A stretch of 64,000 nt of DNA from Laspinema sp. D2d (GTDB taxonomy: Bacteria; Cyanobacteriota; Cyanobacteriia; Cyanobacteriales; Laspinemataceae): NCBI RefSeq assembly GCF_025370755.1, contig NZ_JAMXFC010000005.1, forward strand, positions 1 through 64,000, written 5' to 3'. Made by a program: the position numbers and the translations under genes. Below, piece after piece: positions 1 through 64,000 of the stretch (the stretch's first letter is position 1; each line of letters starts with the position of its first letter). The notes under the pieces are model-generated. The model searched no databases and was not told the DNA's origin. It worked only from the letters and a program-made list of their open reading frames with translations.

Positions 1-72
1 CTCCCCATCCTCCCCATCCTCCCCATCCTCCCCATCCTCCCCATCCTCCCCATCCTCCCCATCCTCCCCATC
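1..72. repeat. 9-bp tandem repeat, eight copies, cut by window edge
   Basis: The unit CTCCCCATC is repeated eight times without error from the first base and then decays into a C-rich stretch. The array probably extends left of the window. It is non-coding and lies about 150 bp upstream of the phosphofructokinase gene. It looks like a simple-sequence (slippage-prone) repeat and is not a CRISPR array. Confidence 0.9.
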
Positions 73-228
73 CCCCCTATCTGCCTAAAAATATGGAAAA
101 ATCATCACCAACCCGCCGTTTCCCTCCCAGCTAAAAAAGTCGATTAAATTTTAAAATGCAAGATAAAGTTCTGGAATCTTGCCCGGTAAAGTTCATTAAG
201 TCAACCCTAACTCAATGAGGAGAAGTTC

Positions 229-2508
229 ATGCATCAGAAAAAAAGATTAGGCGTATTAACCAGTGGGGGAGACTCGCCGGGAATGAATGCTGCGGTTAGG
301 TCCGTGGTTCGGTCTGCGATCGCCCAAGGAATTGATGTATTTGCCATTTATGAAGGCTATCAGGGGATGGTGGAGGGGGGACAATGCGACTTGGAAAACC
401 CGCGTCGGGTTGCCCCCGATGCTGAAGCTTGTATTCGCCAATTGCATTGGTATGACGTGGCGGGGATCTTACATAAAGGGGGGACGATTATTGGAACAGC
501 GCGATCGGCCCAATTTCGGACTCGGGAAGGCCGATTACAGGCGGTTCGGAATTTGTTAGCCCATGATATCGATGGATTGGTGGCGATCGGGGGGGATGGC
601 AGTCTCACAGGTGCTCACTTGTTCCGCAGTGAATGGCCGGAATTAGTCGCTGAACTCCTAGAACGAGGTGATATTGATGCGGAACTTGCTGAACGTCACC
701 GCCACTTAACCATTGTCGGATTAGCCGCATCCATTGATAATGATATGTATGGCAGTGACATGACCATCGGGACCGATACTGCCCTTCACCGCCTAACGGA
801 AGCTGTAGACTCAATTTCCTCCACCGCTGCTAGTCATCAGCGCACCTTTGTGGTGGAAGTCATGGGACGGCATTGCGGCTATTTGGCGTTAATGGGGGCT
901 TTAGCAACAGGCGCAGACTGGGTATTGATTCCCGAATGTCCTCCCGAGGGGGATTGCTGGGAAGATAAAATGTGCGAAGTTCTCCAAGCGGGTCGAGAAT
1001 CTGGACGTCGTGATACCATTGTGATTGTCGCCGAAGGTGCCAAGGACCGTCTCGGCAACCCGATTTCCTGTGAATATGTGCGCCAAGTGCTAGAAGAAAA
1101 ACTCGGGGAAGATGCCCGAGTCACGATTTTAGGCCATGTCCAACGCGGGGGGTCACCCACGGCATTTGACCGCAACTTAAGCACGTTGTTAGGTCATGCG
1201 GCAGTCAATGCTTTTCAAACGGCTACCCCCGACCGTGAATCGGTCCTCATCGGAATGCGGGGAAACCGGGTTTATCAAGCCCCTTTGATGCATTGTGTGG
1301 AACAAACCCATGCCGTAAGTCAGGCGATCGCCGATGGAGATTACGCCAAAGCAATGGATCTGCGGGGAGAAAACTTCAAAAACGCTTATCAAATCTTGCA
1401 TACACTGATGCAAGCCCAACCCAGTACCCCCGCCCATCATGACTTAAAACCCTTGAGATTCGCCATCCTCAACTGTGGCGCAACCGCCCCGGGAATGAAT
1501 ACAGCGGTTCGTGCAGCAGTCCGACTGGCGATCGACAAAGGACATACTATGTTAGGGGTTAAACATGGATTTCGGGGGTTAATTGAGGGTCACATTAAAG
1601 AATTAAACTGGTTAAGTGTGCGAGGATGGGCCACCACCGGCGGTTCTGAACTGGGGACGAGTCGCAAGATTCCCCAAAGCAAAGATTTTTATGCGATCGC
1701 CCGTCAAATCGAACGCCATGACATTAATGGACTACTAATTATTGGCGGTTGGAGTGGCTATCAAGCTGCCTATCAACTCTATTCCCAATGTGAAACCTTC
1801 CCCGCCTTCAATATTCCGATTCTCTGTATCCCCGCCTCAATTAACAACAATCTCCCCGGCTGTGAACTGAGTATCGGGGCGGATACTGCCTTGAATAATA
1901 TCATCGAAGCAGTAGATAAAATCAAGCAATCGGCGGTGGCTTCCAACCGATGCTTTTTAGTTAAAGTGATGGGACGATACTGCGGATACTTAGCCGTCAT
2001 GAGTGGCTTGGCAACCGGGGCAGAACGGGTGTATATTAACGAGGAAGGCGTTGCCCTCACCGACTTGCAAGAAGACCTCTCCACCCTGATTACTGGATTC
2101 AAACAAGGGAAACGAGTCGGTTTAATTATCTGCAATGAAAATGCTCATCCGGTGTATGATAGCGACTTCATTTGTGATTTATTTGCCGAAGAAGGGAAAG
2201 AAGTCTTTCAAGTGAGAGAAGCCATTTTAGGCCATCTCCAACAAGGCGGCGACCCCACCCCCTTTGATCGCATCCAAGCCACCCGCTTCTCAGCGATCGG
2301 TTTAGATTTCTTGATCGAACAAGCCCAACGATCCTCACCTACCGGGGCTTTTATGGGAACCGAAGCCGGTAATGTGCGATTTATTGACCTAGGTATGATG
2401 CCACGCATGGTAGACAAAGAACACCAACGACCCAAAGAACAATGGTGGATGGAAACCGCTGCGATCGGCAAAATCCTAGCCCACACTGCACCCCCAAGTC
2501 AAGGATGA
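229..2508 (+). CDS. pfkA: Double-length (tandem fused) 6-phosphofructokinase
   Basis: This 759-residue protein contains two complete phosphofructokinase (PfkA family) units end to end, about residues 6-390 and 410-750; bacterial PfkA is normally about 320-360 residues. It is expected to phosphorylate fructose 6-phosphate with ATP in glycolysis. The first unit has the glycine-rich nucleotide site TSGGDSPGMNA, GGDGS at 121-125 and the catalytic SIDND at 168-172, then MGRHCGY and HVQRGG. In the second unit the same places read GGWSG (506-510) and SINNN (537-541), so the catalytic and metal-binding aspartates are lost while MGRYCGY and HLQQGG remain. By analogy with eukaryotic PFK, the C-terminal half may be regulatory (inference). 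The ATG follows a good GAGGAG ribosome site. The gene stands alone and is followed by a palindrome. Confidence 0.9.
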   Translation: MHQKKRLGVLTSGGDSPGMNAAVRSVVRSAIAQGIDVFAIYEGYQGMVEGGQCDLENPRRVAPDAEACIRQLHWYDVAGILHKGGTIIGTARSAQFRTREGRLQAVRNLLAHDIDGLVAIGGDGSLTGAHLFRSEWPELVAELLERGDIDAELAERHRHLTIVGLAASIDNDMYGSDMTIGTDTALHRLTEAVDSISSTAASHQRTFVVEVMGRHCGYLALMGALATGADWVLIPECPPEGDCWEDKMCEVLQAGRESGRRDTIVIVAEGAKDRLGNPISCEYVRQVLEEKLGEDARVTILGHVQRGGSPTAFDRNLSTLLGHAAVNAFQTATPDRESVLIGMRGNRVYQAPLMHCVEQTHAVSQAIADGDYAKAMDLRGENFKNAYQILHTLMQAQPSTPAHHDLKPLRFAILNCGATAPGMNTAVRAAVRLAIDKGHTMLGVKHGFRGLIEGHIKELNWLSVRGWATTGGSELGTSRKIPQSKDFYAIARQIERHDINGLLIIGGWSGYQAAYQLYSQCETFPAFNIPILCIPASINNNLPGCELSIGADTALNNIIEAVDKIKQSAVASNRCFLVKVMGRYCGYLAVMSGLATGAERVYINEEGVALTDLQEDLSTLITGFKQGKRVGLIICNENAHPVYDSDFICDLFAEEGKEVFQVREAILGHLQQGGDPTPFDRIQATRFSAIGLDFLIEQAQRSSPTGAFMGTEAGNVRFIDLGMMPRMVDKEHQRPKEQWWMETAAIGKILAHTAPPSQG

Positions 2509-2517
2509 ATTCCTGCG

Positions 2518-2539
2518 GGACACGGCAGACGCTGTGTCC
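2518..2539. terminator. Palindrome after pfk, possible terminator
   Basis: GGACAC and GTGTCC are inverted, with an inner GGC/GCT extension, 10 bp after the pfk stop codon. No strong T run follows. A similar palindrome (GGACAGGG...CCCTGTCC) lies at 54668-54688, so this may be a dispersed palindromic element also used as a terminator. Confidence 0.4.
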
Positions 2540-2692
2540 TTCCCAGGATCCAGCAGGAGATTATAACCAAGATGATTTAATTCGGGCCAGTTTTCTGAGC
2601 AAAATGTTACTCGGGGGCTTTTTGAAAAGTTTAGGCTACAACTAGGATCCGTTACTCTCCTTCTATGATTGTTCAACTCTAGGAAGTAGGTA

Positions 2693-2842
2693 ATGGAACC
2701 CTTTCAAGATACTTTTTATAGAATCCTTCGCAGAAAATTGACTAAAAATCAAATTCGTAGGTTAGGATACCTCTATGCCTATCAAAACTCTGATTTAAAC
2801 AGCCGTAGTTGGAGGAATCATAAACTATGTTATCTGAAATAA
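2693..2842 (+). CDS. Possible small basic protein, 49 aa
   Basis: An ATG preceded by AGGAAGTAGG opens a 49-codon frame rich in Arg, Lys, Tyr and Asn (starts MEPFQDTFYRIL). It ends inside the first copy of the 39-bp duplication and overlaps the 11-residue leader frame at 2827. I do not recognise it. The ribosome site and composition make translation possible, but it could be chance. If real, it would be translationally coupled to the esterase start downstream. Confidence 0.25.
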   Translation: MEPFQDTFYRILRRKLTKNQIRRLGYLYAYQNSDLNSRSWRNHKLCYLK

Positions 2843-2889
2843 CCTTATTTGAGGAATCATAAACTATGTTATCTGAAATAACCTTATTT
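2812..2889 (+). repeat. Perfect 39-bp tandem duplication covering RBS and start codon
   Basis: The segments 2812-2850 and 2851-2889 are identical. Each contains a GAGG ribosome site, an ATG and the first eight codons of the esterase gene. Because 39 is a multiple of three, both ATGs share a frame. The upstream ATG (2827) reads 11 codons and stops at TAA 2860-2862, just before the true ATG at 2866. Confidence 0.95.
2827..2862 (+). CDS. Putative 11-residue leader peptide created by the duplication
   Basis: This frame starts at the first duplicated ATG behind GGAGG and encodes MLSEITLFEES before TAA. The stop lies 3 bp before the esterase ATG, so ribosomes finishing here could reinitiate. Its existence follows directly from the duplication; translation is inferred from the ribosome site only. 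Confidence 0.35.
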   Translation: MLSEITLFEES

Positions 2890-4206
2890 GACGAAGGGTT
2901 TTATTTGTCCAGAAATACTGATGTAGCGGCAGCCCTAGCGAGTGGGATATTCAGTAGTGCGGCGGAACACTTTTTTACGTTTGGAGAACAGGAAAAACGG
3001 GACCCGAGTGCTTTTTTTCAAACGGATTACTATCTCTCCCAAAACCCCGATGTAGCGGCGGCAATTTCGCCCAATTTGACGGCGTTTGACCATTTTATTA
3101 ATGTGGGTTACCGGGAAGGGCGCGATCCTACTCCCTTTTTTAATACCAACTTTTACAGTCAAACTAATCCTGATGTAGCCGAGGCGGTTCGTCAAGACCC
3201 GCTGACAGGTTTCTTCGCACACTTTATAACATTTGGGGCGCAGGAAAATCGCAGTCCTGTCGCCTTTTTTGATCCGACTTTTTATTTGGAACAAAACCCC
3301 GAGGTTGCGGATGCGGTGTCCCGAGGAGAGACGACGGCGATCGCCCATTTTGTTAACTTCGGTCAATCTGAGGGTCGCCTACCTCGTCGCTTATTTGATG
3401 AAATGTATGTTTTCGGGGACAGTCTCTCCGATGATGGGAATTTGTTTGCCTTAACCCAGGGCCTATTTCCTCCAGAACCCTTATATGACAAGGGACGATT
3501 TAGTAATGGTCCGGTTTGGTCAGAACTTCTGCCCTTACGGCTAGGATTAGAGGTCAATCCTCAGACGAATATTGCCTTTGGTGGGGCTACGAGTTCTGAT
3601 GTAAATTCGGGCAACTTGGAAAATCCGCTGTTCCCCCCCTTGCCTGGGTTACAGACCCAAATTGATAGTTTTCTCGCCCAAACTCCTTTCTCTAATCCCA
3701 ATGGATTATATACCATCTGGGCTGGTTCTAATGATTACTTGAATGCTGAGATTACAGATGTGAATATTCCGGTGAATAATCTAGTCAATGCAGTAACTCA
3801 ACTGGCAGACGATGGGGCTCGCAATTTTATGGTAATGAACCTACCGGACTTGGGGAACAGTCCAGGAGTCAGAGATCGGGGACCGCAAGCGCAGCAATTT
3901 CTCACCCAACTATCTAATGCTCATAATATGGCTTTAGCGGACGCGATCGCCAATTTAGACCAAAACCCGAACATTAATATTATTCTGGTTGATATCAATG
4001 GGTTGCTTAATGATGTGTTTGCCAATCCGAATCAATATGGATTGACGAATGTTACCGACCCCGCCTTAGAATCCCCCGGAAGTGACCCGGATACTTTCCT
4101 GTTTTGGGATGAAGTCCATCCCACTACCGTCAGTCATCAAATTATTGCCGATGAGGCCCTCAAAACGGTAACTGACCTATCTCAATTGGTGAAGGTAATT
4201 CTTTAA
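2866..4206 (+). CDS. GDSL/SGNH esterase-lipase with four N-terminal repeats
   Basis: The 446-residue protein has two parts. Residues 8-175 hold four degenerate repeats of about 42 residues with the pattern F..YL..NPDVA.A...A..HF...G..EGR.P..FF, a repeat seen in secreted cyanobacterial and proteobacterial proteins. Residues 180-446 form a GDSL hydrolase: block I FGDSLSDDGN with Ser186, block II FGGATSSD, block III WAGSNDY, and block V DEVHPT with Asp415 and His418, giving a complete catalytic triad. It should cleave ester bonds of lipids or similar substrates. No classical signal peptide is visible; the repeats may serve in export or surface attachment (inference). The ATG at 2866 was chosen over the duplicated ATG at 2827, which runs into a stop. 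A hairpin terminator follows. Confidence 0.85.
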   Translation: MLSEITLFDEGFYLSRNTDVAAALASGIFSSAAEHFFTFGEQEKRDPSAFFQTDYYLSQNPDVAAAISPNLTAFDHFINVGYREGRDPTPFFNTNFYSQTNPDVAEAVRQDPLTGFFAHFITFGAQENRSPVAFFDPTFYLEQNPEVADAVSRGETTAIAHFVNFGQSEGRLPRRLFDEMYVFGDSLSDDGNLFALTQGLFPPEPLYDKGRFSNGPVWSELLPLRLGLEVNPQTNIAFGGATSSDVNSGNLENPLFPPLPGLQTQIDSFLAQTPFSNPNGLYTIWAGSNDYLNAEITDVNIPVNNLVNAVTQLADDGARNFMVMNLPDLGNSPGVRDRGPQAQQFLTQLSNAHNMALADAIANLDQNPNINIILVDINGLLNDVFANPNQYGLTNVTDPALESPGSDPDTFLFWDEVHPTTVSHQIIADEALKTVTDLSQLVKVIL

Positions 4207-4225
4207 CCTCTAATCCCGTTAAAGA

Positions 4226-4263
4226 ATGCGGGCATCTCACTCGCGCAAGATACCCGCATTTTT
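4226..4263 (+). terminator. Rho-independent terminator between converging genes
   Basis: ATGCGGG-ATC pairs with GAT-CCCGCAT around a 12-nt loop, followed by T residues on the plus strand. It lies between the converging esterase and ndhD genes and could serve both. Confidence 0.75.
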
Positions 4264-4303
4264 ATCATTTTATCCTAGGGTTATAAGCATTCTGCCCATC
4301 GGA

Positions 4304-5995
4304 TTAATCTGCACTAAGTTCGGCGATTTTTGCCATTGGGGTGAGGGTGGGTGCTTTGAAGCCGATGGTTTCGGTCGATCGCACCTGGGCGTATGCTTGG
4401 GTGGCTACGCTATTAATCGCAACGGTCGTATTGTCATACACCTGCATAGCAATTTTTGGATAACAACCGATCGCCACGATCGCTACCAAAAAACTCAGGG
4501 CGATCGCTACTTCCCGAGGGCGACTATCAATAAACGCCGCTTCTCCCGGTAAGATACAATTGGTCCCAAAACAAACTGCTGCTTGGTTTTCAATGAAGTC
4601 TTCGCGTAACTCGGGATCGGTGATGTCACAAGCCGGAATTTCTTTCGATCCGTAGAACGACCCGTGAAACACTTGACGGACCATCGACAGTAGATAAATC
4701 GGGGTTAAAATGACCCCAATTGCAGCCAGAAAGACCACCGCAATCCGGAAGGTCAGGCTATAAAAATCACTGGTGGCAATCCCAATAAATACGGTCACTT
4801 CACTGGCAAATCCACTCATTCCCGGTAGGGCAAGGGATGCCATTGCACCAGCAGTATAGAGAGCAAAAACTTTGGGCATAAAAATCCCAATTCCCCCCAT
4901 ATCTTGCATGGTCATGGTATGGGTTCGGTCGTAGGTTACCCCGGTTAAGAAAAACAGGACCGAGGCAATTAATCCGTGTGAAATCATCTGCAACATTGCC
5001 CCATTAATCCCGAGGTCGGTGAAGGAGGCAATCCCGATTAACACAAATCCCATGTGGGAAACGGAAGAGTAAGCGAGTCGCCGTTTCATATTGGTTTGGG
5101 CAAAGGAGGTTAATGCCCCGTAAACAATATTAACGACTCCCAAGATGACTAAAACCGGAGCAAAATAAACATGAGCATCGGGGAGTAATCCCATGTTCAT
5201 TCGCATTAATCCATACGCACCCATTTTTAATAACACCCCAGCCAAAATCATCGAAACCGGGGCGGATGCTTCCCCGTGGGCGTCGGGAAGCCAGGTATGG
5301 AAGGGGAAGGCGGCGAGTTTGACGCCAAATGCAATTAATAAACCGGCATAGAGGGGCAGTTGCAAAGCCAAGGGGAACTCTTTCAAGGCGATGTCTGCAA
5401 TATCAAAGGAAGCAGGGCCGGGTCCATAGAGGGCTAAGGCGAGTCCGGCAATTAGAATAAAGATAGAGGCCGCAGCGGTATAAAGTAGGAATTTGATGGC
5501 GGCATATTGCCGTTTCGGTCCGCCCCAGATACAGACGAGGAGATAGACGGGGACGAGTTCGATTTCCCACATGATGAAGAACAGCAGGAGGTCTTGGGCG
5601 ATGAATACCCCCACCTGGGCTGCATATAACACCAGCATCAGAAAGTAGAACATTCGCGGTTTGCGGTCTACTTGCCATGCGGATAGCAGGGCCATGCTGG
5701 TCACGAATCCGGCAAGGAGGACCAAAGGCATGGAGATGCCATCTACGGAGACGGTCCAACTGATTCCGAGTTGGGGAATCCAGCTAAATTGTTCGACGAG
5801 TTGAAAGCCGGAAACCTGTGGATCGTAATGTTGCCAGAAGAGGAGACACATGAGGGCGAAGTCGGCGATCGCCACTCCGGTTGCATACCAGCGCAATACG
5901 GTTCCATCGCGATCGGGTATCACCGGAACCAGTAAGGCCGCCACTAGGGGCAGAGCAAATATAGTAGTTAACCAAGGAAATGAATCAGCAAGCAT
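4304..5995 (-). CDS. ndhD: NAD(P)H-quinone oxidoreductase subunit 4 (NdhD)
   Basis: This is the proton-pumping membrane subunit 4 of the thylakoid NDH-1 complex, which takes part in respiration and cyclic electron flow. The 563-residue protein is almost wholly hydrophobic, with about 14 membrane helices, in line with the family. Diagnostic stretches include [17 protein letters not shown] with the conserved helix-5 glutamate, [18 protein letters not shown] with the conserved Lys, and [13 protein letters not shown]. The highly conserved form suggests the NdhD1 type of the NDH-1L complex; separating D1 from D2 needs an alignment. It is a single gene here without ndhF next to it. No good ribosome site is visible ahead of the ATG. 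Confidence 0.92.
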
Positions 5996-6284
5996 TGCAG
6001 TGATTTTTCTCTTTTTAAAGGGGCCAGGGCATTAATCTTGAACCTATTATCCCTGTTTTTGTAACATTTCTTTAACTTTTAGGGAAGGGATGGAAAAAAT
6101 TTTATCTTGAAAAGAAGACCAAATTAACTGAAAATCTTGTGATTCCTAAGACTGTAGTAGCTATTGATTTTTAAAGGGTCTGGCATCTTGAATGCTCTAT
6201 ATCTGCTCTTTAACGTTGGCAATCTGCAATATTTCGGATAAAAAAAGGCAGCTATTTAGAGATATCGAGGTTTATAAAAATGCG
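5996..6284. other. ndhD upstream region, no gene seen
   Basis: This AT-rich spacer should carry the ndhD promoter (minus strand). I see no convincing coding frame and could not fix a promoter. Confidence 0.5.
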
Positions 6285-6314
6285 AGAGGTGAGCCTGAAG
6301 TGCCGCTCACCTCT
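6285..6314 (-). terminator. Terminator of aroQ
   Basis: AGAGGTGAGC and GCTCACCTCT form a perfect 10-bp stem with a 10-nt loop. Read on the minus strand, the stem is followed by CGCATTTTTATAAA, as expected for an intrinsic terminator of aroQ ending 28 bp earlier. Confidence 0.8.
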
Positions 6315-6341
6315 GGGAAGAAACCCCCATAAGGGGGGAGA

Positions 6342-6794
6342 TTAACTTGATGGGTTGTTTTGTCGAAGATAATGGACCAGAGCTTGAAGTCCCAGACGAT
6401 AACTATCCGGACCAAACCCGCTAATTTGCCCAACGGCGATCGCCGCAATGTAGGAGTGATGGCGAAACGGTTCCCGGCGATAAATATTGCTCAGGTGAAC
6501 TTCCACGGTGGGAATATTAACCCCGGCGATCGCATCCCGGATGGCTACACTCGTATGAGTATAAGCCCCAGCATTAATCACGATACCTGAGTGCTGGTCC
6601 CGGGCGGCCTGGATAGCATCTACCAGTACCCCCTCATGATTGGATTGCAACGTAGACAGCTTCACTTGCAAAACCTGCGCCTCTGTTTCAAGCAAGCGAT
6701 TAATATCTTCTAACGTCGCACTCCCATAGACTCCTGGCTCTCGTTGACCCAGGAGATTTAAGTTTGGCCCGTGCAGTACCAATATATTCAACAA
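6342..6794 (-). CDS. aroQ: 3-dehydroquinate dehydratase, type II
   Basis: This 150-residue enzyme converts 3-dehydroquinate to 3-dehydroshikimate in the shikimate pathway. The N-terminus [16 protein letters not shown] is the family signature. Tyr23 (in GVYG) and His100 (in EVHLSN) are the expected catalytic residues, and NAGAYTHTS is the conserved substrate loop. Length is normal. The start must be a TTG (6794, or the adjacent TTG at 6791), since no ATG lies upstream in frame close enough. A 45-residue protein starts 170 bp upstream on the same strand and ends 32 bp before this gene, so the two are likely co-transcribed. Confidence 0.92.
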
Positions 6795-6826
6795 TCCGAG
6801 ATGCCTACGCCTTTAAAACTATAAAT

Positions 6827-6964
6827 TTACCGACGCCGACGGGGTTCATTGACGGGAATAGGAATAGGTTCCGGTTCCGGTTCTGCCTCTGGACCGAGAA
6901 GGGCCTCAATAATTTTCCGCGCCCATTCTTTTAATTTGTCGATTAGGTTATCTATATAATCCAT
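6827..6964 (-). CDS. Small conserved-looking protein, 45 aa
   Basis: A clear small gene too short for usual ORF limits. ATG at 6964 is preceded by AAGGAGC at good spacing. The product begins MDYIDNLIDKLKEWARKIIE, an amphipathic helix, then has a Glu-Pro/Ile-Pro repeat (EPEPEPIPIP) and ends with four arginines. The charge distribution and strong ribosome site argue that it is real. I do not know its function. It sits 32 bp ahead of aroQ on the same strand, so it is probably the first gene of that transcript. Confidence 0.7.
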   Translation of the reverse strand: MDYIDNLIDKLKEWARKIIEALLGPEAEPEPEPIPIPVNEPRRRR

Positions 6965-7221
6965 TGAAAAGACAGCTCCTTGAGTCCAGGCTATCGCTCT
7001 ACTACTTCACGGCAGTTACTGAGTGCCGTCTGTAACAGAATTAGAATTACTCTGTTTCTTTGATCATAACGAATCCTGAGAAATGAGCAAGTAGACTCAA
7101 CCGTACAAAACGGGTTTTTGGGGATCACTCTTGAGGGCGTTACCCCTTGTCTCCCCTATATATAGTCCTGAGTAAAATTTTAAGCACTACAGGTAGTGTT
7201 TTATAGGAAACATTAAGAATG

Positions 7222-8478
7222 TTAAGCGATTCTTAACATTTTTCTTCGGAGGCAATCCAGAGCACTTTCGGCGCTGTAATGGCGAATCAAGTCCCTTTCT
7301 TGGAAAGCGCTCAAGCGGTATTCAAAACTTTCCACCTCAGAGTTGGGTCCGGCTAACCCGATATAAACTAACCCCACCGGCTTGGTTTCGCTGCCACCCC
7401 CGGGACCGGCAATCCCTGTCACGCTCAGACCCCATGTTGTGCCTAATTTAGCGCGGACACCGAGGGCCATTTGTTGGGCCACAATGTCGCTGACGGCACC
7501 TTCCCGGGCTAAATCCTCTGAATTGACATCCAGAAGCCCTATTTTTACAGAATTGTCATAAGCAATCACCCCGCCTAAGAAATAGCGAGAACTTCCGGAA
7601 ATAGCGGTGAGGAGACTGCCGATACTGCCCCCGGTGCAGGATTCGGCCACGGCGAGGGTTTCACGCCGTTGGAGGAGTAACTCTCCCACCACGGAAGCGA
7701 GGGTATCTTGATCGGACCCAAAATAGTCCAATCCAGCGATCGCTTGAATCTGTTGCTGTACCGGGGCGATCGCCGCTTGGGCTGCCGCTTCGTTGGCAGC
7801 CCGGGCCGAAACCCGGAGTTTGACCTCACCATTGAGGGCATAGGGAGCCACTGTTGGATTCGTCAAAGCCAGTAACGGAGCGACTTTTTCGGCTAAAACC
7901 GACTCAGAAATGCCCCAAAATTTCAACATTCGACTGTAGATAATATCTTGACCCCAGCCTTGGGCTTTGAGGTAGGGAACGGCGGTTTCTTGCCACATTC
8001 GGTACATTTCCTTGGGAACACCAGGAAAGGTCAGAATCGTCAAGTTAGGGCGAGGCTGCCAAATAATGCCCGGAGCAGTGCCTAGGGGATTGGGTAGAAT
8101 CTCGGCACCGGCAGGAATTGAGGCTTGTTTGCGATTGCTGACCGCCATAGGCCGACCGCGCGATGCATATTTTTGGATCAGGTCTTCCAGAATGTCCGTT
8201 CTTTCGACCATTTCTACCCCAAAACAAGCCGCGAGGGTTTCATGGGTGAGGTCGTCGGGGGTGGGGCCGAGACCGCCGGTAAAGATCAGAATTTGGGCAG
8301 AACGCTCAACGGCGATCGCCACGGCCTGTTTAATGCGGTCTGGATTGTCCCCAACTACGGTTTGAAAATAATGAGGGATACCCAGTCCCGCCAGTTGTTT
8401 GGCTAAAAACTGAGAGTTGCTGTTAAGAATGTCTCCCAACAGCAATTCTGTGCCAACACAAATAATCTCAGCACTCAT
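7222..8478 (-). CDS. cinA: CinA-like protein (nicotinamide-nucleotide amidase family)
   Basis: The 418-residue protein has the two-domain CinA layout. Residues 1-170 are a molybdopterin-binding-like fold with GTELLLGDILNSNSQ and GGLGPTPDDLT. Residues about 255-418 are the PncC-type amidase domain with AESCTGGSIGSLLT, the catalytic serine region, and SVTGIAGPGGGSETKPVG. The family hydrolyses NMN and/or ADP-ribose in pyridine nucleotide salvage; 'competence-damage' is a historical name. The stop codon lies inside a 9-bp inverted repeat (7218-7226/7232-7240). It is 62 bp downstream of the phosphotransferase gene and probably shares its transcript. Confidence 0.9.
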   Translation of the reverse strand: MSAEIICVGTELLLGDILNSNSQFLAKQLAGLGIPHYFQTVVGDNPDRIKQAVAIAVERSAQILIFTGGLGPTPDDLTHETLAACFGVEMVERTDILEDLIQKYASRGRPMAVSNRKQASIPAGAEILPNPLGTAPGIIWQPRPNLTILTFPGVPKEMYRMWQETAVPYLKAQGWGQDIIYSRMLKFWGISESVLAEKVAPLLALTNPTVAPYALNGEVKLRVSARAANEAAAQAAIAPVQQQIQAIAGLDYFGSDQDTLASVVGELLLQRRETLAVAESCTGGSIGSLLTAISGSSRYFLGGVIAYDNSVKIGLLDVNSEDLAREGAVSDIVAQQMALGVRAKLGTTWGLSVTGIAGPGGGSETKPVGLVYIGLAGPNSEVESFEYRLSAFQERDLIRHYSAESALDCLRRKMLRIA

Positions 8479-8540
8479 GAATGTTTGATTTTAGAGTTTA
8501 GATAGGACAGGGAGGGGAGTGGTTGTCCCCAGGATTAGGG

Positions 8541-9587
8541 TTATAACCTCGCGTGTTTCTTCACCTTCCAACTGGCATAGCTGAGTAAAGCTGTTGCCGC
8601 AAAAGCATAGGCGATACCACTGGGAATCCCAGCAAATGCCAGGGCGATACTGCCGACCCAAATGGTCAGGGTGTAAATAAACAGAACCGTCAACCGATGG
8701 GAGAGTCCGGCTTCGAGGAGACGGTGATGCAGATGACGCTTATCGGCGGTAAAGGGAGATTTGCCATTGCGAAGGCGATCGACAATCACCGCTGACATAT
8801 CCAAAATCGGCACTGCTAGAATGATATAAGGCAAAACTACCGCTGTGACAGCCGTAGTTTTGACCAAACCCACCACACCGACCCCAGCGAGGGTGAAGCC
8901 GATAAAATAGGACCCCCCATCCCCCATGAAAATTTGGGCCGGATTAAAGTTGTACCGCAGAAAACCCAAGGTAGCACCGGCTAAGGCAGCGGCAATCAAC
9001 GCGGCGGCGGGTTGATGCATAAACAGGCTTACCATGAGCATCACTAAGGCAGCAATGCCGGAAACACCGGCTGCCAGACCATCTAATCCATCGATCCAGT
9101 TAATGGCATTGGTCATGCCAACCAGCCAGATCACCGTAATGGGATAGCTAATCAAGTCCGGGAATTTAACCAGTCCTAGGAAAGGAATGGTTAAAAATTC
9201 AATTTGAACCCCGACTGCCCAAGCCCCACTGGCGCAGATGGTTTGTAACAGGAGTCGTAAGAACGGAGAGAGTCCGTATAAATCGTCAGCAAGTCCGATC
9301 GCAAAGAAGGCAAGGCCGCCAAGGGTGAGGCCCCAAATTTCGTACTCTTTCGGAGTGGGCAAAACGCCAAACCCACCCATCCACCAGACGACTAATAGGG
9401 CCAGGGTTGTCCCTAGGAAGATGGATACGCCTCCCAAGCGAACCATCGGCTGGCGGTGGACTTTGCGTTCTCCAGGAAGATCGACTCGGCCACTTTTAAT
9501 CCCAATTTTTTTGACCACCGGCGTCGTTGCAAGGACAACAAGGGCGGCGACGATAAAAGCAACCAGATGGTAGAGCTGGTAAGGCAT
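8541..9587 (-). CDS. WecA/TagO-type undecaprenyl-phosphate sugar-1-phosphate transferase (glycosyltransferase 4)
   Basis: This 348-residue integral membrane enzyme belongs to the MraY/WecA family and should transfer a sugar-1-phosphate, likely GlcNAc-1-P, from a UDP-sugar to a polyprenyl phosphate to start cell-surface polysaccharide synthesis. About ten membrane helices are visible. Family motifs are DLPGERKVHRQPM..LGG near residue 36, the metal-binding ADDLYGL, NAINWIDGLDGLAAG, FMGDGGSYFIG, and the HLHHRLLEAG histidine cluster that separates WecA-like enzymes from MraY. The acceptor and sugar cannot be told from sequence. cinA follows on the same strand. Confidence 0.85.
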   Translation of the reverse strand: MPYQLYHLVAFIVAALVVLATTPVVKKIGIKSGRVDLPGERKVHRQPMVRLGGVSIFLGTTLALLVVWWMGGFGVLPTPKEYEIWGLTLGGLAFFAIGLADDLYGLSPFLRLLLQTICASGAWAVGVQIEFLTIPFLGLVKFPDLISYPITVIWLVGMTNAINWIDGLDGLAAGVSGIAALVMLMVSLFMHQPAAALIAAALAGATLGFLRYNFNPAQIFMGDGGSYFIGFTLAGVGVVGLVKTTAVTAVVLPYIILAVPILDMSAVIVDRLRNGKSPFTADKRHLHHRLLEAGLSHRLTVLFIYTLTIWVGSIALAFAGIPSGIAYAFAATALLSYASWKVKKHARL

Positions 9588-10438
9588 CAGAATAAACTCA
9601 GTTGCAAGACAAAAAACATCTCAGGCAAATTCTACCTACATTTACTACATTTAACTGAACCAAGCTACGGATGAAAGTGAAAGATTTATTAAAATAAAGC
9701 AGTAATGGGTTTCCAGAGTTTAGTTGGGGCGTTGCTAGGGGGGGAGGTGGGTGACAACCCTCATCACCGGATGCCCAGCGCCTCTACGGTTATAACCCAA
9801 ATCAGCCTAACGCTTTTTTAACCCATTTCAGCAATGAGTGGTGGAAGGGATGCGATCGGGTAAAATAATCTCTACAATCATATCCGCTAGGTCCGCATTC
9901 CTCTTTGGGACAGGAGGGGTCCGAGAATGGACTCGGGCGATCGCTCTCCAGAGGAAATATTCAGTTAATCGGCGGTTGCTACATTTTTTCCGGGTTCTAC
10001 CCCCCTGATCGGATAAAGAAATCAATTAGGGTCTATTCGGTACAGTGATTCTGCTCGTGCATCAGGTCATTCAAGTCATTATCGGGTCATCTGTCAATAG
10101 CAACCCTAGACCTTTTACCCCACTACTCTAAAAAGCCCCCAGTTAAATCTGGTCCCCCTTAAGAAGTGGCACAGTTGCTCATCAAGGGTTCGGCGACAGT
10201 AGGAAACTTGAAACAGAAGAGGGAGACCCAGGAATTACGGTTTTGTTCACTCTGGTTAGGGGGAACGGTCCTAAATAAATTTCTGACTTCATTCTGAAGA
10301 GTTCCCTCTCCATACTTTTAAGTAAGAAGGGGGGAGTGTTGGACTATTGCCTGGGGTTTCATCAGGCGAAAAATTTGTCTGAAAGATGAACTAAACCCAT
10401 TCTGTATAAACATCTGGGATAATCGAGGAGAAGAGGAA
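9588..10438. other. 851-bp intergenic region between diverging genes
   Basis: The region separates two divergent genes and should hold both promoters. I checked all frames and saw only short frames with no ribosome site. No RNA gene, repeat array or mobile element was recognised. Confidence 0.5.
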
Positions 10439-10657
10439 ATGGACGTGACAACAGTCACCCAACAATTGCGTAAAAATCCTTATGAGGTTTATCGAGACCC
10501 ACTCACGGGGAAATGGATCGTGATTAAAAATCCGAGACTGCCCAGCGATCGCCTTTTTAATCCTTCTAAACCGTTATCAACTCTATCTCAATCCGTCAAA
10601 ACAGCAGAGGGTCAAGAATTGCTCTCGGATTGTGGAGAAGTGTCCCTCAAAGAATAA
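10439..10657 (+). CDS. Small hypothetical protein, 72 aa
   Basis: The ATG follows GAGGAGAAGAGGAA, a strong purine-rich ribosome site. The first 45 residues have a protein-like composition, with NPYEVYRDPLTGKWIVIKNP suggesting a short beta-hairpin. No membrane segment or known motif is seen. The gene lies 54 bp ahead of a short-chain dehydrogenase on the same strand and may be co-transcribed. Function unknown. Confidence 0.6.
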   Translation: MDVTTVTQQLRKNPYEVYRDPLTGKWIVIKNPRLPSDRLFNPSKPLSTLSQSVKTAEGQELLSDCGEVSLKE

Positions 10658-10711
10658 ATCAAATTGATTTAGAATAGGGAGCGAACAATTTAGGGTGAAT
10701 AAATCACAAAC

Positions 10712-11371
10712 ATGGCAACTTATTTAGTAACAGGAAGTGCTCGCGGCATTGGGTTAGCATTGTGCCAGCAGTTACAGGAACGAGGGGACCAGGCGATCGC
10801 GGTTTGTCGGCAGTCCTCCCCCGAGTTAGATGCATTAGGGATTCGAGTCGAAACTGGAATTGATATCACTTCGGATCAGACCCTCAAAGAACTCGTCCAG
10901 GGATTGCAGGGGATATCCTTAGATGTGTTAATCAATAATGCGGGTATTTTAGAAGAAGATAGCTTTGATCGCCTGGATTTTGAGAGCATTCAACGGCAAT
11001 TTGAGGTCAATGCCTTGGGAACATTGCGGGTGACTCAGGCACTACTACCATTTCTCTCTCAGGGTTCTAAGATTGGGATTGTCACCAGTCGCATGGGTTC
11101 CATTGAGGATAATACTTCCGGCGGTTATTATGGGTATCGAATGTCGAAAGTCGCCGTGAGTATGACGGGGAAATCCCTGGCGATCGATTTGAAATCTCGC
11201 AAAATTGCTGTAGGAATTGTACATCCAGGTTTAGTTCAGACCCGAATGACGGATTTTACGGGAATTTCTACCCGGGAAGCCGCGCATGGTATCATTCAGC
11301 GCCTGGATAATCTCACTCTCAATAATTCCGGTACATTTTGGCACGCAAATGGCGAAGTGTTACCCTGGTAA
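10712..11371 (+). CDS. Short-chain dehydrogenase/reductase (SDR)
   Basis: The 219-residue protein is a classical SDR that should oxidise or reduce an unknown alcohol/carbonyl with NAD(P). It shows the cofactor motif TGSARGIG near residue 7, the structural NNAGILEE motif, VTSRMGS with the catalytic serine, and YRMSK (YxxxK catalytic pair). It is slightly short for the family (about 240-250), with a brief C-terminus that limits substrate prediction. The ribosome site is weak. It ends about 360 bp before the converging J-domain gene. Confidence 0.85.
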   Translation: MATYLVTGSARGIGLALCQQLQERGDQAIAVCRQSSPELDALGIRVETGIDITSDQTLKELVQGLQGISLDVLINNAGILEEDSFDRLDFESIQRQFEVNALGTLRVTQALLPFLSQGSKIGIVTSRMGSIEDNTSGGYYGYRMSKVAVSMTGKSLAIDLKSRKIAVGIVHPGLVQTRMTDFTGISTREAAHGIIQRLDNLTLNNSGTFWHANGEVLPW

Positions 11372-11409
11372 AACAGAGGAAGTGATCAGAGGATGATACA
11401 TTAGTTCAG

Positions 11410-11488
11410 TTGGAGTGTAACGGATGCCTGTGCGGTGAAATGTTCCGAACCGATGGGAGGTAAAACCTGACTCGCTGTTGCACTCCAA
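11410..11488 (+). other. Candidate structured RNA element
   Basis: TTGGAGTG (11410-11417) and CACTCCAA (11481-11488) form an 8-bp closing stem. Inside it are two small hairpins, CGGT...ACCG and AGGTaaaACCT, giving a multi-arm fold. I do not recognise a known riboswitch or RNA. A plus-strand terminator-like hairpin lies 135 bp further on. It may be the 3' part of the SDR transcript or a separate RNA. Confidence 0.3.
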
Positions 11489-11623
11489 TCGGAAGAATAC
11501 CAAATCTGATCAATTCTCAACAGGGGATAGGTGAGCATCTAGTTAAAATAACTAAACACAGAAGCTATCCATAAATCCAGAGCAGATTAATAGTCTGGAA
11601 GAGTCTTAAAAATAATAATTTCA

Positions 11624-11657
11624 GGGGCTGTAATCGATTATCGATTGCTCCTATTTT
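11624..11657 (+). terminator. Terminator-like hairpin with T run
   Basis: AGGGGC and GCTCCT flank the perfect palindrome AATCGATTATCGATT, and the structure is followed by ATTTTTTAA on the plus strand. It would end transcription from the SDR gene or from an RNA starting after it. The rest of the 11372-11735 gap shows no gene. Confidence 0.5.
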
Positions 11658-11735
11658 TTAATATACTATTTCCAATAAAATAAAGTAATAAATTTGTTCC
11701 AGAATTAAATTAAAAACCCAAATCTTTTAAAGCCT

Positions 11736-12074
11736 TTAATCCTCCATTTTAGCTCGTATTTCTTCATAAATTTCGTTCATTTTTTGAATAAATTCCTGAG
11801 CTTTTTGGTGCTTTTCGGGATTATTATAAAATAAATCAGGATGACATTTTTTCAAGATAGCTCGATAAGCGTGTTTCACCTCTTTCAGGGAAGCATTAGA
11901 ATTCAATCCAAGAATTTTGTAAAACCGAGCAATTTTATCGCTGACAGGTGGCGGGGGTGTTTGTGAATGGAGAGTTGACGCATCGGGAGGCGATCGCCTG
12001 TTCATCTTTTTCAGTTCCTCCAATTCTGCATCCATTTCCCATGCCTGAAATTTGGCTTCCAAAGGATCAATCAT
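11736..12074 (-). CDS. Small J-domain (DnaJ-like) protein
   Basis: The 112-residue protein has a charged N-terminal helix and Pro-rich linker, then a J domain over about residues 48-105: FYKILGLNSNASLKEVKHAY, the HPD motif in KKCHPDLFYN, and a final helix. J domains stimulate Hsp70 (DnaK) ATPase, so it probably recruits DnaK to a specific client. It lacks the Gly/Phe, zinc and C-terminal domains of DnaJ. I moved the start to the ATG at 12074, which has GAGGAGG eight bases upstream. It is the last gene of the dynamin block, 77 bp after the smaller dynamin-like GTPase, making dynamins possible clients (inference). Confidence 0.85.
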   Translation of the reverse strand: MIDPLEAKFQAWEMDAELEELKKMNRRSPPDASTLHSQTPPPPVSDKIARFYKILGLNSNASLKEVKHAYRAILKKCHPDLFYNNPEKHQKAQEFIQKMNEIYEEIRAKMED

Positions 12075-12151
12075 TTCCAAAACCTCCTCTGTTTAATTTA
12101 CCCCAAGCGGGTTGGCAAATATTGAAACTACTTGATCTAGTTCCCCTAGAT

Positions 12152-13822
12152 TTAAGTCTCCTTTAAAAACTGTAAATCCTGAGTTAACCCTTCCAATACA
12201 TTCTGTAAAAGCTGGAGTTGATAGCGTTTAGTTACCATATCCGATGAGGGCTTCGGGGGTGAAAATTGAATCACAGATAAAGCTATTTTTTCATAGTCTT
12301 GCAAAGTCAAGAAAGCCGTTTTACTGAACCTTTTTAAATAATCTTCCACCGCTGTTTTATAGACAGTTGGTAAATCAGGAGGATTAACCGGAGTGGCAGG
12401 GTTCGCGGGGGTGGAAGAATTGGGCTCAATAATTCGATTGAGTATATAATAAGCACTGCGAGCAACGGTATTGCCCACCGGATTTTCTAATAACCAATCC
12501 AACGACTTCTCCCCTGGTATAGTGGGGGCAGGTTTTGGCGACTTAGGAGCAGAGGGAGTTTGGGGAACCGTTACAGAGGGAGAGTCAGGAAATTTCAGGG
12601 TTAATGTTCCAGGGTGGGGGTGGTTAAAAAACTCGCAAGCTTTATTGACCCAACTGGTAATTTCTTGTTGATATTGAGCCATTGCGGGTTGAAAAAATTG
12701 CATTTCCCAGTTGCGAAATTGACCTTGCTGCAATGCGGCGATCGCCTCCACTTCATATCGCTTTAATAAGTTTGGTAAATACAGTTTACTTTGCAACTCA
12801 GAAACGCTTCCCTCAAACCCCTGCTTAATGAGTTTTTCTGCCTTTTGTTGCACCTGAATTTTATTCGCTTGTTTTTCTTCAGTAAGGGCTAAATCCGTAG
12901 TAATTTCTTGAATTTTTGCTGTAACAGCGTGACTAATTTGAGAGGCGATCGCTTCTAAGCGGGGCAACCAATTGGCCGTTTTTTCGTGATGAAACCCCAC
13001 AATACTTTGTAGCGCTGATTCCAACATCGGGAGTCCCGTCATTTGTGCTGCTGCCGCATCTCCTTTCAGTCTGGCTCTAAGAGCGGGCAAAGCATCAACT
13101 CGATACAAATTACTAATTCCTGGAGGCAAATTGGAGCGAAAACTTTCCGCCACAAACCGCATTCGACTCGACACTTCTTTTTGGTCGTCTGGGTCCATTA
13201 AATTCATAAAATTGACCGCAAACACCACCGTTTCAATCCCGCGATCGAGCAACCAATCCCGGAGATTTTCTCGTTCTCCCAGGGTCATCAACTTACGAGC
13301 ATCTAGCACCTGCACCACCAAATCAGCGGTTAACAGTTGGTTTCGGACTAGATTATCTTGTTCCTCCCGATCATTGGTTCCGGGCAAATCTAAAAATTCT
13401 ACCCCGATTTGGAGGAAAGAATGGGGACAAAATACTTCAACCGCAGCGACATCATTTCGCATCCGGCGCTCCTGGTCTAAAATAGCATATTGCTTAAGGA
13501 TAGCCGTCCCGCGATCGCTCTTCACTTGTCCATCCTTTAAAGTAATTTTAGCACTCAGTTCTTCCCCATATTTAACATGAATTGCCGCCCCCGTCGTCGG
13601 AATCAAATCAATCGGTAACGTACGCTGTCCTAGCAAAGCATTGAGTAAGGTAGATTTGCCATAATTAAAAGGACCAAAAACCGCAATCCGAAAAACCGGA
13701 TTTTCCAACGCGTCACAAATTGTCAGGCTATCTTGATACAGGGGTAGACTTTTATCCAGTTCTAATGCCCCTAATGCTGCCCTGATATTTCTGACTATAT
13801 CTTGATAAACGTTCTGCTGCAT
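12152..13822 (-). CDS. Dynamin-like GTPase, shorter type (556 aa)
   Basis: Residues 1-270 are a dynamin-family GTPase: P-loop GPFNYGKST (50-58), switch I threonine in IPTTGAAI, and the G3 motif DLPGTND. The G4 region reads FAVNFMNLMD, a weak match to the usual N/TKxD. After a helical stretch comes a Pro-rich linker (PSAPKSPKPAPTIPG) and a short helical tail. Unlike the two larger paralogues it has no hydrophobic paddle, so it may not bind membranes alone and might act as a partner. The start was moved to the ATG at 13822, which has AAGGAA seven bases upstream. It lies in a one-strand block with a J-domain gene after it and a DUF559 gene before it. Confidence 0.8.
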   Translation of the reverse strand: MQQNVYQDIVRNIRAALGALELDKSLPLYQDSLTICDALENPVFRIAVFGPFNYGKSTLLNALLGQRTLPIDLIPTTGAAIHVKYGEELSAKITLKDGQVKSDRGTAILKQYAILDQERRMRNDVAAVEVFCPHSFLQIGVEFLDLPGTNDREEQDNLVRNQLLTADLVVQVLDARKLMTLGERENLRDWLLDRGIETVVFAVNFMNLMDPDDQKEVSSRMRFVAESFRSNLPPGISNLYRVDALPALRARLKGDAAAAQMTGLPMLESALQSIVGFHHEKTANWLPRLEAIASQISHAVTAKIQEITTDLALTEEKQANKIQVQQKAEKLIKQGFEGSVSELQSKLYLPNLLKRYEVEAIAALQQGQFRNWEMQFFQPAMAQYQQEITSWVNKACEFFNHPHPGTLTLKFPDSPSVTVPQTPSAPKSPKPAPTIPGEKSLDWLLENPVGNTVARSAYYILNRIIEPNSSTPANPATPVNPPDLPTVYKTAVEDYLKRFSKTAFLTLQDYEKIALSVIQFSPPKPSSDMVTKRYQLQLLQNVLEGLTQDLQFLKET

Positions 13823-13876
13823 CTTTATTCCTTGGGTTAACAATTTTAAGGAAAGCTCTTGATTCCGGAGGACCTC

Positions 13877-13917
13877 TCCCTATTCTCCCTCTCCTAAAAG
13901 GAGAGGGAGAATAGGGA
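13877..13917. repeat. Perfect 18-bp hairpin inside the dynamin block
   Basis: TCCCTATTCTCCCTCTCC and its exact complement are separated by five bases. The hairpin lies between the short dynamin gene and the DUF559 gene in a 238-bp gap. There is no T run on the minus strand after it, so it looks more like an RNA-processing or stability structure, or a small palindromic repeat, than a terminator. Confidence 0.8.
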
Positions 13918-14060
13918 AAATAAGGAAATTTTTTTATTGCTGAGAGGGGGGTGACATGAGTTCATTGGTGATTTTCCCGGTTGCGGGAAAGACATTGATT
14001 TCTGATATCTCTCTTCTGGAGAGCAAGTGCTTTTGGAGGAGCAGGAAGGGGTTTAGTCGG

Positions 14061-14480
14061 TTAAGTTTCTTCTTCACCGGCTGCTGCAATACGCCGGATA
14101 ACCTCATTAATATTTTGTCTAATCTCCTCATTTTTTGTGCGTAATAAACGCAATTTACGGCTTGTAATAATTGGGTCACGTTCTAAATCATATTCTGCTT
14201 GTTTTTCATGAATTTTTCCATCCACCTCTCCCACTAATCCAGCAGCGTGACAATAGAAATCCGTAATAAATCCATCAATAATTTGCTGTCGCAGAAAATG
14301 CCAGCCGTTCAATCGATTAGCACGCAGGTATTGCCATAAAGTTTTCTCTTCTTCTGTCATCTTACGGCGGAATTCCTTGGCTTGCTGCACTTTATCTGAA
14401 CTTACATTTTGTCCAATCACAATATTGTGACGGTCTTCCTGGATTTGTCGGTCTTCTCTTCTAGGTTGTCGTTTATTCAT
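14061..14480 (-). CDS. DUF559 endonuclease-like protein
   Basis: The 139-residue protein matches the DUF559 family, related to very-short-patch-repair (Vsr) type nucleases of the PD-(D/E)XK fold. Seen features are the conserved RKMTEEEKTLWQYLRANRL start, the GWHFLRQQIIDGFITDFYC core, and EVDGKIHE, which fits the metal-binding E-x-D-G-x-x-H pattern. About 30 extra charged residues precede the domain. DUF559 genes are common, often multicopy, in cyanobacteria, and their role is poorly known. It sits between two dynamin genes on the same strand with gaps of 120 and 238 bp. Confidence 0.85.
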   Translation of the reverse strand: MNKRQPRREDRQIQEDRHNIVIGQNVSSDKVQQAKEFRRKMTEEEKTLWQYLRANRLNGWHFLRQQIIDGFITDFYCHAAGLVGEVDGKIHEKQAEYDLERDPIITSRKLRLLRTKNEEIRQNINEVIRRIAAAGEEET

Positions 14481-14600
14481 GAGTAATCTCGGGACTAAAT
14501 TTTCATCCTTGACAATAACTAACCTCTTCCTCCCCCTGCTTTCTTGAACGCTCTTCCTCCCCCTGCCCTCCTAGGGAAGGGGGCCGGGGGGTTAGGTCTC

Positions 14601-16679
14601 TTAACCTACAGCAATCAGTAAATCCTGATATTCGGTCTCAATATTTCGCGCTTCCAAACTGACATCAGCCTCTAGTTTTCTAAGTCGTTCTAATTCACTA
14701 ACCCGATTAATTTCATGGGATTCCTTTTGTGCCAGCAAATTATCTAATTCAGCTTGACGGGATTTGATATCATCATCAATGCGTTGAGTAACTTCACGGT
14801 CATAAGCATCAAAGCACTCTTTAACGGCATCGTGAATCGGCTGCCACTGTTGATCTGCAACTTGGGGCAGATATTTGACCAGTTCTTTTTTGGTCACCTT
14901 AACGACTTCTATTCGAGCGCGATCGGCTTGAAACAAACCCACGCCCAACCCCACCAGTGCTAAAGTAATCGGTCCTAAAATAATCCCAAATACGGTAGAA
15001 ACCGCTGCGCTAATTCCAATTACTGCTACCATATTTAAGAGGATATTTTTCCAGTCAAAACCTGCTCCCATGAGGGCGGCTCCTGCTAGATTGCCCGTGG
15101 CTAATGAAACTAATCCCATTGCCCAATTTGCCCAGGCGGGAGAGCTATCTTCCGGTAAACTGTTGCTCTCAGTATGGATTCTTTGTCCGGTGAGTTTTTC
15201 GGTAATTTTAGTGGTAACTTTAGTGTAGTCAGAACCGTACTGTGAGGCACTTCTGGCTAATTGGATAAACGCCCCATTCATCTCTTGTTCAGCGGTGAGG
15301 CTCCAAGCGGATAATTTATCATTAATGTACTGCTCAAATGCCTGCCGGAATCGGGCTTCAAAGTTTTCTCGTTTGCCTTTGTCGATGAAGTCTCCAAATT
15401 TGATATCCGGTTGATAGGTTAAGAAATCGCTTTCAAAGGTATTGCCTAAGTTGAGGACATAAGTGCGGAATGAATCAGCGATCGCCCGCGCTTTGCTATC
15501 CCGGACCTGTTTAATTTCATCCTTGAAGCGATCTCGAATAGTTGTTAAAGCTTTAAACTCCGGTTCAACCGAACTAATCCGCTGCTTTAATTCATTCACA
15601 TCTCCATCCAGTAAAGGAATCCGACGGGCGATCGCCTCCCGCACCCGGGTGGAGGTTTGCCGTGCTAAAGTTCGCGCTTGCCGCAATTCAGAAACCGCCC
15701 GTTCCTGGGTTAAAAACGCATTTAGCGCCCCCAAAAACTTGGGAAATCCCGTTCCCTCTAATGAGGCGATCGCATCCTTAATCCGACGTCTCAACGCTTG
15801 AATTGCTGAAATTTCAAAGACGCGCTCCTCATAAATATCATGTCCATCTACCACACAATATTCCGCCAAATTGGCCTTAAACACTTGCCGCAGTCGCGTT
15901 TCTGAATCCTGCAATTCTTCCTCATCATCCGGGTCGATTAAACTCTCCCTTACCTGATCCCAGGCATTAATGAGAAAAAATACACTTAATCCCCGCCCCT
16001 TAATATAATTCTCCAGATAGCGGCGTTCGCCCAGGGTGCAAGGTTGTGATGCCCTCATCACAAACAAAATCGCGTGGCAATTGTTAATATACCCCAAAGA
16101 TAATTCATTTCGAGATTCGGTATCATTCAGTCCAGGACTATCAACAATTTCCACCCCTTTTTGCAGTAATGATAGCGGATACTCTAACACCGCATAGTCT
16201 ACATCGGGAAAAGCTTGTTGCTGGTTTTGTTCTAGTTGTTTCGCTTCTGATGGAGGAATGGTATAGTTCTGCTTAAAACTCTTAAAATCTAGCTCTTGGG
16301 GGCTTTTTCCACCCTTAAAATAGACCGTCACCTTCTTTTCGGGTCCGTAGCGCAACACCGTCAGCAGGGCCGTACAAGGGTTCACATCACTGGGTAAAAT
16401 ATTTTCTCCAATTAACGCATTCAGAAAGGTACTTTTCCCCCGTTTCATATCTCCCAAAACCAGGAGGCGGAAGACCCCATATCGTAAATTTTTGCTGGCT
16501 TTTTGAGTATCTTCAATTTCTCGCTCTAAGCCTAATTGCCCAGATTTTTTCGCGCCTTCTGTCTCAGCTTCTTTCAAAATATCGGCTATCTTACTGAATG
16601 CATTAGCCACATCTGTTCGCACTTCGGCGACCCGCTCTAAATTCGTGAGAAAACTTTTGGTTTCCATGTTATAGCTCAT
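14601..16679 (-). CDS. Bacterial dynamin-like protein (BDLP), copy 1
   Basis: At 692 residues this matches the length of the Nostoc punctiforme BDLP. The GTPase domain carries GDMKRGKST (76-84, with Lys82 in the P-loop), the CTALLT switch threonine, DSPGLND (G3) and NAWD (G4). Long helical arms follow. A hydrophobic region at about residues 517-585 (WAMGLVSLATGN through LALVGLGVGLF) corresponds to the membrane-binding paddle. The C-terminus is coiled coil. BDLP binds and tubulates lipid bilayers upon GTP binding; the cellular role is not settled. I chose the ATG at 16679 rather than an upstream TTG because this matches the paralogue's start (M-x-Y-x-M-E). It is 113 bp downstream of that paralogue and clearly a tandem duplicate. 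Confidence 0.92.
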   Translation of the reverse strand: MSYNMETKSFLTNLERVAEVRTDVANAFSKIADILKEAETEGAKKSGQLGLEREIEDTQKASKNLRYGVFRLLVLGDMKRGKSTFLNALIGENILPSDVNPCTALLTVLRYGPEKKVTVYFKGGKSPQELDFKSFKQNYTIPPSEAKQLEQNQQQAFPDVDYAVLEYPLSLLQKGVEIVDSPGLNDTESRNELSLGYINNCHAILFVMRASQPCTLGERRYLENYIKGRGLSVFFLINAWDQVRESLIDPDDEEELQDSETRLRQVFKANLAEYCVVDGHDIYEERVFEISAIQALRRRIKDAIASLEGTGFPKFLGALNAFLTQERAVSELRQARTLARQTSTRVREAIARRIPLLDGDVNELKQRISSVEPEFKALTTIRDRFKDEIKQVRDSKARAIADSFRTYVLNLGNTFESDFLTYQPDIKFGDFIDKGKRENFEARFRQAFEQYINDKLSAWSLTAEQEMNGAFIQLARSASQYGSDYTKVTTKITEKLTGQRIHTESNSLPEDSSPAWANWAMGLVSLATGNLAGAALMGAGFDWKNILLNMVAVIGISAAVSTVFGIILGPITLALVGLGVGLFQADRARIEVVKVTKKELVKYLPQVADQQWQPIHDAVKECFDAYDREVTQRIDDDIKSRQAELDNLLAQKESHEINRVSELERLRKLEADVSLEARNIETEYQDLLIAVG

Positions 16680-16792
16680 GCTGATTAAGGGAATATTGGT
16701 CAATCAAAGTTACCCGATCGCAGTTTGGGTGTGTGGTTTCCTGATCTCAACAGGAGACCCGCTTAAAAAAGCTCCACAACCAAGATGGCATT

Positions 16793-18877
16793 TTAGCCAT
16801 TGTATGAGATTAAGGACTCATAAACTCGGTTAACTGTCCGGCATTCTGAGAGGATGTCTGCTTCTAGTTTTTGCAGACGTTTTAACTCACTGTCTCGATT
16901 AATTTCTCGCGACTGCTTTTGTTGGAGCAAATTATCTAATTCCAAGCGACGCGATTTGATATCATCATTCAGCCGTTTTAAAACTTCGCGGTCATAAGTA
17001 TCAAAACATTCAGTAATCGCTTGATGAATAACTTGACACTGTTCTTCGGCGATTTGAGGAAGATGTTTAATCAGCTCTTTTTTCGTGGCCTTAATCAATT
17101 CTTTGCGACCTTGTTCCGCTTGTAATGCACCGACTCCTAATCCCACTAGCAAGATGCCCAGGGGTCCAGTTAACAGAACCGGAATGGAAAAAATGGCTAA
17201 AAAGCTATAAATACCAATCACGGATAGGGAGTTAACGAGAATGTTTTTCCAGTCGAAACCCGCAGTCGCTAAAAAGACGCCTGCGATATTACCCGTTGCT
17301 AGGGAAACTAATCCCATTGCCCAACTTGCCCAGGTGGGAGAATTGTCTTCTGAATTAAAATCCGTGCGGGTATAAATCTTTTGTCCAATTAACTTTTCAG
17401 TCATAGCCTGGGTGATTCGGGTATAGGCCGAACCATACTCGAATGCCCGGTTAGCCAGTTGGTTGAAAGCTTCCTGCATTTCTTGGTTAGCGGTCTTTTC
17501 CCAGGCGGTAACTTTATCATTCAGATACTGTTCAAATGCCTGTTTAAATGCCGCATTAAATGTTTCTCTTTTTCCTTGGTTTAGGGATTCAAAAAAGCCT
17601 AAATCGGGTTGATACCGTAAAAAATCGGACTCAAAGGTGCTGCCTAAGTTGAGAATATAGGTGCGAAATGAATCAGAAATCCCCCGTGCTTTCTGATCTC
17701 GGACGCTTCTAATTTCATCAGAAAAGCGATCGCGGATATCATTCAGTTTTGTAAATTCCGGTTCTACGGAGTTAATTTGCGCTTTCAACTCGTTGACATC
17801 CCGATCGAGTAAAGGAATCCGACGGGCGATCGCCTCCCGGACGCGATCGGTACTTTGGCGCGCTAAGGTTCGCGCTTGCCGCATTTGAGCTACTGCTCTT
17901 TCCTGAGTCAAAAATGTATTAATTGCCCCCATAAACTCAGGAAATCCCGTCCCTTGTAAGGATTGAGCCGGGTCTTTGATTCGTCGCCGCAATGCCTGAA
18001 GTGAAGAAATTTCAAACACTCGTTCATGATACAGATCATAGCCATCAACCTGACAATAGTCGGTCAAATTGCTATGAAACACCTGGCGCAGTTTTTCCTC
18101 CGCTTCTTGCCGTTCCTCTCGATCATCCGGGTCAATTAGTCCTTTGCTAATTTCATCCCAGGCATTGATGAGAAAGAAAACTGTTAATCCCCGGCCTTTG
18201 ATATAATTATCCAAATAGCGGCGCTCCCCCAAAGTTACCGGCTGACCCGCCCGGAGTACGAACAAAATTCCGTGACAGTTTTTGATATAATTGAGAGACA
18301 TTTCATTCCGGGCTTCCGTATCATTTAGCCCCGGACTGTCCACAATTTCAATCCCCTTTTCCAGTAATGCTAAAGGATACTCAACCACGGCATAGTTGAC
18401 CTCGGGAAAGGCGCATCTTTTCTCCTGTTCTAAGGTCTTGGCTTCTTCAGGGTCAATGGTGTAGCGTTGCTTGAAGGTGGAAAAATCTAACCGTTCCGGA
18501 GGTTGGCCCTCTTTGAAGTAAACAGTCACTGTTTTCTGTTTTCCGTAGCGTAACACGGTGAGCAATGCTGTACAGGGATTTACATCTGCCGGTAATAAAT
18601 TTTCTCCAATTAAGGCATTCAGAAAGGTACTTTTACCCCGCTTCATATCCCCCAGAACCAGGAGTCTAAATACCCCCTGCCGTAAATTCTTGCTCCCGAC
18701 GGTCAGGTCTTCGATGTTGCTTTCTAAGCCCAGTTTTCCCGAAGTTTGCTCCCCTTGGGCTTGGTCAGTTTCTAATAGATCAATCATCCGATCCAGACAG
18801 GCAGCGACCTCAAATCGGACTTGAGCCACCCGCTCCAAATTGTTAATAAAACTTGCGGATTCCATTTTATAAACCAT
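16793..18877 (-). CDS. Bacterial dynamin-like protein (BDLP), copy 2
   Basis: This 694-residue protein is a full-length paralogue of the neighbouring BDLP. The GTPase domain has GDMKRGKST at the same residues (76-84), CTALLT, DSPGLND and NAWD. The helical arms are highly similar, and the predicted paddle (WAMGLVSLATGNIAGVFL through ILLVGLGVGAL) keeps its hydrophobic character but differs in sequence, as expected for two subunits of a hetero-assembly (inference). The ATG at 18877 lies 11 bp after the stop of a coiled-coil membrane protein, implying tight co-expression. Both copies look intact, with no frameshift. Confidence 0.92.
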   Translation of the reverse strand: MVYKMESASFINNLERVAQVRFEVAACLDRMIDLLETDQAQGEQTSGKLGLESNIEDLTVGSKNLRQGVFRLLVLGDMKRGKSTFLNALIGENLLPADVNPCTALLTVLRYGKQKTVTVYFKEGQPPERLDFSTFKQRYTIDPEEAKTLEQEKRCAFPEVNYAVVEYPLALLEKGIEIVDSPGLNDTEARNEMSLNYIKNCHGILFVLRAGQPVTLGERRYLDNYIKGRGLTVFFLINAWDEISKGLIDPDDREERQEAEEKLRQVFHSNLTDYCQVDGYDLYHERVFEISSLQALRRRIKDPAQSLQGTGFPEFMGAINTFLTQERAVAQMRQARTLARQSTDRVREAIARRIPLLDRDVNELKAQINSVEPEFTKLNDIRDRFSDEIRSVRDQKARGISDSFRTYILNLGSTFESDFLRYQPDLGFFESLNQGKRETFNAAFKQAFEQYLNDKVTAWEKTANQEMQEAFNQLANRAFEYGSAYTRITQAMTEKLIGQKIYTRTDFNSEDNSPTWASWAMGLVSLATGNIAGVFLATAGFDWKNILVNSLSVIGIYSFLAIFSIPVLLTGPLGILLVGLGVGALQAEQGRKELIKATKKELIKHLPQIAEEQCQVIHQAITECFDTYDREVLKRLNDDIKSRRLELDNLLQQKQSREINRDSELKRLQKLEADILSECRTVNRVYESLISYNG

Positions 18878-18888
18878 TGGTCTTCTCT

Positions 18889-19242
18889 CTATTTATTGGG
18901 TTTATCTGAGCCAAAAAAAAGTTGGTAGCCAACCCAAGCGATCGCCCCCACAATCACTGCACTTGCCAGCATCGTTCCCACCCGGACAGCCGCGAAAACG
19001 ACAACCACAACCAGAGCATACTTTCCCACCCGCTTCAGTTGTCTTCCCCAGCGCTGGAGTTTCGATTCTTCGGGTTCCTCTTTAATGGTTTGATACAGCG
19101 GAGGTTCGGCTTTGTATAGCTCCATCTCCATTTCTCGCAGTCGTAGCGATCGCTCTCGCTCCGCAATTTCTCGTTCTCGCTCTGCAAGTTCTTTTCTGTC
19201 TCTCTTTTGCTCTTCTGGGTCTAGGTTGCTTTTTGAATTCAT
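18889..19242 (-). CDS. Coiled-coil membrane protein, first gene of dynamin block
   Basis: The 117-residue protein has an extremely charged N-terminal coiled coil (ELAEREREIAERERSLRLRE, about residues 14-45), a basic stretch, and two hydrophobic segments at about 74-110 (YALVVVVVFAAVRVGTML and ASAVIVGAIAWVGYQLFF), ending in a lysine-rich tail. It may form a membrane anchor or oligomeric scaffold for the adjacent dynamins, which it precedes by only 11 bp. I do not recognise a named family. A GAAGG-like ribosome site precedes the ATG. Confidence 0.8.
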   Translation of the reverse strand: MNSKSNLDPEEQKRDRKELAEREREIAERERSLRLREMEMELYKAEPPLYQTIKEEPEESKLQRWGRQLKRVGKYALVVVVVFAAVRVGTMLASAVIVGAIAWVGYQLFFGSDKPNK

Positions 19243-19780
19243 CTGCCTTCACCCTCTCTATACAATGGGTTCTCCCCCTTGCTTGAAAAAGTTCACTCCC
19301 AATGAGGTAACTTTTCCGATTCTATTGTACGCTTCTGTCGTCAATCATGGCAAGTTCATTGACCTAAGAATTGGATATTGCCTGAAAACGTTTAAGTGAC
19401 TGACTTCACGACTCAAGGTCATAACAATATAATACCGCCCCTTTTAAATAAATTTATTTTATAGCTAAATAATCCGCCAACCTATTAAAGTAATCTAAAA
19501 ACAACAAGTTGGCTCTGTTTATGCTTCCTCTTACCAGAAAGTTAGCTCTGTTCAATATTTTCGGCTCATGAATGCTCGGGTTTTTGTGTAGAGGTTTTCT
19601 TTTTATTTAGGATTAATAAATCTAGCATAATCCCAACTAAAGTCTGTGATTTCAATCACAAATGGTATCTACTAATTGCTACAGATGTTGTGAAAAAACC
19701 CGGGTTCTCACCCATACGGGAGAGGAGACAAGGGAATTCCTTGTCTCTACAATTCAAGAGGGGAGGGACCGGGAAGCGGG
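19243..19780. other. 538-bp region upstream of the dynamin block
   Basis: This AT-rich region should contain the dynamin-block promoter (minus strand, near 19243-19450). At 19725-19747 GAGACAAGG and CCTTGTCTC form a perfect 9-bp palindrome 34 bp past the end of the receiver-kinase gene, which may terminate that operon although no T run follows. No gene was seen. Confidence 0.5.
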
Positions 19781-21031
19781 CTATTTCATCGCCAGTTCAA
19801 TAATAAATTCTGCTCCTTGTCCTGGGGCACTCACACAGCGTAATTTTCCTCCATGATTGTCGGCGATAATTTGATGACTGATATATAATCCTAGGCCGGT
19901 GCCAGTACCGACGGGTTTGGTAGTATATAAGTATTCAAAAACTCGGGCCATTACTTCCTCACTCATACCGGGACCGTTATCAGCAATTGAAATCGCCACG
20001 CGATCGCCCTCAATTGGGTAAGTGCGAATGGTGATGATATTCGGCTGGTTCTTCATCATTTCTGCCCAATCCCGTCCAACGCTGGCCTCATCTAGGGCAT
20101 CAATAGCATTGGCAATTAAATTCATAAAAACCTGATTCAGTTGTCCCGGATAGCAAATTACGGGAGACAATTCTGCATAGTCTTTTTTAACTTCTATAGC
20201 CGGTCTAACTTCACTGGATTTTAATCGATGTTTTAAAATTAACAGCGTACTATCGATGCCATCATGAATATTAAACGGAATTTTCGTAGTGGTATCGGAT
20301 CGAGAAAATGTGCGTAATGAATTACTCAAATAACAGATGCGCTCACTCCCCTCTTTCATAGAAGCAATCACTTCGGGTACATCATTGACAATATAATCTA
20401 AGTCAATTTCGTGAATTTTCTCCGCAATATCTTCTCCGGGTTCGGGAAACTTCCCCTGATAGGACTGGATTAGTTCGATCAGTCCATTCATATAATCTTC
20501 GGCAATTTCAATATTACTGGCAATAAACCCGACGGGATTATTAATTTCATGGGCAACCCCTGCTACTAACTGACCCAAGGCTGTCATCTTTTCATTTTGG
20601 ATCATTTGAGTTTGAGCATCCAAGAGTTTTTTGCGGTCTTCTCTGAGTTTTTGGACTTGACTTAAGGCTCTATTTATGGTGATTTCTAAATCTTCAAAAT
20701 CGATGGGCTTCGTCAGAAAGTCAAACGCCCCTCGATTCATGGCGGTTCTAATATTTTTCATATCGCTGTAGGCGGACACGACCACGGTTTCAATGCTGGC
20801 ATCAAGTTCGCAGATTTTTTCGAGTAAGGTTAAGCCATTCATTTGGGGCATATTGATATCGGTAATGGTGACCTTAATTTCTGCGTCCGACTGTAACGCT
20901 TCCAAGGCTTCTACCCCATTACCTGCAAATACAAATTCATATTGTTCTGACCGAATCTGCTTGCGAAATTGCCTTCTAATTAATTTTTCAAAGGAAGGTT
21001 CATCATCTACAAATAAAATTTTGGGTGGCAT
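19781..21031 (-). CDS. Receiver-histidine kinase (response regulator fused to HisKA-HATPase)
   Basis: The 416-residue protein begins with a receiver domain (residues 1-120; acidic pair DDE, phospho-acceptor Asp58 in TDINMP, Lys in TKPI), continues through a coiled coil, and ends with a histidine kinase core: H box VAGVAHEINNP with His161, N box NLIANAIDAL, G boxes DNGPGMS and GTGTGLGLYI. It has no sensor domain, so its input is probably phosphorylation of the receiver, plausibly by the CHASE2 kinase encoded 42 bp upstream. Output target unknown. The ATG follows GGAGTAAGCT. Confidence 0.9.
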   Translation of the reverse strand: MPPKILFVDDEPSFEKLIRRQFRKQIRSEQYEFVFAGNGVEALEALQSDAEIKVTITDINMPQMNGLTLLEKICELDASIETVVVSAYSDMKNIRTAMNRGAFDFLTKPIDFEDLEITINRALSQVQKLREDRKKLLDAQTQMIQNEKMTALGQLVAGVAHEINNPVGFIASNIEIAEDYMNGLIELIQSYQGKFPEPGEDIAEKIHEIDLDYIVNDVPEVIASMKEGSERICYLSNSLRTFSRSDTTTKIPFNIHDGIDSTLLILKHRLKSSEVRPAIEVKKDYAELSPVICYPGQLNQVFMNLIANAIDALDEASVGRDWAEMMKNQPNIITIRTYPIEGDRVAISIADNGPGMSEEVMARVFEYLYTTKPVGTGTGLGLYISHQIIADNHGGKLRCVSAPGQGAEFIIELAMK

Positions 21032-21073
21032 AGCTTACTCCGATGATAGGGATTAAAGGGTAAATTGAAGGGG

Positions 21074-23260
21074 TTAAGTCGCGGGGTTGGTTTGGGGTAA
21101 GATGATCAGGAATTCGGTATGATCTCCGGGTTGGCTATTGACATCTAGCTGTCCGCCATGCTGTCCAACGATGGTTTCATAGGTTAGAGATAAACCTAAA
21201 CCCGTGCCTTCTCCCGTGGGTTTGGTGGTAAAAAAGGGATTAAAGATTTTATCCAAGATGTCCTCGGGAATCCCAGGACCATTATCTCGGATCCGGATTT
21301 CTACTCCGGGGGACCTCGCTGGTTCGGTAGGGCGATCGCCGGTGGTACGGGTTTTTATGATGAGGGTGGGGCGATATCCATCGGGATCAGCTTGGTATTT
21401 CTCATACAGGGCATAACAGGCGTTGTTCACAAGATTCAGAAAAGCACGGCTCATATCCTGGGGTACAATATAGATCTCACTGATTGATTCATCATAATCG
21501 GTTTTGATCGCGATCGAAAAATTCGGGTCTTTATTCTGGTAGCTATGGTAGGCTAACTCAATGGACTCACTTAAGATCGAATGCAGATTGACCCGCGATC
21601 GCTGACCTCGTTCCGCTTGAGATAGCAGCAGCATTCCCTCTACAATTTTTTCAATTCTTTCGCCATGCTGTTTAATATCTACCACGCTATCTTTTAGGTC
21701 AGTCAATGTTTCATTCAAGTATTCTAAATCTAAGTCTTCTAAATTTTCGGGCGGATTATCCAGTTCTTCTATCAGTTCTTCGGTTAAATCCACGGAAATC
21801 GAAGCAAAGTTATTCACGAAGTTGAGGGGATTTCTAATTTCATGAGCTATGCCTGCTGCCAGTGATCCCAAAGAAGCCAATTTTTCCTGGGCAATCATTT
21901 GTTTTTGAGCCGCTTTTAACTGTTCCAGGGTGAGTTTAAGCTGTTTATTTTTATCTCGTAACTCCACCGTTCGCTGTTCGACTTTCACCTCTAACGTTCG
22001 GGAATACTCTTCGATTTGTTTATAGGACAACTGGAGGTTTTCTAACAGGGTATAGCCAATGGTGGCGATCGCCGACCCCATTAATGCTAACAAGGGCGGA
22101 ACCAGAGGAATCCACCAACTGAACATAAACGCACTATAAACACTCACAAGTAACACAAAACTAGCCAGGGAAATCATAACCCCAGTCCGGGGAAAAGAGA
22201 TATAAGGTAACCCTTTAATATCTCTCCATTGACAAGTAAATCCAGCCCCCACCACCCCCCATAGAAAAATCCACAGCCATTCTATCCCCTCCGATGCTGT
22301 GCGAATAGTCGATTCCCCCTCTAGGGCCGCTGCAATCAGATGACTGGTCAAATTGGCATGAATTTCTATCCCCGCCATCGATTCGGGAATCCCCGATAAC
22401 GTATTACTATAAGGGGTTAAAGAAAAATCTTTCAGACTAATCGCCGTCGAACCAATTAAAACGATGCGATCGCGCATTAAATCCGGGGGAATTCGATTCT
22501 CTAATACATCCATCAAAGAGATGCTTTCAAAACTCCCCGGGGGTCCGCTATAATTTAACAAAATTTGATATCCTTCATCGGAGGCGCGGACGTAACCCCC
22601 ATCATAAGCACTAAAGGGAGAAAATACCGTCTTGCCTAACTCAATGCCAGTCTCCTCTTTCATCTGGGGAGCAATTCCTTCTCCCTCCAGATAAATCATG
22701 GCTAACTTAAAAGCAAAGCTAAAGACGAGTGTTCCCTCTTCATCGCTCAAATATAAAAACCCCCGACGAATTTTATTATCCATATCCCAGGGGAGATCAT
22801 TTGCACCCACCTGATCGAGGCTATTAAGAATGGGGGAAGGTGCAATTTCGGCTTGCTGTTTATTCCCCACCACTTTGCGAATTCCAATCAAATTTGGGGT
22901 GGTTTCAAATACCTTTTTTAATCGTTCAAAACCGGGTTCTACGGGCAGATCCCGATAAATATCTAAGCCGATCACCTTCGGTTCCTGAGCCTTAATTTTC
23001 TCTAGTAATTCCGCCATCACCTCATCGGGGATCGGCCAAGTTCCCAAAGTGGTCAAGTCATTTTCATTAATCCCCACAATCAAAATTCGGGGGTCTGGGG
23101 GCTGCATAGGCCGCAGTTGAAATAATAAATCCAGGGTTGATAATTCCAGTGCCTGTAACAACCCGCTCATTCTCAGCAAAATCGCCAATCCTGCTACCGT
23201 CGGTGCAAGGATTGACACTTTGCGCCATTCCCAAATTTTTCGCTTAACCTTGGCCCACAT
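21074..23260 (-). CDS. CHASE2-domain sensor histidine kinase
   Basis: The 728-residue membrane kinase starts with one membrane helix and an extracytoplasmic CHASE2 domain (about residues 40-320, including [18 protein letters not shown] and [15 protein letters not shown]). Three membrane helices follow (about 325-415), then a coiled coil and the kinase core: [15 protein letters not shown] with His473, [20 protein letters not shown] and [13 protein letters not shown]. It should sense an unknown periplasmic signal and phosphorylate a receiver, most simply that of the neighbouring receiver-kinase. It lies between the CHAT gene (78 bp upstream) and the receiver-kinase, all on one strand. Confidence 0.92.
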
Positions 23261-23261
23261 A

Positions 23262-23296
23262 GAATTAAGAATTAAGAATTAAGAATTAAGAATTAA
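23262..23296. repeat. 7-bp tandem repeat, five copies
   Basis: GAATTAA is repeated five times directly upstream of the CHASE2 kinase ATG. A related inverted sequence (CTAATTCTTAATTAC) lies at about 23323-23338 at the end of the CHAT gene, so the two could pair as an RNA hairpin between the genes. Confidence 0.85.
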
Positions 23297-23338
23297 GACC
23301 GCCGAGAAGTTCAATTCTCAATTCCTAATTCTTAATTA

Positions 23339-26300
23339 CTACCAGGGACTGCCAATCATCGTAAAGCCCGCCCAATAATAGGGATGTCTTAACTCTCGAT
23401 TCCCGAGGCGTGAAAGCTCCGGCGGGAGTTCTACATTTCCGAACGATCCGACCAAGGCCCCATTTTCTAGATGCACCGTCCCGCCAATCATAGCGATTTG
23501 TGCTCTCCTCAATGCCTCTGCCTTAATTGGAGCCGATCGCAAGTTTTGGTAAAACTCGCTCATCAGTCCCAAGGTCCCCGCGTCATTGGCGTACCAAAGA
23601 CTCGCTACCGCTGATTTAACCCCGGCTTGCACCGCTAATCCAGCAAAGCCAAATTCGGCCTCTAAATCTCCGATCGCCGTGCGACAGGCGGACAGCACTA
23701 ACAATTCTACGGGCGGATCGTTCCATTTTAACTGCTGCATCCGGTCTAGGTGTAATTTTTCCCCCCATAACTGGAGGTAGGAGTTATCCCGCGCTCCTGA
23801 GTTAAATTGGCCGTGGGTCGCGAGGTGAATGATGCCAAACGGTTCTTGTCCGCGCAGTTCTTGCAAGTTATCCAGGGTCACGGCTTCGTTCAGGAAGGCT
23901 GCACCGGGCCATAAGTGGTTAACAATGGTATCAAGTTCCACGGGCACTGCGGGTAATGGATATTGGTCAGAAAATTCTGACAATCCCATTGCTAAGACTT
24001 CGGTACTTTTCCAGTTGCTATAACGGGCATCGGTTAAATGCAGGCTAGGAATTAAGGTGAGGCTGTATTTTTCGACTAAAAACTGCTCCCCATCATGTAA
24101 GGCGGCAATGGGAAGCATCCGCAATCCCGCATCCATACTAAAAATGGTTGTCTCAATTCCCAACCGTTTGAGGTCGGGTTCTAAGGGGGCAATGATCCAT
24201 TTATAGAGTTGCTGGGCCGGGGCTAAATAACTGGTGGTGCGCCGTTTGGAGACATTGCCAATTTCTCCTTGCAACCGCTCTACTTCCTGGAAAAGAACGG
24301 CTTGGTTAGCTTCCGGAACACTTTTGTAAATCGGTTTACCGATGGGGGGAATTAAGACTAAATCTAATTGCTCATTTCGAGAAAAGACATAAATCAGACC
24401 GGCATTTTTTCCCGTCAGATTTTCCATGTCCCGAAGCTTATTCTGGATAGCCTCAAAGGATAAATACGGGAGATTAATATTTTGTCCTAAATAGTCCTCA
24501 AAGTCCTCACTAAACACGCGATCGCCCATTTCAATCGCCTGTTCTATTTCACCCGAATCTAGCAGGCGATCGACGTCGCTGCGATTGTTCAACTGGAGAA
24601 TTGCCGGTTGACTCAAAATATCAGAAACTGCCTGTTCATTCCGTTGTTCAAGTCCTGTGGACCCCATAAACCGATCGCCCAGGGAGGGTGTCCAAGGATA
24701 GCCTGTTTCAGTCAACGAGGGAACATTAAGAGGCGCGGGTTCTACGGGAACTGGAGTGGCGATCGGCGGTTCAGGTAAGCCCCCTCCACCCTGAGTCTCC
24801 GGTCCTACCACCACCGGAATTGGCGCAGGTTCCACCACGGGGGCGGGTTCTGCTACGGGAACTGGAGCCGGTTCTGCTACGGGGGCGGGTTCTGCTACGG
24901 GAACTGGGGCGGGTTCTGCTACGGGAACTGGAGCCGGTTCTGCTACGGGAACTGGGGCGGGTTCTGCTACGGGAACTGGGGCGGGTTCTGCCACGGGAAC
25001 TGGGGCGGGTTCTGCTACGGGAACTGGCTCACTGATATCCGGGTCCGGAGAAGTCGGCTCAGTGGGTTCAGAGGTCGGTGTTTCCGGTGTACTCTCTGCC
25101 TCCGGGGGTAATGGCAAAGGGTCGATCTTCGGGGCGGGTTTGATCACCGGGGTGAGAAAGTTGTCCTCCTGATTCGGTGGAGGTGAAAGTGTCACATTTT
25201 CAATATTGAAGGCACCGCTGGTACCCGTGGCGATATTTTGGGGGAGATTAACGGTCACTTCCCCTGTATAATTGGAATAATCCAGGCGATCGCTCTCGGC
25301 TGCACCATCAATTCGGCCAAACCTTGCCCCATCGAGAAATGCGAAGGTATCACTGGCACTACCGCCTGTCAGGTTTTCAATATTTTCAAACCTCATGCCG
25401 TTGGGATAGCCGCTGAGAGTGCCTCGCCCCGGGCCGGTGAGAGTCCAGGTGGTATTCTGGTTCGGACCTGTGAGAGTTTCTCCCCCGGCGATCGTCACCG
25501 GCAGATTGAAATCAAATCCATTATATAATGTGATATTCCCGGTACTCTCTGGGTTCCCGATGACAATCGATTCAAACCCATTGGTGAGAGCCTCTAACAA
25601 GGCATCCCCCAAGTTCAAGGTGTCATCGGCTAGGGTACTATCCGGCGTGGCGATCGCAATATTTCTATCTGCTGAACCCGGTTCTATGACCAGTCGTCCG
25701 CGCCCCGTTGCGGAACTGTTGCCGGTTGCCTCAATCGCATTCGCTCTCACATTGAGATTGTTCGTGTTAATGTTCCCTCGCAAACGCAGGGTTCCCGTGC
25801 TGGCATCCAGGGTAATAGTTCCAGGGGTCGCACTAGAATTCGTGGACAGGTCCTGGGTTGTGATATCTCCAGTCTCGGTATTCAAGTCGATTGTCCCCCC
25901 CACTCCAGATACCGAAGAGGCATCAATCCTAGAATTTCCGGTTTGGATAATGATATTCCCCTCCCCCCCGGCATTGAGACTAATCTCACCTCCAGTACCC
26001 GCTCCCCCGGAGTTGGCAAGGAGCGTGCGGGTCCTAATGTCCCCGGTTTCAGTGGTTAGGGTAATGGTTCCCCCGTCTCCCGAGACGGAAGAGGCATCTA
26101 AAGTCGCGTTACCCGTTTGGATGGCGATCGCCCCCGTCCCTCCCGCACTCAGGATAATATCTCCAGCGGTTCCTTCCCCATCCGATTTGGAGATCATCTC
26201 TCCTGTGGTAATATCGCCGGTTTCAGTCGTCAGAGTGATAGTACCCCCATCTCCAGATGCGGAAGACGTATCTAAGTTGCCCGGTTGAATTGTAATCGCC

Positions 26301-28096
26301 CCAGTTCCTCCCGCACTCAGGGTCACATCTCCCCCGGTCCCCGAACCTGTAGACTGGGAAATTAACTCACGCGCTTGAATATTCCCATCGGTACTGGTGA
26401 GGGAGATCTTACCCCCATCCGCTTCTGCGGAGGTATCGATAGTAGTAACCGTAATATTCGCTCCAAAAATTTCAATATCTCGCCCTTCAGCGCGGATCTG
26501 GCTGGATGGATTCATCAAAAAAGCGCCGGTTCCTTCGTTGTCGGCATCCGCGCGAAATACAATGGGTTCCCCGGGGACAAATTCGAGGGAAACCCCATTG
26601 GCAATCTCAATATTATTCGTCGCTTCTAGGATGATATTGCCGCTTTGATTTTGAAGGGTTTCGGCAGAAATTGTAATGGTTTCCTCGGCAAATTCATCAG
26701 CTTCACCGGATAAAATATCCGGCAGAAACTCCCCGATATTGAGTGGGTCATCCTCACCATTAGAAATGATAATATTCAAGGGGTCAAGGAGCAGGGTTCC
26801 GGAACTGCCGTGAGTGGCACTGACATCAACGATGCCTTCAAAAATGAGGTGTTCTTTGCCTGAAACTTCTACAAATCCCCCATTTTGGGAGAGCGCTAAG
26901 GGGTTGGACCCTCCTTGGGCGCTAATGTTGCCATAGAATCCGGTGACGCGATCGCTCCAAACAATAACGCGTCCCCCATTCCCAGTATTTAGGGCATCCA
27001 CTTGAATGGTCGAATTGGGACTCATTAAAGTGCGATCGGCAGTGGGCAAGCGACCCCCGCCTTGGAAATCGCCACCGAGATAGACTTCGCCGCCGCCATT
27101 GCCGCCGGAAGCATCAATTGTCGAGGCGATCGCCCCAATTTTTTCCCCTAAAATCGTGACGGTTCCCCCAGTTTGCACCCCATCAGCAACGGAAATCTCA
27201 CCGCTGACAAGGGTGGTTCCGGGATCCGGGGACGAGGATAAATTGGAACCCGTCAAGGTAATCGTTCCATCGGGATTCACCACGGCACCTCGGGCGTGTC
27301 CCTGAGTGAGATTTCCTTGGGTGAGGAGTTGGGGTAACTGCAGGGGAGAAATTCCCGTCTCGGTGCTTGGGGCGATCGCCTGAAATTCCAGACTCAGCAG
27401 CATTCCTTCCTGAGACAAGCGGACGCGATGGGGTCCCGGGACACTAGCGAGGGTAATGTTGCCCCCAGCAGCGGTTAAGGTTCCCGTATTCAGGACTGTT
27501 CCCCCCATCAGGGTGATATTTTTCCCAAATCCCACGCTCAAATCTCCGGCATTGACAATACTTCCGGCCTGAGATTGAGTAAAATCAAACTGATTGGGGG
27601 ACCCGGTGAGGCTGTGATAAGAAGAGGGTCCCAATACATCAAAACTCGCTCCTGAGTTGAATCCGAGCGAGTTTGCAGTCGTGGCAAAAAAAGATCCCGT
27701 GAGGTTTAACTGAGCCGTAGGACCGAACAGGATGCCTGCGGGGTTGATTAAGTATAGATTGGAGTGGCTACCGCTGACTTGTAGCAGACCCTGAATCAGG
27801 GAAGGGTTCCCCCCGACAACCCGAGTGAAGATATTCTGAATGTCGGGATTCGCCAAAAAGTTAGCCGTTTGACCCGCTTCTAAACCAAAGCGATCAAAAC
27901 TGTGGAAGAGATTGGAGCCATCACTGGAGGGACTGCCCCCCTGGATATCAAAGCGATCGCCATCATGGGTAACTTGGGTCCCGGTTCCATCACCAGCGGG
28001 AAGAATGGATTGGGTCCATCCCACTTCTAGGAAAATGCCCCACCAACAGACTACGGCTAATAGGGTACTTGGGCCCATTACCCATGATGACTTCAT
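23339..28096 (-). CDS. Giant TPS-secreted protein with C-terminal CHAT protease domain
   Basis: The 1585-residue protein begins with a signal peptide (MKSSWVMGPSTLLAVVCWW...), then a two-partner-secretion (filamentous haemagglutinin N-terminal) domain with NLYLINPAGILFGP. Residues about 270-960 are beta-helix-like repeats of the type GDITT..L....G.GTGG.I.L.AGG. A Pro-rich segment repeats VAEPAPVP at about 1022-1092. The C-terminal 350 residues form a CHAT domain, a caspase-like cysteine protease fold, with His1428 in LATHGQF and Cys1471 in LSACRTA, both catalytic residues present. Export would need a TpsB/FhaC-type pore, not seen here. The start was moved to ATG 28096, which has AGGAG eight bases upstream and avoids overlap with the DUF928 gene ending at 28101. 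Confidence 0.88.
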   Translation of the reverse strand: MKSSWVMGPSTLLAVVCWWGIFLEVGWTQSILPAGDGTGTQVTHDGDRFDIQGGSPSSDGSNLFHSFDRFGLEAGQTANFLANPDIQNIFTRVVGGNPSLIQGLLQVSGSHSNLYLINPAGILFGPTAQLNLTGSFFATTANSLGFNSGASFDVLGPSSYHSLTGSPNQFDFTQSQAGSIVNAGDLSVGFGKNITLMGGTVLNTGTLTAAGGNITLASVPGPHRVRLSQEGMLLSLEFQAIAPSTETGISPLQLPQLLTQGNLTQGHARGAVVNPDGTITLTGSNLSSSPDPGTTLVSGEISVADGVQTGGTVTILGEKIGAIASTIDASGGNGGGEVYLGGDFQGGGRLPTADRTLMSPNSTIQVDALNTGNGGRVIVWSDRVTGFYGNISAQGGSNPLALSQNGGFVEVSGKEHLIFEGIVDVSATHGSSGTLLLDPLNIIISNGEDDPLNIGEFLPDILSGEADEFAEETITISAETLQNQSGNIILEATNNIEIANGVSLEFVPGEPIVFRADADNEGTGAFLMNPSSQIRAEGRDIEIFGANITVTTIDTSAEADGGKISLTSTDGNIQARELISQSTGSGTGGDVTLSAGGTGAITIQPGNLDTSSASGDGGTITLTTETGDITTGEMISKSDGEGTAGDIILSAGGTGAIAIQTGNATLDASSVSGDGGTITLTTETGDIRTRTLLANSGGAGTGGEISLNAGGEGNIIIQTGNSRIDASSVSGVGGTIDLNTETGDITTQDLSTNSSATPGTITLDASTGTLRLRGNINTNNLNVRANAIEATGNSSATGRGRLVIEPGSADRNIAIATPDSTLADDTLNLGDALLEALTNGFESIVIGNPESTGNITLYNGFDFNLPVTIAGGETLTGPNQNTTWTLTGPGRGTLSGYPNGMRFENIENLTGGSASDTFAFLDGARFGRIDGAAESDRLDYSNYTGEVTVNLPQNIATGTSGAFNIENVTLSPPPNQEDNFLTPVIKPAPKIDPLPLPPEAESTPETPTSEPTEPTSPDPDISEPVPVAEPAPVPVAEPAPVPVAEPAPVPVAEPAPVPVAEPAPVPVAEPAPVAEPAPVPVAEPAPVVEPAPIPVVVGPETQGGGGLPEPPIATPVPVEPAPLNVPSLTETGYPWTPSLGDRFMGSTGLEQRNEQAVSDILSQPAILQLNNRSDVDRLLDSGEIEQAIEMGDRVFSEDFEDYLGQNINLPYLSFEAIQNKLRDMENLTGKNAGLIYVFSRNEQLDLVLIPPIGKPIYKSVPEANQAVLFQEVERLQGEIGNVSKRRTTSYLAPAQQLYKWIIAPLEPDLKRLGIETTIFSMDAGLRMLPIAALHDGEQFLVEKYSLTLIPSLHLTDARYSNWKSTEVLAMGLSEFSDQYPLPAVPVELDTIVNHLWPGAAFLNEAVTLDNLQELRGQEPFGIIHLATHGQFNSGARDNSYLQLWGEKLHLDRMQQLKWNDPPVELLVLSACRTAIGDLEAEFGFAGLAVQAGVKSAVASLWYANDAGTLGLMSEFYQNLRSAPIKAEALRRAQIAMIGGTVHLENGALVGSFGNVELPPELSRLGNRELRHPYYWAGFTMIGSPW
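24826..25027. repeat. 24-bp tandem repeat coding for VAEPAPVP
   Basis: About eight near-identical 24-bp units lie within the CHAT gene and encode a Val-Ala-Glu-Pro-Ala-Pro-Val-Pro linker between the beta-helix and the CHAT domain. One unit is shortened by 6 bp, keeping frame. The high identity implies recent expansion and likely length variation between strains. Confidence 0.9.
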
Positions 28097-28100
28097 GCCA

Positions 28101-28895
28101 TTACTCCTGACTGAGTTGAGTCGCATCTACAAGGGGTTCGGTTGCGAAGTCCCCCAATTCCACAGAATCCAGAAACTGTTGCCAGCGGGCAAACAGGTCT
28201 GTATCCTCGGGATTATCCCGACGCATTTGAGCCAGAATGCTTAGAGCATCATGCCAAATCCCTTCACGGGCATAGATTGAAACCCGATTGCTGGGTGTGG
28301 TGGCATTTTTGAGTTCTAGGGCGATGGTTTCATCCGGTTCCACGCGTTCGATCCAGCCATCGACGACAATATCTCCGGTGCGATCGCTCGCATCGCAGAC
28401 CATTTTCAAGTACCAATGATAACTTTTCCCCGGATCTAGGGTGGTTGCATCATTCACAGGTAAACTGTGACTAATAATCCCCCCTTGGGGAATCTGGATT
28501 TTGGCTTGATAAACCAAATTCTCCTCATTTTCCCCCTCAACCAATTCAAACTCTAAGGTTTGGGGGCCTGAAGTGGGCACATACCAGTATAAAGTCGGAT
28601 TTGCAGCCAAGGTCAAGGGCATCGCATCTCCTGGAGTTAACGCTGTCAAAGGTTTTTGACCCGCTTGATAGGTTCCACAGCCTCTAGTGCCGCCTTCAGC
28701 AGTCCGTTGCGGAGCACCGCGATCGGGTGGGGTGAACGATTGACTCAGTAACCAAGGACCCGCAGGGGTTCGAGAGAGGGAATCGGGTTCAGTTTGGGCC
28801 TTCGCCTGCAAATTGAGGCCCGGACTCATCACCATTCCCAAGCATAACGCCACTGAAAATGTGGTAACTTGTTTTAACGATTTGTTCCAAAGCAT
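28101..28895 (-). CDS. DUF928 exported protein
   Basis: The 264-residue protein has a signal peptide (about residues 1-34, cleavage near QAKAQ) and then a DUF928 domain, a cyanobacterial family of unknown function. Matches include a leading RGAPQRTAEGGTRG, ALTP near residue 85, TLYWYVP, and HWYLKMVCD..DRTGDIVVDGWIER. It is the first gene of a four-gene minus-strand operon, 4 bp ahead of the TPS/CHAT gene. DUF928 genes often sit beside CHAT and CHASE2 genes in cyanobacteria, suggesting a shared surface system (known association, unknown mechanism). A GGGAGC ribosome site precedes the ATG. Confidence 0.9.
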   Translation of the reverse strand: MLWNKSLKQVTTFSVALCLGMVMSPGLNLQAKAQTEPDSLSRTPAGPWLLSQSFTPPDRGAPQRTAEGGTRGCGTYQAGQKPLTALTPGDAMPLTLAANPTLYWYVPTSGPQTLEFELVEGENEENLVYQAKIQIPQGGIISHSLPVNDATTLDPGKSYHWYLKMVCDASDRTGDIVVDGWIERVEPDETIALELKNATTPSNRVSIYAREGIWHDALSILAQMRRDNPEDTDLFARWQQFLDSVELGDFATEPLVDATQLSQE

Positions 28896-29852
28896 AATAC
28901 GGAAGCTCCCTTCATCTAATCAAATAATCGCGATCGCCCCTAACACCGACTTCCCCTGGGGGAAGATTGTCACGCCTGCTTTAATACGGGTAATAAAACC
29001 TACCCTTTCTGTTATGCCAATAATTATTGGTATCGTCAATACGCAATTTAGAATTTACAACTCAAGATAGAGGTAGAGTCTGTCCTTTTACCCTAACTCT
29101 AGTGTAGATCTCCTCCTTAAAGGGGTGTAAATTCTTAGACAAACCCTATTGGACTCGGTTCCAGTTTGAAGTTTTGACAAAACTTTCAATCCAGTGGCGG
29201 AAAACTTCATCAAGTCAGGGCCAATTGGCTCCCCTCATGATCCGGATTAGCGGATCCTGTAAAAATAGAGGGTATCCCTTCCCGTATGAACCCTCCTGCA
29301 CTCACTTGTGTATCAATAAAGTGACGAATTTTCTAAATCATTTGAGACCCACCCCAGAGACTCCAGGATAATTTCAATCCTATAAATCTCCACTCTCATT
29401 CTAACTCTTAGAATCGACTACTGGCTTCAGTATTTTTACGGATTTAGGCCCTTTTGGGGTGGAGGTTTCAGTTAAAAACCTAACCCCATCAATTCCCTCA
29501 CGGTTTAATTCTAAAAAACATTAAAACTTTAATAAATTTTGATAAAAATATGTTAAAATATGCCGAGGAAAGTAGTCCCTGCTGAACCCCAACACCACAG
29601 CTAACCCCGTGGGGTTCTACCTGAAACCTTGCCTGGTTACACCGATTCACTTAACAATACCTTCGCAAAAAAAGGAAGCAATAATGTAGTATAATTGTAG
29701 TAAATTATTACTACATTTGCTCTCGCCCTGAATTTCAAGAGTCTCACCAATTGGGGGGACGGCGAAGACTGAACTTTTGGCACAATTTTCTCCAGCCGAT
29801 GGGCGTTTTTAAGGGGAGAGAAAGGGGCATCAATTCATTATTTTGGAAGCAG
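28896..29852. other. Upstream region of the DUF928-CHAT operon, about 1 kb
   Basis: No convincing coding frame is seen. The part near 28900-29100 should carry the operon promoter. Around 29580-29640 there is a short GC-richer stretch with AACCCC/GGGGTT pairing, and at 29685-29715 an iterated palindromic site (separate entry). Confidence 0.5.
29685..29715. promoter_or_regulatory. Operator-like iterated TGTAGTA site
   Basis: TGTAGTA occurs twice in direct orientation (29685-29691, 29696-29702) and once inverted (TACTACA, 29709-29715), together forming a near-perfect palindrome in an AT-rich stretch. This resembles a repressor operator. The regulator is not identified, and the spacing does not give a clean NtcA (GTA-N8-TAC) site. 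Confidence 0.4.
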
Positions 29853-29898
29853 TGGATTAAAAAAGGGCGATCGGTTGCGATCGCCCTTTTTTAATCCA
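29853..29898. terminator. Strong bidirectional terminator of gap
   Basis: A perfect 21-bp inverted repeat with a four-base loop, built around a HIP1-like GGGCGATCG core and flanked by A6 and T6 runs. It lies 25 bp after the gap stop codon and fits an intrinsic terminator in both directions. Confidence 0.92.
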
Positions 29899-29923
29899 CC
29901 CCCAAAATTAACCGGCTATAGAC

Positions 29924-31252
<1,329 letters not shown>

Positions 31253-33010
31253 TTATTCAAAGCTAGGACCAGCGTCGATAATCTCCTGACTGGCGGTGGT
31301 AAAGCGTTTGAAGTTATCCACAAACCGGCGGGCCAGTTCTTTGGCTTGGCGATCGTAAGCCTCTTTATCCGCCCAGGTATTGCGCGGGTCGAGAATCTCA
31401 CTGGGTACGCCAGAAACGGCTTCGGGAATCAACATTTTGAAGACGGGATGAGGATGACAGGTGACGTGATCCAGTTCGCCACTGAGGGCCGCTGATACCA
31501 TTGCCCGAGTATATTTAATCTGAATCCGGCTACCAACGCCATAAGGACCGCCTGACCATCCGGTATTGACGAGATATACGGAGGCGGTAGCATTATGTTT
31601 CCGCAAACGTTCACCCAGCATTTCTGCATAGACGGTAGCGGATAGAGGCAGGAAGGGTTTTCCAAAACAGGCAGAGAAGGTGGCTTCGGGTTCGGTAATT
31701 CCTCGTTCTGTTCCGGCGAGTTTGCTGGTATAGCCGGACATGAAGTAATACATCGCCTGCCGGTTTGTCAGTTTGGCGATCGGAGGCAAGACACCAAAGG
31801 CATCCGCTGAGAGGAAAATCACCGCCGTTGGATGTCCGCCGACACTGGGAAGGACTACATTAGGAATATAGTCAATAGGATAGGCAACCCGTGTATTTTC
31901 AGTCAAGCGACCATCATCGTAGTCAGGATGACGAGTGACGGGATCAAGAACAACGTTTTCCATCAAGGCACCAAACCGGATGGCATCCCAGATTTGCGGT
32001 TCATTTTCTTTGGACAAGGCGATCGTTTTCGCATAACATCCGCCTTCAAAATTAAAGATACCATCTTCTGACCAACCATGTTCATCATCTCCAATCAAAC
32101 GACGGGTCGGATCTGCCGAAATCGTTGTTTTACCTGTACCGGAGAGTCCGAAAAATAAGGCGGTATTGCCCTTGTCATCCATGTTGGCTGAACAGTGCAT
32201 CGGCAGGACGTTCCGCTTGGTCATAAAGTAGTTCATCAAGGAGAATACAGATTTTTTGATCTCCCCGGAATATTTAGAACCGCCGATAATGACGAGTTTT
32301 TGAGAAAAGTTGACGACGATAAAGGCTTCAGAGTTGATGCCGTTGATTTCCGGGTCGCCTTGTAAACCGGGAACCGCGATTACCGTGAAATCTGCTTGAT
32401 GGTTGGCGAGTTCTTCCTCTGTCGCCCGAATGAAGAGTTGATGGGCGAATAAATTTTGTGAGGCATATTGGTTGATAATTCTCACGCCAACGCGGTAGTT
32501 CGGGTCGCATCCGACATACCCATCAAACAGATATAAGTCTCGACCCTGGACATAAGAAAGGACTTGGCGATAGAGGCGTTTGAAGTTTTGTTCAGAAATG
32601 GGAACATTGAGTTTGTTCCAGTGGATTTCGTCCCGGCTGTTCGGTTCATCGACGATAAATTTATCATTAGGAGACCGTCCAGTATATTTGCCGGTATTAA
32701 TACAAAGTGCGCCATTATCAGCAAGGATGGCTTCCGCCCGGGCTAAGGCGTGTTCGACCAAGGTAGGAACCGCGAGGTTGCGATAGACATGGCCGAGGTT
32801 TTTCATCCCTAGGGCTTCTAGTCCGTAGGTTTTGGGGGTTTGGTCATGTTCTAAGGTTAGGGTTTCTTTCATGGTGGTTAGGGCTTCGTTATAAGCCAAG
32901 GTATTCTTAATGGTCTTAGAGGCGGCTACGTCTTGATAGGTATTGCGGGTGGACAGGGTTGCTTCTTCCATGTTTTCTTTCGGGGATATGTTGTAGTTTT
33001 GACCGCTCAT
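31253..33010 (-). CDS. pckA: Phosphoenolpyruvate carboxykinase, ATP-dependent
   Basis: The 585-residue enzyme interconverts oxaloacetate plus ATP with PEP, CO2 and ADP. The ATP-type signature is clear: NTGKYTGRSPNDKFIV, the P-loop GLSGTGKTTIS, metal-binding and substrate residues in GDDEHGWSEDGIFNFEGGCYAK, and RVAYPIDYI. The first 50 residues are a family-variable extension, making it about 50 longer than the E. coli enzyme. It is transcribed away from pflB across a 1.5-kb gap. In fermentation it may run either to refill oxaloacetate or to form PEP; sequence cannot tell. A GAGGACC ribosome-site-like sequence precedes the ATG. Confidence 0.93.
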   Translation of the reverse strand: MSGQNYNISPKENMEEATLSTRNTYQDVAASKTIKNTLAYNEALTTMKETLTLEHDQTPKTYGLEALGMKNLGHVYRNLAVPTLVEHALARAEAILADNGALCINTGKYTGRSPNDKFIVDEPNSRDEIHWNKLNVPISEQNFKRLYRQVLSYVQGRDLYLFDGYVGCDPNYRVGVRIINQYASQNLFAHQLFIRATEEELANHQADFTVIAVPGLQGDPEINGINSEAFIVVNFSQKLVIIGGSKYSGEIKKSVFSLMNYFMTKRNVLPMHCSANMDDKGNTALFFGLSGTGKTTISADPTRRLIGDDEHGWSEDGIFNFEGGCYAKTIALSKENEPQIWDAIRFGALMENVVLDPVTRHPDYDDGRLTENTRVAYPIDYIPNVVLPSVGGHPTAVIFLSADAFGVLPPIAKLTNRQAMYYFMSGYTSKLAGTERGITEPEATFSACFGKPFLPLSATVYAEMLGERLRKHNATASVYLVNTGWSGGPYGVGSRIQIKYTRAMVSAALSGELDHVTCHPHPVFKMLIPEAVSGVPSEILDPRNTWADKEAYDRQAKELARRFVDNFKRFTTASQEIIDAGPSFE

Positions 33011-33499
33011 TTGTTGGTCCTCGTTCTTTACAATGCCAATAATTTGTGTTGTAACGATCGCTGCGTTTACGTTGGGCGTTAATCTGGCTACATTAGCAAC
33101 TATTTGGTTGTGAAACGTTTTAAGTTGTCCGCGTTTAAGAAATCTACCGATTTATTCTGATCCGGATGTTAAGCTGGTGCTTTTTGCCCTAAATAGATTA
33201 AGGACTTTAACGGATGTCTTAACACTTTAGTTTGTGGTCTGTTGGCGGGGAGTCTCATCCTGAGAGGATTCCCTTGATGAAAGCGTCTGAACCCTGGGTT
33301 TAAGCTCGTTCCCCTTTTCTGGTTCATGGGGACTGGGATGGCGGCAGATCGGACGTTCTACAGTTTAGAAGATTACGAAGTCTGCGGTTGAAGTTGCAGG
33401 GGCTTATCTGGAGCTTTCAAGCTTATCATAGGCGAATTAATGCCTTAAAATAATTACAAAATATTACGAAATTTTGGTTTAGGTTATGCCCTCGCTTCC

Positions 33500-33531
33500 C
33501 TGATAACCTTGGAAAGGTTATCAGCTTTTTT
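33500..33531 (+). terminator. Intrinsic terminator in pckA-pflB gap
   Basis: CTGATAACCTT and AAGGTTATCAG form a perfect 11-bp stem with a three-base loop, followed directly by CTTTTTT on the plus strand. No upstream plus-strand gene explains it. Confidence 0.85.
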
Positions 33532-34130
33532 AGAGAATAGCTAAAGGGCAATCTCCATCAGCTATGTAGCCACTATTGGGCTGAAAAGTTTGCAATTATT
33601 GTCACGCCCGGTCTTGATTAAATAACAAGGATTAATAACATTTGTTACATAAGTTTATCAAAAATCTCGTATAGGGCAAGTTTTTTTGCTAAACTTAGCA
33701 AATGTGTTTTTTTAGGGAAACAAAGAGTCACCCTAGAAGAGAGAGTATATTCAGGCGGGAAGGTTACGGGGGGATAGGCTTACAGCGAGAAGTAACCCGG
33801 GCCGATCGCCTCACACTCCCCATTGTTAAGATCAGATAGAGAACCCGGGAAGGTTAGTTCAGGATAGAATGGAGTGGGGAATACTACAGAGCCATTAGTA
33901 TAGAGTTCAGTATAGGATTTAAGATAGATGGAGGGTAAAGGACGAGAGTTGTACCCCACCCTTGTGGTAGAGTCGGAACCGCACGGGATGTTAGTGGCCC
34001 TTGGTCAGATACCCAAAGTTGAACTGCACCTGGATTTAGAAGGTGCGGCTCGATAGAGTACCCTAATTAGTCTGCGATCGCCAGGTATCCTTGGACTACC
34101 TAGCCTGGGGGACACGCAATACTTTTGAAG

Positions 34131-34167
34131 TGGCGATCGCAGATGACGCGGTGCGATCGCCATTTTT
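34131..34167 (+). terminator. Second intrinsic terminator in pckA-pflB gap
   Basis: TGGCGATCGCA and TGCGATCGCCA form a perfect 11-bp stem with a 10-nt loop, followed by TTTTT on the plus strand. It would end an RNA transcribed from about 33700-34130, or act as an attenuator ahead of pflB. Confidence 0.8.
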
Positions 34168-34570
34168 CACTGAACTACAAACCGGGCAGCAAACCCACGG
34201 CCACAGCTTATACTTTTAGGGTGAAAACTTTAAATTATTGATCGTTCATTATAGCGGAACCTTAAAAAAAATGCAAGAGTCAATTCCCCTTAATTTTGCC
34301 ATCCCTCCCCCCTCTAAATGTTAAACAATTTCAAAGAAAATCTAGGATATTTCAACAGGACCTTGACAATTTCGACCGCCTAGGCAGTGGCTGTGAACTC
34401 CCCACTCACCGCAACCATTACAGCCCCTCCAGACTGCCTCCAACTCCAGGGACTTTCTTTATTTTTTATAAAAAAAAGAATAAACTGAAAAGTAGATTGA
34501 ATTGTGCGCTATATTAAAAGAGTGGATAGAGAACAAGCAAAACGGTTTACCGATTAGAGGTAAGAAGACT

Positions 34571-36859
34571 ATGGTTTCCACTTCAGTAAAATCTCCCCAA
34601 GCGACAGAATTACCGGGCAAACAAAATGCCATTAGCGAGGAATGGCAAGGCTTCGTAACCGGCAAATGGGCTAAAGAAATAGACGTCCGGGATTTCATTC
34701 AAAAAAATTACAAACCGTATTCGGGAGATGAAACTTTCTTAGCAGAGGCTACAGAACGCACTACAACGCTCTGGAAGAAAGTCACCGAACTCATGAAAGA
34801 AGAACGCCTCAAGGGTGTATTAGATGCGGAAACGAAGATTCCGGCATCGATTACCGCCTATGGTCCGGGCTACATTGATCGCGACCTTGAACGGATTGTC
34901 GGACTGCAAACTGATAAACCACTTAAACGGGCGATCATGCCTTACGGAGGGATTCGCATCGTTAAAGCCGGGTTAGAAGCCTACGGGTATAAACTGGACC
35001 CGGAAACGGAAAAAATCTTCACCCAGTATCGTAAAACCCATAATGACGGCGTATTTGATGGCTATACCCGAGAAATGCGGGCGGCGCGACATTCGGGGAT
35101 CATCACTGGATTGCCCGATGCTTATGGACGGGGCCGAATTATTGGGGACTATCGCCGCGTCGCACTTTATGGCGTCAACCGTCTGATTGCGGACAAAAAA
35201 CATCAGCTAGAATCTTTGGAGTTTGATGCGATCGATGAACCCGTGATTCAACTGCGCGAAGAAGTCTCCGAGCAAATTCGCGCTTTGCAGGAACTCAAAG
35301 ACATGGCTGCCGGTTATGGATTTGACCTGGGACGACCCGCGAACACCGCCCAAGAAGCTGTCCAATGGACTTATTTAGCCTATCTTGCCGCCGTCAAAGA
35401 ACAGAATGGTGCAGCAATGTCCTTGGGACGGGTCTCGACTTTCTTGGATATCTATTTTGAGCGTGACTTGAAAAAGGGTACTCTCACTGAAACGGATGCC
35501 CAAGAAATCATTGATGATTTCGTCATGAAACTGCGGATGGTGCGCTTCTTGCGGACTCCGGATTACAATCAACTGTTTTCCGGCGACCCCACTTGGGTGA
35601 CGGAATGTATCGGGGGAATGAGTGAAGATGGACGTCCGTTGGTGACCCGCACCAGCTTCCGCTTCCTGCATACCTTATATAACCTGGGTGCGGCCCCAGA
35701 ACCGAATTTAACGATTCTCTGGTCCGAACGGTTGCCGGAAAACTTCAAACGCTATTGTGCGAAAGTTTCTATCGATACCTGTTCCACTCAGTATGAAAAT
35801 GATGACTTAATGCGGCCCACTTATGGCGACGATTACGGCATTGCCTGCTGTGTCAGCGCCATGCGAATTGGCAAGCAGATGCAGTTTTTCGGGGCGCGGG
35901 CAAACCTTGCAAAAGCCTTACTGTACGCCATTAATGGGGGGAAAGATGAAACCTCCGGCGAACAAATTGGGCCGGAATTTGCCCCAGTGATGGGAGAGGA
36001 TTTGGATTACGAGGATGTGGTGGCGAAATTCGATCGCTTCTTGGATTGGTTGGCGAAACTGTATGTCAACACCTTGAATGTAATCCATTATATGCATGAT
36101 AAATATTGCTATGAGCGGATTGAAGCCGCCTTGCACGATCGCGATATTTATCGAACCCTCGCTTGTGGTGTTGCCGGACTTTCGGTGGTGGCAGACTCCC
36201 TCTCGGCGATTAAATATGCCAAAGTCAAAGCCATTCGTAATCCTCAAGGTTTAATTGTGGATTACCAGATTGAAGGGGACTATCCCAAGTATGGGAACAA
36301 CGATGATCGCGTCGATGAAATTGCCGCTGATCTCGTTGAAAACTTCATGAACAAGATCCGCAAGCATAAAACCTATCGGAATGCGGTGCCAACCCAATCG
36401 GTTCTTACCATTACCTCCAATGTGGTTTATGGTAAAAAAACCGGGAATACCCCCGATGGACGAAAAGCTGGGGAACCCTTTGCACCGGGTGCGAACCCGA
36501 TGCATGGACGGGATACCAAAGGAGCGATCGCAGCCTTATCTTCTGTGGCGAAACTGCCCTATGAACACGCCCAAGATGGAATTTCTTACACTTTCTCGAT
36601 CGTCCCGAAAGCATTAGGAAAAACCGAAGGCGATCGGCTTACCAACCTCGTAGGAATTTTAGATGGGTACTTCCACGATCAAGGTCATCATATTAACATC
36701 AACGTCCTTGATCGCGAAACCCTCATGGATGCAATGGATCATCCGGAACAATATCCTCAACTTACCATTCGGGTCTCCGGTTATGCCGTTAACTTCATTA
36801 AGTTAACCCGCGAACAGCAGTTAGACGTGATTAACCGTACCTTCCACGAACGCATCTAA
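34571..36859 (+). CDS. pflB: Pyruvate formate-lyase (formate C-acetyltransferase)
   Basis: This glycyl-radical enzyme splits pyruvate with CoA into acetyl-CoA and formate under anoxia. At 762 residues it equals the family length. The adjacent catalytic cysteines are Cys426-Cys427 (GIACCVSAM), and the radical glycine is Gly737 in [10 protein letters not shown] near the C-terminus. [12 protein letters not shown] and [17 protein letters not shown] also match. I chose ATG 34571, preceded by AGAGGTAAGAAG, because the longer frame begins with a TTG and adds 23 non-family residues. The activase gene follows after a strong terminator-like hairpin. Pfl is oxygen sensitive and found in only some cyanobacteria. 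Confidence 0.95.
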
Positions 36860-36869
36860 TCATTTAAAA

Positions 36870-36908
36870 AACTAGAAAGGTGAGCCTTTAGCTCACCTTT
36901 CTAGTTTG
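36870..36908 (+). terminator. Hairpin between pflB and pflA
   Basis: A perfect 16-bp stem (AACTAGAAAGGTGAGC and its complement) with a five-base loop lies 10 bp after the pflB stop. A short T run follows weakly. It may partly terminate pflB mRNA, giving much more PflB than activase, or stabilise its 3' end. Confidence 0.8.
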
Positions 36909-36958
36909 GATGATGTCAAGATAAAGATTCAGCGTTCCCTTTATTTTTCGCCTTAACC

Positions 36959-37741
36959 ATGTTAGATAGCACTGCCAATCCCACCGCTACTCCTCCCACC
37001 GTTCGAGCCTTTCAAGCCGTCGGTGCCATCCATTCCGTTGAAAGCTGCGGAACTGTCGATGGTCCGGGCATTCGGTTTGTCATTTTCACCCAAGGCTGCC
37101 CTCTACGCTGTCTGTACTGCCATAACCCCGATTGCCGACATATCGAAGAAGGGAAAGTCGTCAGCGTGGATGAACTGATCGAAGAGGTGCAAAAATATCG
37201 CTCTTATATGCGCTTTTCTGGAGGGGGAGTGACCGTCACTGGGGGCGAACCGTTGATGCAACCAGAATTCGTGCGGGAAATCTTCCGGCGTTGCAAAGAA
37301 TTAGAGATTCATACGGTGTTGGATACGTCCGGTTATGTCCAATTAAATGCCGCTAAACCCGTGTTGGACTATGTAGATTTAGTGCTGCTGGATATTAAAT
37401 CCTATAATCGGGCGCTTTATGAAAAAGTGACCCATGTTTCCCTAGAACCTACCCTGAAATTTGCGGAATATCTTAAGGAGATTAATAAACCGGCTTGGAT
37501 TCGGTTTGTTTTAGTTCCCAACCTTACGGATAACCGGGAGAATGTGGAAGGACTCGCCCAGTTTGTGTCCACCTTAACCAATGTGGAAAAAGTGGAAGTG
37601 TTGCCCTTTCATCAAATGGGAGAATATAAGTGGGAACAGCTAGGGTATGAGTATGAGCTGAAAAATACTGAACCGCCCACAGCGGAACAAGTGGAAGCAG
37701 TGATGGAAATTTTTAGACGTTATGGGTTGCCGGTGCAATAA
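36959..37741 (+). CDS. pflA: Pyruvate formate-lyase activating enzyme (radical SAM)
   Basis: The 260-residue radical-SAM protein generates the glycyl radical on PflB. It has the CxxxCxxC iron-sulfur motif at Cys47, Cys51 and Cys54 (TQGCPLRCLYCHNP), a preceding VESCGTVDGPGIRFV stretch typical of Pfl activases, the GGEPLMQ motif, and a C-terminal PFHQMGEYKWEQLG. Length is about 10-15 residues longer than E. coli PflA through the N-terminus. It lies 99 bp after pflB, across a hairpin. No strong ribosome site precedes the ATG. Confidence 0.94.
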   Translation: MLDSTANPTATPPTVRAFQAVGAIHSVESCGTVDGPGIRFVIFTQGCPLRCLYCHNPDCRHIEEGKVVSVDELIEEVQKYRSYMRFSGGGVTVTGGEPLMQPEFVREIFRRCKELEIHTVLDTSGYVQLNAAKPVLDYVDLVLLDIKSYNRALYEKVTHVSLEPTLKFAEYLKEINKPAWIRFVLVPNLTDNRENVEGLAQFVSTLTNVEKVEVLPFHQMGEYKWEQLGYEYELKNTEPPTAEQVEAVMEIFRRYGLPVQ

Positions 37742-38130
37742 AAGGCTGGCAGAGGGAAAATTAAGAGGGGATAATCGGCGATCGCCTGAATATTCAAGGA
37801 TTCCTGACAAACAGGGGTTTGTCTCACTTGGGAACGTTCCTGAGTTGCTGATATCCGGAGAATTCAAGCGGCGATCGCCCCGGAGAGTATCGCAACCCAC
37901 TGACAAGCATCGGTGAATTTCGGTAAGGTGGAAAAGACGCGACTCTATACCTGACGCAATTTAGAATGAAGCGAATGCACAATTCTAAAAGTATTGTTAC
38001 TTTTTCTTAAAATAGCGAACAGGATTGGGTAGGCTAGGGGTAAGTAACTCTAAGCTTTTTTACTCAAAAAGATAGGGTCGCGTCTGAAATAATGTCCATT
38101 TAGAAGATTATATTTAAGGAACATCCAGCG
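37742..38130. other. 389-bp spacer after pflA
   Basis: The spacer contains HIP1 sites and a purine-rich AAGGAA ahead of the next gene. I see no gene, terminator or known RNA, and the next gene may have its own promoter here. Confidence 0.4.
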
Positions 38131-40890
38131 ATGCAAAAGCCAATCGCAACCAACCCAGACCCAACCCCGGGCACCGTCTCCAAACAAGACGTCCTGCGGT
38201 ATGAACGTCAAACCCTTGATGCCATTTTTAAACCCAAAAATGTTGCCTTAATCGGTGCAACCGATCGCCTTGGGAGTGTGGGACGAACCATTTTATCCAA
38301 TTTAATTGCCAGTCCCTTTGGTGGGGCAGTCTTTCCCGTCAATCCCAAGCGGGACAACGTGCTGGGGATCAAAGCCTATCCCAGTATTGCTGCGGTACCC
38401 GACCCCGTAGACTTAGCCATCATCGTCACCCCCGCCCCCACAGTACCGGGGATCATTCGCGAATGCGTCGATGTGGGCATTCCTGGCGCGATTATCATCT
38501 CCGCCGGATTCAAAGAAATCGGCCCTGCGGGAATCGAACTCGAACGGCAAATCCTCGCCGAAGCCCGTCGCGGTAAAAAAATGCAGATTATCGGACCCAA
38601 CTGCCTCGGGGTAATGAGTCCCCTCTCCGGACTGAATGCCACCTTTGCCACCAAAATGGCAAAACCGGGGAATGTCGGCTTTATCAGCCAAAGTGGGGCA
38701 CTCTGTACCGCTATTCTGGATTGGAGTTTGCGGGAAAATGTCGGCTTTAGTGCCTTTATGTCCATTGGTTCCATGCTGGATGTAGGTTGGGGGGATTTAA
38801 TCTATTACCTCGGTGACGACCCCAACACCCAAAGTATTGTGATTTACATGGAATCGATTGGCAACGCGCGATCGTTCCTCTCTGCGGCAAGGGAAGTGGC
38901 CCTGAGCAAACCCATCATTGTCATCAAAGTTGGACATACCGAAGCGGCTGCCAAAGCTGCCGCCTCCCATACCGGCACTTTAACCGGCAGTGACGAAGTG
39001 CTTGACGCCGCCTTCCGACGCACCGGCGTCTTGCGCGTCAACAATATCTCCTATGTCTTCTATATGTCCGAGGTCCTCGCCAAACAACCGCGCCCCAAAG
39101 GACCGCATTTAACTATCCTCACCAATGCTGGAGGTCCTGGGGTAATTGCCACCGACGCCCTGATTACCGAAGGGGGACAACTCACCGAACTCTCAGCGGA
39201 AACCATTTCAGAACTGGATGAATTTTTACCCACCCACTGGAGTCACAGCAACCCGATCGACATCTTAGGGGATGCGGAACCCAGTCGCTATGCTCAAACA
39301 CTGGAGAAGGCGGCAAAAGACCCGAATAGTGATGGATTGTTGGTCATTTTAACCCCGCAAGCCATGACGGACCCTACGGAAACTGCCAAGCAACTGGAAC
39401 CCTACGCCAAAATCAAAGATAAACCGATTTTGGCAAGCTGGATGGGCGGGGAAGATGTCCGAGAAGGGGCGAATTTCTTAAATCAAGCGAATATCCCCAC
39501 CTTTCCTTATCCCGATACAGCAGCGCGGTTGTTTAATTATATGTGGCGCTCTACTTATAACCTCCGTGCTTTATACGAGACGCCGGTCCTTCCCAAAGAT
39601 GATGACAACAACACCCCCGATCGCGCCTTAGTTGAAAAAATCATTACCCAGGCGCGGCAAGAGGGACGCAACCTGTTGACGGAGTTTGAATCAAAACAGG
39701 TATTCGCCGCCTATGGCATTCCCACAGTGGAAACTCACATTGCCACCAATGAAGCTGAAGCAGTCGCATACGCCAATCAAATCGGCTATCCTATCGTTCT
39801 CAAATTGTATTCGGAAACAATTACCCATAAAACCGATGTGGGAGGGGTGAAGCTCAATTTAGGCAGTCCTGAAGCCGTGGGAACTGCCTATCGGGCGATC
39901 GAAACCTCGGTGACTGAAAAAGCTGGGGCGGAATATTTCCAAGGGGTAACCGTCCAACCGATGATTAAATTAGACGGGTATGAGTTAATCGTCGGCAGCA
40001 GTATCGACCCGCAATTTGGTCCGGTGTTACTCTTTGGCACTGGGGGACAATTGGTAGAAGTGTTCAAAGACCGATCGCTAGGTTTACCGCCTTTGAATAC
40101 CACCCTAGCAAGGCGGATGATGGAACAAACAAAAATATACAAAGCCTTGAAAGGGATTCGGGGACGGGACCCGGTAGATATCGCGGCGATCGAGCAATTG
40201 ATGGTGAGATTTAGTCAGTTAATTGTCGAACAACCTTGGATTAAAGAGACCGATATTAATCCATTGCTAGTCTCTCCGGAACAGATTATCGCCTTGGATG
40301 CCCGGGTAGTCCTGCACGACCCCGATAGCAACCCTGATGAATTACCGCGTCCAGCGATTCGCCCCTATCCCACACAGTATATTACGATGTGGTCGATGAA
40401 GAATGGCACGTCGGTGAGAATTCGTCCGATTCGCCCGGAAGATGAGCCGTTGGTGGTTAAGTTTCATGAGTCTTTGAGCGATCGCTCAGTCTATTTCCGG
40501 TACTTCCACCTCCTGAAACTCAGTCGCCGAATCTCTCACGAACGGTTAGCGCGGATTTGCTTTATCGATTACGATCGCGAAATGGCACTGGTGGCTGATT
40601 ACCGAGATCCGGCAACCGGCGAACACCAAATCCTCGGATTCGGTCGTCTGAGCAAGTTGCACGGTTCCAATGAAGGGGAATTTGGATTACTGATTGCCGA
40701 CCCCTATCAAGGGTTAGGGTTAGGAACAAAACTGTTAGAACAGTTGATTGAAGTGGGACGCAGTGAGAAACTGGTGCGAATTACGGCAGATATTCTCCCA
40801 GATAATGGGGCTATGCAGCACCTGTCTCAGAAAGTGGGCTTCCGCTTGAAACGACATGAAGATGTCATTCGCGCTGAAATGGAGTTGTAA
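38131..40890 (+). CDS. ADP-forming acetate-CoA ligase fused to GNAT acetyltransferase
   Basis: The 919-residue protein has a CoA-binding domain (about 25-160, [14 protein letters not shown]), a succinyl-CoA-ligase-like domain (165-320), an ATP-grasp domain (about 500-725, [27 protein letters not shown]), and a C-terminal GNAT domain (about 755-915, [13 protein letters not shown]). The order is that of ADP-forming acyl-CoA synthetases and of the Pat/YfiQ lysine acetyltransferases. The phosphorylated histidine of true synthetases is present as His280 in [10 protein letters not shown], so it may really make acetate and ATP from acetyl-CoA. The GNAT part may acetylate proteins. Position just after pflBA supports an acetate-producing role (inference). 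Confidence 0.88.
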
Positions 40891-40933
40891 TCGCGTGGAG
40901 TGGGTGCGATCGGGAAACTGAGCGTACCCATTC

Positions 40934-41164
40934 TCACTCCTCTGGGGCGATCGTCCAATCTTCCCACTGCAACCCCGGGATTTGTTCAAAATCCCGACGG
41001 TTGCGGGTGACTAAAATTGTATTGCGGGAGAGGGCGATCGCCCCAATTTTCAAGTCTTGCGTACCGATCCGGATTCGTTGCTGTATCAAATCTTGGTATT
41101 GCATCAACGCAGGGCGCTCGAAATCAAGGAAAGCTGAGGGAAATCCTTTACTGTTTCCCGGAGT
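40934..41164 (-). pseudogene. VapC (PIN-domain toxin) C-terminal remnant
   Basis: The minus-strand frame from 41164 to the TGA at 40934 encodes the C-terminal half of a VapC ribonuclease: RIRIGTQDLKIGAIALSRN, ILVTRNRRDFEQIPGL and WEDWTIAPEE. The conserved acidic and RNxxDF residues are there. The N-terminal half with the first catalytic aspartate is missing; the frame is closed upstream by a stop at 41165-41167. No antitoxin gene is seen. This is a decayed toxin-antitoxin locus. Confidence 0.75.
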
Positions 41165-41167
41165 TTA

Positions 41168-41628
41168 GTGATTGTGTCTGTTCTCACAAGCTGATATTTT
41201 GAATGAAAACGTCTTTACTTTTCTGGGCAACCCAGGTTGAAGAAAAATCAATCAAATTCAAGTAGTAAAAATTACCTGATCTTATTGTTAAACGCCCTTG
41301 TTATTTAAGGTTTCTGCCCTCTTCTACGGAAAAGCTCATATTCCTATCTCTATCGAATAGATAAACCAAGCTTCTGAAAAACAAAGCAAATTTCAACTAA
41401 ACCTTGTCAGATTCTTCCTAAAATTATCAAAAAGTTAGAAGGATCTCTCCTGAAATCATTGGGAATTGTCATCAATTGTCAACCGTCTTGGAGAAAGAGT
41501 GGCGATCGCCAGGGCGCGAATCTGGTACTGTTTTAGGACAAGCAATGAGGTGATGGTGCTGGGGAGTCAATGCCTCAGACAACAACCCCAAGCCAAACCC
41601 TATAGAGAACAGAACAATCAGGAGAACT
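41168..41628. other. 461-bp region upstream of argF
   Basis: AT-rich sequence with no credible gene. It should contain the argF promoter. It may include further decayed remains of the VapC locus, but I cannot recognise them. Confidence 0.4.
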
Positions 41629-42549
41629 ATGGCGGCATTAACAGGACGAGATCTACTCAGCGTTGCTGATCTAAGCATTGAAGAACTGCATCAACTGCTG
41701 GATCTCGCGACGCAGATGAAAGCCGGAACCCTCACCCCCCGATGTGAAAAAGTGCTGGGGTTGCTGTTTTCCAAAGCCTCAACCCGGACTCGGGTCAGCT
41801 TTACCGTGGCAATGTACCAACTGGGGGGCCAAGTGATTGACTTAAATCCCAATGTCACCCAGGTGAGTCGGGGAGAACCTCTACCTGATACAGCAAGGGT
41901 TTTAGACCGATATTTGGATGTGGTGGCAATTCGGACCTTTGATCAGGCGGACCTCGAAACCTTTGCCCACTATGCTGAAATGCCGGTGATTAATGCCCTA
42001 AGCGATCGCGAACATCCTTGTCAAGCCCTAGCCGATATTATGACCGTTGGTGAATGTTTCGGACAACTCGAAGATGTCACCCTCACCTATCTAGGCGATG
42101 GCAATAATGTCGCCCATTCCCTCCTCCTAGCGGGGGCAATGGTAGGGATGAATATCCGCATCGCCACCCCAGCACAATTTGAACCGGCTGCCGAAATTGT
42201 CGAACAAGCCAAAAAAATCGCCCAAGGGAAAAGTGAAATCTTAATCACTCATGACCCCATCCAGGCGGTGAAAGGTGCACAAGTGCTTTATACCGACGTT
42301 TGGGCAAGTATGGGACAAGAGGAAGAAGCCCGAACCCGTATTCCGCTCTTTCAGCCGTACCAGGTGAATGAGGAACTGTTTAATCATGCTGATGGAAGTG
42401 CTATTATTTTGCACTGCTTACCGGCGCATCGCGGGGAAGAAATTACCGATGGGGCGATCGAAGGGACGGCATCCCGAGTTTGGGATCAAGCTGAAAATCG
42501 AATGCACGCCCAAAAAGCGCTGTTAGCAAGCGTACTCGGGGCAATTTAG
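41629..42549 (+). CDS. argF: Ornithine carbamoyltransferase
   Basis: The 306-residue enzyme joins carbamoyl phosphate and ornithine to citrulline in arginine synthesis. The carbamoyl-phosphate site STRTR is at 51-55, followed by HPCQALAD, and the ornithine-binding cysteine lies in HCLPAHRGEEI near residue 265. Length fits the trimeric anabolic enzyme. AGGAGAACT stands just ahead of the ATG. It is a single gene, with a GC-rich hairpin at 42595 after it. Confidence 0.95.
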   Translation: MAALTGRDLLSVADLSIEELHQLLDLATQMKAGTLTPRCEKVLGLLFSKASTRTRVSFTVAMYQLGGQVIDLNPNVTQVSRGEPLPDTARVLDRYLDVVAIRTFDQADLETFAHYAEMPVINALSDREHPCQALADIMTVGECFGQLEDVTLTYLGDGNNVAHSLLLAGAMVGMNIRIATPAQFEPAAEIVEQAKKIAQGKSEILITHDPIQAVKGAQVLYTDVWASMGQEEEARTRIPLFQPYQVNEELFNHADGSAIILHCLPAHRGEEITDGAIEGTASRVWDQAENRMHAQKALLASVLGAI

Positions 42550-42594
42550 GGGAAAAAAGCCTGACACCCGTCAACGGTGCGGCTATCCGGACTA

Positions 42595-42612
42595 AGCCCG
42601 CCTGGGCGGGCT
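42595..42612 (+). terminator. GC-rich hairpin after argF
   Basis: AGCCCGCC and GGCGGGCT form a perfect 8-bp stem with a two-base loop, 45 bp after argF. No T run follows, so termination is uncertain. Confidence 0.4.
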
Positions 42613-42713
42613 AAGAAGTAACTGGATTGATTTGGGTACGGAATACGATCGCCCTTGTGAAGTGGGGGTAGGCAGCAGGTTAAGATTGGCGATTAGGTTT
42701 TGATAAGTAAATA

Positions 42714-44513
42714 ATGACACTGATTGACTGGTTAATTGTCTTGTTTTACCTCGTTGTCACAATGGCAATGGGGTTATATCTCTCCAAAAAAGGCTCCAAG
42801 AATCTGGCAGAATTTTTTGTATCCGGGCGATCGCTGCCTTGGTGGTTAGCCGGAACCAGCATGGCTGCCACCACCTTCTCCATTGATACCCCTCTCTACA
42901 TTACCGGCATCGTGGGCAACCGAGGGATTGCGGGAAACTGGGAATGGTGGACCTTTGGTATTTCCCATATCATCATGGTGTACATCTTTGCCCGGATGTG
43001 GCGGCGCTCGGAAGTCATCACCGATGCAGAACTTACGGAAATCCGCTATGGCGGCGATATGGCAGCTATTTTGCGGGGTGTCAAAGCCTTTATCTTTGCT
43101 GTTCCTATGAACTGTATCGGCATTGGCTATGCCATGCTCGCAATGGTAAAAGTGGTAGATGCCTTGGGAATTTGGCAAGATCTCGGCATTGATGCTGGAG
43201 AAAATACCCTCAAACTTCTTAGTGTCATTGGGGTTAGCATCTTCGTGTTAATTTACGCGGGATTAGCCGGATTGTGGGGCGTCGTTGCCACGGACTTTTT
43301 CCAATTTATCCTCGCCTTATTTGGGGCGATCGTGGTGGCATTTTTTGCCGTAAATAGTGTCGGTGGGATTCAGGAACTGATCCGGCAAGTTCCTCTCTCC
43401 TCTGACAAAGATATTTTATCCCTGTTACCTCTAACTTTTGGCGGGGAAGGCAATGGCTTCATTCAATTCAGCCAAACCGCAGGAATTACCGCCAGTACCT
43501 TTCTAGCCTATATTGCGATTCAATGGTGGTCCTGGCGGCGGAGTGATGGCGGCGGGGAATTTGTTCAGCGCTTTGCTGCGGCGAAAAATGAAACTGAGGC
43601 GGAAAAAGCGGCATGGTTGTTTAATATCATGCACTATGTGATTCGGACTTGGCCTTGGATTCTAGTGGCATTAGCCGCCCTCGTGCTGTATCCCGATTTA
43701 CAGGATAAAGAACTGGGTTATCCGAAACTGATGTTAGACTTCCTGCCACCGGCGATGTTGGGGTTAGTTGTGGCTTCGTTGATTGCAGCGTTTATGAGTA
43801 CGGTGTCTACCTCCATTAACTGGGGGGCTTCGTTTGTTACCAATGACCTATATTTACGTTTTATCAAACCCTCAGCCACCCAAACCGAACTGGTGTTAAT
43901 TGGGCGGTTATCGTCTGTATTGGTAACTGCAATTGGCGCGATCGCCGCCTTTGTTGCCTCTGACGTTGCCACCGTGTTTCGTCTCGTGATTGCGATCGGC
44001 ACTGGCTCAGGTTTAGTCTTAGTCTTACGCTGGTTCTGGTGGCGTGTGAATGCGGCTGCCGAGCTCACCGCCATTATCGGTAGTTTTGTAATTGGTTCTG
44101 TCACCAGTTTGGTCCCGGCGTTAACCATTGCTGACTTCGGGTTACGCCTAATGTTCATCACTGCCAGCGTTACTATCTTGTGGGTGATTGCCTTATTTGC
44201 AACCAAACCGGAAACCGAAGAAACCCTGAATGAATTCTATCGCCGGGTTCGTCCCGGGGGACCCGGTTGGAACCTGCAACGTGCCAGTACCGGATTAGAA
44301 CCCGCCCAGAATTTGAGTTTGGATTTGCAGCGAGTAGCGGCAGGGATTTTACTGCTGTTTGGGTTTTTGTTAACCACGGGAGGGTTCTTGCTTTTACAAC
44401 CGGCGATCGGGTGGATTTCCCTAATCGTTGGGGTTGGCGGATGGACATGGTTACGGCAACTGAATAAGTCTAATGCTTTACTGATGCCTCGACCCGGAAG
44501 CGATCGCGATTAG
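42714..44513 (+). CDS. Sodium:solute symporter (SSS family)
   Basis: The 599-residue membrane protein belongs to the SSS/SLC5 family, with about 13-14 hydrophobic helices. Matches are LSKKGSKNLAEFFVSGRSLPWW with the early GRS-x-x-W pattern, TTFSIDTPLYITG, and FMSTVSTSINWGASFVTNDLY in the Na-binding helix region. It should bring a small solute into the cell with Na. The substrate cannot be told from sequence; proline, sugars, urea or carboxylates are all family options. It stands alone between argF and a small membrane protein gene, followed by a hairpin. Confidence 0.88.
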   Translation: MTLIDWLIVLFYLVVTMAMGLYLSKKGSKNLAEFFVSGRSLPWWLAGTSMAATTFSIDTPLYITGIVGNRGIAGNWEWWTFGISHIIMVYIFARMWRRSEVITDAELTEIRYGGDMAAILRGVKAFIFAVPMNCIGIGYAMLAMVKVVDALGIWQDLGIDAGENTLKLLSVIGVSIFVLIYAGLAGLWGVVATDFFQFILALFGAIVVAFFAVNSVGGIQELIRQVPLSSDKDILSLLPLTFGGEGNGFIQFSQTAGITASTFLAYIAIQWWSWRRSDGGGEFVQRFAAAKNETEAEKAAWLFNIMHYVIRTWPWILVALAALVLYPDLQDKELGYPKLMLDFLPPAMLGLVVASLIAAFMSTVSTSINWGASFVTNDLYLRFIKPSATQTELVLIGRLSSVLVTAIGAIAAFVASDVATVFRLVIAIGTGSGLVLVLRWFWWRVNAAAELTAIIGSFVIGSVTSLVPALTIADFGLRLMFITASVTILWVIALFATKPETEETLNEFYRRVRPGGPGWNLQRASTGLEPAQNLSLDLQRVAAGILLLFGFLLTTGGFLLLQPAIGWISLIVGVGGWTWLRQLNKSNALLMPRPGSDRD

Positions 44514-44519
44514 TCCCTA

Positions 44520-44552
44520 ACAAAGGGTGAGGATTCCTCGCCCACCCTTTGT
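44520..44552 (+). terminator. Hairpin after the symporter gene
   Basis: ACAAAGGGTG and CACCCTTTGT form a perfect 10-bp stem with a 13-nt loop seven bases after the symporter stop. No clear T run follows, but the position fits a terminator. Confidence 0.6.
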
Positions 44553-44666
44553 CTGGTCATCTCTTAGCAAATCGTGAGATAATAATCAAAGTCACCCCTG
44601 ACTCAAAAAGGGTGCAGCCTACTCAACCTTCATGCTCGCCGTTACATCGTCCTACCTTCTACCCCA

Positions 44667-44921
44667 ATGATGTCAATAATCCGATCGCAAATTCTGCCCT
44701 TCTTCATTTTCCTCGTCTTTTTAGTCGCATTAGTCGCCGTCAGTGCGCGGATTTTCTTACCCGCCGATATGATGGCCCCCGCACCCATAGAAGAGCAAGT
44801 ACAACCCGTCGATCGCCTCTCTAGTATCTCCTTCCCCAAGGTTGCTGAATTGCCTCCTTCCCTGTCTCGTTTGGTTAAAGGATTACCGGAGGATACACTG
44901 TTTTTCAATCACGAGAGTTAG
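44667..44921 (+). CDS. Small membrane protein, 84 aa
   Basis: The frame encodes one strong N-terminal membrane helix (FFIFLVFLVALVAVSARIFL, about residues 12-31) followed by a Pro-rich polar region. It lies 6 bp ahead of a GNAT gene. The ribosome site is poor, so the exact start is uncertain. I do not recognise a family. Confidence 0.5.
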   Translation: MMSIIRSQILPFFIFLVFLVALVAVSARIFLPADMMAPAPIEEQVQPVDRLSSISFPKVAELPPSLSRLVKGLPEDTLFFNHES

Positions 44922-44927
44922 GGGAAC

Positions 44928-45407
44928 TTGCACATCCAACCAGCAAATTTAGAACTGATTCCGGGATATTACCTGCGGGTGGGTTCATCGCGCGATCGCT
45001 ACTTATTGGTAAAGTTCTTGAGATTAACCTATCAGGAACTTTACCCCGAGCAAGACTTTTCCCATTTAGCCAAAACCGTTGACCAATATTTTGCTCAGGA
45101 AACGCCATTATGGTGGGTGGAATCTTCGGGAAATTCTGAACCTGTGGGTTGTTTGTGGTTAGGAAATGCCGTGGATCAGGTCAAAGGCGATCGGCACGCT
45201 CATATTTTTGTCCTCTATGTCGCACCGGAACACCGCCGCCGAGGACTGGGTTCAGCATTAATGGAATCTGCTGAAAATTGGGCCAGAGAACGAGGCGATC
45301 GCCAGATGGGTTTACAAGTCTTTCTTAATAATCCCCCCGCCTTAAATCTCTATCAAAAATTAGGCTATCAAAGTCATTCCGTTTGGATGCTTAAATCTTT
45401 AGAGTAA
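44928..45407 (+). CDS. GNAT family N-acetyltransferase (RimI-like)
   Basis: The 159-residue protein carries the acetyl-CoA-binding motif VAPEHRRRGLGSALM (around residues 100-114) and a C-terminal NPPALNLYQKLGYQ, both typical of GNAT enzymes. The substrate is unknown; it may acetylate a protein N-terminus or a small amine. The start appears to be a TTG behind AGGGGAAC, six bases after the small membrane protein stop, implying co-translation. No in-frame ATG is near. Confidence 0.85.
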   Translation: MHIQPANLELIPGYYLRVGSSRDRYLLVKFLRLTYQELYPEQDFSHLAKTVDQYFAQETPLWWVESSGNSEPVGCLWLGNAVDQVKGDRHAHIFVLYVAPEHRRRGLGSALMESAENWARERGDRQMGLQVFLNNPPALNLYQKLGYQSHSVWMLKSLE

Positions 45408-45422
45408 TTCTACTCCCTAAAA

Positions 45423-46223
45423 TCAGATAAAATCATCCTTTAATCCCGGATAATTCAGGCTTATTTCCAACCGCTTCAATCCGATTTGAACATACTCAAA
45501 TTCTCGTTCAATACTAATAGATTTTCGCTCTAATCGCTGACAAACTGCTGCTGTGGTAAAGGTTCCGGCAAATAAATCTAATACTACATCCCCCGGATTG
45601 CTACTGGCTTTGATAATTCGTTCCAGTAGTGCTTCCGGCTTTTGCGTGGGATGTTTGCGGTATTCTGGCATTTTATATCTCACTCGCGGAATATACCAAA
45701 CATTTCCTGGAATTTTTGTCGTACAATAAGGAGCCGGTTCCCTTTTTCGATAATCTATTAGTTTGCGGACTGCACCCGTTTTCGCTTCTACCCGAATCTC
45801 ATCCGCATTAAATGTATAATTTTGAGAATTTTTTACAGCAAATAAAATCGGTTCATACAATGAGCCAAAGTATCTTTTTGCTTGCATTCCCGAACTATCA
45901 TAATGCCAAATAATTCGAGATAAAATGGTTAATCTTTTTTGCAAATAAATATCTAGGTAGGGCATATATTGTGTGGCAGACATCAAATATAACGCCCCCG
46001 TACTTGTGAGCTTTTGAAAACATAAATCCAACCAGTGATAACACCAATCTAAATAAGCATCATTATCTTTCCACTGTTCTTTTTTGCCATTAAAAATTTT
46101 GCCGATATTATAGGGAGGGTCAGCAAAAATTAAATTAATGCTGTTATCTTCAATCCCGTTTTCTAAGGCTTCGGTCACATCGCCCCAAATCACTTGATGT
46201 CCTGGGAGTTCAAATACTTTCAT
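45423..46223 (-). CDS. Adenine-specific DNA methyltransferase, orphan
   Basis: The 266-residue enzyme is an N6-adenine (or N4-cytosine) DNA methyltransferase. The catalytic DPPY is at 35-38 (FADPPYNIGK), and the AdoMet-binding motif VLDLFAGTFTTA is near the C-terminus, so the motif order is that of beta-class enzymes. HPTQKPEALLERII is also typical. No restriction endonuclease gene lies next to it, so it may be a solitary methylase; the recognition site cannot be read from sequence. Its gene converges on the GNAT gene and ends 15 bp from it. Confidence 0.88.
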   Translation of the reverse strand: MKVFELPGHQVIWGDVTEALENGIEDNSINLIFADPPYNIGKIFNGKKEQWKDNDAYLDWCYHWLDLCFQKLTSTGALYLMSATQYMPYLDIYLQKRLTILSRIIWHYDSSGMQAKRYFGSLYEPILFAVKNSQNYTFNADEIRVEAKTGAVRKLIDYRKREPAPYCTTKIPGNVWYIPRVRYKMPEYRKHPTQKPEALLERIIKASSNPGDVVLDLFAGTFTTAAVCQRLERKSISIEREFEYVQIGLKRLEISLNYPGLKDDFI

Positions 46224-46289
46224 TCAAGTTTTACCCCAGGATTTGAAACCTTGAACCGTAGAGAAATGCCAGAGTCTTTTCCTCCCCAC

Positions 46290-47615
46290 TTAATCCAAGT
46301 TTTTATACCATGCCTGCAATCCCTGGCGATGAACTTCTTGCCAGGGGATATCCTGCGATCGCGCAATGGTGGCACAATCTTCATACTCCGGTTGCACATT
46401 ACTAATCCTTCCCTGACTATCCGTAGCAACCTTGATGCGCACTTCTCCGAATGGGGTGGAAACAGTGTGGAGTTCCCGATGCAAAATCGATCGCTGTTGG
46501 GTCGAAATCCGAATCCCCAAGGTAGGAGTCTCCCGAAATATGACCGCTTCACAAGCTGTTTGCTGTTCGGGATGACAAATCACCGTCAGCAAGATGCCGG
46601 TTCGGGATTTTTTCATCGATATTGCCTCGGTAAAGGCATCTAAAGCACCTGCCGCAAATAATCGCTCTAAGGTATAGGCGATCGCCTGGGGATTGGCATC
46701 ATCAATTTGAGTTTCCAGAACCGAAATGGTTTCTGTAAGCGTCGATTCTGGGTTATTCTCCGTCAATTCCCCCACCCACAGGCGCAAGATATTCGGAATC
46801 GGCAAATCCCGCGAACCGGCACCTAACCCAATTTCTTGAATCGTCATCGGAGGCGGATTCCCAAAGGCAGTAGCGAGAGTAACTGCGATCGCCGCGCCGG
46901 TTGGAGTAACTAATTCTTTCTCAATCCCATTACTATAAACCGGCACCTGGCGGGATTGGAATAACGAGAGGACCGCAGGCACTGGCACCGGCAATCTGCC
47001 ATGTGCTGCCCATACTGTACCCCCTCCCGTGGGCAAGGGTGAACAATACAATTCCTCAATTCCTAACCAATCTAATCCCAAGCAAGTCCCGACAATATCG
47101 ACGATCGCATCGGTTGCACCGACTTCATGAAAATGCACCTGTTCCGGCGCAATCCCATGAACCGCCCCCTCCGCAACGGCTAAAGTCCGAAAGACTTGCA
47201 AACTCCAGCTTTCAGCCTGTTTCGGTAACTGCGCCCTTTGAATCAGCGCCTCGATTTCCGGTAAGTGGCGAGTCGGGGGATGATTGTGATGGGTATGCTC
47301 ATGTTCGTGGTGATGCTCATGCTCATGGGGATGATGATGATGCTCATGTTCGTGCTCATGGGAGTGTTCATGATGGCGATCTCCCAGATCTGGATTAGAC
47401 TGAGCAACAGTCTCAACCAAATCAACATGAATTTTCATCGCCTGCTGGGTGTTGCGGTGCACCCATTCTTGCCTGAGTTGGTATTCCGGACCAATACCGA
47501 GGCAGTCGAGTTGCTCCCTGAGATAATCAAACGGAACCCCAGCGCTTACCAATGCGCCGAGGAACATATCACCAGCAATGCCGGTGGGACATTGAAGATA
47601 GGCAATTTTTTTCAT
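46290..47615 (-). CDS. larC: LarC-type nickel-pincer cofactor synthesis protein
   Basis: The 441-residue protein matches LarC (DUF111), which inserts nickel into the pyridinium dithiocarboxylate cofactor of lactate racemase-type enzymes. It starts AYLQCPTGIAGDMFLGALV, has an extreme His-rich segment at 81-117 with about 20 histidines, likely nickel-binding, then EQVHFHEVGATDAIVDI and LCSPLPTGGG-like motifs (YCSPLPTGGGTV). No larA, larB or larE lies in the window. The start was moved to the ATG at 47615, since the longer frame begins with TTG; the ribosome site is weak in either case. Confidence 0.87.
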   Translation of the reverse strand: MKKIAYLQCPTGIAGDMFLGALVSAGVPFDYLREQLDCLGIGPEYQLRQEWVHRNTQQAMKIHVDLVETVAQSNPDLGDRHHEHSHEHEHEHHHHPHEHEHHHEHEHTHHNHPPTRHLPEIEALIQRAQLPKQAESWSLQVFRTLAVAEGAVHGIAPEQVHFHEVGATDAIVDIVGTCLGLDWLGIEELYCSPLPTGGGTVWAAHGRLPVPVPAVLSLFQSRQVPVYSNGIEKELVTPTGAAIAVTLATAFGNPPPMTIQEIGLGAGSRDLPIPNILRLWVGELTENNPESTLTETISVLETQIDDANPQAIAYTLERLFAAGALDAFTEAISMKKSRTGILLTVICHPEQQTACEAVIFRETPTLGIRISTQQRSILHRELHTVSTPFGEVRIKVATDSQGRISNVQPEYEDCATIARSQDIPWQEVHRQGLQAWYKNLD

Positions 47616-47697
47616 CAATCCGCACAATAAAAAGTCAAGAGTCCAGATTCCTGGGCAATCCAGTCCCCGTTAATTTTCACATTTCAATTCACCGATT

Positions 47698-48333
47698 ATG
47701 GCAACTCTATACGAAATTCATCCGGAAACCCCCCAAGTTCGCAAAATTGAAGAAGTGGTTGAGGCCCTGCAAAAAGGTGCAATCATGCTTTACCCCACGG
47801 ATACGGTTTATGCGATCGGCTGTGATATTACCGTTAAAGGTGCGATCGAGCGAGTTAGACAGATTAAGCGACTCTCGAATGATAAGCCGTTAACCTTTCT
47901 GTGTCCTTCATTATCCAATATTGCGGCCTACGCGACGGTAACGGATTCAGCCTATCGCATTATTAAGCGCCTGATTCCGGGACCTTACACCTTTTTACTC
48001 CCCGCAACGAAGCTGGTGCCGAAGCTGGTGATGGACCCCAAACGGAAAACTACGGGTATCCGGGTTCCAGATAATCGGGTGTGCTTGGATTTACTAGAGG
48101 CACTGGGAAATCCAATTATTTCGACTTCCGCGCCTCTACCCAGTTATTTAGAACACAATGGTTTCATCGGTAAGGCGGAGTTGTTTGACGAAGTGGAAAA
48201 GCTGGTGGATGTGATTATTGATACCGGAGAAGAGCCGGGATATCAAGTCTCTACGATTCTCGATTTAACCGACAACGAACCGGCGATCGTCCGGGAGGGT
48301 TTAGGCGCTGAACTGGTTGCCAATGCGATTTGA
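47698..48333 (+). CDS. Sua5/YciO/YrdC family protein
   Basis: The 211-residue protein has the YrdC-like fold that makes threonylcarbamoyl-AMP for tRNA t6A37. Motifs: MLYPTDTVYAIGCD, KRLSNDKPLTFLC, and GIRVPDNRVCLDLLEALG followed by IISTSAP. Residue pattern around PTDTVYAIGCD is closer to YciO than to TsaC/Sua5, so the substrate role is less certain. It diverges from larC across 82 bp. A perfect terminator lies about 100 bp downstream. Confidence 0.85.
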   Translation: MATLYEIHPETPQVRKIEEVVEALQKGAIMLYPTDTVYAIGCDITVKGAIERVRQIKRLSNDKPLTFLCPSLSNIAAYATVTDSAYRIIKRLIPGPYTFLLPATKLVPKLVMDPKRKTTGIRVPDNRVCLDLLEALGNPIISTSAPLPSYLEHNGFIGKAELFDEVEKLVDVIIDTGEEPGYQVSTILDLTDNEPAIVREGLGAELVANAI

Positions 48334-48436
48334 ACCCTTGCCTTGCACCCTGTTCGCGTAGCGTTCCGTCAGCAAAGGGTGGAACACTTGCGTTGCAGAC
48401 TAATCCCTTACAGGCGAGCTAATTTCGTGAATTCTG

Positions 48437-48468
48437 AACCTGTATGCGATCGCATACAGGTTTTTTTT
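48437..48468 (+). terminator. Intrinsic terminator with T8 run
   Basis: AACCTGTATGCGATCGCATACAGGTT is a perfect palindrome of 13 bp arms followed by TTTTTTTT on the plus strand. It ends the transcript of the Sua5/YciO gene. Confidence 0.9.
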
Positions 48469-49029
48469 AGCCGCCCACCACGGACCCTCTCATACCCAAT
48501 CTGATTTTAAAAAACCTATTTGACTCTTCAGCCTGGGGAGGCAGGCTTCGTCCGCAAACGCCCCACCCTTTCCTAACGGAACGCTCCGCAAACAGCCTGC
48601 GGGTTTTTATAGACTTGACCATCCAAATGGCTCATCTTTTCAACATTGCCCACCATTGGCTCCGGATGAACAGCATTCCCAAACGAAGAGGATCACTGAG
48701 ATTTTATATCCAAGTTTTAAATGATACCCATGTGCCAGTTGTCAATGCGGAGTGGGTGGATTCAACCACTTTCTCGACCGTCCACCCGTAAAACCTTAGC
48801 CATTGGCCGATCGCAACCGAAAAAGAACAGACAGTGGTGCATCCTGTCCCGTTGTAGCAGTATGCCGGTTTAGAAAGAGGGATCTACTGACCACCAAAGT
48901 CCGCTCAATCTTGGGACAGTCTAAATGTAGACAGCGCAGGGAGCGAAAGCCGGTGGCTCAACCGACAAGCGATCCTCTCCCCCAATGTCTGCGGTTCTTT
49001 AGTCCGGTGCGTTACCCGAGGCAAAACTC
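48469..49029. other. 561-bp region upstream of hetZ
   Basis: No credible gene. It contains fragments such as GTTCGCGTAGCGTTCCG (just left, 48354) and GGAACGCTCCGC (48578) that resemble dispersed cyanobacterial repeats. The hetZ promoter should lie in the right half. A 54-codon frame from 48627 has no ribosome site and was rejected. Confidence 0.45.
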
Positions 49030-50304
49030 ATGAACGTTAAACTAGCCAATTCGTCCAATTCCCGGAAAAACGATTCTCAAGTTCCTCCTGCTCCTCAAAT
49101 GACCGCAGGCACTCCTCAAGCGGAGAGCCCATCTGGAGACACCCCCGAAGAACCCATCTTCATACTGGGAATGGACACGGAACAGTTGAGCGAGCAAATC
49201 CTTGATGAACTCAGCCAAAAGCTCAAAAGCGGCTCGAAAAGCGCCCAAGAAGTGGCCCGACGGATTGCCAAAGAAGTGGAACGGATTTGTCGCAAAAGCA
49301 ATCGGATTCAAAATTCTGGTGAGGTTCGTTCCTGGCAAATTACTCTAGCTCGCCATCGCTTACAAAAGTCCCTCCATTACTACAAGCTTGGTTCTCGTCA
49401 AGGTCGGGTGGACCTCCATGCTCAACTCAGCTCGATGGTTTACCGTCATGTTGCTCACCTGCACTCTCGTTTGAGCTTCCAAGCGCGATACACCTTAATC
49501 GAAGATTTCTTGCAAGGGTTCTATATCGAGGTGCTGCGTGCCTTCCGTCGGGAACATGAAATGCCCCTAACCTACACCCCTCGGACTCAGTTAGAATTGG
49601 CAGAGTATATGGCCTTTACGGAACATTACGCCAAGCGTCGGATTACCCTCCCGGGTCGCTACAATCAACAACTGATCGTGTTGCGTGCTCAAGGGTTCGC
49701 CCAAGGTCAACCCCCAGAAACTCTGGTGGATATCGAACAGGCGATCGAGTTTCCCAAGGGTGAAGATGCTGAGGTTCAAAGCCGCTCTTATGCAGCGCAG
49801 CAGGTTCGGGAAAAAATGATTGCCGAGATGGTGGACCCAGCGGAAGCCGTGTTGCGCGATCGCGTGATTGCTGAGTTGATTCAATATCTGGAGTCTCAAG
49901 GTCAATCGGACTGTATTGATTACTTGGTCCTGAAACTGCAAGATTTAGCCGCCCCAGAAATCGACGAAATCCTCGGTTTGAGTGCACGTCAGCGGGATTA
50001 CTTACAACAACGGTTCAAGTATCACGTCGAAAAGTTCGCTCGCTCTGGACATTGGAAACTGGTCCATCAATGGCTCGGTGCTGACTTGGATCAAAATCTG
50101 GGAATGCCCTTGCAACAGTGGGATAATTTCCTCGGCGACCTTTCGGAAGAACAGCAACAGCTTTTAAAACTGAAGCGCTCTGGGGCCAGTGATGCCGAAA
50201 TCGCCCAAGAGATTAAATGCACTCCCAAACAGGTCCAAAAGCGTTGGTCGGCACTTCTGGAAAAAGCGTGGCAATCTCGTAATACTGAATCTCAGGAGAA
50301 GTAA
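49030..50304 (+). CDS. hetZ: HetZ-family protein
   Basis: The 424-residue protein matches HetZ, a DNA-binding regulator acting with HetR early in heterocyst differentiation in Anabaena, but also found in filamentous species without heterocysts. The first 55 residues are low-complexity. Then come VARRIAKEVERICRKSNRIQ, ARHRLQKSLHYYKLGSRQGR, LAEYMAFTEHYAKRRITLPG and LGLSARQRDYLQQRFKYHVE. The C-terminal 50 residues (LSEEQQQLLKLKRSGASDAE and following) look like a sigma-region-4-type helix-turn-helix. The usual partner patU3 is not next to it. A good terminator lies about 190 bp downstream. Confidence 0.78.
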   Translation: MNVKLANSSNSRKNDSQVPPAPQMTAGTPQAESPSGDTPEEPIFILGMDTEQLSEQILDELSQKLKSGSKSAQEVARRIAKEVERICRKSNRIQNSGEVRSWQITLARHRLQKSLHYYKLGSRQGRVDLHAQLSSMVYRHVAHLHSRLSFQARYTLIEDFLQGFYIEVLRAFRREHEMPLTYTPRTQLELAEYMAFTEHYAKRRITLPGRYNQQLIVLRAQGFAQGQPPETLVDIEQAIEFPKGEDAEVQSRSYAAQQVREKMIAEMVDPAEAVLRDRVIAELIQYLESQGQSDCIDYLVLKLQDLAAPEIDEILGLSARQRDYLQQRFKYHVEKFARSGHWKLVHQWLGADLDQNLGMPLQQWDNFLGDLSEEQQQLLKLKRSGASDAEIAQEIKCTPKQVQKRWSALLEKAWQSRNTESQEK

Positions 50305-50496
50305 TTCCCTGTGCTAATTACTACTAGGTTCCCGGGTCATCGGTCTCTGTTCACGAGCGATCGCTCAATCCACAGGTGGGGGACCGGCAGACACCCTCCG
50401 ACTGCCGCCTCTGTTTTCCCCCCCTTCCAGATTTCTGGGTCCCCTTTTTGGTTCAATCGGGATCCGGTCCCTCGACTCCGAGGGCATATTCCCTGG

Positions 50497-50525
50497 ATAA
50501 CCAAGCCCCTGGCTTGGTTATTTTT
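50497..50525 (+). terminator. Terminator downstream of hetZ
   Basis: ATAACCAAGCC and GGCTTGGTTAT form an 11-bp perfect stem with a three-base loop followed by TTTTG on the plus strand. Confidence 0.85.
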
Positions 50526-51048
50526 GTGGAGTTCTCCAGGTCTAGGTCAGGTCTATGTGCAACGGTTAGAAACCAGGTTTCTTGCGAAAAGTTAGGCCAA
50601 TTCCCCACAAATTAGGGCCAAAACCCCAGTTGCTTATCCTCGAAATTTATACCTATTGGACCGCGCTAACCCCAGGGATTTGGGGTGAATCTTTCTGCTT
50701 TAATCCGTCGTCTGTTTTAATCCGTCGTCTGTGGTTAATTGTTGATTCATAATTCTGGCTTTTACCCCGCATATTTAATAATTTTTTAATTTTTTGGTGA
50801 GCACTCGATTCGGACTGTTAAAATATGTAAAGAAAATTCTCGCGCTCGTCAAGCAAGATCGACTTCTAAATTCTAAGCGTTCGTTGCGAGTGCTACGGGT
50901 TCAGGACTATTCGCCCTTCCCCTCCGATCGCCGACCTTTGATGCCGACATCGAGATGAACTGCCGAAGGTGACGTTTTGCCGTCAACCCTGGCCTTTTCA
51001 GGGTGTGTTGAGGTTCAACCCGAACACTCACCAATTTATGAGGTAGTT
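50526..51048. other. 523-bp region upstream of the PHP gene
   Basis: No gene seen. It should hold the promoter of the PHP gene. The direct repeat TTTAATCCGTCGTCTG occurs twice in tandem near 50699-50731. Confidence 0.45.
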
Positions 51049-51792
51049 ATGACGCTCTCTGTCTCTCAACAGTCTATTTCAACTCAGCCCGCCGCACAGA
51101 ACAAAGCGGCCCTAGGTCGCGTGTTTCAGGCGCTCAACCCTAATAGTTGTCCGACCACTTATAATTTTCACCTCCATACCCTCTGTTCCGATGGCAAGTT
51201 ACGCCCGGAAGAAGTGATGGAACAAGCTCTGCGCATTGGTCTCAAAGGGCTGGCGATTACGGATCATCACAGTGTTAAAGGGTACTACAGCGCTCAACGC
51301 TGGTTGGATGAATGGTGGATCGACCATTCCCACATCTATCAAAGTGACAGAACCGTTACTGAATTGCCTCAAGCCCCCCAACTCTGGACCGGGGTTGAAA
51401 TTAATGCCTGTCTCCTAGATGCGGAGGTTCATATTCTGGGGTATGCCTTCAATCCTGAACATCCTCGGATGCAACCCTATTTGGAAGGTCACGCGGTCAA
51501 GGGTCCCGATTATCAAGCTGCCCAGGTGATTCATGCCATTCAATCCGCCGGTGGATTGGCGGTGTTGGCTCACCCCGCGCGGTATGCCAAGCGATCGCCT
51601 GCGGACCTGATTCCCGAAGCCGCCTATTTGGGCATTGATGGCATCGAAACCTATTATGCCTACAACAATCCTAACCCCTGGACCCCTAGTCCCAAGCAAA
51701 CCGCCAAAGTTCATGAGTTAGGTGCCACTTATGGACTATTCCATACCTGTGGCACCGATACCCACGGGTCTAATTTGCTGTTACGTCTGTGA
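51049..51792 (+). CDS. PHP-domain phosphoesterase
   Basis: The 247-residue protein has a PHP metal-dependent phosphoesterase domain with the metal ligands of the TIM-like barrel: FHLHTLCSDG (His41, His43, Asp48), ITDHHS, EINACLLD/HILGYAF, LAVLAHPARY, and GTDTHG at the end. Stand-alone PHP proteins of this size include RNase AM (YciV), which trims 5' ends of RNA; the substrate here is not certain. I chose ATG 51049 with GAGGTAGTT ahead of it; the longer frame starts at a TTG and adds 24 unlikely residues. Confidence 0.87.
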   Translation: MTLSVSQQSISTQPAAQNKAALGRVFQALNPNSCPTTYNFHLHTLCSDGKLRPEEVMEQALRIGLKGLAITDHHSVKGYYSAQRWLDEWWIDHSHIYQSDRTVTELPQAPQLWTGVEINACLLDAEVHILGYAFNPEHPRMQPYLEGHAVKGPDYQAAQVIHAIQSAGGLAVLAHPARYAKRSPADLIPEAAYLGIDGIETYYAYNNPNPWTPSPKQTAKVHELGATYGLFHTCGTDTHGSNLLLRL

Positions 51793-51838
51793 TCCCATCA
51801 AGAGAACACCCAGGCAGAGAGCCCTTATGTTCTCTGCC

Positions 51839-51952
51839 TCAAAATCCACCCGCTAACACAACAACGGCCATTGTCCCCAAACTCATCAAAATCATTAACG
51901 CTGCCATCATTAAGACTTGTCCCAAGGGTGAGGAAAATTTTGCTACTTTCAT
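51839..51952 (-). CDS. Small membrane protein, 37 aa
   Basis: A 37-codon minus-strand frame, missed by length cutoffs, encodes MKVAKFSSPLGQ followed by one hydrophobic helix with five methionines and ending in LAGGF. The composition is that of single-helix thylakoid or plasma-membrane subunits, but it matches none of the photosystem, cytochrome b6f or NDH small subunits I know. The ribosome site is weak. It lies 340 bp after the promoter side of no clear operon partner, facing the PHP gene. Confidence 0.5.
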   Translation of the reverse strand: MKVAKFSSPLGQVLMMAALMILMSLGTMAVVVLAGGF

Positions 51953-52134
51953 AAGTTTTAGGTCTTTTTTCTTATTGTTTGTTGAAGTAATGGGTCAAAC
52001 GTTAGCAAAAATTTTCTGCAAAATGAGAAATTATGACCAATTTTTAAAGAAATGTAACTTTTCTTAATCATTTGCCGATCGCGGATGGTGATTCAACGGG
52101 GTGAAGTCAATCACCCGCAATGAGCCATCTGCCC

Positions 52135-52818
52135 CTATTCTGTAAGACCATGTTCAAGGGCATAACGCACTAACTCAGTCCGGCTATTGGTGCCGGTTTT
52201 GCTAAATAAGCGGCTAACATATTTTTCAACGTTGCGAACGCTGGTATCAAGATTGCGGGCGATTTCTTTGTTCATCAGTCCCTTAGCGACTAAATCCAAA
52301 ACACTTTGTTCGCGAGGGGTGAGGTCAATTTTGATGGGAGGTGGGGTTTGAGCAATGGAATGACGACCCGATAGCATGGACTTGATTTCTCCAATTTCAC
52401 GGGCTAAGGAGGCTAAATCCGGGGCTTCTCCCTCTCCACTAGCAGCGGCACGACGATCTAACAGGTTGCGCACGATCGCCACCAATTCATCGGGGTCAAA
52501 CGGTTTGGAGAGGTAGGCATCACAACCGGCTTGATAGCCTTGAATGCGATCGCCCGTCATCCCTCTTGCCGTTAAAAAAACTACAGGCATGACTTTAAAC
52601 CGGGGGTCTTCTCTCATCCGTTTGAGAAATTCAAATCCATCGACTTGAGGCATCATCAAGTCTGTAATCACTAAATCGGGATGTTGCTGTTGCAGCAGAT
52701 CCCATCCATCATTGGCATTACTCGCCACCTGCACGGAAAATCCTTCATCTTCCAGATAGGCTTGCACCGCTTCCCGTAATCCGGGTTCATCATCAACAAG
52801 GAGGAGTTGAGCTGACAT
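52135..52818 (-). CDS. NarL/LuxR-family response regulator, Rre1/Ycf29-like
   Basis: The 227-residue regulator has a receiver domain (1-120; acidic DD at 9-10, phospho-acceptor Asp53 in TDLMMP, Lys in SKPFDPDELV) and a C-terminal LuxR-type helix-turn-helix (about 163-225, LTPREQSVLDLVAKGLMNKE). The receiver stretch TGDRIQGYQAGCDAYL is characteristic of the Rre1/Ycf29 lineage, which in Synechocystis responds to heat, salt and other stress. No kinase is adjacent. RBS AGGAG precedes the ATG. Confidence 0.88.
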   Translation of the reverse strand: MSAQLLLVDDEPGLREAVQAYLEDEGFSVQVASNANDGWDLLQQQHPDLVITDLMMPQVDGFEFLKRMREDPRFKVMPVVFLTARGMTGDRIQGYQAGCDAYLSKPFDPDELVAIVRNLLDRRAAASGEGEAPDLASLAREIGEIKSMLSGRHSIAQTPPPIKIDLTPREQSVLDLVAKGLMNKEIARNLDTSVRNVEKYVSRLFSKTGTNSRTELVRYALEHGLTE

Positions 52819-53078
52819 CCTGAAATCTCCTAAAGGGGTTACTGCTTTTAACTTTAGCGAAATTTGGGGTCAGATTGGCGGTGGGGGTTGGGATTGTGGG
52901 GTTTTAGTGGGGTAGGGATTCGGTTCGGGAGGGATAACGACTACAGTCGTTACTCCAAACTTGGGAATTTTCTTTCGGTTCTATGCCTCCGGATGAATGG
53001 CGTTAGAAAAGGTATAAGGAATAATGTCTGTCGGGTTGTACGGGCATTTACCCATCTTGGCGATCAAGAGCGCACATT

Positions 53079-54641
53079 ATGAATAAAACAGAACGGTATT
53101 ACGATATCATCGGGTTTGGGGATGAAGTACCCGGGGTTTTAGCGATGGTAGCGGCAGCGAGAGAGTATCGCCGTCAGACGAAAAAATATCCCCAGATGCT
53201 GTTAATGTCTAAGGCAAATGCCGGGGAAGGGATTGGCGGACATTTAATCCGAGGGAAATTATCTTATCTCGATCGCTCACAAGTTGATCGCCCGCTTCAA
53301 ACCTCTCTGAATCTGGATACATTTGGTGCGCCTTCTGCCCTGTATCAAGAGTTTTTAAAACGGGCGGGGGTGGTCCAAATTGCCCTTGACCCGCAAAAGG
53401 GCGATCGCGTTTTGAAAGAGATGCTCCAGCAAGCCGGGGTAGCGATTCTCAGCCAGGTTAAAATCGCCTCAGTGGTTAAATCGGATACCAATTTGACCCG
53501 TATTCTCACCAGTCGCGGTGAAACTTATACAGCAAAACAATTTATTGATTCTACCGTAAATGCGGAACTCGCACAAGCAGCAGGGGCGAAAAAGTCTCAA
53601 GGATTCGGGACCTTTGGCTTACCCGATTCTGAACTGCCGGTAACCTTGGTGTTTGAAACCGAAGGACTGAATATTCAGCGACTGAAAGAAATAGAATTAA
53701 CCTATCTGAAACGGTTTAGAAATTTGGCGGATACGGAAGCCCAAAATTTCCTCAAGTCTGCGGCTGGATTTGATGAATCCAAAGCCGAATCACTCCGTCA
53801 GGAGTTGGTAGATTCCCACGGTAATTTAAAAACATTGTGGGTGGGGAAAGATTATATTGATATTCGCTGTAATGCCTTATCGATCGCCTATCATTCGTTC
53901 CGAGGTAAAAAGTTATCCCTGTATGAGAGTGGGGCAATTTTAGACCGAGGAAATGTGGCAATTTTATCCGGCGATCGCCTCTCTTGGAATGCCTTGATGA
54001 TTGCGGTTACTGGCAGCGAAGCAGAGACTCTGGCAAACAATGGCGGGAAACCCACTCCGGCAATGTTGGAAGAGATGAAATTTGTTGAGCAATGGTTTAA
54101 GAGTATAGGGGCTAAAAAGGTAACCCCTGCCTCGGAATTGTACATTCGACACGCGGGAAATATCACCGAGGCGATCGAGCCTTTAAGCGGTGCCAAGATG
54201 TTAGCCGGTGGCGTTCCCAAATCCGAGGCATTGGCAACGTTTGCCTACCATTTTGATGTACGCGGGGGAATTCCGGGCATTGGCGATAAAGCTAAAGCCA
54301 ATGGGTTTCTCAGTACCATGTTTAGTAAGCCAATTTTTAATGTCGGCATCCGTCACACGCAATTGAAATCAGTGCGGAATTTAGCCGTTGTTAGTCCCGC
54401 CTCGGGATTTGAGGGATTTGCTTCAGCAGCGGGCCGAATTGTGGAATACAATGCGGCAGTAGGTCATGGATTAGGGATTGCAGCAACCCTCGCCCTATTA
54501 AGTAATCGAACTCTGGCTGATATTTCTAATCAAGAGGTTCGGGAGGTTCTGGTTAAGGTGGGAGAATTACCGCCCATTTTCGGGAAAAACTCAGCCCCGG
54601 ATCTAGCTCAATTACAACAATTTGAATCGGCGATCGCCTAA
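53079..54641 (+). CDS. FAD-dependent oxidoreductase (PF12831-like)
   Basis: The 520-residue protein looks like the FAD-dependent oxidoreductase family often seen near heavily modified enzymes. The N-terminal Rossmann motif is unusual: YDIIGFGDEVPGVLAMVAAA instead of the standard GxGxxG with small residues. Later conserved parts are KQFIDSTVNAELAQAAGAK (FAD-linked segment), RGGIPGIGDKAKANG, and the C-terminal NLAVVSPASGFEGFASAAGR. The substrate is unknown. Spacing to neighbours gives no clear operon. It converges on the UbiB gene, with a palindrome between. Confidence 0.8.
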   Translation: MNKTERYYDIIGFGDEVPGVLAMVAAAREYRRQTKKYPQMLLMSKANAGEGIGGHLIRGKLSYLDRSQVDRPLQTSLNLDTFGAPSALYQEFLKRAGVVQIALDPQKGDRVLKEMLQQAGVAILSQVKIASVVKSDTNLTRILTSRGETYTAKQFIDSTVNAELAQAAGAKKSQGFGTFGLPDSELPVTLVFETEGLNIQRLKEIELTYLKRFRNLADTEAQNFLKSAAGFDESKAESLRQELVDSHGNLKTLWVGKDYIDIRCNALSIAYHSFRGKKLSLYESGAILDRGNVAILSGDRLSWNALMIAVTGSEAETLANNGGKPTPAMLEEMKFVEQWFKSIGAKKVTPASELYIRHAGNITEAIEPLSGAKMLAGGVPKSEALATFAYHFDVRGGIPGIGDKAKANGFLSTMFSKPIFNVGIRHTQLKSVRNLAVVSPASGFEGFASAAGRIVEYNAAVGHGLGIAATLALLSNRTLADISNQEVREVLVKVGELPPIFGKNSAPDLAQLQQFESAIA

Positions 54642-54667
54642 TCCAATTTAACCCGTTATTACCTTCG

Positions 54668-54688
54668 GGACAGGGCAGTGCCCTGTCC
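54668..54688. terminator. Palindromic bidirectional terminator
   Basis: GGACAGGGCA and TGCCCTGTCC form a nearly perfect palindrome between two converging genes (54641 and 54695). Related in sequence to the palindrome at 2518-2539, so it may be a mobile or dispersed small element used as a terminator. Confidence 0.55.
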
Positions 54689-54694
54689 TTCCCT

Positions 54695-56830
54695 CTATTT
54701 CCTCACCGTTACATTAGGATAAGTGATAACTTTACCATTGGTCTGTGAGGGAGGTAATTGCGGTTGGGGAGGGTTTGGATAGGATGTTTTACCATTGCCA
54801 TTGGTGGGTTCTTCTTTGAGTAAAACTTCCCGAATCAGGCGGGCTAACATTCTTTGGGCTAAGTCCCCGGCTATTTTTTGTCCCATGCGTTGGGTTTCAG
54901 GTTTGATGAGGAATGGAGCAAGTTTTTGGAGGAATTCGGTGGTATTAAATCCTTGGGTTTCTTGAAGGATACTCCAAATTCGTTTAATCCGTTCCATTTT
55001 CTCTTGGTCACCACTGGTTAGGGCTGGAGTCGGTTTATTTCCTTTCCACCCAACCCATTCTCGGAGAACAGAGGTAGCATTATTGAAGGCGTCACGGGAG
55101 AGATGATCTAGGCTTTTAACTAATTCTTCAACAAGGCGATCGCGGATGAATTCTCCCCGTTCTGAAAACAGAAATTCTAAGGCTTGATTTAATCCCTGGG
55201 AGAGGTCATAATCATCACTTTCTTTGGCATTTCTCAATAGGTTTTCTAATCGGTTCCACCGAAAGTCCCCATCTTTAAACAGCAGGTCTCTCAATGACCC
55301 ACGCAATTCGGGGGAGGGGTCGGTTAATAGGCGTTTAGCCACATAAGGATAGGCTTTACTCAGAACTTTAAAATTCGGATCAACATTAATCGCAATCCCT
55401 TCTAAAGTGACTAAGGAACGAATAATTAAGGCATAGTAGGCGGGGACCCGGAAGGGGTACTCGTACATGATTTCCGACAGTTGGTCGGTAATGCTCTTAA
55501 AGTTGAGTTCGGCGACACTGGCACCGAGGGCATTATTAAAGACGTTGGCTAAGGCCGGTATAATTGGGGTGAGATCGGTTTCTGGGGTGAGAAATTCGAG
55601 TTTGACGTAATCTTTAGCGAGTCCTTCAAAATCACGGTTAACGAGATGGACGACAGCTTGAATGAGTCCATATCGTTGGTAGGGTTTGACCTCACTCATC
55701 ATGCCGAAATCGAGATAGGCAAGTTTCCCATCTTCGGTGGCGAGGAGGTTGCCGGGGTGAGGGTCAGCATGGAAAAACCCATGTTCGAGCAATTGGCGCA
55801 AGGAACATTGAACGCCGACCTCAATCAGGTATTTGGCGTCGATACCTTGGGCGGTGAGGGCGGGGATTTGGGTGAGTTTGGTCCCATTGATCCACTCCAT
55901 TGTGAGAACTCGACGCCCGGTATATTTCCAGTATATTTTGGGGACGTAAATATCTTTGAGATGCCCGTAAAGTTGGGCAAAGCGTTCGGCGTTTTCTCCT
56001 TCTTTGTTGTAGTCCATTTCTTCATAGATACGAGTGCCGAACTCGTCCATGATGGCTACTAAGTCGCTGCGAACTTGTTTGACATTTTTTTGTACCCAGA
56101 TTGCCAGTTGCCGTAAGACATAGACATCGAGTCCCATGCTTTCAGCAAGTCCAGGGCGTTGGACTTTGATGGCGACGGTTTCGCCGGTTTTGAGTTTACC
56201 TTTGTAAACTTGGCCGAGGGAGGCGGCAGCTACGGGGTCTGGAGTGATTTCGGCATAGATGGCGGAGGGCCGATCGCCGAGTTCTTCTTCAATAAATTGG
56301 TAGGCAAGTTCGTTGGGAAAGGGAGGTAGCTGGTCCTGGAGTTTGGCGAGTTCTTCTAAATATAGGGGCGGCACTAGGTCGGGGCGGGTGGAGAGGGCCT
56401 GTCCGACTTTAATAAATGCTGGCCCTAATTTAGTCAGGGTAATTCGCAGTTTTTCGGCGCGTTTGCGTTCGTTTTGTTTGACGCGACCCCATTTCTTATC
56501 CCGCCAAATGCCAAAGGCGAGGGTGAGGAGGGGCCATAAAATGGCGAATCTACGCCCCCAGACTAGAAAGGGCCGATCGCGATAGAGTTCGGTGATGGCA
56601 ACGGGGTCGTACAAGAGAGCATTGCTGTCTGAGTACGGTGCACCGGATTTTAGGGGAACCAGTTCGGTGGAGGCGGAATCGATGTCCACCGTAACTGGTG
56701 GATAGTTGACCCGTTCAGGAAAGGGGGATAAACCGGGAGATTGTTCCAAAACGGTATCGGGCTGAAATTGGACGGAGGGAGGAGAAACGGTCTTTGTATC
56801 CATGTATTCGGGACCCACTGACGGAACCAT
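54695..56830 (-). CDS. ABC1/UbiB atypical kinase
   Basis: The 711-residue protein belongs to the ABC1/UbiB/COQ8 family of atypical kinases, which support prenylquinone biology at membranes. Seen are KLGPAFIKVGQALSTRPDLV (the KxGQ motif region), ASLGQVYKGKLKTGETVAIKVQ, and the nucleotide-binding HADPHPGNLLATEDGKLAYL with LDFGMM. It is longer than E. coli UbiB through a C-terminal extension (about 600-711) with a Pro-rich tail. An alternative start at residue 10 is possible. In cyanobacteria the family may affect plastoquinone or tocopherol; substrate not known. Confidence 0.9.
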   Translation of the reverse strand: MVPSVGPEYMDTKTVSPPSVQFQPDTVLEQSPGLSPFPERVNYPPVTVDIDSASTELVPLKSGAPYSDSNALLYDPVAITELYRDRPFLVWGRRFAILWPLLTLAFGIWRDKKWGRVKQNERKRAEKLRITLTKLGPAFIKVGQALSTRPDLVPPLYLEELAKLQDQLPPFPNELAYQFIEEELGDRPSAIYAEITPDPVAAASLGQVYKGKLKTGETVAIKVQRPGLAESMGLDVYVLRQLAIWVQKNVKQVRSDLVAIMDEFGTRIYEEMDYNKEGENAERFAQLYGHLKDIYVPKIYWKYTGRRVLTMEWINGTKLTQIPALTAQGIDAKYLIEVGVQCSLRQLLEHGFFHADPHPGNLLATEDGKLAYLDFGMMSEVKPYQRYGLIQAVVHLVNRDFEGLAKDYVKLEFLTPETDLTPIIPALANVFNNALGASVAELNFKSITDQLSEIMYEYPFRVPAYYALIIRSLVTLEGIAINVDPNFKVLSKAYPYVAKRLLTDPSPELRGSLRDLLFKDGDFRWNRLENLLRNAKESDDYDLSQGLNQALEFLFSERGEFIRDRLVEELVKSLDHLSRDAFNNATSVLREWVGWKGNKPTPALTSGDQEKMERIKRIWSILQETQGFNTTEFLQKLAPFLIKPETQRMGQKIAGDLAQRMLARLIREVLLKEEPTNGNGKTSYPNPPQPQLPPSQTNGKVITYPNVTVRK

Positions 56831-57073
56831 GTTAACTATTGTAACAATTCCGTCGCGGTCTGCTCAGAACTGCCTCGGGATCTAAGTCTGAGGGATGAGG
56901 AGATACCAGGGGCGATCGCCTGAAATCTTTCGGGGGTATAACGACGGAACGAAAGGGGAGATTCAAGAACGCACTGCACGGTTGTAGAGCATCCGATGGC
57001 AAGAACGCTAATCCCTATTCCGTCGAAACCCACTCACTCAAAAACAGGATGCCATTGTTTTATTGTTTTGCTT

Positions 57074-57916
57074 CTAATGTTCTGCCAGTTCCCAAGATTT
57101 CTTAGCTACCCACGATCCATCCCACTCGGCGTTAGGAGGTTCTTTGAGTAATCGCTGACAGCGCTTTAGATGCAAACGCGCTGCGCGATCGTGGCTATTG
57201 ATTTCCAAGACGGTGGCAAATTCTCCCATTGCGATCGCAAACTTGCGACTGAGATAATATTGCCGTCCCAGGTCATAGTGTTCCATCACCTTTTTACTCT
57301 CGTCGGAAATAGATTCTCCCTTGAGTCCAAGATATTGATAGAGGGCGACGGGGGGATAGTTCGATCGCATCCGAATTCGGTCCAGTTCTCGGGCCCAAAT
57401 TCGCTCCTCGCAGGCGCGATACGTGTTTTCTCCCAAGACAATATTGCAGCCATATTGATTGCTTACCCCTTGGAGAAGATTGCCCAGATTTACCCCATCG
57501 CCAACGGCGCTAAATTGCAGGGACTTATTTTCCGCAATATTATTGCTAATGGTCCAATCGGAATTAATCCCAATTCCCATCTGAATCACGGGTTGATTTT
57601 TCCCTTGGCGATGATGATTAAATTCATCCAGTTTTTTGTGCATGGCGATCGCCGTTTGCAATGCCATCCACCCATGATTTTCTAGGAACTGGGGTGCACC
57701 AAAAACGACAATCAGTCCATTGCCAATACAAGCCACTTCTATTTGCTGTTCGTGATTCTGCCTGTACTGATTTACCGCCTCCAGCATTGACTCAAAATAG
57801 TCTTGAAGCAGACTGGCGACCTCGGAGGCTTCTAAATTTTCCGTCAAGCTACTATAGCCGGAAATTTCAGAGAATAAGACTGAAACTTCTTGGCGATCGC
57901 CGCTAGGATTTACCAT
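57074..57916 (-). CDS. Degenerate class III adenylate/guanylate cyclase-like protein
   Basis: The 280-residue protein is an adenylate-cyclase-like domain (about 8-185) with a C-terminal tail homologous to that of the larger cyclase upstream. Catalytic residues are changed: the first metal aspartate is Glu17 (FSEIS instead of FSDIR), the second is Asn66 (CIGNGLI instead of YIGDAIM), the substrate lysine region lacks K, and the transition-state arginine is lost (VNLGNLLQG instead of VNLGSRLEG), although the Asn is retained. It is therefore probably catalytically inactive and may bind or regulate its neighbour, 122 bp upstream on the same strand. Both tails share FYLSR.FA.A..EF..VLE and WDG.W. 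Confidence 0.85.
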   Translation of the reverse strand: MVNPSGDRQEVSVLFSEISGYSSLTENLEASEVASLLQDYFESMLEAVNQYRQNHEQQIEVACIGNGLIVVFGAPQFLENHGWMALQTAIAMHKKLDEFNHHRQGKNQPVIQMGIGINSDWTISNNIAENKSLQFSAVGDGVNLGNLLQGVSNQYGCNIVLGENTYRACEERIWARELDRIRMRSNYPPVALYQYLGLKGESISDESKKVMEHYDLGRQYYLSRKFAIAMGEFATVLEINSHDRAARLHLKRCQRLLKEPPNAEWDGSWVAKKSWELAEH

Positions 57917-58037
57917 ATTCCATACACATTGTCAACTACCGATTCATTCTTTCTTCAAGCAATCAGGAGTAAGAACGATGCCAAAGCAGAATTCTGACTC
58001 CTGAATTCTAGGTTATACCCTTGTTCTGTTTAGGATA

Positions 58038-60710
58038 CTACTTTTCGGTGAGCTTCCAGACCCCATCCCAGTCATCCGGTGGGGGTTCCACCACAAAATG
58101 TTGACAGCGATCCATCTGTAAGGATGCCGCCTTATTATTCTTATCAAGTTCCAACACTTTACCAAACTCTTGGAGAGCTTTCGCAAATTGCCGAGACAGA
58201 TAAAACTCCCGTCCCTTCGTGTAGGATTCGATAAGTTGCAGATTGTGGTCAGAAATTGGGTCCGATCGCAATCCGACCAATTCATAAATTTTGACGGGTT
58301 CGCTTTTCCCTTTGACGGTAATAAAGTCCAACTCCCGAACATAAACCTTGTCTGCACAAGGATTATATGTTTTTTCACTAATTACGATATCAGTCCCATA
58401 CATTTTGCTCGTGCCTTCTAACCGAGACCCGAGGTTAACCCCATCTCCAATGGAAGTCAATTCCATCCGTTTGCTGGACCCGATATTCCCGCTGACCACT
58501 TCATCCGAATGGATCCCAATCCCGATACTCAGGGTTTGCTTACCCGCCGCTATGCGATGGTTGTTGAATTCAATTAACCGCCGCCGCATTTCCACCGCCG
58601 TCTGAACAGCACACCACGCATGGTCCTTGAGGGGGAGAGGCGACCCAAACACCGCCATGATGGCATCCCCAATATATTTATCCAGGGTCCCTTTGTACTG
58701 AAACACCGCATCGACCATCGACTCAAAATATTCATTGAGCATGATTACCACATCTTCTGCCTCCATCCCTTCGGTGAGGGTGGTGTAGCTGCGGATATCC
58801 GAGAACAAGACCGAAACTTCCTTACGCTTGCCGCCTAACCCCGTGTCTCCAGAAGCCAGTAACTGTTCGGCCACTTCCTGGGTCATGTAGCGATACATGG
58901 TGCTCTTGAGTCGTTTCTCATCGCTGATATCTTCCATGACCACCAGGGCACCATAAACATTGGTCCGGTCCGAGGCATCGGCAATGGAGTTAATCGACAA
59001 GTTAATACTGTGTTGCTCTTTGTCGTCTTTGGCAACCAGGGTTTGATCGGGATAATACTGCTGACGAGATTTATCATCTTTAGCGGTTAATGCCGCATCA
59101 AACCATTTAGAAAAGTCCCCATCTTTAATTTGGATCAAGTCCCGCACTGATTTACCTTCAATGCGATCGCTTAATTCCAGACCCAGCAATTGACGCGCAC
59201 TATCATTAGCGGCGATCGCATTTCCAGCCTTATCTGTGGAAATCACCCCATTGCTCAAGCTGCGCAAAATGTCCCGTTGCATTTGCTCTTGTTGCTTGAC
59301 CGTGGCAAAGAGTTTGGCATTTTGCAACGCCACTCCCGCTTGAGTATTAAACGCCTGCATAAATTCCTGATCGGACCGATTAAAACTGGCTTTCCAGCAA
59401 TCGGGGGCTTCCGGCCATTGGGTCGGTTCATAAGGGGGATGTTCCCCTTGTTTTTTCTTGTTCACCAACTGGGTCACCCCAATCAGTTCCCCATCGGCAT
59501 TGAACACCGGCATACACAATAAACTACAGGTCCGATAGCCGCTTTTTTGGTCTACCTGCTTACTCATTTCCGAATTGACATGATCGTATAAGTCAAAGGG
59601 GATATTCAGGGGTTCTCCGGTTTTTCCCACGGTCCCGGCATACCCGACCCCCATTGGAATGCGGATTTCCTTTAACTCTCCCCTAGGACCGATGGGGATC
59701 TTAGTCCAAAGGTCATTTTTATCCCTGTCAATCAGCCATAAGGTGCTGCGATCGGCGTTCATCAGTTGTTTCGCCTCGTCCATCACCTTTTTCAATGTTT
59801 CTTCCAGATCGAGGCTGCTCTTGCTTAAAGATTGGGTCGCTGCCATGAGCGCTGCTGCGGCGCGTTGCCGCTGAGTTGCTTTATAGAAAGACTTGGAGGA
59901 TTCGAGAATCAGGCGAATCGAGGGAGCAAATTCTTCAAAGACCCGCTCATCTTCTTCCGTAAAACCCTTGGCATTAATCCGTTCGGACAATTCTGCGTCC
60001 GCATCATGGATTTTTTTTAACTTATTGAGTAACTGAACCACCGCCACTAATGCCCCTTGTTCATTCAACAGCGGGAGACAGAGCATGGTATAGGTGCGGT
60101 AGCCAGTTTTCTTAAACTGTTCCTTGGCTGCACCCGATCGCGAATCATCAAAGAAATCAAAGGGGATATTAACAACTTTTTTAAACGTGGCGACTTCCCC
60201 AGCAATTCCCTTGTCTGCGGGAATCCTAATTTCTAAAGGCTTACCCCCAGCACCTTTGGCTATGATGGACCAGAGTTCGTTCTTTTCTTCATCTAATAAA
60301 AATATTGTAGTGCGGTCCGCGCCGAGGAGTTCCCCGGTTTTTAGGGTGATGGAACGCAACATTTCATCCAGAATCGAGTCAAACCCTTGGGCATCGAGGA
60401 GGCTGTCGAGCATCGACAGGGTTTGATTGACGACTTCGAGCTTCCCTTCCACATCTTTGACAACTTGGGTGAAGCTGTCTTTGTTGAGGGGGGCGAGAAA
60501 GCTGGTGAAAGTCCCCTTGGACTGCACTAAAGACCCCCCACCGCCACTGTTACTCGGATGGCTAGATTCGGGTTCGCTCACCGATGCAGATGTGGACCGT
60601 TGATGATCGGACTTTCCGCCATCAACGATTTGAGGGGTCACATCAATCACGGCACCAGCACTACTATTGTTATGGTCCCAAGCCTTTGGATTTGGAGATG
60701 CAGCTGTCAT
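58038..60710 (-). CDS. Class III adenylate cyclase with GAF-GAF-PAS input domains
   Basis: The 890-residue protein has a low-complexity N-terminus (1-75), two GAF domains (about 105-270 and 300-460, e.g. LLGADRTTIFLLDEEKNELW and LMNADRSTLWLIDRDKNDLW), a PAS domain (about 485-600) and a class III cyclase domain (about 625-815). The catalytic aspartates are Asp638 (FSDIR) and Asp682 (YIGDAIM), with K in LDKY and N/R in VNLGSRLEG, so it should make cAMP. This is the CyaB-type layout in which GAF domains bind cAMP. A degenerate homologue is encoded downstream. Confidence 0.92.
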   Translation of the reverse strand: MTAASPNPKAWDHNNSSAGAVIDVTPQIVDGGKSDHQRSTSASVSEPESSHPSNSGGGGSLVQSKGTFTSFLAPLNKDSFTQVVKDVEGKLEVVNQTLSMLDSLLDAQGFDSILDEMLRSITLKTGELLGADRTTIFLLDEEKNELWSIIAKGAGGKPLEIRIPADKGIAGEVATFKKVVNIPFDFFDDSRSGAAKEQFKKTGYRTYTMLCLPLLNEQGALVAVVQLLNKLKKIHDADAELSERINAKGFTEEDERVFEEFAPSIRLILESSKSFYKATQRQRAAAALMAATQSLSKSSLDLEETLKKVMDEAKQLMNADRSTLWLIDRDKNDLWTKIPIGPRGELKEIRIPMGVGYAGTVGKTGEPLNIPFDLYDHVNSEMSKQVDQKSGYRTCSLLCMPVFNADGELIGVTQLVNKKKQGEHPPYEPTQWPEAPDCWKASFNRSDQEFMQAFNTQAGVALQNAKLFATVKQQEQMQRDILRSLSNGVISTDKAGNAIAANDSARQLLGLELSDRIEGKSVRDLIQIKDGDFSKWFDAALTAKDDKSRQQYYPDQTLVAKDDKEQHSINLSINSIADASDRTNVYGALVVMEDISDEKRLKSTMYRYMTQEVAEQLLASGDTGLGGKRKEVSVLFSDIRSYTTLTEGMEAEDVVIMLNEYFESMVDAVFQYKGTLDKYIGDAIMAVFGSPLPLKDHAWCAVQTAVEMRRRLIEFNNHRIAAGKQTLSIGIGIHSDEVVSGNIGSSKRMELTSIGDGVNLGSRLEGTSKMYGTDIVISEKTYNPCADKVYVRELDFITVKGKSEPVKIYELVGLRSDPISDHNLQLIESYTKGREFYLSRQFAKALQEFGKVLELDKNNKAASLQMDRCQHFVVEPPPDDWDGVWKLTEK

Positions 60711-61402
60711 AAGATCTATAACTCTTTACTTCAGACCAGGAGTCAGCGAATTTCTTGGATTATGTGAGTGTCCTGCCGAGAACGCCGGATGGATTTGTTG
60801 TACAAAGCCTAGCAGCTCCGGTAACTATCTCTTTAAGTTTACTCTGTCCATAAATAATTAGACATTTGGGAATTAATTTGCGATCGCTTCATTTCAGCCC
60901 TCCTTGGGCGCTTTTTTGGGGTCCTCTGGAATGTCCGGATTGAGTTTGGACTGGAGTAAGAGAGAGAACGCTAAGGAGATTCTGACACTACCTGCTGAAA
61001 TTCAATGTGACCCTTTCTACTATTTTCACTTTTTTTCAAAAATTTTTGATAAACGTTCAATGGATGCTTGGGGTTGTATCAGGTTTGAGGGCAGTTTAAC
61101 CGATGGGATTGAACAGTCAGGGGATGGGTGAAAGCGCCTCGTTGTTGTAGCGTTTTTGACGAGCAATGGTGCTCTGGTCCAAAAGCGTTACTCGGTCCAA
61201 TGGTCAGCGGGTCATAACGTTTGAAATTCGCTTTTCTAGTTGTAACATTTTTTGGAAAATCGGGAGCCCTAATTTTCTACTTTTCAGGCGCTAGGCATGA
61301 CCGTTATCATTCCTAGAGGCCAGGGATTACAGACCGTTATCATATCCGGTTTCGTCGGCTTTTTTTCGAGCGGTCCAATTTGGTCTGAAAATCTAGGGGG
61401 AC
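60711..61402. other. 692-bp spacer between cyclase and recN
   Basis: No gene seen. The direct repeat GACCGTTATCAT occurs at 61299-61310 and 61332-61343. The cyclase promoter should lie near 60711-60900. No clear terminator for recN was found. Confidence 0.45.
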
Positions 61403-63214
61403 TTAAGAACTGGGGGTTTGGATTTGTCGGACGGAGGCGGCTTGGTTGAGCAGGGATTGGGCCCAGGCGATCGCCTCGGAGGCCCCTTGTCCTCCGGCCA
61501 GTTGCGCCAGTTCTTCTCGTCTTTGTTCCCGGTCAAGGGCCGTCACCCGGACTACGGTGCGTTCTTCCGGTGCAATAGGGGTAGGGGGGGTGGACCCGTT
61601 GCCCGGGGATTGGGCTGATTTGAGTTCAGGACCCGTTGTCTCGGGGGTTTCTTCAGCACTACCAATGACTTGTTTATTCACCCGAAAATGAAAGTCGGCC
61701 ATTGCTGCGACAATCGGTTGATGGGTGACAAATAATACCTGTTGACCCTGGGAGAGTTGGTGGAGTTTTTGGGCGATCGCCCCAGCAACTCGTCCCGAAA
61801 CTCCCGCATCAATTTCATCAAAAACCAGGGTAGCAGCACTATCCACCTGGACGAAACAGGATTGCAGGGCCAGCAAAAACCGGCTCATTTCCCCTCCGGA
61901 GGCGATTTCGGCTACAGGTTGCAAGGGTTCCCCGGGATTGGGACTAAACAGGAAAATAATCCGATCGCTGCCGGTACTGCTGGGCGTTACGGGTTCAATC
62001 TGAACCTGAAATTGGACATTATCCATCGCCAGGGGTTTGAGTTCATCGATTAGGCGTTGTTCTAGCCTTAAGGCAGCAGTGCGACGCAGATGGGTTAATT
62101 CTTCACAAGTTTGAATCAGTTCGCCTTGACGAGCTTGATAGAGGCGTTCTAGGACCTCGATGGCGCGATCGGCTTGGGTGAGTTCTTCCAGTTCCGCTTC
62201 GATGCGATGGAAGTAGGCGATCGCTGCACTCAGGTTTGGTCCATACTTGCGACAAATTTGCTTGAGTTGGGCAATCCGTTGTTCCACCTCCGCCAATCGG
62301 TCGGGATCGCCTTCTAAACTGGAACTGTAGCTACTCATCTGCCTTCCTGCTTCGATCGCCAAAGCTAAGGCATCATTGACCATCTCTAGGACCCCTTGTA
62401 GTTCCGGGTCATACGCCACCATATCCCGCAGGGTTTGTTCTACTTCTCCCAACAGGTCCGCCGCCGCCAAGGACCCATCATTTTGTTGATAGAGGGCTTG
62501 ATAAACGCGATCGCTTTGTTCCTGAAGTTCTACCACATGGGACAGGCGCTGCCGTTCCTGTTCCAGTTGATCTAATTCGTCCGCCTCGCTGAGATTGGCT
62601 TCCGAGAGTTCTTTGACTTGATAATCTAGTAAATCAATCCGTTGCAAGCGCTGTTGTTCCGATTGCCGACTATCTTCTAAAGCTTGTCGGGCGGCATTGG
62701 CTTCGGCATACTGGCTGACTACTGCTTGACGGACTGCCAGGACCTCGGGCCCGGCAAACGCATCTAGCCAATCGCGCTGACGTGCTGATTGTCCCAGTTG
62801 GACGGTTTGACCTTGGGCGGTGATTTCTACCAGGCGATCACGCAGTTGTTCCATGAGTTGCCGATTGACTAACACCCCATTTAACCGCGATCGGCTCCTC
62901 ATGGCCCCGCCTTTACCGAACACGAGTTCCCGACTCACCACGAGAAGCGTGCCGTCTAACAGCTCAATTTCTTGGTCTCGGACATAATTAGCCACCAGGG
63001 GTTCCAGTTCAAAGGTGGCCTCAATCAGCGATCGCCCGGTTCCTGTGCGGATAGCCCTTCCCGTACATTTGCCCCCCAACACAGCATCCAGAGCATCCAG
63101 AATAATTGATTTTCCCGCCCCCGTTTCCCCAGTTAGAACATTCAGACCCCTACCAAAGTCCAAATCTAAGCAGTCAATTAAGGCAAAATTTTCTATCCGC
63201 AGGGACAGCAACAT
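61403..63214 (-). CDS. recN: DNA repair protein RecN
   Basis: The 603-residue SMC-like ATPase acts in recombinational repair of double-strand breaks. Walker A TGETGAGKS is at 28-36, there are long coiled coils around an internal hinge-like region, and the C-terminal ABC signature SGGEMSRFLLAL and Walker B LVFDEIDAGVSG with FVTHQPIVA. A low-complexity insert rich in Pro, Ser and Glu (about residues 530-555, TPETTGPELKSAQ) interrupts the region after KQVIG; this is longer than usual. Transcribed alone. Confidence 0.94.
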   Translation of the reverse strand: MLLSLRIENFALIDCLDLDFGRGLNVLTGETGAGKSIILDALDAVLGGKCTGRAIRTGTGRSLIEATFELEPLVANYVRDQEIELLDGTLLVVSRELVFGKGGAMRSRSRLNGVLVNRQLMEQLRDRLVEITAQGQTVQLGQSARQRDWLDAFAGPEVLAVRQAVVSQYAEANAARQALEDSRQSEQQRLQRIDLLDYQVKELSEANLSEADELDQLEQERQRLSHVVELQEQSDRVYQALYQQNDGSLAAADLLGEVEQTLRDMVAYDPELQGVLEMVNDALALAIEAGRQMSSYSSSLEGDPDRLAEVEQRIAQLKQICRKYGPNLSAAIAYFHRIEAELEELTQADRAIEVLERLYQARQGELIQTCEELTHLRRTAALRLEQRLIDELKPLAMDNVQFQVQIEPVTPSSTGSDRIIFLFSPNPGEPLQPVAEIASGGEMSRFLLALQSCFVQVDSAATLVFDEIDAGVSGRVAGAIAQKLHQLSQGQQVLFVTHQPIVAAMADFHFRVNKQVIGSAEETPETTGPELKSAQSPGNGSTPPTPIAPEERTVVRVTALDREQRREELAQLAGGQGASEAIAWAQSLLNQAASVRQIQTPSS

Positions 63215-63447
63215 AGCAATTCTTATCCTTGTGGAACTATACAGGGGAAAAGCCCCGCCTTCTCAGGCAGGTCGGCGATCCAGTTAATTTCCAGGGTGTT
63301 GAGTACAATAGAAATATCCCAGATTGTTTGCTTGATGACAATCTTATCGCGAAAAATATTTAATACTGATGATAGAGGCTCAGTGCGAGAGCGTTTGGTT
63401 ACATTGATTTCACAGCGACACTTTAAAAAAATTCAATAGTTTTCTTT

Positions 63448-63639
63448 ATGGAATCCGGTAGTCCGTCTGCCCGGTCTTCTGAACCTGTTCCCCAAAATAC
63501 TTTATCCAATTTATTCGGCGGGGCGATCGCTTTACTCACGCTCTTGCTCCCCCTCCTGGCGATCGCGACCTTTTCTGCGAATCGTCTCCCCAATCTGCCG
63601 TCTCCCACATCTTATCCCCTCACCGGGGTGAGGCGATGA
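63448..63639 (+). CDS. Small membrane protein, 63 aa
   Basis: The frame has a polar, Ser/Pro-rich start and a single strong membrane helix (GGAIALLTLLLPLLAIATFS, about residues 24-43). No clear ribosome site precedes the ATG. It lies about 240 bp ahead of ppa. I do not recognise a family, and a chance frame cannot be excluded. Confidence 0.4.
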   Translation: MESGSPSARSSEPVPQNTLSNLFGGAIALLTLLLPLLAIATFSANRLPNLPSPTSYPLTGVRR

Positions 63640-63880
63640 TCCCAGAGCCTTGATATCCCCGGGACCAGAAACTGGGGTTTTGCGTCCTTACTTTGCTGCA
63701 AACCGATGGTTTGTGGGTTCAAGGTTTCTGGTACGATGGCTGACGGACTGTCATGGGGTGTTCAAGCGCGATCGCCAATCTGCGCGACCGCGTTTTACAC
63801 CCTAGGCTGATCCCAATTGAACCCTGCTGAATCGGCAAGATTCGGATAGGAAAACGACCCTCGCCATCCAAGGAGTTATT

Positions 63881-64000
63881 GTGGATTTAACGAAGATTCC
63901 CGCCCAACCGAAACCTGGTCTGATTAATGTCTTAATTGAAATCGCAGGCGGAAGCAAGAATAAGTATGAATTTGATAAAGAGTTAGGCGCTTTGGCTCTC
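63881..64000 (+). CDS. ppa: Inorganic pyrophosphatase, N-terminal part, cut by window end
   Basis: A GTG start with AAGGAG five bases upstream opens a frame reading [20 protein letters not shown] and then [18 protein letters not shown] before the window edge. This is the N-terminus of the soluble family I pyrophosphatase, with the conserved KYEFDKE containing Lys and Glu of the active site. It hydrolyses pyrophosphate. Only 40 codons lie in the window. It was missed by ATG-only searches. Confidence 0.93.

Follow-up and report, generated by a model that had tools for sequence, protein, structure and literature searches.

A conserved cyanobacterial dynamin cassette with a possible Hsp70 link, a variant of the known dynamin tandem, in Laspinema and its relatives

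Introduction

Cyanobacteria are known to carry bacterial dynamin-like protein (BDLP) genes in tandem, and the arrangement in Nostoc has been published as 'Tandem B' together with 'Tandem A' (PMC5827413, PMC4159319, PMC6104087; what is said in this article of published work refers to excerpts of the papers cited). The Nostoc BDLP is structurally well studied whereas its role in vivo is unclear (PMC5827413), and assembly-stimulated GTPase activity has not been detected for it in the work excerpted. Liu et al. (2018) devoted one sentence to a DnaJ-like domain on the Nostoc partner, for which DnaK binding or a role in assembly was considered possible (PMC6104087), so that the fusion of a J-domain to this dynamin is not a new observation. 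The order of Tandem A and Tandem B differs between the text and a figure legend of Jilly et al. (PMC5827413); in the loci described here, BDLP lies upstream of the partner dynamin, which we denote DynS. The same authors described another clade of cyanobacterial dynamins, whose genes are followed by DnaK-type genes (PMC5827413).

Dedicated J-proteins have been implicated in the turnover of membrane coats elsewhere. Auxilin brings Hsc70 to clathrin coats and leads to their uncoating (PMC4436892), and HSP70B, CDJ2 and CGE1 assemble as well as disassemble VIPP1 oligomers, and rods were disassembled in vitro (PMC10602608).

Here we examine a six-gene block in a 64,000-nucleotide stretch (the window) of the 6.6 Mb genome of the filamentous cyanobacterium Laspinema sp. 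D2d. Judged by sequence comparison, five of the six genes constitute a genuine and conserved cassette that varies the dynamin tandem already known from cyanobacteria and has a possible Hsp70 link. It resembles Nostoc BDLP1 and its tandem partner in carrying the same two protein types side by side, and in the DnaJ-like tail of the Nostoc partner, but the window differs in having two BDLP paralogues, a separate J-protein gene, a DynS tip lacking the hydrophobic segment and an inserted DUF559 gene.

Eleos is a defence system. The likeness of the block to Eleos and to LeoABC (PMC4159319) lies in several dynamins in a row and weak matches to PADLOC models, whereas these matches gave no distinct LeoA or LeoBC assignment to the window dynamins. 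With Campylobacter Cj-DLP1/Cj-DLP2 and other paired bacterial dynamins (PMC6104087) it shares side-by-side dynamin genes, and the Campylobacter structures 5owv and 5oxf are among the Foldseek matches of the window's DynS with low overall fold scores, but the Cj-DLP operon, as described in the excerpt, includes neither the small coiled-coil/membrane protein that we denote CC nor a J-protein. What the proposed mechanism has in common with auxilin/Hsc70 on clathrin and CDJ2/HSP70B on VIPP1 is a dedicated J-protein aiming Hsp70 at a membrane coat polymer, and this likeness is one of analogy only. CC, a separate J gene, an old BDLP1/BDLP2 pair and the G4/G5 exchange reported below were not met in the main-text excerpts of the BDLP-tandem literature, which were gathered without CC as a search target.

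Organisation of the locus

All six genes proposed by a first-pass annotation of the sequence appear in the open reading frame (ORF) list, on the minus strand and in the order that it gave (Table 1). CC and BDLP1 are separated by 11 bp, as it had stated, and the subsequent gaps in transcription order are 89, 120, 217 and 71 bp; the BDLP lengths of 694 and 692 residues also hold, the latter from the ATG start. Upstream of the block, at 19781-23260 on the same strand, the window carries two histidine-kinase-type genes with homologues at that position in all six other loci of the genus.

Table 1. Genes of the dynamin block in the window, in transcription order
Gene	Position	Strand	Product
CC	18889-19242	-	117 aa; charged helix and long hydrophobic helix; proposed membrane anchor
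BDLP1	16793-18877	-	694 aa; upstream full-length bacterial dynamin-like paralogue
BDLP2	14601-16703	-	700 aa from TTG, 692 aa from ATG at 16679; downstream paralogue
DUF559 gene	14061-14480	-	139 aa; inserted passenger, outside the proposed machine
DynS	12152-13843	-	563 aa from TTG; divergent dynamin of the 'Tandem A' type, partner of BDLP
J-protein	11736-12080	-	114 aa from TTG; J-domain with HPD

Linkage and gene order across cyanobacteria

Among 339 genomes drawn from the phylum, with three BDLP candidates scored per genome, the BDLP1 query gave matches at E <= 1e-15 in 48, and 30 of these carry a full or near-full BDLP at an identity of at least 47%. A strong CC match is present in 29 of the 30 BDLP genomes and a strong DynS (E < 1e-239) in 28. 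Conversely, every one of the 28 strong-DynS genomes carries BDLP, and the two genes are adjacent in 27 (26 loci and the window), the DynS of genome G069 lying on another contig.

Gene order was compared over 95 fetched loci (40 + 55), 84 of them distinct and the window not counted. CC occurs no more than 2 kb upstream of the leading BDLP gene at 62 of 81 testable loci, with a median gap of 16 bp, and no recognised CC was present at the other 19; DynS lies within 3 kb downstream of BDLP at 62 of 74 loci, was not found at 10 and is farther away at two more. The complete series CC-BDLP-DynS, in one order and on one strand, is found at 53 of the 84 distinct loci, the remainder being due partly to contig ends and partly to absence of a gene. 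The surroundings differ from family to family. In the genus the block is preceded by histidine-kinase-type genes and followed by an SDR gene; a second family has MnmE, nitroreductase and ketol-acid reductoisomerase genes in its flanks, and in a third the neighbours encode a PALP enzyme, a Uma2-family protein and a peroxiredoxin. That the flanks vary among families, yet the gene order is constant, is counted in favour of one cassette, and comparison of the loci shows CC, the BDLP(s) and DynS to be a linked, order-conserved unit at the level of sequence.

The first-pass annotation had taken all six genes for a single machine and named conserved co-occurrence of the six families in the same order as the check. 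Linkage, order and the J fusion described below support this reading for every gene but DUF559, which occurs at 3 of the 84 other loci and in the window, all within this genus.

Diverged rows of two or three dynamins were also seen in genomes G326, G312 and G306 (L114, L115 and L116), and the last gene of each row encodes a relative of DynS (about 430-470 bits) that shares the G4 Asn and the G5 Asp described below.

The two BDLP paralogues

Both paralogues carry the Dynamin_N GTPase domain (E 1.5e-31 for BDLP1 and 4.5e-33 for BDLP2) and the BDLP helical domain, Dynamin-like_hel_bact (E 4.7e-179 and 5.7e-185, respectively), and BDLP1 matches the solved Nostoc BDLP (2j68) at E 1.1e-297. BDLP2 is 96% identical to the proteins of Laspinema olomoucense (L054) and L. 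palackyanum (L088). The dN/dS values between the window and six relatives are 0.04-0.08 for BDLP2 and 0.08-0.11 for BDLP1. In genome G077, a BDLP very close to the crystallised Nostoc protein (1474.8 bits over 691 residues; L028) has a J-fused DynS 273 bp downstream.

In a 51-row tree, the window BDLP1 falls in a clade of 11 rows (support 100/96) that comprises the copies of the genus and those of four more genera, across three families of which one is that of the window. A larger quick tree (FastTree, 110 rows, 30 of 107 inner branches open) includes 23 loci with exactly two BDLPs, and 22 of the 23 downstream copies lie inside a BDLP2-type cluster (support 99), as do 58 of 61 single-copy BDLPs, while 22 of the 23 upstream copies lie outside it. 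The sole exception among the two-BDLP loci is Zarconia (L097), in which the order is reversed. Since BDLP1 and BDLP2 sit in separate old groups, a recent local duplication is ruled out and the three-dynamin block is an old arrangement.

DynS, a partner dynamin with altered G4 and G5 sites

DynS is a divergent dynamin (Dynamin_N, E 4.9e-26) encoded beside the Tandem B BDLP, and was likened to Tandem A by its description in print. Its dN/dS is 0.13-0.14 (window versus six relatives), and it retains the P-loop lysine, the switch threonine and the DLPG motif. The canonical N/TxxD motif is missing at G4, which reads NFMN (residues 211-214), and G5 reads VDAL (249-252). All 69 readable rows, three diverged copies among them, have Asn in place of Asp at G4, and all 70 have Asp in place of Ser at G5; among BDLPs, in contrast, G4 has Asp in all 110 rows and Asp occurs at that G5 position in none of 111. 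In the AlphaFold model (pLDDT 80.1, pTM 0.62) the two sites come after strands 206-211 and 246-248, the placement that G4 and G5 should have. A Foldseek search with this model gave 2j69 as best match (E 3.4e-20) at a TM-score of 0.38, low enough that the likeness lies in the domains and not in their arrangement.

In Ras these G4 and G5 residues touch one another, and in other GTPases an Asp to Asn change at G4 favours XTP. As the two changes occur together, at residues in contact in Ras, they look like a coordinated rewiring of base recognition, as far as sequence can indicate. Jilly et al. noted, in the excerpt, that G4 is less conserved in BDLPs (PMC5827413).

DynS had also been described, from the window, as lacking the hydrophobic paddle. 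This is true of the window, where the best 19-residue tip hydropathy is 0.31, and the value is 0.45 for the six genus members, but it does not extend to the family, whose median is 1.54 and in which 55 of 67 rows reach at least 1.4.

CC, a small putative membrane protein

No Pfam family was found above cut-off for CC, only DUF3040 at 23.7 bits against a cut-off of 24.7. An AlphaFold model places helices at residues 9-44 and 61-110 with a pTM of just 0.29, so either a hairpin or a single membrane span may be the correct topology. The gene is under purifying selection, dN/dS being 0.11-0.20 between the window and six relatives.

In the 339 genomes there are 33 strong CC matches (E <= 3.3e-20), 29 at BDLP loci and four without an intact BDLP. 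Three of these four lie beside, or are fused to, dynamin-gene fragments and the fourth CC carries two stops; with all 33 either at BDLP loci or in such decayed or broken cases, the idea of CC as a free-standing family was ruled out. A wider family of small membrane proteins is indicated by weaker matches (E 1.5e-7 to 7.2e-4); a search for BDLP or DynS profile matches in the ORFs around eight such places gave none at seven, and the eighth is L119, described next.

Two further arrangements were recorded. In the Laspinema sp. D2d genome itself, on contig C7 (L119), a CC-like protein (5908-6279) and a dynamin-like GTPase ORF (7363-9285) are encoded about 1.1 kb apart on the same strand. In genome G161 (contig C153, L113), a 268-aa ORF at 4884-5690 on the minus strand joins CC to the C-terminus of DynS and the J-domain; without BDLP and most of DynS, it is an in-frame deletion remnant.

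The J-domain and its fusion to DynS

The J-protein matches Pfam DnaJ (PF00226) at E 1.3e-12. Among 62 other DynS loci, the J-domain is fused to the DynS C-terminus at 29, in Nostocales-type genomes, and is encoded by the next gene after DynS at nine (six of the genus, two of Oscillatoria and one of Symplocastrum). The fused proteins, of 708-783 aa, end in the J-domain, and all three of those tested match DnaJ (E 1.3e-15 to 2.6e-14). An element of the form E..F..WE.. precedes the J-domain both in fused DynS and in the separate J-protein of the window. Because it is fused to DynS in other lineages, the J-protein is considered part of the cassette in those where it is separate. The HPD motif is kept in the window and at 37 of the 38 other J-bearing loci; the fused J-domain of L032 reads HHD. 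At the other 24 DynS loci no J-profile match above 15 bits was found in the ORFs of the fetched stretches, at least one of which (L092) is cut by a contig end, and thus J is not universal.

A search of the 339 genomes with the J profile gave 23 matches at E <= 1.6e-29: 19 fused to DynS, the window, the decayed CC-J remnant of G161, and one each in G071 and G314. The next match (E 2.2e-24) covers the J-domain alone. G071 and G314 lack these dynamins, and their J-proteins (L108, 7031-7360, and L109, 6937-7311) share the N-terminal element. Within the block, constraint is weakest on the genus's separate J gene (dN/dS 0.28-0.60 for the window versus six relatives). The genome that carries the window has ten HSP70 matches, three of them long HSP70 genes, and ten J-domain matches.

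The DUF559 gene as an insertion

The DUF559 product matches its Pfam family at E 6.3e-31 (dN/dS 0.23-0.28, window versus three relatives), and the genome has four DUF559 matches. The gene is present at four of the seven genus loci, the window included, and at no other distinct locus. At L014, L016 and L017, the DUF559 gene between BDLP2 and DynS lies amid several copies of short palindromic repeats rich in GC. Two DUF559-free spacers, of 76 bp (L013) and 75 bp (L015), contain a short repeat of this palindromic, GC-rich kind, and the 199-bp spacer of L018 is unrelated. Restricted to the genus, lying within repeats and lacking in the DUF559-free spacers of two members, the gene is an insertion, and it was rejected as an effector.

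A proposed membrane-remodelling machine

We consider there to be roughly an even chance that the products of the block form a hetero-oligomeric dynamin machine for remodelling a cyanobacterial membrane, probably by tethering or fusion, and that this machine is recycled via DnaK. CC would sit in the membrane and recruit the dynamins, BDLP1 and BDLP2 would form a stable GTP-bound coat, and DynS would co-assemble as a regulatory subunit with different nucleotide handling. By analogy with clathrin and VIPP1, the J-domain, whether fused to DynS or separate, might then bring DnaK/Hsp70 to load or strip the coat. Failure to detect assembly-stimulated GTPase activity for the Nostoc BDLP leaves room for another disassembly factor, and an Hsp70 step on a coat has precedents in auxilin/Hsc70 and CDJ2/HSP70B. 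With J lacking at 24 of 62 DynS loci, not every version can depend on this J-domain to recruit Hsp70. The weak constraint on J, the HHD of L032 and the J-proteins of genomes G071 and G314, which lack these dynamins, count against the machine, as do the 19 of 81 testable loci with no recognised CC, the 10 of 74 with no DynS and the fact that the VIPP1 work describes assembly beside disassembly. A narrower form, in which a CC-anchored coat of BDLP1/BDLP2 and DynS, with the DynS base pocket rewired, would be dismantled by the J-domain and Hsp70 as a counterpart of auxilin-type uncoating, is put forward tentatively and is on the unlikely side; within it, DynS possibly binds a nucleotide other than GTP, or contacts guanine differently, to go by its sequence.

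The same machine could operate with a J-domain that serves assembly, dimerisation or folding instead of uncoating, and with a role in the repair of membrane stress. This is a realistic possibility, if rather improbable: an assembly function was suggested, beside DnaK binding, for the DnaJ-like tail of the Nostoc partner (PMC6104087), Bacillus subtilis DynA has been described as a membrane-stabilising dynamin (PMC10104851), and the absence of J from those 24 loci fits, but retention of HPD at nearly all J-bearing loci is what would be expected if Hsp70 is recruited. We regard as very unlikely that the block is an anti-phage system related to LeoABC/Eleos whose dynamins respond to infection at the membrane, and the phage tolerance suggested by the first-pass annotation found little support. 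In its favour, B. subtilis DynA was reported to be active against phage (PMC10104851), a Uma2-family (nuclease-like) gene is in the flanks of 13 of 40 loci, and the PADLOC models of LeoA and LeoBC give matches, if weak ones (65.8 and 51.7 bits for BDLP1, 51.0 and 45.6 for BDLP2, 50.3 and 34.2 for DynS; cut-offs not given). Against it, the same pair of models is hit by all three dynamins, a pattern that generic homology would produce. Moreover, the positions are conserved in related genomes and the flanks are metabolic, which looks unlike a defence island; the ten conserved flanking proteins tested were mostly metabolic, with one Uma2 nuclease-like family. Finally, that the dynamins alone matter and CC, J and DUF559 are chance neighbours holds for DUF559, and the separate J gene is indeed lineage-restricted, being confined to the window, the six other genus loci and the Oscillatoria and Symplocastrum loci mentioned above. 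As an account of the whole block it is highly improbable, given the fusion of J to DynS at 29 loci and the tight linkage and low dN/dS of CC.

Significance

Fusion of the J-domain onto DynS in relatives suggests a membrane-remodelling machine that may be taken apart by Hsp70. For BDLPs of the Nostoc type, the cassette offers candidates for the missing partners, namely a conserved membrane protein, a partner dynamin that is invariantly altered and an Hsp70 co-chaperone, and with them the regulation and removal of a stable bacterial dynamin coat becomes directly testable.
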